Source: a virus. From it: a stretch of DNA of 21,698 bases. The notes below the pieces were generated by a model. The model was not told the origin of the DNA. It was given only the letters and a program-made list of their open reading frames with translations, and made no database searches. Positions 1 through 21,698 of the stretch are shown here, one piece after another. The translations under genes were made by a program, and so were the position numbers. Every line of letters begins with the position of its first letter. Position 1 is the stretch's first letter. The stretch spans positions 1-21,698 of IMG/VR virus record IMGVR_UViG_3300020005_000027; one strand, written 5' to 3'.

Positions 1-143
1 TGTTTGATTAATAATGTGAGTGCTATTTTTATCTCTTGTAGTTCGTGATCATGATGGTGAAATTTATCTTTACCAACCATGATTATATCTTTTTCCAGAT
101 AAACTATTTCGATAGTCTTTTTTTTTGGTTGTAAGAATGCCAT
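1..143 (-). CDS. partial hypothetical protein, runs off the left edge
   Basis: Reading the minus strand from an ATG at 143 gives 47 codons with no stop up to the window edge, so the 3' end is missing. The visible peptide begins MAFLQPKKKTIEIVYLEKD, then has a His-rich stretch (HHHDHE around residues 34-39) and an amphipathic tail. I do not recognise a family. The gene would be transcribed divergently from everything else here. An open frame of this length in AT-rich DNA is only modest evidence, so this is a probable but unproven gene. Confidence 0.4.
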   Translation of the reverse strand, partial: MAFLQPKKKTIEIVYLEKDIIMVGKDKFHHHDHELQEIKIALTLLIK

Positions 144-219
144 GAGTAAATTTACGATTTATTTGGTAATATGAAATATTATATTTAGGTTAGCAATTAT
201 AAACAGCATTGTGCCGCTG
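144..219. promoter_or_regulatory. divergent spacer, presumed promoter region
   Basis: This short AT-rich stretch lies between the minus-strand partial gene and the first plus-strand ORFs, so promoters for both directions would be expected in or near it. I searched by eye for the Bacteroidota pattern (TAnnTTTG with an upstream TTG) and found no convincing match. The call rests on gene orientation only. Confidence 0.25.
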
Positions 220-318
220 ATGAAAATAATAAACGATAATAACCCCGGTCTTATACTTGCACTTCCATCTTCAGGATGTGGTGGCACAACTTGTATAGGA
301 TCGGCGTTAATATTTTAA
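220..318 (+). CDS. tiny ORF, 32 aa, doubtful
   Basis: An ATG at 220 opens a 32-residue frame ending TAA at 316-318. It starts MKIINDNNPGLIL and contains a small Gly/Cys/Thr-rich segment (SSGCGGTTC). It sits just before another tiny ORF in the same direction. No family is recognised. It could equally be leader RNA of the accessory operon. Confidence 0.25.
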   Translation: MKIINDNNPGLILALPSSGCGGTTCIGSALIF

Positions 319-323
319 ATACG

Positions 324-419
324 ATGCAGCTTGCCACTCTTATATTAACCGTACTAAACTTTTTAATGTTCGTTGGATTGATAACAGCAATCGTTATTGA
401 TAATAGAAAAAATAAATAA
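324..419 (+). CDS. small single-pass membrane protein, 31 aa
   Basis: The frame ATG 324 to TAA 417-419 encodes 31 residues. Residues 3-25 are an uninterrupted hydrophobic helix (LATLILTVLNFLMFVGL then ITAIVI), followed by a polar, basic tail (DNRKNK). That is the plan of a one-span membrane microprotein with a positively charged C-terminal end. It ends two bases before the next gene start at 421, as expected for a coupled first gene. No function can be assigned. Small membrane proteins of this sort occur in phage accessory regions, but nothing here specifically marks a holin. Confidence 0.45.
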   Translation: MQLATLILTVLNFLMFVGLITAIVIDNRKNK

Positions 420-420
420 C

Positions 421-729
421 ATGGCATGGCCGCATAGCATAGACACGTGGGATGATTGGAAACAAAACATTTTTGCAAACGTAGAAGCATCAATTAAATC
501 ACGTCTATTTTATAAACCTAAAACAAATAACATGGAAGATGTAACACCAAAAGAAGCAAAAACAAGGACGCCCCGTAATACAGAAAGTATTACTAAGGGG
601 GCTTTATCTTTAAACCTAAAAGAAAGGGTTGAGTTGTTGGAACTATTAAAAGAATCTATTCAAGCTGAAGTTGATGGCTTAAAAGCTATGGCAAAGCAGG
701 CTGAAGAAATCGCAAACGGAAATAAATGA
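421..729 (+). CDS. hypothetical protein, helical C-terminus
   Basis: The protein has 102 residues from ATG 421 (MAWPHSIDTWDDWKQ). I prefer this start to an upstream TTG at 397 because the latter would overlap the preceding microprotein. A second internal ATG at 532 (MEDVTPKEAK) could give a shorter 65-residue form. The N-terminal third is Trp-rich and polar. From about residue 60 on, the sequence is strongly helical and amphipathic (LSLNLKERVELLELLKES, then KAMAKQAEEIA). The last codons overlap the next gene by ATGA. No family is recognised. A coding-region inverted repeat (570-602) lies between the two halves. Confidence 0.6.
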   Translation: MAWPHSIDTWDDWKQNIFANVEASIKSRLFYKPKTNNMEDVTPKEAKTRTPRNTESITKGALSLNLKERVELLELLKESIQAEVDGLKAMAKQAEEIANGNK

Positions 730-1067
730 TTAATACGAATGAATTAAGACGGGGTAACTGGGTTAACGCTACTTATGATGGCATAGATTACAGGCAAGTG
801 TTTAGCATTCCTAATATGGATGAATTTGCAGCAGAACCCATTACCATCACACCAGAAATATTAGAGAAGGCGGGATTTAAAAAAGAAGATAAGTTAAACG
901 TGAATGCACAAACATGGTGTAAGTTCGGAATGGGCGAATATCTTACATACTACTTTGATGGATTTTGCAAGTTTGAATTTGGGATAAAACCAGCGATTAA
1001 ATACGTCCACCAACTCCAAAATCTTTACTTCGCATTAACCGGTGAAGAACTATATATAAAACTATGA
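726..1067 (+). CDS. conserved phage hypothetical protein (HQLQNLYFALTGEEL family)
   Basis: The protein has 113 residues, starting on the ATGA overlap with the gene before. It begins NELRRGNWVN and has a central stretch EPITITPEILEKAGFKK. It ends with the hallmark HQLQNLYFALTGEELYI, which I recognise from many short hypothetical proteins in Bacteroidota phages and prophages. No biochemical role is known to me. It ends in another ATGA overlap with the glycosyltransferase-like gene, so it is co-translated with the glycan block. Confidence 0.8.
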   Translation: MINTNELRRGNWVNATYDGIDYRQVFSIPNMDEFAAEPITITPEILEKAGFKKEDKLNVNAQTWCKFGMGEYLTYYFDGFCKFEFGIKPAIKYVHQLQNLYFALTGEELYIKL

Positions 1068-1933
1068 CCCGTACAATTACAACTTGCCCAGGAATCGGAG
1101 ATACGATCTGGTTATTAATGAAACTAATAAACCAGAAAGAAAAATTCCATTGGAAAGTTGGCGATGGTTCACCCCAAAGATCAAAGCCGTTATTTGATTT
1201 GTTCCCACAATTAACAGAATCATTTGAATACATTCCTAACTCAGGTTACAAACAAATTAAACGTGATGCAAGTCGTGGTTTATGGAAACAGATGCCAGAT
1301 AAATTCTCATTGGAGGCCAATAGTCATCTGGAAGCAGGGTTTAGAATTGAAGATTTTTTACCTGATCTGGAAACTAGTTTTATATTGCCGTATCAAACAG
1401 ACAATTATTTTAGACAGGCTGATAATTTTATAAAAAAACCAACTTATATAAGTCAAGGTAAATACATTGGCATCTACACAACGTCTTATTCTAACTCCCG
1501 CTATATGTCAGGATGGCTTTTAGATGAATGGTCAAGGTTTATCCAATTACTAAGAGTTCACAATCCGGAGTATAAATTTGTTTTCATTGGAGCTGAGTAT
1601 GATCTTGGGTTATCGGATGAATTAATGAAATTGTTCCCTAAAGAGATTTACATTAATGCAATGAATCAGTCATTAGGAGTAACGATTGAGATTTTAAAGC
1701 GATTAGAAATGTTTGTAGGGTTTCAGTCTGGGCTATCAATCATCAATGAAACGATAGGGGCTAAACAAACTGTGATGCTTTATTCACCGAAGTTAGCAGC
1801 TATGATAGAAACATGGCCTGATAAAAAGCGAATAGAATCGGGGGCGTATAAAGGAGCGACCTTTGGCACGGCTAAGCATCCCCTAAAACCAGAACAGTTA
1901 TTTGATTGGCTTATAGAATTTAAAAAAATATAA
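1064..1933 (+). CDS. GT9/heptosyltransferase-like glycosyltransferase
   Basis: The 289-residue protein has the GT-B two-domain plan of ADP-heptose:LPS heptosyltransferases (GT9). An N-terminal glycine loop (CPGIGDTIWLLMKL, residues 8-21) corresponds to the acceptor-domain start GDxx. A C-terminal donor-domain motif (MFVGFQSGLSIINETIG, about 216-232) matches the family pattern in which a Gly/Ser pair and an acidic or polar residue contact the nucleotide. The middle has the typical strand of the second Rossmann fold (YKFVFIGAEYD). It is somewhat shorter than cellular heptosyltransferases (about 320-350). It probably transfers a sugar, but donor and acceptor are unknown. It lies in a coupled operon with methyltransferase and Stealth-like genes. 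An inactive scaffold role cannot be excluded. Confidence 0.7.
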   Translation: MTRTITTCPGIGDTIWLLMKLINQKEKFHWKVGDGSPQRSKPLFDLFPQLTESFEYIPNSGYKQIKRDASRGLWKQMPDKFSLEANSHLEAGFRIEDFLPDLETSFILPYQTDNYFRQADNFIKKPTYISQGKYIGIYTTSYSNSRYMSGWLLDEWSRFIQLLRVHNPEYKFVFIGAEYDLGLSDELMKLFPKEIYINAMNQSLGVTIEILKRLEMFVGFQSGLSIINETIGAKQTVMLYSPKLAAMIETWPDKKRIESGAYKGATFGTAKHPLKPEQLFDWLIEFKKI

Positions 1934-1934
1934 A

Positions 1935-2081
1935 ATGGAAGTTTGGAAGCCTTTAGTCGGTTTTAAAATTAATGGCGCTAATGTTCGTGGCTTAAATGCT
2001 GATCTTGCTAAAAAATACAACACAACAAAAGGCAACATAAAAACCATTGTTGCTGGTAAATCATGGAAACACATTTTATGA
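1935..2081 (+). CDS. helix-turn-helix fragment like the C-terminus of HNH homing endonucleases
   Basis: The protein has 48 residues (ATG 1935, TGA 2079-2081). The segment from residue 17 to the end (LNADLAKKYNTTKGNIK, then TIVAGKSWKHI) matches the helix-turn-helix that closes many phage HNH endonucleases, whose consensus is of the form LAxxFgVSxxxIxxIxxGksWkh. No HNH nuclease residues precede it. It is therefore either the DNA-binding remnant of a decayed homing endonuclease or a tiny stand-alone DNA-binding protein. It starts one base after the glycosyltransferase stop and ends in an ATGA overlap with the methyltransferase-like gene, so it remains inside the coupled operon. Confidence 0.65.
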   Translation: MEVWKPLVGFKINGANVRGLNADLAKKYNTTKGNIKTIVAGKSWKHIL

Positions 2082-2584
2082 GTATGCCAGTTAACGAGAA
2101 TTATTTCAAGACCTACAAAGGCGACTGCGAGGTATTCATAGAAACCGGCACTAATATGGGAGGGGGTGTTACATTAGCGGTGCAAGCAGGCTTCTTAGAA
2201 ATACATACAATAGACTTGGGTAATTTTCTTGATCCTCATTACAAGCATGGGCTAAATAATATTAATTACCACATTGGCGATAGTCCGAAGGTTTTGGATG
2301 AGTTATTACCGAAACTAAAAGATAAGAAAATAATGTTTTGGTTAGACGCTCATTCAATGCTAATGGAAGGCGAGGAAGAAAATTATCCTTTGTTAAGGGA
2401 ATTAAATGTTATTGAAAAACATTGCAAGAAATGTGTTATCTTAATTGATGATTATTTATACATGACGCATAATTTAATTACTGGATTTTCAACTAAGATG
2501 ATTGAAAAAAGATTAGACATGATGGGACTTGGAATTGAATATCTTTCAAACCCGATTATAAACAATATACTTTTAGCAAGATGA
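2078..2584 (+). CDS. class I SAM-dependent methyltransferase-like protein
   Basis: The protein has 168 residues. I place the start at ATG 2078 because it gives the ATGA overlap used throughout the operon. An in-frame ATG at 2063 would add five residues. Residues 20-47 (FIETGTNMGGGVTLAVQAGF and a following ID at the end of strand 2) form the glycine-rich motif I and acidic residue of a Rossmann methyltransferase. FWLDAHS (about 87-93) and ILIDDY are the later strands seen in FkbM-like and related small methyltransferases. The substrate is unknown. Position between two glycosyltransferase-like genes suggests a sugar or glycan target, by inference only. Confidence 0.65.
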   Translation: MSMPVNENYFKTYKGDCEVFIETGTNMGGGVTLAVQAGFLEIHTIDLGNFLDPHYKHGLNNINYHIGDSPKVLDELLPKLKDKKIMFWLDAHSMLMEGEEENYPLLRELNVIEKHCKKCVILIDDYLYMTHNLITGFSTKMIEKRLDMMGLGIEYLSNPIINNILLAR

Positions 2585-2724
2585 TCAGCGGTTACTACTT
2601 AGAACGACATGACTGGATTCGCAAAGGATCAATATACACAAAGGGGGAGAACGTTATTAAGTTTAACGGGACTGATTGGTTTTTGAATGGTAAGGTAATA
2701 ACAAGCACAAAAGAAGTACCATGA
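2581..2724 (+). CDS. hypothetical microprotein, 47 aa
   Basis: This frame is embedded by ATGA overlaps at both ends (2581 with the methyltransferase-like gene, 2721 with the next gene), which strongly supports real translation despite its size. The product starts MISGYYLERHDWIRKGS and continues with alternating hydrophobic and polar residues (NVIKFNGTDWFLNGKVI), suggesting a small beta-rich fold. There are no Cys pairs, membrane segment or known motif, and no family is recognised. Confidence 0.6.
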   Translation: MISGYYLERHDWIRKGSIYTKGENVIKFNGTDWFLNGKVITSTKEVP

Positions 2725-3527
2725 GCGATATTTTGTTCTGCCATAGTGGTAATAGCGGGGACATTGTATTTAGTATTCCTACCATAAATCATATATGCGG
2801 TAATGAAAGGAAGGCTATGCTATATATTAAAAAGGCGCAATATATCACCGGAAACCAATTTGATTTTGTAAAAGATTTATTGCTTCAGCAGCCTTCAATT
2901 AAATCAGTCCATCCTTTTATACCTACCGATAACGATTGGTCATATTTTAACTGGCCAGGATTGAAATATGATTATGATCTAGACTTAGCAAGGATGCAGA
3001 ACCAACGGGGACGAATACATATTGTGAAAAGGTATTTTGATACCTTTGGTATTCAAGCAGATCATACGAAACCTTTTTTAAAAATAGACGATTTGCCTTC
3101 TGGACTTAAAGGAACATTTGCTTTAATACACTTAACTCCCAGATGGAATGGATTGCAATACGATTGGAAAAAGATATATGCTGAAGCGAAAGAAAAATAT
3201 AAGCACGTTTTCTTTATAGGTTTTCAGTCTGAATGGTTAGATTTTTCATTACGCTTTGGCCCTATAATAGATTTGGTTACTAATGATCTTTTAGAAATGG
3301 CTCGGTTTATCAGGGACTGTGCAGCGTTATATTGTAATCAAGGGGTAGCATTGACTATTGCGCAAGGACTAGGAAAGGAATATTATCTTGTAAAAAACGG
3401 TACTAAGACTAACTGTCATTTGCATACACCAAATGAACATTTATTAGGCGCTGAATATTTAGCTTCTCATCATACGTTTTCAGATATGGACAGGCCTGAT
3501 TCACATTTACAAACAAGATTTAAATGA
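2721..3527 (+). CDS. second GT-B glycosyltransferase-like protein
   Basis: The protein has 268 residues. The N-terminal loop CHSGNSGDIVFSIPTI (residues 7-22) is the glycine-rich GD motif of GT9/heptosyltransferase-like enzymes. The C-terminal half has a second Rossmann strand (HVFFIGFQSEW) and a donor-site-like segment (AALYCNQGVALTIAQGLGK) where family members carry a Ser/Asn-Gly pair followed by a helix. It is related in architecture, not closely in sequence, to the protein at 1064-1933. It probably transfers a sugar or is a degenerate paralogue. It is coupled by ATGA to neighbours on both sides. Confidence 0.6.
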   Translation: MSDILFCHSGNSGDIVFSIPTINHICGNERKAMLYIKKAQYITGNQFDFVKDLLLQQPSIKSVHPFIPTDNDWSYFNWPGLKYDYDLDLARMQNQRGRIHIVKRYFDTFGIQADHTKPFLKIDDLPSGLKGTFALIHLTPRWNGLQYDWKKIYAEAKEKYKHVFFIGFQSEWLDFSLRFGPIIDLVTNDLLEMARFIRDCAALYCNQGVALTIAQGLGKEYYLVKNGTKTNCHLHTPNEHLLGAEYLASHHTFSDMDRPDSHLQTRFK

Positions 3528-4168
3528 ACTTCACAGCTAAAGGACGTAAATATGGAATTGATAAATTTGGAGTTATTACTCAACTTGATCATAGGCCTTT
3601 TGTTTATGATCCTAACTATTCTGCAATATATGATAGCGAACAGTATAAACGAGGATCTGATTTACTCCAAGCCCTGAGGGCTGGCTTTGCCTGTGCTTCA
3701 CATGGTAGGCAAATAAACTCTTTAATGGATGTCGGTTATGGAAACGCAGCTTTTATAAACTTTGTAAAGCAAGACTTGATCCCTTACGTTTACGGTCACG
3801 ACATAACCGGAGTTCCTTTAGACGGGGCTTATTTAATGCCTGAATTTGTTAAGGCAGATGTTTATACTTTCTGGGATGTTTTAGAACATTTCCCAGATTG
3901 TTCGTTTCTTAAAGACTTGCCTACAGAAACGATTTGCATAAGCCTTCCTTACTGTCATTTTCATACCGAGGGATTGGATTGGTTTGAAAATAAGTACCAC
4001 CATTTGAAGCCAGACGAGCATATACGTCATTATTCACCATTTAGTTTAATGGCATTTATGGATTCTTATGGGTGGAGAGCTATTGCCGAATCTGGACACG
4101 AAGACATAATACGCAAATCCAAACATGGGCTGCAAAATATTTTGAGTATGGCTTTTAAAAGAAAATAA
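3524..4168 (+). CDS. SAM-dependent methyltransferase (Methyltransf_23-like)
   Basis: The protein has 214 residues. The motif I region SLMDVGYGNAAFINF (about 67-80) holds the SAM-binding glycine loop. GHDITG follows as the end of strand 2. The FWDVLEHF segment (116-123) is the classical motif of ubiquinone/sugar-type methyltransferases with D, E and H after strand 4. The later HLKPDEHIRHYSPFSL matches the family's C-terminal EHxxHF block. The N-terminal 60 residues look like a short substrate cap. The target is unknown. It ends in TAA at 4166-4168, overlapping a likely ATA start of the next gene. Confidence 0.75.
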   Translation: MNFTAKGRKYGIDKFGVITQLDHRPFVYDPNYSAIYDSEQYKRGSDLLQALRAGFACASHGRQINSLMDVGYGNAAFINFVKQDLIPYVYGHDITGVPLDGAYLMPEFVKADVYTFWDVLEHFPDCSFLKDLPTETICISLPYCHFHTEGLDWFENKYHHLKPDEHIRHYSPFSLMAFMDSYGWRAIAESGHEDIIRKSKHGLQNILSMAFKRK

Positions 4169-4854
4169 ATACCATTACAATATTAATTCCATACAAACCC
4201 GATATTCACGAAGGAATTGAGTTGCTTTACGCTTTAAGGTCAATAGAGGCTAACTTAATGGGCTTCGGGAATGTTGTGGTAATAGGTCAGCCGCCATCAT
4301 GGTATATTGGCGAATCAGTAACAGCACAAGATTATGACGGGAGGAAACAATATACTATTTACCAGAAGATTTTAATAGGGTGTGAATTAAATAACGTTAC
4401 TGATGATTTTATTATGTTCAACGACGATCACTTTCTATTAAAACCATTATATGCTGAAAATATTAAATACTGGCATAACGGTCCGATAGCAAATGAAATG
4501 AATAGAAACCTGACGGCTAGATATGCCCATGCTGTTGAGAACACTATTAATATTTTACCGGATGCGATGAACTTTGATATTCATATACCAATAATTTATA
4601 ATAAGGCTAAGTTTAAAATGTTATTTGGTAACAAAAATGATGAGGTATGTGTTAAGACTTATTACTGCGAATCATTACAGCTACAAGGTGAGGAGATGGC
4701 TGACTGTAAGATTGATCAGTTATTGTCTTATGAAGCGATAAAAGAGTATATCAAAGACCGGATGTTTTTTTCTACTTCGATTAATTCAATCAAGGCTCCG
4801 ATGAGGGCGGTTTTGGAAGATATGTTTAAAGAAAAATCTAGGTGGGAAAAATAA
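4165..4854 (+). CDS. Stealth-like sugar-phosphotransferase/glycosyltransferase, non-ATG start
   Basis: The open frame runs from after a stop at 4156. Its first ATG is internal and a TTG at 4222 would remove the first strand. Residues encoded just upstream (ITILIPYKP) are a natural first beta strand of a Rossmann/GT-A fold. I therefore place the start at ATA 4165, which also gives the operon's 4-base overlap (ATAA); ATT 4174 is another option. With this start the protein has 229 residues. The segment DDFIMFNDDHFLLKPL (about 80-95) resembles the conserved NDDxF block of Stealth proteins, which transfer hexose-1-phosphate in capsule synthesis. A later HIPIIYNKAKF resembles their His-Pro block. 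It is shorter than usual, so catalytic identity is tentative. Confidence 0.6.
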   Translation: MNTITILIPYKPDIHEGIELLYALRSIEANLMGFGNVVVIGQPPSWYIGESVTAQDYDGRKQYTIYQKILIGCELNNVTDDFIMFNDDHFLLKPLYAENIKYWHNGPIANEMNRNLTARYAHAVENTINILPDAMNFDIHIPIIYNKAKFKMLFGNKNDEVCVKTYYCESLQLQGEEMADCKIDQLLSYEAIKEYIKDRMFFSTSINSIKAPMRAVLEDMFKEKSRWEK

Positions 4855-5013
4855 TTCTCATATTTTAAAAACTAATATTTAACTTACACACCCAATAAGC
4901 AGTTAGCTTATTTGGCAATTAATGAAATTTAAATCAAACGGGGATCCGGCAGATTTAATTAGACTTAGTGTATCTAAGTTCAGCCTCTGCACAAGCAGGG
5001 GCATTGTCATTTT
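4855..5013. other. non-coding gap between the accessory operon and HNH gene
   Basis: This 159-base gap breaks the chain of overlapping genes. Only a 31-codon frame (ATG 4922 to TGA 5017) fits, overlapping the HNH start. It matches nothing I know and is probably chance. A small terminase gene would normally lie about here, but none is visible. The gap contains a strong hairpin listed separately. Confidence 0.5.
4983..5002 (+). terminator. GC-rich hairpin just before the HNH gene, possible terminator
   Basis: An eight-pair stem GCCTCTGC/GCAGGGGC (one G-U pair) closes an ACAA loop, and the sequence after it is only moderately T-rich (ATTGTCATTTT). It could end transcription of the accessory operon, or act as an RNA structure before the HNH start at 5014. 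Its 3' arm and flank (AGGGGCATTGT) match 10 of 11 bases of the arm and flank of the hairpin inside the terminase gap (AGGGGCAATGT at 5672-5682). Confidence 0.45.
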
Positions 5014-5565
5014 ATGATAACAAGGAAACAAATAGAAGATCATTACTTGGTTTTAGCACATGGCCACGTTTACAGTAAACGGACTAATAGGCGTATGGTT
5101 GGTAAGATTGACAAGTATGGGTATAGAATACTTTGTCTGTCTTTAGATTTGGGCGTTAAGCACGTTGGACTTCATAGGATCGTAGCTATTTGTTGGTTAG
5201 ACAACCCTAATAATTTGCCACAGATAAATCATAAAGATGGCGACAAATTAAATAATAGGGTTAATAATCTTGAATGGTGTACGGCTAAGCATAATACTCA
5301 ACATTCTTACGATACCGGATTATCAAAGGCGTGGAACAAAAATAAGACGGGTGTATATTCTGAAGAACAAATTTGCCGCATGCGGAAGAATCAGCCAAAT
5401 ATGAAGCCGGTAAGAGTTGAATTAAACGGGGTTGAAATTGCAAAATATGATAGCATGGCTGAACTATGCCGTGAAATGGGTTTTGATGAAAGAACAGCAA
5501 TGAGAGTTTTGCAAGGCAAGAAAAGCTATAATACTATTAAAGGACATAAACTTTATTACTCTTGA
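5014..5565 (+). CDS. HNH homing-type endonuclease with NUMOD1 domain
   Basis: The protein has 183 residues. The HNH_3-type nuclease core includes LHRIVAICWL (His54), then INHKDGDKLNN (Asn72-His73) and NLEWCT (Asn85), the expected bba-metal arrangement. This is followed by AKHNTQHSY, typical of phage NUMOD4/HNH proteins. Residues 131-183 (KPVRVELNGVEIAKYDSMAE, then an HTH-like LCREMGF and a final GHKLYYS) form a NUMOD1 DNA-binding repeat. Such proteins are free-standing or intron-borne homing endonucleases that nick or cut a cognate site. Here the gene is free-standing, directly upstream of and overlapping (TTGA) the terminase frame. HNH proteins that assist terminases (HK97 gp74 type) lack NUMOD domains, so homing is the better call. 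Confidence 0.9.
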   Translation: MITRKQIEDHYLVLAHGHVYSKRTNRRMVGKIDKYGYRILCLSLDLGVKHVGLHRIVAICWLDNPNNLPQINHKDGDKLNNRVNNLEWCTAKHNTQHSYDTGLSKAWNKNKTGVYSEEQICRMRKNQPNMKPVRVELNGVEIAKYDSMAELCREMGFDERTAMRVLQGKKSYNTIKGHKLYYS

Positions 5566-6936
5566 AATTAACTATAAAACAAACTCGGGCTTTGGATGTG
5601 CTCGAAGATGGCACCACTGGAGAATTGTACTACGGTGGTGCTGCGTAACAAGCCCCTTTCTGGTAACAGTTAGGGGCAATGTGCAGGAGGTGGGAAATCG
5701 GTTCTTGGTTGTTACTGGCAGATAAAAAGAAGATTAAAGTTTCCTGGTACAAGAGGGTTTATCGGGAGATCAGAGTTAAAAAACCTAAAAAAAACCACCC
5801 TCAATTCGTTCTTTGAAGTTTGTAAAATGCAGGGATTGAAAGTTGGAAGTCACATTACTTACAATGCACAGGATAGTATTATTAAATTCTTTAATGGATC
5901 GGAAATAATACTAGCTGATTTGTACGCTTATCCTAGTGATCCGGAGTTCGATAGTTTGGGTTCATTGGAAGTAACAGACGCTTTTGTAGATGAGGCGCCT
6001 CAGATAATAAGTAAGGCGAAGCAAATACTTAAATCTCGTATCAGGTTTAAGATTGATGACTTCGGGCTTATTCCAAAATTACTAATGACCGGAAATCCAT
6101 CAAAAGGCTGGGCTTACTATGATTTCTATTTACCAAATGAGCAAGGCACTTTAAGGACGGATAGAAAATTTATTCAAGCATTAGTAACAGACAATCCGAA
6201 TATCTCTGAGCATTATATTGAATCATTACGAGGACTTGATAAGAACAGCAGAGAAAGATTATTAAACGGTAACTGGCGATACGATGATGACCCGGCTGCA
6301 TTGATTGAGTATGATCACATCATTAACTGTTTTAGTAATACTCATGTTAACGGAGAATATAAATGTATAACAGCGGATATAGCACGTTACGGGAATGATA
6401 ATACGGTTATCGGAGTATGGAAAGGGCATCGGGTTAAATTGTACAGTTATCACGGTTTGAGTGTTACCGAATCAGCGAATAAGATAAACGAGCATAGGAA
6501 TCAGAATGCAATTGGAATGAGTGATGTGATTGTGGATGAAGATGGGATCGGCGGCGGGGTTGTGGATATTTTACGGTGTAAAGGGTTCGTGAATAATAGC
6601 ACACCATTGCCGGGGCCAGATATGCCGATCATGGATAGAATGGGAAATGTGAAGGCAGATAATTTTATAAACTTAAAATCTCAATGTTATTTTAAATTAG
6701 CCGATAGGATTAATAGCAATGGATTGTTTATAGAGTGTGAAGAAAATTTAAAGCAAACAATCATTGAAGAATTAGAACAAGTGAAGCAATATAATATGGA
6801 CAAGGATAATAAAAAACAAGTGATGCCCAAAGATAAGGTGAAGGAATTAATAGGCCGTTCACCTGACTTCAGCGACACTTTAATGATGAGAGAATGGTTT
6901 GAATTAACGCCTAAATGGGTTATACCCGTAGCATGA
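5562..6936 (+). CDS. terL: terminase large subunit, frame interrupted by a 40-nt gap within the P-loop
   Basis: This is the ATPase/nuclease that packages DNA through the portal. The frame starts at TTG 5562 (overlapping the HNH TGA) and encodes KLTIKQTRALDVL to YYGGAA (codon 28, GCG 5643-5645), directly followed by TAA. Coding resumes in another frame at GGA 5686 with GGGKS. Joined, the product has 444 residues, a normal length. It has Walker A GAAGGGKS (26-33), Walker B AFVDEA (Asp130-Glu131), and RNase H-like nuclease acids in TADIARYG (Asp259), VDEDGIGG (Asp312/314) and SPDFSDTLM (Asp422/425). Without joining, the first ATG in the downstream frame is at 5827, beyond Walker A, giving an enzyme with no P-loop. 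No ATG, GTG or TTG lies between the TAG at 5671 and 5827 in that frame. Confidence 0.9.
5646..5685 (+). other. candidate translational-bypass gap (40 nt) in terL
   Basis: The gap runs from the base after the proposed take-off codon GCG (5643-5645) to the end of the proposed landing codon GCA (5683-5685). The first gap codon is UAA. A second in-frame UAA lies at 5661, and the downstream frame has UAG at 5671, so neither readthrough nor a single frameshift rebuilds the protein. Both boundary codons are Ala and can be read by one tRNA-Ala with anticodon UGC. AGGGG (5672-5676) lies six bases upstream of the landing codon, like the Shine-Dalgarno-like GAG before the T4 gene 60 landing site. Alternatives are a spliced mini-intron, a dead gene or an assembly error. 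Confidence 0.6.
5652..5677 (+). other. GNRA-capped RNA hairpin inside the terL gap
   Basis: GCCCCT (5652-5657) pairs perfectly with AGGGGC (5672-5677). Inside, CTG (5660-5662) pairs with CAG (5667-5669) around a GTAA loop, a GNRA tetraloop. The two helices stack through a symmetric UU/UU internal loop. The hairpin occupies 26 of the 40 gap bases, starting six bases after the take-off stop and ending five bases before the landing codon. T4 gene 60 has a comparable stem-loop just after its take-off codon. Confidence 0.7.
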
Positions 6937-8444
6937 GTTTATTAGATTTTTTAATACCGAACAAGAGACGAACAGAGCAAAAGGCTAATCCGTATACAGG
7001 GCTTCAGCTACAGCCAGGTATCAGATATTCTATTGTCAACGGAAGATTAGTTACTCCTACTGACAATAAAAGCACTTACATAACTGAAGGTTACAATAAG
7101 AATGAAATTATTTATGCTGTTATAAATCTGATTCTAGATAAAGTTATCCTACCTGACTGGAGATTGTATAAAATAGTTGATGAAAATAAACTGAAGCAGT
7201 ATGAAAGAATAATGTCTCACAAGAATATTACCGCAAAGGATTATAAGAGGGCAATGCAGCTAAAGTATGAATCATTAGAGCCTTTAAGTACATTTAATAT
7301 TCAGGCAGGTAAATTAAAAGATTTGCTTAAATACCCGAATGATTGTGATACGTTTCAGGATCATAACAGATCATTATTTTTATTTAAACTCCTCACGGGA
7401 GATTATTACGAATGGTGGGAAACGCTAAGTCTAGGGGCTAATTCAGGGATGCCAAATTCTTTGTGGTCGCTTCCTTCCCAACACATGACTATAAAAGTTA
7501 CAGAAGATTTTCCCGCAAAGCCAGCAGAGTATCAGTTAATGGTTTGGAACAAAATATTCAGTAGGGAATCTATTCTACATGAGAAGTATGTTAATCCAAA
7601 TTGGAACATAAACGGCGAACAATTATACGGTTTTTCTCCTTTGAAACCTTATTTAAAAAACCTTGTTAGAAATAATTCATCAAAGGATGCAGCAGCAGCA
7701 CAATTGCAGAATGGCGGTTTATCTGATATTATTTACATGGATGACTCTAGATTCTCACCAGAACAAGGATTACAGGCGGCAAACGCTTTAAAGATTAAGT
7801 TAGCTGAAGAATATTCCGGTCCCGCTAACTACGGTAAACACGCAATAAGTGGGGTTAAAACAGGCGTAGCGCAATTAGGAAATACTATTGCTGATCTTGG
7901 TATAAAAGATTTAGAGGAATGGGATGCAATCATGGCCTGTAATATTTACGGTGTACCTCCTGAGTTATTAGGATTAACGGCTAAGACTTACAACAACATG
8001 AAAGAGGCTGAGAAAGCATTAACAAGTCGTTCGGCAATACCGTTACTAAACAGCAGAAAGAATAGTTTAAATAGACAGATACAAACTAACACCGCACTTA
8101 AGGGGCAGAATGTTTATTGTGATTACGATATTGATTGTTTCCCTGAATTGCAAGTTGACATGAATCAAACAATGACGGCGGTAAGTCAGTTAACAATGCG
8201 TACACCTAACGAAGAAAGAGAAGCAATAAATTGGGAAATGAGACCGGAACCAGAAGCAGACGAAGTATGGGTTAAGACTTCCGGAGGTATGCAGCCATTG
8301 AGTGACTACCAAGCAAGCGTAGTTGATCAAGCATTAATGAACCAAAGTATATTAGATGGAACAGCAAACAGTCAATCTAACGGAGCAGCAGCTTCAGCAA
8401 ATGGCAAAGCAAGAGTTTCCAATGGAAAGGTATTGTTGTCCTGA
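6933..8444 (+). CDS. portal protein
   Basis: The protein has 503 residues from ATG 6933 (MSLLDFLIPNKRR), overlapping the terminase stop by ATGA; an in-frame ATG at 6915 would add six residues. It forms the dodecameric ring at the capsid vertex through which DNA enters. Early NEIIYAVINLILDKVI (about 58-73) is the typical portal N-terminal helix. The block IYGVPPELLGL then NNMKEAEKAL (about 338-365), ending SAIPLL, is the clear portal hallmark. The C-terminal 40 residues are low-complexity, Ala/Ser/Asn-rich. Position between terminase and MuF agrees. Confidence 0.93.
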   Translation: MSLLDFLIPNKRRTEQKANPYTGLQLQPGIRYSIVNGRLVTPTDNKSTYITEGYNKNEIIYAVINLILDKVILPDWRLYKIVDENKLKQYERIMSHKNITAKDYKRAMQLKYESLEPLSTFNIQAGKLKDLLKYPNDCDTFQDHNRSLFLFKLLTGDYYEWWETLSLGANSGMPNSLWSLPSQHMTIKVTEDFPAKPAEYQLMVWNKIFSRESILHEKYVNPNWNINGEQLYGFSPLKPYLKNLVRNNSSKDAAAAQLQNGGLSDIIYMDDSRFSPEQGLQAANALKIKLAEEYSGPANYGKHAISGVKTGVAQLGNTIADLGIKDLEEWDAIMACNIYGVPPELLGLTAKTYNNMKEAEKALTSRSAIPLLNSRKNSLNRQIQTNTALKGQNVYCDYDIDCFPELQVDMNQTMTAVSQLTMRTPNEEREAINWEMRPEPEADEVWVKTSGGMQPLSDYQASVVDQALMNQSILDGTANSQSNGAAASANGKARVSNGKVLLS

Positions 8445-8503
8445 TAAGAAAAGGAAGATATTAATGTTGAGAGAACAATATATTTTAATGATTAAAAAAC
8501 AAA

Positions 8504-9427
8504 ATGAACTTAGATAAAAAATACGAAACTTATTTCTACCCAAAGATCAAGAAACCTATTGATGAAATATTCGATACGGTTACTCATATACTTAATTCAC
8601 AAGGCAAACAAGCGGCAATAACTTACATAAATAAACAATTAACCCTTGAAGGATTAACTAAGGAAGTTAAAACTCTTCATTCTACTGTTGGGGTAAGACA
8701 GGCTAATATTATTACTCGTTCATTGAAACAAGATGAAAGAAAAAGCATTATAAGACTTCCAAAAGGAGAATATAAATCTTGGACGAATAAAGATGGCTCT
8801 TTTAGTCAAATGTTTATACCTGAAACCAAAGAAGGTGGTTCGTTTGGGTTAAACTCTCAATGGATAAACTGGATTACTAATTACCTACGCAATCATTTAA
8901 TTCAGAACATAACTTTTAAAGTAGCTGAAACAACCAAAGATTTTTTACTTAACGTTCTCAATAAATCAATCAGCGAAGGATTAGGCATTGACGAAACAGT
9001 TAGGCTTTTAGAAGGATCGGGATTCAGCGCAATCCAAGCAGCCCGTATTGTAAGGACTGAGGTTAATATGGCTTCAAATGCTGGCACGCTTGCAGCAGGC
9101 GAGACTTACGATTGGCAGATGCAAAAGAAATGGATTGCAGTACACGACAACAGAACAAGAGGCATAAATCCTAAAGATCATGCTTCGCATATTGGACTCG
9201 ACGGAACGGTAATAGATTTTGAAGATCAGTTTATCGACCCCCGCAATGGTGACAGGTTGCAAAGCCCTGGAGATCCGAAGGCTTCAGCAGAATCAGTTAT
9301 TAATTGTAGATGCCAAATGTCATTAAAACCGAAACGGGATAGTCGTGGACGATTAATACCGAAGCGGCAAAGTACAATTGTTATTTACCCATCACGTCAA
9401 AGGAGACAACAAATCGTAACGATATGA
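8504..9427 (+). CDS. minor head protein, MuF (SPP1 gp7/Mu gpF-like)
   Basis: The protein has 307 residues. The C-terminal half carries the MuF domain: IVRTEVNMASNAGT (182-195), KKWIAVHDNRTRG (208-220), DHASHIGLDG (225-234), then LQSPGDPKASAESVI and NCRCQM (about 252-273), with the paired Cys residues typical of this domain. MuF proteins bind the portal inside the head and help DNA ejection or assembly. The N-terminal half is helical and probably contacts the portal. The gene starts 59 bases after the portal stop, one of the few gaps in the head module, and I see no second gene in that gap. The C-terminal tail is unusually basic (RRQQIVTI end). Confidence 0.9.
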   Translation: MNLDKKYETYFYPKIKKPIDEIFDTVTHILNSQGKQAAITYINKQLTLEGLTKEVKTLHSTVGVRQANIITRSLKQDERKSIIRLPKGEYKSWTNKDGSFSQMFIPETKEGGSFGLNSQWINWITNYLRNHLIQNITFKVAETTKDFLLNVLNKSISEGLGIDETVRLLEGSGFSAIQAARIVRTEVNMASNAGTLAAGETYDWQMQKKWIAVHDNRTRGINPKDHASHIGLDGTVIDFEDQFIDPRNGDRLQSPGDPKASAESVINCRCQMSLKPKRDSRGRLIPKRQSTIVIYPSRQRRQQIVTI

Positions 9428-9591
9428 AAAAGGGAGTATGGTGGATGAAAGATGGTGATAAGTATGAATCATTCGTATTGCAGTCAAAAACTGAAACAAA
9501 ATTATTGGTTAAAAAGAATGGTAAACCTTTTTCAGTTGAAAGATGCGATAAACTTAATTTAATGAGGACTAAAAAACCAAGCGAATTATGA
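9424..9591 (+). CDS. hypothetical microprotein, 55 aa
   Basis: This small frame overlaps MuF (ATGA at 9424) and the next microprotein (ATGA at 9588), which supports translation. The product is basic and mostly hydrophilic, starting MKKGVWWMKDGDKYESFVLQ. It has the look of a single small beta-sheet domain, with one Cys and no membrane segment. No family is recognised. Being translated between MuF and protease it may be a minor head or regulatory protein, but this is only positional. Confidence 0.6.
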   Translation: MKKGVWWMKDGDKYESFVLQSKTETKLLVKKNGKPFSVERCDKLNLMRTKKPSEL

Positions 9592-9728
9592 AATTATTTA
9601 TTATACGTTTATTGCTCATACTAGTATTTTTCTTGCTGTTTCATTTTGTAATTCATTCTGAACCGGCAATACTTTGGGCATTCGTAGCAACATATATTTT
9701 AGAACCTTTAATAGTTCAAATAACATGA
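9588..9728 (+). CDS. membrane microprotein, 46 aa, two hydrophobic segments
   Basis: The frame is bounded by ATGA overlaps on both sides (9588 and 9725). Residues 3-22 are strongly hydrophobic (FIIRLLLILVFFLLFHFVI) with one Arg. A second, weaker segment spans about 27-45 (AILWAFVATYILEPLIV) after a short polar SEP turn. The two-span hairpin plan and size resemble small pinholin-type proteins, but the location between MuF and the prohead protease is not a lysis module. The function is unknown. The fixed position suggests co-expression with head genes. Confidence 0.6.
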   Translation: MKLFIIRLLLILVFFLLFHFVIHSEPAILWAFVATYILEPLIVQIT

Positions 9729-10570
9729 AAGATATTTATTCATACAAAGACTTTGCAATATCAGACCCTATACAAATAAAAGATGTAGATGGTCGCAAAG
9801 GAATTGTAACCGGATATTTTGCAAACTTTGATTCTTTGGACAGCGATGGTGATATAATAATGAAAGGTGCTTTTACAAAAACCATTGCAGCTACAGGGCC
9901 ACAATCGGCAAAGCCACGAATAAAACATTTGCTTAACCACGATCCTTCGCAGCCTTTGGGGGTTATCACAATGTTAAAAGAAGATAATAAAGGATTGTAC
10001 TACGAATCAAAATTAGGGAGTCATTCACTTGGTGTTGATTTTGTCAAGATGGTTGAAAGCGATCTGATAAAAGAACATTCAATAGGTTATCAAGTAAAAA
10101 AGTTTAGCCAAGTAACCCCGTGGGATGAATATAAAGATGGCGACACTTTGCGGGAATTAACCGAATTGAAACTTTGGGAAGGGTCATCCCTTACTGCATG
10201 GGGTGCAAATTCAAACACTCCTTTAACCGGATTAAAAAGTAGTATCGAGATAAATAAACTTTTGAATAAGGCAGAGGCAATAGAGAAGTTTTGTCGTGAT
10301 TCAAAAGCGACTGATGAAACTATTGAAACTCTTTTATTATATAACAAACAACTTTTACAAACTATCACGGAACTAACATCCAAACAAACGGATAACGCCA
10401 TTGTTGACGATACAGTTGAAGTAGAAAGTAAGGTCGAAGAAACCAAGTCGGAAGTTGTCGACTGTCCATCCTGTAAACAAGTAAATTATAATTCTGATAA
10501 AGGCTATGTAGTCTGTCGGAGTTGTAAGAAAATATTTGTTCCGGGAACGGATTTTACTTTAAAATTTTAA
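9725..10570 (+). CDS. HK97-type prohead protease with C-terminal zinc ribbon
   Basis: The protein has 281 residues from ATG 9725 (MKDIYSYKDF), the ATGA overlap; a longer frame exists from 9674 but would run over the membrane microprotein. The U35/HK97 protease core includes GYFANFDSLDSDGDIIMKGA (30-49), KHLLNHDPSQPLG with catalytic His72, and KEHSIGYQV with nucleophile Ser119. The enzyme matures the prohead by cleaving the capsid delta domain. After a helical linker (about 190-240) there is an unexpected CX2C-X13-CX2C zinc ribbon (Cys247, 250, 264, 267; motifs CPSC and CRSC). That is not part of the usual protease, which ends soon after the core or its scaffold-like tail. Confidence 0.92.
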   Translation: MKDIYSYKDFAISDPIQIKDVDGRKGIVTGYFANFDSLDSDGDIIMKGAFTKTIAATGPQSAKPRIKHLLNHDPSQPLGVITMLKEDNKGLYYESKLGSHSLGVDFVKMVESDLIKEHSIGYQVKKFSQVTPWDEYKDGDTLRELTELKLWEGSSLTAWGANSNTPLTGLKSSIEINKLLNKAEAIEKFCRDSKATDETIETLLLYNKQLLQTITELTSKQTDNAIVDDTVEVESKVEETKSEVVDCPSCKQVNYNSDKGYVVCRSCKKIFVPGTDFTLKF

Positions 10571-10581
10571 AAATTAAAACA

Positions 10582-11844
10582 ATGGCAGATGAAATGAAAA
10601 TTAGCGGCGCACAACTACAAAAGATGTTCGACGCTATGAAAGACAATTTGGAATCATCTCTATCAGAGAAGATAGGAGGTGTCGTTATTGACGTGCAGAC
10701 TCTAACTCATCAGCAAGCTAACGGCGCTCCTAAAAAAGCATTAGATGAAATGGAGGGTAAGATCAATGCTAAGATTACAGAATTGGGAGCAAATTTTACT
10801 CAGTTCGTTGAAGATGCTAAAAAGAATCAGGTTCTAATTGATGAGTTGGCTATTGATCGTCAGAAGAGAAAAGATAATGCAGCTAATAAGCCTGATTTCA
10901 AAACCGCATGGAGTGGAGTTATAGAACAATTCAAGGAAAAGAAAAGCGAAATAGAAAAATTGGATCTTGGTCAAAAGATTAGTATCAAGTTGCCTCAAAA
11001 CGCAATGGACTTTGAAGAAAAAGCAATTATGACCATTGCAAATACAACAACAGGCATCGGTACAACCACCTTCAATGATCGTTTGGGTATTTTACCAGCG
11101 CAGAAAATCAATTTCCGTGACATACTTTCAACAGCACCTTCAGATGGTAATGGAAGTTATGTAACGTATCGTGAGACTTCAGCCGTTCAGGCTCCTGCTG
11201 TTCAAACTGAAGGTTCTGCTAAAGCTAACTTGCAATATACTTTCTCGGCTATTACAGCTACGTTGAAATACATTGCCGGTTTTGCAACATTCACAAAGCA
11301 ACTTACTTTCAATTTGAATTTCATGCAGAACAAACTGCCACAAATGTTGCTTCGTGATTTCTACAAAGCAGAGAACGCTTATTTATTTAATACACTTGCT
11401 GGTAACTCAACAGGCACAAGTTTGCCCGCTGGTACTTTAGCTAAAGCAGATGTTGAGGAAATTTTACAGGTAATAGCCAGCCAGAGAGGTAGAAACTTTG
11501 ATGCTTCTTATGGAATAATTGACTGGAGCGAATGGCAAAGAATACTTGCAACCAAACCATCTGACTATTCAATTCCAGGTGGTGTATTGATTGACGGTAA
11601 CGGTATCATCCGTATTGCTGGTATGCCAATCATTCCTGCGGCTTGGGCGCAAACAGATCACATCTTGGTTTATGATAATTACTACTACGAGAGAGTAGAA
11701 GGAGAGGCTCTTTCAGTAACTATCAGTTATGAGAACCAAGACAACTTTGAGAAGAATCAGGTAACGATGAAGGTGGAGTGCTTTGAAGAGCTCAATAGAT
11801 TGCGTGACGATGCTTCTATTTACTATGATTTCGGTAATAGCTAA
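10582..11844 (+). CDS. major capsid protein, HK97 fold
   Basis: The protein has 420 residues. Residues 1 to about 130 are charged and helical, fitting the delta (scaffolding) domain removed by the adjacent protease. The mature part begins near the segment IMTIANTTTGIGTTTF (about 150). It includes the E-loop/N-arm region with FRDILSTAPSDGNGSYVTYR, the FATFTKQLTFNLNFMQNKLP spine region, and the P/A-domain block IDGNGIIRIAGMPIIPAAW near the C-terminus (about 335-355), all characteristic of Phage_capsid family proteins. It starts 11 bases after the protease stop with an A-rich leader and no Shine-Dalgarno. A terminator follows at 11929-11960. Confidence 0.93.
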   Translation: MADEMKISGAQLQKMFDAMKDNLESSLSEKIGGVVIDVQTLTHQQANGAPKKALDEMEGKINAKITELGANFTQFVEDAKKNQVLIDELAIDRQKRKDNAANKPDFKTAWSGVIEQFKEKKSEIEKLDLGQKISIKLPQNAMDFEEKAIMTIANTTTGIGTTTFNDRLGILPAQKINFRDILSTAPSDGNGSYVTYRETSAVQAPAVQTEGSAKANLQYTFSAITATLKYIAGFATFTKQLTFNLNFMQNKLPQMLLRDFYKAENAYLFNTLAGNSTGTSLPAGTLAKADVEEILQVIASQRGRNFDASYGIIDWSEWQRILATKPSDYSIPGGVLIDGNGIIRIAGMPIIPAAWAQTDHILVYDNYYYERVEGEALSVTISYENQDNFEKNQVTMKVECFEELNRLRDDASIYYDFGNS

Positions 11845-11855
11845 AATTTGAAACC

Positions 11856-11924
11856 ATGATAACAGTAACACAATCCCCCGGAGTTCCAAACCCTAAACCG
11901 GGTGGTCCTAGTGGGACTAAATAG
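11856..11924 (+). CDS. tiny Pro/Gly-rich ORF, 22 aa, doubtful
   Basis: ATG 11856 opens a frame ending TAG 11922-11924, coding MITVTQSPGVP and then PKPGGPSGTK. It lies just after the capsid gene and before its terminator. The high Pro/Gly content is unlike random translation of this AT-rich DNA and resembles short tails of phage decoration peptides. Only its position and composition argue for it. It is the only TAG-ended frame in my list. Confidence 0.35.
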   Translation: MITVTQSPGVPNPKPGGPSGTK

Positions 11925-11928
11925 GGTT

Positions 11929-11960
11929 ATAAGGGGTAATCTTACGGGACTACCCCTTAT
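11929..11960 (+). terminator. intrinsic terminator after the capsid gene
   Basis: ATAAGGGGTA (11929-11938) is a perfect ten-base inverted repeat of TACCCCTTAT (11951-11960) around a 12-base loop, followed by TTT and an A-rich run. This is a good Rho-independent terminator shape. It would separate strong capsid transcription from the connector and tail genes, or partially attenuate read-through. Confidence 0.7.
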
Positions 11961-11975
11961 TTTAAAAAATTAGAA

Positions 11976-12206
11976 ATGGCTAAAAAAAGATCAGAAGAAA
12001 CGAGAAAGATAATTTCAGAAACAAGAACAAAGTTTCCTTATGGAAAACCTGTTGTTCAGATGACAACTACTTACGAGGTAATTAAAGAATGGGATTCTGT
12101 TATTAAGGCTAGTAAAGAGTTAGGTATTAATTACGGTAACTTATCAACAGCAGCAAGAGGCGAAGCTAATCATGCTGGTGGTTACAGGTGGGAATATAAA
12201 GATTGA
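11976..12206 (+). CDS. NUMOD3-NUMOD1 protein, likely homing endonuclease remnant
   Basis: The protein has 76 residues. SEETRKIISETRTKF (6-20) is a NUMOD3 repeat, the short motif repeated in GIY-YIG and HNH homing endonucleases. Residues 24-76 (KPVVQMTTTYEVIKEWDSVI, then KASKELGINYGNLSTAARG and GGYRWEY) form a full NUMOD1 DNA-binding domain. No nuclease domain precedes it; the terminator is directly upstream. It is therefore a decayed homing endonuclease keeping only DNA-binding parts, or a co-opted DNA-binding protein. It overlaps the next microprotein by one base (TGATG). Confidence 0.75.
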   Translation: MAKKRSEETRKIISETRTKFPYGKPVVQMTTTYEVIKEWDSVIKASKELGINYGNLSTAARGEANHAGGYRWEYKD

Positions 12207-12379
12207 TGGAAAAGAGAGAAATAAATATTGAAAGTAAGAAAGATGTTAACCCACCAAAAAAAAGGAAACGCAAATCTGTGCCTAAGAAAGTGATGATATG
12301 GTCAACTAGGGAGAAACGTGAAGTTAATATTAATGATGATCCTTTAAGCACATTTAATTCTATGAATGATTATATATGA
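12206..12379 (+). CDS. small highly basic protein, 57 aa
   Basis: The frame starts on a TGATG overlap and ends on the ATGA overlap with the connector gene. The middle is a dense Lys/Arg cluster (PPKKRKRKSVPKK, residues 16-28), followed by a mixed C-terminal half. The charge suggests binding to DNA, RNA or a phosphate-rich surface. No family is recognised. It is positioned like a small head accessory protein, but it may also have travelled with the homing fragment upstream. Confidence 0.55.
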   Translation: MEKREINIESKKDVNPPKKRKRKSVPKKVMIWSTREKREVNINDDPLSTFNSMNDYI

Positions 12380-12957
12380 ATTATAACGCAGTCATATCAG
12401 TAAGGGATATTTCAGATGATTCAGGAACGATAACTGAGCCCGTTACACTTCAGGAAATGAAAGACTATTTAAGGTTAGAAGGTTATGTTGATACCGACCA
12501 ATCTACTTCTGATTCATTAAGCAATTTTACTTTTGATGACGCTTTGATAAGAGATATGATCACAGCATCCAGACAATTGATGGAAGAAACTTTGAACATG
12601 AGTTTAGTTTTTCACACATGGGAAGCTGTGTTAAATAACGGCAATGGTATGCAAGAAATTCCTTACGGCCCGGTAATAAGATTTTGGTATGTAAAAGATA
12701 AAGATGGCAACAGTTTAGATTATACTACAATTGGAAATTTATGGTATAATTTAAAAACGCCAGTTGCTTGTGGTTTAATAGTTACTTATGATGCTGGGTA
12801 TAATGATTCTCTGACACAAAGATTACCAAAGGGAATTAAAATTGATTTGATGAGATTGGTTACTTATTCGTATGAGTTTAGAGGCGATGATGATAAGATA
12901 CAGAATTTCGTTTCGCAGTTAGCAAGAAAATATTCACGAAATACATGGATAGTATGA
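12376..12957 (+). CDS. head-tail connector (gp6/gp15-like adaptor)
   Basis: The protein has 193 residues. The pattern TEPVTLQEMKDYLRLEG (about 20-36), then DDALIRDMITASRQLMEETL and the later beta-rich segment IPYGPVIRF through GLIVTYDAGYND, is the Phage_connect_1/gp6 arrangement. In it, an N-terminal four-helix domain binds the portal. It ends with a helix (KIDLMRLVTYSYEFRGD), also typical. An Asp/Ser-rich insertion (VDTDQSTSDSLSNFTFDD) separates the first two helices. It is translationally coupled with the next gene. Confidence 0.85.
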   Translation: MNYNAVISVRDISDDSGTITEPVTLQEMKDYLRLEGYVDTDQSTSDSLSNFTFDDALIRDMITASRQLMEETLNMSLVFHTWEAVLNNGNGMQEIPYGPVIRFWYVKDKDGNSLDYTTIGNLWYNLKTPVACGLIVTYDAGYNDSLTQRLPKGIKIDLMRLVTYSYEFRGDDDKIQNFVSQLARKYSRNTWIV

Positions 12958-13262
12958 TCCCAACTAAACAAATACGAATTGAAAAATGGGGAGCTGTAAA
13001 AGATGCCAAAGGGGATATGAAAGAATCTATTTTGGTAGCTTATAATATGTGGGCAGAACCTGTTAAGATCAGCGGTTCTTTATCGCAAACAATGGGACAA
13101 ACAAAATTGAATAATCAAGTACGTTTTAAAATAAGATTCAGACCGGATTGGCATATTAATTCAGCTTGGAAAATTGATTACTTAAGTCAACGATATACGA
13201 TTACTAACATTCAACGAATAGACGAAAAAAGGTTTAATTGGATAATAAATGGTGAAAATTAA
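12954..13262 (+). CDS. head closure/stopper protein (SPP1 gp16-like)
   Basis: The protein has 102 residues from ATG 12954, which gives an ATGA overlap; an upstream in-frame ATG at 12945 adds three residues. The core RIEKWGAVKDAKGDMKESI, then YNMWAEPVKISG, then VRFKIRFRP and a final YLSQRYTITNIQRIDEKR is the Phage_H_T_join beta-barrel pattern. It closes the connector after packaging. Its place between connector and gp10-like gene fits. Confidence 0.85.
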   Translation: MIPTKQIRIEKWGAVKDAKGDMKESILVAYNMWAEPVKISGSLSQTMGQTKLNNQVRFKIRFRPDWHINSAWKIDYLSQRYTITNIQRIDEKRFNWIINGEN

Positions 13263-13755
13263 TCTAGTCGGGTTTAAACAGTTTCAGGAAACATTTAAAA
13301 AACTTCCTGATAAACTTCAAAAAGAAGTTGGAGCTGAGATATTGCTTGCTGCCGAAGATTTCAGGGACAGGGCGATTGTTGATGCTCCGGCTGATGTTGG
13401 TTTTTTAAGGTCACAGATAACGGTTAATAGAATAAGTGAATTAACTGCTGATGTTGTTAGTGGATCAAGTTATTCGGCTCCTATGGAGTTCGGAACTAAA
13501 TCTAAGTTTACACCAATACCAGGGGTAGATGCTAGCGAGTTTAAAGGGCAGCCATCTGGGGGTACATGGTTGCAGTTTATTTCGAATATAAAGAATTGGG
13601 TTAAGCGAAAAGGGATACAAGTAAGTCCTTATGTGATCGCAAGAAGTATTTATTTGAAAGGTGTTAAACCGCATCCATTTTTCTTTAAACAAATAGGTCC
13701 AGTAAGAAGGGATCTATTTAGAAACATCCGTAACGTTTTAAAAGATTTGACATGA
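13249..13755 (+). CDS. HK97 gp10-like neck/tail-joining protein
   Basis: The protein has 168 residues. The start MVKINLVGFKQF, the helix FKKLPDKLQKEVGAEILLAA, the motif FRDRAIVDAPADVGFLRSQI (about 37-56) and SYSAPMEFGTK (about 74-84) are the HK97_gp10 family signature. A loop with TPIPGV and a Trp-rich stretch follow, then the conserved HPFFFKQI (about 144-151) close to the C-terminus. It overlaps the previous gene by 14 bases. Its role is joining head and tail. Confidence 0.88.
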   Translation: MVKINLVGFKQFQETFKKLPDKLQKEVGAEILLAAEDFRDRAIVDAPADVGFLRSQITVNRISELTADVVSGSSYSAPMEFGTKSKFTPIPGVDASEFKGQPSGGTWLQFISNIKNWVKRKGIQVSPYVIARSIYLKGVKPHPFFFKQIGPVRRDLFRNIRNVLKDLT

Positions 13756-14177
13756 TCGCAGTAATGGGCAAATTGATGGATTCATGGCACAGTTTACTAA
13801 ACGGTGTTATTAGTGTGCCTGTTTATAAAGAAGGTTCAGTACCGGAAGAAATAGAATCAAGTTATGTTGAATTAAGAGCAGAATCCGCAAGCGAGGATGA
13901 TACAAAACATTCATTCAGATCAGATGAAATAGTTATAACCGATATAGTGACCATGTTGAATTTGGCAGTTGATAGATCATTATGCGAAGCGATTGATGAC
14001 CAGATAAAACAATTGATAAGGCCAACATCGCAAACACATGGATTAGCGGCGCAATCGGGGATGCAGATATTATTCGTTTACCCAGAGACAACTAATTATT
14101 TAGAAGAATATGATTCTGGAAAAAAATATTATCGAAAGATAGTCAGATATAGAAATAGAATTGTTCAAACAACTTAA
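13752..14177 (+). CDS. tail completion/terminator protein (gp17/DUF3168-like)
   Basis: The protein has 141 residues, ATGA-coupled to the gp10-like gene. The pattern LLNGVISVPVYKEGSVPEE, then SYVELRAESASEDDTKH, then ITDIVTMLNLAVDRSL is a tail-terminator fold (short alpha/beta protein capping the tail tube). Order after gp10 and before the tube protein is the standard place. The family call comes from gene order plus this weak pattern. Confidence 0.7.
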   Translation: MIAVMGKLMDSWHSLLNGVISVPVYKEGSVPEEIESSYVELRAESASEDDTKHSFRSDEIVITDIVTMLNLAVDRSLCEAIDDQIKQLIRPTSQTHGLAAQSGMQILFVYPETTNYLEEYDSGKKYYRKIVRYRNRIVQTT

Positions 14178-14190
14178 AAAATAATATACA

Positions 14191-14655
14191 ATGGCAACAA
14201 ATGACTTTTTAGCTAACAATGTGGTCTTTCAATATAAGACCGTAGGGGCTGCTGCTTCCACTTGGAAAACTCTTGTCTGCGAAACAGACTTAAATGGAAC
14301 GCTTAGTTCAGACGTTAGTACGCTTGTAACTAAATGCGGACAGATTAAAGCTCTTGGAGTTCCCGGAGCAACGATAAACGGATCTGGCGCAGCTAATACT
14401 TCACCAACAGCAAATCAGGCATCACTAGCTGAGGTGCTTGATGTATGCAATCTTCAAACACAACTTGAGGGAAGAATGATCAGTCTTTTTGTTCCGGGAT
14501 CACCATCTGTTGCAACCGGAAGGGCTGTACTTATCAGGGGTATTGGTTATTTCACAAACGTTCAACCTCATGCGGCTGCGGCTGGTTCGCTGACTTTTGA
14601 TTGGACATTTGAAATAACAGGTACAGTTGATACTACTGAGGCTGATGAATCTTAA
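14191..14655 (+). CDS. major tail tube protein
   Basis: The protein has 154 residues. FQYKTVGAAASTWKTLVCET (about 13-32), then LVTKCGQIKALG and the final GSLTFDWTFEITGTVD are the beta-barrel strands of siphovirus tail tube proteins, which stack as hexamer rings around the tape measure. The Ala/Ser/Thr-rich composition is usual for tube proteins. It has its own A-rich leader. It precedes the chaperone pair and tape measure as in most long-tailed phages. Confidence 0.8.
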   Translation: MATNDFLANNVVFQYKTVGAAASTWKTLVCETDLNGTLSSDVSTLVTKCGQIKALGVPGATINGSGAANTSPTANQASLAEVLDVCNLQTQLEGRMISLFVPGSPSVATGRAVLIRGIGYFTNVQPHAAAAGSLTFDWTFEITGTVDTTEADES

Positions 14656-14687
14656 TTAATTGAGTTGTTTGAATAAAATATTTATAT

Positions 14688-15056
14688 ATGAGTAAGAAGA
14701 TAACCGTTGAATTAAGCGGGAAGGAAATTGTTTTAAACTTTGGCGTGGGTCGTTTCTATAACCTTTTCAAAGAATCAACCGGAAAAGATTTGCTTACATT
14801 CTCTGAGGGTTTTGATACTACTAAGTTGGTAGAAGTGACGCAAGGAATCGTTTATGCAGGGTACTATGCAGAATGTAAATTGAATAAAGTATCTCCATTG
14901 TTTACTAAGGATGAAATATTTGAAGCTATACTTGATGCTGAAACTTCATTCATTAATGAAGTGTTTACAAAATATAGTGATAGTGTTCGTTCTAATGGAG
15001 TTGCGCCGGGGGAGATAGTGAGCCAACTGGAGAACCAATTACCATCGAATGGTTGA
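14688..15056 (+). CDS. tail assembly chaperone, upstream partner
   Basis: The protein has 122 residues. It lies immediately before the second chaperone and the tape measure, which is the lambda G / GT position. The N-terminal half (KKITVELSGKEIVLNFGVGR) is a beta domain and the rest is helical (FTKDEIFEAILDAETSFINE). A run of five Gs at 15008-15012 lies in the region where the -1 frame is already open (from 14996). That allows a G-T style fusion with the next frame. Confidence 0.75.
   Translation: MSKKITVELSGKEIVLNFGVGRFYNLFKESTGKDLLTFSEGFDTTKLVEVTQGIVYAGYYAECKLNKVSPLFTKDEIFEAILDAETSFINEVFTKYSDSVRSNGVAPGEIVSQLENQLPSNG
15008..15012 (+). other. possible -1 frameshift site in the chaperone pair
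   Basis: CCG GGG GAG in the zero frame contains five consecutive Gs. tRNA-Gly on GGG (15009-15011) could slip back to GGG (15008-15010), entering the -1 frame. That frame is open from 14996 to the second chaperone's stop at 15406 and codes EPITIEWLKEIAFGWLGL before the TTG at 15053. It is not a canonical X XXY YYZ heptamer, since the A-site codon would re-pair poorly. Confidence 0.35.
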
Positions 15057-15406
15057 AAGAAATTGCTTTCGGTTGGCTCGGCTTGATGCCTGAAGTGTTT
15101 TACGATATGGAATTGGAAGATTTCTTTTTAATGCAAAAAGGATTTTTCAATAAACGGAAAAGTGAGAGTATGGATTTTGCAAAGGTTGCTTTTTATATTG
15201 CAGCGATTCACCAAAACATAGCAGGGAAACCATTACACGGAAGTAGATTTATAGCTGAATGGTTTGGTGAAAAAGAAAGAACATTAACTCAGGAACAATT
15301 AGACGAACGCAGTAAGGCAATAATGGCAAGAGTTGAATTAACTAATAAGATCGAAGAAGAAAGACGGAAGATTAAGAAACAAGCTAAAAATGATAGATTA
15401 AACTAA
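15053..15406 (+). CDS. tail assembly chaperone, downstream partner
   Basis: The nominal start TTG 15053 forms TTGA with the upstream stop and gives 117 residues starting KEIAFGWLGLMPEVFYDMEL. The family pattern (WL, then GLGL, P, FY/FW, LED) continues upstream in the same frame through EPITIEW. The real product is therefore probably longer and made by -1 frameshift as in lambda GT. A start at TTG would cut into the first helix. The C-terminus is highly charged (IEEERRKIKKQAK). Confidence 0.75.
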   Translation: MKEIAFGWLGLMPEVFYDMELEDFFLMQKGFFNKRKSESMDFAKVAFYIAAIHQNIAGKPLHGSRFIAEWFGEKERTLTQEQLDERSKAIMARVELTNKIEEERRKIKKQAKNDRLN

Positions 15407-17262
15407 TGGCTGAAACTTTAAAAGTAGTAATTGATGCCGATGTAGATGAAGCTATAAGGGGGCTTAAAAAGTTTGAAAAAGAACTTTCGGGATTAGCGAC
15501 CGGATCTATAAAGCAACTTGAAAAGGCTGCGCTAATACTAAAAACTCAGTTAGCAAATCTTTCTCCGGCTGCGTTAAAGAGTGATTTTGGCAAACAATTA
15601 TCAGGTGCGTTACAAGTTGTAAACGATAGATTAAAGACATTAAAGGTAGAAGCAGGGCTTGCGGGTGGTGCTGCTGAAAACGCCTTTAGTAAAGCATTTC
15701 AAGGCGCAAGAACATTGGCTAATATAATTCCGGGTATTGGCATAGGAGGTTTGATAGGTCTTGCTGCTACTGCTGTGAATGAATTAACACAGGGGTTTTT
15801 TGAAGCAGCGTTTGGTGCAAGTAAATTAGATAAAGCGTTAGACGAAGCATCTGGATCAATAGACAAGGAAGCAGGGTCGATAATTACAATGGTAAAGGCT
15901 TTACAAAGCGGAACATTATCATCTTCTGAGTTTAAAAAAGTAAAAGCTGAATTAATTGCACAGGCTCCAGAGTTTCAGAAAACTTTTGACGGTGATAAAA
16001 TATCAATTGAAGCATCTGATTTAGCATTGACTAAATATATAGCTAAACTTACTAATACTGTAAAGGTAACGGCAGCTCTTTCAATAGTTAATGATACACT
16101 TGCTAAGAGTATAGCGACGATTGCGAAAGGTGGTGACGTAAACGTAGGTAAAGGGTTTCTTTCTATACTTAAAAACTTAGGCAATACTGCCGGGTTTAGT
16201 ATAGATATAGGGAATCAAATCGCTGACAGTTTAACTAAAGCCGAAGATGCTTTAAAGTCAGAAAACATATCAAAATTAATAGATGATACTTTTAAAAAAT
16301 TAGGTATATCTTTTAAAGATTTTGCCGGAACAATAGATTCTGATGCGCTAAAGAAAAAGCTAGAGGCTATTAAAAAAGAGTTTGAGAAATTTCAGGCAGA
16401 AACTATTGCAAAAGCTAAGTTGTTTAATAAAGAATTCGGAAGCGTTTTTGTTGTTCCTGATCTGGACGAACATTTCTTTACTAAGCCAGGTGAAATATTT
16501 AAGAAGGCATTAAAAGAACTTGAAGATATTAAAACAGGCAGTCTCAAAATAAAAATTCCTAAAGTAGAATTTGAGTTACTCCCTGATAATATCGTTCCAT
16601 TGACCGATGCTCAGTTACAAGAATTGACTAAAGGATTCTTTGAAGGTATAAGGCTAGAGAAGGAAAATCCGTTAACGGTAACATTTGACCCAACAATATC
16701 ACCAGAAGGTAAGGCTATACTTGATAAAAAACTTAATCTAAAGGATCAGTTTAAAATACTTGGCGAAATAGGCAATAAAGAGTTTGATAAAATATTTAAA
16801 AATATAGCTGCTACTGATTTTTCCGGCCTGAATGAAGGCATAGCTAGAGCCACAAAAGAACTTCGCAACATGATGGAGGTTGCAAATACTTTAAATCAAG
16901 CCATCGGAGGAGGTTTAGTTAATGCGTTCAATTCTGTTTTCGATGCAATATTAGAAGGCAAGTCAGTTTTCAAAGCATTAGGCGAAGCAATTAAATCATT
17001 AGTTGTAGGGACTATAAAAGCTATCGCTCAGATGTTGATATTAAAAGCGGTGACATCATTGATATTCCCGGGTGGGGGTAGCGCAGTAGGTAAGTTGGTT
17101 GGAGGCGGTTTATCTGGTGGGCTTGGAGGTACGGCCAATTTCGGGGGTATAGGTTCAAGCGGGTTTAATAATGTGATGCAGATAGTCGGAGCGGTTAATA
17201 TATCAGGTCAGGATTTAAATATCGTTTTATCAAGAGCGCAATCATCAAATGGTAGATTTTAA
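15406..17262 (+). CDS. tail tape measure protein
   Basis: The protein has 618 residues, starting on a TAATG overlap. The N-terminal 100 residues are helical and charged. A hydrophobic segment follows at 104-124 (LANIIPGIGIGGLIGLAATA). Long helical stretches with few Cys or Trp make up the middle. A second hydrophobic region near the C-terminus (LVVGTIKAIAQMLILKAVTS) is followed by a Gly-rich tail, typical of Bacteroidota phage tape measures. At about 0.15 nm per residue the tail would be roughly 93 nm, an estimate from the family rule. It sets tail length and is ejected with the DNA. Confidence 0.85.
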   Translation: MAETLKVVIDADVDEAIRGLKKFEKELSGLATGSIKQLEKAALILKTQLANLSPAALKSDFGKQLSGALQVVNDRLKTLKVEAGLAGGAAENAFSKAFQGARTLANIIPGIGIGGLIGLAATAVNELTQGFFEAAFGASKLDKALDEASGSIDKEAGSIITMVKALQSGTLSSSEFKKVKAELIAQAPEFQKTFDGDKISIEASDLALTKYIAKLTNTVKVTAALSIVNDTLAKSIATIAKGGDVNVGKGFLSILKNLGNTAGFSIDIGNQIADSLTKAEDALKSENISKLIDDTFKKLGISFKDFAGTIDSDALKKKLEAIKKEFEKFQAETIAKAKLFNKEFGSVFVVPDLDEHFFTKPGEIFKKALKELEDIKTGSLKIKIPKVEFELLPDNIVPLTDAQLQELTKGFFEGIRLEKENPLTVTFDPTISPEGKAILDKKLNLKDQFKILGEIGNKEFDKIFKNIAATDFSGLNEGIARATKELRNMMEVANTLNQAIGGGLVNAFNSVFDAILEGKSVFKALGEAIKSLVVGTIKAIAQMLILKAVTSLIFPGGGSAVGKLVGGGLSGGLGGTANFGGIGSSGFNNVMQIVGAVNISGQDLNIVLSRAQSSNGRF

Positions 17263-19619
17263 TGCCAACATCATTTAGAATAGATATTGTAAATTTTGAA
17301 CAACAAGCGGTCAGGGTTGATATTGCTTCGCCTGTTGTTGCAGGAGTTGATGAATTTGTAGACCCGTTCTTAGAAGGTTCTGACCAGCCAATAATTTTAG
17401 AATCAGTTGATGTAGACGATGATAAAACAAAAGTTATAAGAGGCAGACGTTTAACCTGTGGATTCAATTCAACCGATGAAATACCCGGAGCCGTTACTAC
17501 ACTAGCAAATAACGTAGATACGTTTTCAGACGGTGATGAGGATGATTTTACCGTTCAGTTAAATATTAGTTCAGGACCAGGCACTATTCCATTCGTGGGT
17601 AACTTGGTTCTTGATGATAATACTGAAGCATTCCAACCAAGACCAAACCCTGTTAGATTATTTGCTTCTGAGGGGCTAGGATCATTGAGGGATGTTAAAC
17701 TAAGAGAGTCTGACGGTGATATTCCTGTTGGTCATTTCAGATTAATAGATTACATATACTTGTGTTTAAATAATCTTGGTATTGGAATTGGCCCTACTGT
17801 TTATATAGCGATGAACTTATTTGAAAAATCAAGGTATAGAAAGCTGTCTGCGAATTTCAATATAACTGCTACAAATAAATTCAGAATACCTTATGATCAG
17901 GCAGGGTTTTTAACTCTAGGAGATACCATTGAAATTACGGGTTCTACTTTAGGTAATAATGGGTCTTACACGATTACACTCATTACACTTAATCCTACTA
18001 CCTCAGTAGATATAACGGTGTCAACTTCTACGTTTGTTACAGAGACAATAGAGGTGTGGATTTTCATTTCTAATAATCATACTTTCTGGGATATAATGTT
18101 AAATGCCTTGACGTTTGAAACACAAACAAACGAAAGAGATGATTGTCTTACGGTCTTAAATAAAATACTTGATGCGTTTGGATGCTTTATTACTTACGGA
18201 GATACAGGTACTGCTGGCGGTTGGTATATTATAAGATGGGATGAATATGATAGGATCACAACAGGTGCTTCAACACTTAGGTTTGCAAAGTTTACATTTT
18301 CCTCTTTTGCTGTTTTTAATAATTACGAATTAATTGACGTAGATAAAATAATTGCACACGATCAAGATGGTTTATATGATGGGTATAGATTAAGTATGGA
18401 TAACGCAGTTAAAAGGTTTCAAAGAAGGTCGCACTCTGTCTTACATACATACAAATTTGAACAGCCAAATGAAATACCGTGTAACTCATCTTTTCTTAGA
18501 GGTACTGTTGATGATGATGTACTACCGTTGAAAACCTATGTACCTGATTGTTGGTCGCTTTTTAATGGAGTACCTGGAAGTGGATCTACCACAAGCGAGA
18601 TGAGAATAGGTGTCAGATTTGATGATAATGGGTATGAAATAGAAAGATTTTTATACTTAACACCTACCACAACATCGCAATTATTTGAATACGCAGAAAG
18701 CGAACCTATAGATGTGACTGTTAAGAGCAAAATATCGTTTTCGTATAGCTGGAGAACAGAATCATTGTATCCGTCAGCTTATGGTGGTCTTTTTTCAAGA
18801 GGTAGAATAAGATTAGCGGGAAACGATGGCAGCGATTGGATGTTAGGTAATACAACTCTTGCCGACCCAACAACACCATTAAAATGGTGGGATACTTCTA
18901 ATTTTACACTTAATACATCTGCTGGTAAAATAGATATTGATTCAACATTAATAGAAGAAACAGAATGGCAACCTGTTAATATAGATGAAACACCAGAGAT
19001 TCCGGTTACAGGGAAATTATATATAATGTTGTTTCAGGGAAACCAATCTGGCGCAACAACAGATGACGATGGGATAGCTATTGATTACTCAGACTTAAAG
19101 TTTACATATTTCGCTTATATAAATGGTACATATCACACAATTATCGGGCAACAAAATAAAGTTACAGGAACTAACGATTCAAAAAAGAACATAGAACATG
19201 AAATGTTTTTAGGAGATTCGCCAGAGCCTATATTTAAAGGGGCATTAAAAAAATTCGATGGGAAAGATTACCTGCTAACCGAAACATGGAATTACTATCA
19301 CGATAATACTGTTTTAACCGATAGTAAGTTAGCGAAGCATATTGTTTATCAATGGTGGAATCAATTTAGAAAAACCAGAACAGTAATAGAAACTGATGTT
19401 CAGGGGTTGGGTGCAAATGATGTAGTTGATATTCCTTCAATGATAAACAGGTGGAAGATAATTCACGGCGATCAACAGGATAAGAAGTTCATGTTAACAT
19501 CATTTAGAAATATGAACTTTGCTAACTGTGGTTGGAGTGGCGTTTTTGTAGAAAGTAGTTCGGTGGATGGAGATAGAAATTATGACGATGCTTTTGAGTT
19601 TAAATATATTCAGGAATGA
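17262..19619 (+). CDS. tail tip / baseplate protein, 785 aa
   Basis: The protein starts on TAATG right after the tape measure, the usual place for distal-tail/tip proteins. The N-terminal half is Asp-rich beta structure. Around residues 165-200 (FRLIDYIYLCLNNLGIGIG) is a helix-rich insert that I know from Bacteroidota phage tail-tip proteins. Around 530-660 there are beta-sandwich-like repeats (PITGKLYIM-like strand patterns with Trp and Gly). There is no signal peptide. The role is inferred from position, length and weak family resemblance; receptor binding or central hub are both possible. Confidence 0.65.
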   Translation: MPTSFRIDIVNFEQQAVRVDIASPVVAGVDEFVDPFLEGSDQPIILESVDVDDDKTKVIRGRRLTCGFNSTDEIPGAVTTLANNVDTFSDGDEDDFTVQLNISSGPGTIPFVGNLVLDDNTEAFQPRPNPVRLFASEGLGSLRDVKLRESDGDIPVGHFRLIDYIYLCLNNLGIGIGPTVYIAMNLFEKSRYRKLSANFNITATNKFRIPYDQAGFLTLGDTIEITGSTLGNNGSYTITLITLNPTTSVDITVSTSTFVTETIEVWIFISNNHTFWDIMLNALTFETQTNERDDCLTVLNKILDAFGCFITYGDTGTAGGWYIIRWDEYDRITTGASTLRFAKFTFSSFAVFNNYELIDVDKIIAHDQDGLYDGYRLSMDNAVKRFQRRSHSVLHTYKFEQPNEIPCNSSFLRGTVDDDVLPLKTYVPDCWSLFNGVPGSGSTTSEMRIGVRFDDNGYEIERFLYLTPTTTSQLFEYAESEPIDVTVKSKISFSYSWRTESLYPSAYGGLFSRGRIRLAGNDGSDWMLGNTTLADPTTPLKWWDTSNFTLNTSAGKIDIDSTLIEETEWQPVNIDETPEIPVTGKLYIMLFQGNQSGATTDDDGIAIDYSDLKFTYFAYINGTYHTIIGQQNKVTGTNDSKKNIEHEMFLGDSPEPIFKGALKKFDGKDYLLTETWNYYHDNTVLTDSKLAKHIVYQWWNQFRKTRTVIETDVQGLGANDVVDIPSMINRWKIIHGDQQDKKFMLTSFRNMNFANCGWSGVFVESSSVDGDRNYDDAFEFKYIQE

Positions 19620-20287
19620 ACACAGGCTATAACATACAAGGTAAAAATGTCCATGTGTTTAAATACATTGATGCAGCACCTTATGAAATAGTGTGTGGGA
19701 CTAATGTAGTATTAGAATTTCAGCAAGAAGTTATAGGTGCAACAACTCCCGATAGTGGTAGGAACTTAGAAAAGAGAGCAAGGATGAGATCAATTACTGC
19801 GACAATATCAGGAGCAACTACTTCAACAAATGACGGCAATTTATCTGTCTTTCATTTTTTAGATGAAGATGTATTTGGAGAACCACAGGATTTAGAAGTT
19901 ATATACACAGATAACAATGGTACTGACAGATCGGTAAGGGGTTATTTTATTATTGAAAGATTGCCAATAACAGGCGAGGCTGGTAATTCATCTACTTATG
20001 ATATTAATTTACAGTCATCTGGTGGTTACACGGTGTCTGATTTAATAGATCCGGTGGTTACGGGTGAAAATGTTAAGTCGGATTCGTACACGGTTGCAAG
20101 CGGTAAAATATCAGATAGTGAATGGATCGGGTTATCAGCAGCTAACATTATAGCAGTTTACAGAGAGGGTTCGGAACAGTTAAGTATTGGTTTACCTTAT
20201 TCGTTTAATAGTGGCACAGGCGAGATAACCCCTGATGCCGGAACAACAATGGACGGACAGAGAATGTTTGTAATATGGACTTATTAA
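19616..20287 (+). CDS. tail tip protein with tube-like domain and C-terminal beta domain
   Basis: The protein has 223 residues, coupled by ATGA. Residues 1 to about 145 (VHVFKYIDAAPYEIVCGT; RSITATISGATTSTNDGNL; RSVRGYFIIERLPITGE) have the strand pattern of tail tube proteins, suggesting a tube-fold ring at the tip. The last 65 residues (SEWIGLSAANIIAVYREGSE to RMFVIWTY) form a separate small beta domain that resembles the next gene's product (GL...IIAV-R-G core). The tube-fold call is tentative. Confidence 0.6.
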   Translation: MNTGYNIQGKNVHVFKYIDAAPYEIVCGTNVVLEFQQEVIGATTPDSGRNLEKRARMRSITATISGATTSTNDGNLSVFHFLDEDVFGEPQDLEVIYTDNNGTDRSVRGYFIIERLPITGEAGNSSTYDINLQSSGGYTVSDLIDPVVTGENVKSDSYTVASGKISDSEWIGLSAANIIAVYREGSEQLSIGLPYSFNSGTGEITPDAGTTMDGQRMFVIWTY

Positions 20288-20532
20288 AATATAAAACGGT
20301 AATCGGAAGTGATGGAGGAACTACAGTTAATGTAGGGCTACCGAAGTCTCAAATAATTGCCGTATCAAGACAGGGGGAAGAAAAGGATTGGATGGGACCA
20401 TTTTTACTTAGTGCGTTTAACGGTAGTAATTGGGCGGTGGTACTTGGTAGGCCGCACAGAATAACTTTTGGTGCTAATTATCCGTTCGTTGGTGATGAAG
20501 TGATTCATATAATTTATAAAGTAACAGTATGA
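20275..20532 (+). CDS. small tail-tip beta protein, 85 aa
   Basis: ATG 20275 overlaps the previous stop by 13 bases. VNVGLPKSQIIAVSRQGEE and DEVIHIIYKV match the C-terminal domain of the preceding protein (GLSAANIIAVYREG; MFVIWTY). The two appear to be diverged copies of one beta-sandwich module, one fused, one free. It ends on ATGA with the spike gene. It may be a small decoration or receptor-contact protein of the tail tip. Confidence 0.6.
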   Translation: MDLLKYKTVIGSDGGTTVNVGLPKSQIIAVSRQGEEKDWMGPFLLSAFNGSNWAVVLGRPHRITFGANYPFVGDEVIHIIYKVTV

Positions 20533-21698
20533 AAAATATTATATTATTTATTTGCTTGGTTGTTTCGTTTCAGATGTTCGGTCAAGTCCCGACAGGGTTT
20601 CAGTATAGAAGAGTGAACGAAAGGATACAAGGTAAGTTTATGGTTGATTCAATGGGGTACATGGCAAGGTATTATGATACAACTGCCGCCAATCTTCATA
20701 TGTTAATAGATACTTGTGGGGCGCACTTTTTTTCATATGCAACTAATACAGTATGGGTAAGGGCTTGCAATCCTAAGCATTGGGTTGAGGTTGGTAGCGG
20801 AGGCGGCATTGGTACACTTGATACATTACTTCCAAGAGACGCAATGTTTGATGTTGTTCAGAACACAGGGGGTACGGCCTATAAATCACACAGGCAAATA
20901 GTTTACAATATAAAAGACTACGGGGCTACAGGAGACGGGGTAACAGATGATCAGCCGTTCATTCAACGGGCAATCGATTCTTGTTTTTCTCAAGGTGGTG
21001 GTGTGGTTTATCTACCTAACGGGATTTATTTGTTGACAGCAACGGCACAAAGTGGGATGCACTTGCGTATTCCTGTATCTACAATTCACCGGACAGATAC
21101 GGCAGTTACAGTAGAGTTCAGAGGAGAAACTCCTCCAATGATGTGGACGAATCCTTTAACTGATACCAATAATGCAAAACCACCTTTAACCGGAGTGATA
21201 TTAAAAAGTTCTTTACTTTCTTCTACTGCTATACTATCAACAAATTTTGATGGTGCAGGTCAAGCTAATTTCTGTAACGTAGTAGTAAGAAATATCGGAT
21301 TTAGAATACGAAGCATGACGGGGCTAACTCACGTCGCTCCAGAGGGTCAGGGAATAGACGGTAGTAAATTATCCATGTTAACGGTAGATAATGTAAGAAT
21401 CGATACAGAAAGCCCAAGAGATAGTACAGTAATGCCAAATTCAAGTAGTGTAGGGATTAACTTTCCAAGAGTAAATAATTGGTGTCAGATAAATTTTACC
21501 AACTCACTTATAACAGGAATGTACAAGGCAATAGTTGTAGCGGAACATTTCAAAGCAAACAACGTAGAACTTGATGGAAATTATATTGGGTTAACTACTT
21601 ACGGAGAAACTCAGTATCACCCTATCGAAATATCTCAAATGGGTTTCTGGAGGAACGCTTATAATATAGTTTTACAAGGAAGCGGAAGAATAAGTATC
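20529..21698 (+). CDS. pectate-lyase-like tail spike with signal peptide, 3' end missing
   Basis: This is a partial gene: ATG 20529 then 390 codons without stop to the window edge. Residues 1-19 (MKNIILFICLVVSFQMFGQ) are a Sec signal peptide of Bacteroidota type, with cleavage likely after Q19. A linker with GSGGG (90-93 region) follows. Then YNIKDYGATGDGVTDDQP (126-143) and GGGVVYLPNGIYLL (157-170) open a right-handed beta-helix of the Pectate_lyase_3/GH28 group. Later strands repeat N, V and I at about 25-residue spacing. Such spikes bind or cut surface polysaccharide. The signal peptide is unusual for a virion protein. Confidence 0.8.
   Translation, partial: MKNIILFICLVVSFQMFGQVPTGFQYRRVNERIQGKFMVDSMGYMARYYDTTAANLHMLIDTCGAHFFSYATNTVWVRACNPKHWVEVGSGGGIGTLDTLLPRDAMFDVVQNTGGTAYKSHRQIVYNIKDYGATGDGVTDDQPFIQRAIDSCFSQGGGVVYLPNGIYLLTATAQSGMHLRIPVSTIHRTDTAVTVEFRGETPPMMWTNPLTDTNNAKPPLTGVILKSSLLSSTAILSTNFDGAGQANFCNVVVRNIGFRIRSMTGLTHVAPEGQGIDGSKLSMLTVDNVRIDTESPRDSTVMPNSSSVGINFPRVNNWCQINFTNSLITGMYKAIVVAEHFKANNVELDGNYIGLTTYGETQYHPIEISQMGFWRNAYNIVLQGSGRISI

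Follow-up and report, generated by a model that had tools for sequence, protein, structure and literature searches.

Architecture of the terL locus

The window, i.e. the whole stretch of DNA analyzed here, is a 21.7-kb virus contig whose head-tail genes follow the order portal, Mu-F-like protein, S78 prohead protease and major head protein. Its terminase gene terL is split within the Walker A P-loop. The features of interest are listed below; both boundary codons and the TAG were read directly from the sequence.

5014..5565, plus strand: HNH endonuclease gene, 183 aa (PF13392 HNH_3, E 6e-7; phrog_59, E 4e-36)
5562-6936, plus strand: terL, split within the Walker A P-loop by exactly 40 nt (5646-5685)
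5562..5645, plus strand: first terL segment, 28 codons from TTG to the take-off codon, aligning to the ATG-started N-termini of intact relatives
5643..5645, plus strand: take-off codon GCG (Ala)
5646..5685, plus strand: candidate bypassed insert, 40 nt, opening with the stop TAA and closing with the landing codon
5652..5677, plus strand: hairpin with a 6-bp GC-rich stem, a UU/UU internal loop, a 3-bp stem and a GUAA loop
5671..5673, plus strand: TAG closing the downstream frame within the insert
5672..5676, plus strand: Shine-Dalgarno-like AGGGG, 6 nt 5' of the landing GCA and within the 3' stem arm
5683..5685, plus strand: landing codon GCA (Ala)
5686..6936, plus strand: second terL segment, 416 aa from GGGKS to the stop, matching Terminase_3/Terminase_6N and phrog_979

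Translation of the frame from TTG 5562 gave LKLTIKQTRALDVLEDGTTGELYYGGAA, ending with GCG 5643-5645 and followed by TAA at 5646-5648, and the P-loop continues as GGGKS from 5686 in the +1 frame. These coordinates, proposed in the first-pass annotation, all check out, and deletion of 5646-5685 indeed yields YYGGAAGGGKS, both on the window sequence and as found in intact relatives. The terL start is TTG in the window and ATG at the same place in relatives; it is overlapped by the TGA stop of the HNH gene, which, judged by its sequence, is a probable free-standing homing endonuclease. Neither the HNH gene nor the ATG of the relatives figures in the first-pass annotation. Under bypass of the insert, ALDVLEDGTTGELYYGGAAGGGK is the predicted tryptic peptide of TerL.

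Elsewhere in the window, glycosyltransferase/methyltransferase-like ORFs (phrog_7999, Stealth CR2-like, phrog_6564 methyltransferase) cluster at 1064-4854, ahead of the packaging genes, and a pectate-lyase-like ORF (PF12708) at 20529-21698, whose product is likely a tail spike, runs off the contig. After the major head protein gene, a 76-aa ORF (11976-12206) matches the NUMOD-like DNA-binding domain of I-HmuI and lacks an HNH domain; it is probably what remains of a second homing endonuclease.

Folding of the insert

Folding of the gap with its immediate flanks gave z = -3.2 and the GNRA-capped hairpin that had been claimed for 5652-5677, pairing 5652-5657 with 5672-5677 and 5660-5662 with 5667-5669 around a GTAA loop (in DNA letters). 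Folded alone, the insert reached -18.1 kcal/mol, a value equalled by 1 of 3,094 40-nt windows sampled from the plus strand of the contig. The AGGGG likewise lies where it had been placed before the landing codon, but the likeness to phage T4 is weaker on this point: it is the 3' stem arm, the GGCGG/CCGCC hairpin of locus L226 (see below) has no such element, and AGGGG at 5672-5676 is probably incidental as a Shine-Dalgarno-like sequence. At and after the landing codon, window positions 5685-5692 read AGGAGGTG, a perfect Shine-Dalgarno match; some inserts (L090, L102, L137), though not all, have it as GCAGGAGGTGG. The first 28 residues of TerL contain no visible nascent-peptide signal of the KKYK type known from gene 60, although an unrelated signal may be present.

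Relatives without the insert

The 40 nt are missing from 90 intact relatives, and homologous inserts occur in 17 other contigs. The nearest TerLs, L003, L004 and L005 (83-84% amino acid identity; 84% for the second segment against L005) as well as L007 (76%), have an uninterrupted YYGGAAGGGKS. When L003-L005 were aligned to the window at the DNA level, as the first-pass annotation had suggested, two blocks were absent, namely the HNH gene and precisely the 40 nt, and the P-loop was contiguous. At the position matching the landing codon the intact relatives use the four GCN codons about equally. Among cultured relatives, terL is annotated as a single gene in Flavobacterium phage 11b, Cellulophaga phi10:1, Polaribacter P12002L, Bacteroides Versailles and BS-TP1, and the intact P-loop was seen in four of these five. 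Searches of phage records by tblastn gave one-piece matches only, among the matches listed, and thus no cultured carrier of the insert. As a separate observation, L009 and L042, both on the 26-kb contig IMGVR_UViG_3300021189_000042, are apparently two different terL genes of the same family about 10 kb apart.

Nearly all instances of the insert come from metagenomic contigs, which could point to an assembly or sequencing artefact. We regard this explanation as practically negligible, because another IMG/VR contig, L038, shares the 40 nt and the HNH gene with the window, from which it differs by one indel over 14.3 kb, and because unrelated contigs from other datasets carry 16 further distinct, covarying inserts. 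This sole difference, a one-base indel at window position 10823, lies in the major head protein gene, whose frame is intact in the window.

Recurrence at one codon boundary

A pattern scan for stop-interrupted P-loops unveiled L044, whose TerL is 50% identical to that of the window and which carries a 40-nt insert at the same site with GCT as both take-off and landing codon. Relatives of L044 and broader pattern scans extended the set to 18 viral contigs with 17 distinct sequences. All of these inserts, referred to as Ala-type, interrupt terL at one codon boundary, and their lengths of 40-45 nt cover all three frames:

40 nt: window, L044, L085, L086, L087, L090, L102, L115, L130, L134
41 nt: L144
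42 nt: L143, L110, L142, L145
43 nt: L131, L137
45 nt: L140

Candidates L045-L050 from a P-loop scan of a genome collection were rejected as chance GC-rich matches. Covariance searches of the tested loci found no second Ala-type element elsewhere, and the weak matches in L226 (845-872) and L213 were not counted as members. The 41-nt P-loop insert of L144/L235 lies in a Mu-like prophage that adjoins an Rhs/YD-repeat locus, with the genes for portal and head morphogenesis open and the terL start region perhaps replaced.

The synonymous boundary codons noticed in the window (GCG/GCA) proved to be general, as Ala codons stand at both take-off and landing in 18/18 contigs, although the third base may differ. 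The take-off codon is GCT in 13, GCC in four and GCG in one (the window), the landing codon GCA in 12 and GCT in six. Within the landing triplet, which would be untranslated under bypass, GC is invariant while the preceding spacer varies. Hops from GCC to GCA (L137, L142, L144) would need a tRNA-Ala(UGC) that reads GCC. GCN at both insert ends could also be a short direct repeat left by insertion. The T4-like stop directly after take-off holds for the window but not universally: a stop follows at +1 or +2 codons in 13/18 contigs, directly after take-off in the window, L044 and L143 and one codon further in most others, and L137, L140, L142, L144 and L145 have none within two codons.

Covariation of the stem

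In an alignment (A2) of 17 inserts, 91.7% of the cells were paired and 8 of 10 pairs had changed on both sides. The covariation score was 0.469; shuffling gave 0.209, with none of 500 shuffles reaching the observed value, and sliding the structure gave no more than 0.181. The first stem base lies mostly 5 nt after the take-off codon. Even within one clade the insert length and therefore the frame vary (L137, 43 nt; L140, 45 nt; L142, 42 nt), which no frame-dependent decoding could tolerate.

Tolerance of all frames, a conserved hairpin and a pairing that joins the insert ends would equally be accounted for if the insert were a mini-intron of 40-45 nt, excised from the RNA by an unknown nuclease/ligase or a ribozyme. 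Such a removal gives no reason why the last three bases of the insert, which stay untranslated, should specify the same amino acid as the take-off codon, and no Rfam family, group I/II introns included, matched at E <= 1 in 501 nt of the window and 1.1 kb of L090. To our knowledge, all self-splicing introns are far larger. RNA-level removal is thus unlikely, and we infer that it is the ribosome that skips the insert, not an RNA-processing step that removes it.

Selection and reading frame

Purifying selection was evident on both sides of the insert. Between L137 (43 nt) and L140 (45 nt) dN/dS was 0.056 before and 0.054 after the insert, and between L131 (43 nt) and L143 (42 nt) it was 0.072 and 0.030, respectively. 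Several pairs were saturated and gave no value; where computable, dN/dS of the C-terminal part was 0.02-0.11 between insert-bearing pairs with many synonymous differences. The N-terminal part, noisy with its 28 codons, gave mostly 0.04-0.2, and two pairs with 0.4-0.65 are explained by low synonymous divergence. Low dN/dS on both sides of inserts that differ in frame argues that the two terL halves are constrained as one protein.

These values bear directly on the possibility that terL is dead and that the inserts are disabling mutations in pseudogenes or defective prophages. The frame is broken under any standard decoding, and L144, beside its Rhs locus, may be a remnant. Nevertheless, the C-terminal part is one intact frame and evolves under the constraint described above, the precise site and structure are identical in many lineages, and each insert-bearing contig searched, these contigs being fragments, contains only one TerL of the family and no second terminase. 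A dead terL is therefore quite improbable.

In every one of the 18 contigs the insert contains a stop that closes the downstream frame, and in 14/18 no start codon lies between this stop and the P-loop. As had been claimed for the window, ATG, GTG and TTG are all absent between the TAG at 5671-5673 and the P-loop, leaving no start upstream of Walker A for re-initiation, which would yield a shortened TerL. Frameshifting and/or stop readthrough, by which a TerL with extra P-loop residues would be made, could draw on the stops near take-off and the strong hairpin 5 nt downstream, both typical recoding stimulators. However, with inserts in all three frames and the downstream frame always closed, two events would be needed in the frame-shifted members, and the extra residues would break the GxxxxGKS spacing. 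We consider recoding of this kind, including re-initiation, very improbable indeed. An alternative genetic code was rejected as well: many ORFs of the window terminate at TAA or TGA, as do ORFs of L230 at TAG and ORFs of L156 and L188 at TGA.

Association with HNH genes

In the window, L085, L086, L087, L090, L102, L131 and L142, the terL start coincides with the end of an HNH gene. An adjacent upstream HNH gene was found in 8/16 insert-bearing loci whose upstream sequence is 700 bp or longer, versus 0/74 intact loci (Fisher p = 1.7e-7), or in 6/14 insert-bearing loci with L085-L087 collapsed (p = 5.5e-6); both p-values are optimistic because the loci are related. About half of the insert-bearing loci have no adjacent HNH gene. 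On a quick maximum-likelihood tree of 105 TerLs, presence of the insert requires 14 changes, against a mean of 15.9 after shuffling, and is hardly more clustered than chance; well-supported branches force 7 of the 14. L044, for example, carries the insert and its tree neighbor L052 does not. L085 and L086 are identical in the N-terminal part and upstream and diverged in the C-terminal part, a pattern that may reflect co-conversion of flanking DNA, although mosaic N-termini were seen in intact pairs, too, and identity profiles upstream of -90 are unreliable owing to free end gaps.

Further P-loop inserts next to HNH genes

A wider search used an alignment of these HNH proteins as query and is biased towards interrupted P-loops. 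Where no more than about 150 nt separate the HNH stop from the start of the P-loop, the latter was interrupted in 12/13 loci (one of them, L155, being the same contig as L131), with L159 alone intact. Three FGGAI-type TerLs carry hairpin inserts, of 39 nt in L194 and L222 and of 42 nt in L226. An Ile codon (ATA/ATT) and an Arg codon (CGA/CGC or CGA/CGA) are each repeated in L194 and L222; in L226 no matched codon pair was seen. Eight further loci carry short inserts of 4-8 nt with the stop first:

L156: GGT-TGA-GGC
L230: GGT-TAG-GGC
L157: GGC-TGAAT-GGT
L188: GGC-TGAAA-GGT
L196: GGT-TAAC-GGT
L221: ACG-TA-ACT, the stop TAA overlapping the landing codon
L195: GCT-TAGTT, without matched codons
L212: GGT-TAGC, without matched codons

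Synonymous codons thus flank the stop in 6/8 short inserts (Gly-TGA-Gly, Gly-TAG-Gly, Gly-TAA-Gly, Thr-TAA-Thr), which, if skipped, would be natural stop-hops. L196 and L212 are helicase-like genes (DMG/LGKT), the other short inserts lie in terminases, and removal of each insert of this wider class restores the expected P-loop. The wider class is a lead and less certain than the Ala-type inserts; free-standing HNH homing endonucleases may well make general use of ribosome-skipped immunity inserts. In L179, L185 and L223, the sequence downstream of the HNH match has intein-like C-termini (VHN or AHN, then SGKS/SGKT) exactly at P-loops, which makes this motif appear to be a hot spot of intein homing as well.

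Discussion

The first-pass annotation proposed that the ribosome hops 40 nt to make an intact TerL. Comparison strongly supports this proposal, and we infer the hop itself from 17 distinct inserts at one boundary in all frames, their covariation and matched Ala codons, together with purifying selection on both halves and a downstream frame that is closed in every case. We consider it likely that the HNH gene and the ribosome-bypassed insert form a homing cassette that immunizes its own target and works like mobA and gene 60 of T4. In such a cassette, the HNH nuclease would cut or nick the conserved P-loop site of terL in insert-free phages, and repair off the cassette-bearing genome would copy both the nuclease gene and the insert, which by destroying the target would render its carrier immune. 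On the mRNA, the ribosome would pause at the Ala take-off codon, held by the GC-rich hairpin, whose base lies about 5 nt downstream, and, in most members, by the stop. The peptidyl-tRNA(Ala) would then release, the ribosome would pass the insert, re-pair at the Ala codon at its 3' end and resume at GGGKS, so that one intact packaging ATPase is made and terL survives.

Bonocora et al. (2011; cited in PMC10236363 and PMC5009743) reportedly described the mobA HNH endonuclease and the gene 60 insert of T4 as a mobile cassette. In T4, a homing endonuclease split gene 39, and the 50-nt bypassed insert of gene 60 may protect against it (PMC5009743). Take-off and landing in gene 60 use matched GGA codons; a stop follows the former, GAG precedes the latter by 6 nt, and stem-loops and a nascent-peptide signal are present as well (PMC3014915, PMC11194080). 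Sliding in gene 60 is processive up to 56 nt, which places a gap of 40-45 nt within hopping range (PMC11194080). As in T4, an upstream HNH gene accompanies an early non-coding gap with a hairpin in a phage gene (PMC5009743, PMC3014915, PMC2988022), take-off and landing codons are synonymous, a stop follows take-off (in the window) and the gap is absent from related phages. The parallel is stronger than at first reading, because the HNH gene adjoins terL. Here, however, the Walker A motif of terL is interrupted, Ala rather than Gly is matched, the gap has 40-45 instead of 50 nt, a nascent-peptide signal is not obvious, the stop and the Shine-Dalgarno-like element are not conserved, and many lineages rather than one are concerned, often without HNH gene. 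Judged by comparison of sequences, the terL insert family appears to share most of the hallmarks of gene 60-type bypassing.

The byps of Magnusiomyces mitochondria are likewise short frame-disrupting blocks that are skipped and tolerate an inexact match of the flanking codons (PMC5009743). They differ in occupying 81 sites in one mitochondrial genome, apparently independent of context, whereas the terL inserts occupy one site per phage contig, are HNH-linked and have a covarying hairpin. Bypass has also been proposed in the terminase gene of Streptomyces phage Hau3, with a much shorter gap tied to a UUA codon and no HNH link described there (PMC5009743). P-loop inteins and group I introns with homing nucleases follow the same target logic, and the HNH domains in L179, L185 and L223 are related; at the terL of the window, unlike these elements, no intein or ribozyme is found, just a 40-nt hairpin.

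Bypassing has been said to appear unique to T4 gene 60 (PMC3014915), and few cases were known before the mitochondrial byps (PMC5009743). We found no prior description of the terL insert family in the open-access literature. Comparative evidence now points to a family of candidate bypass elements that occupy the same codon boundary of an essential gene in many phages, where annotators are probably calling split or truncated terminases although one protein is made. The terL inserts would offer natural variation for studies of the mechanism and would link bypassing to homing as a recurrent route. Bypassing, for which phages had provided essentially a single example, now looks like a mobile strategy that is widespread.
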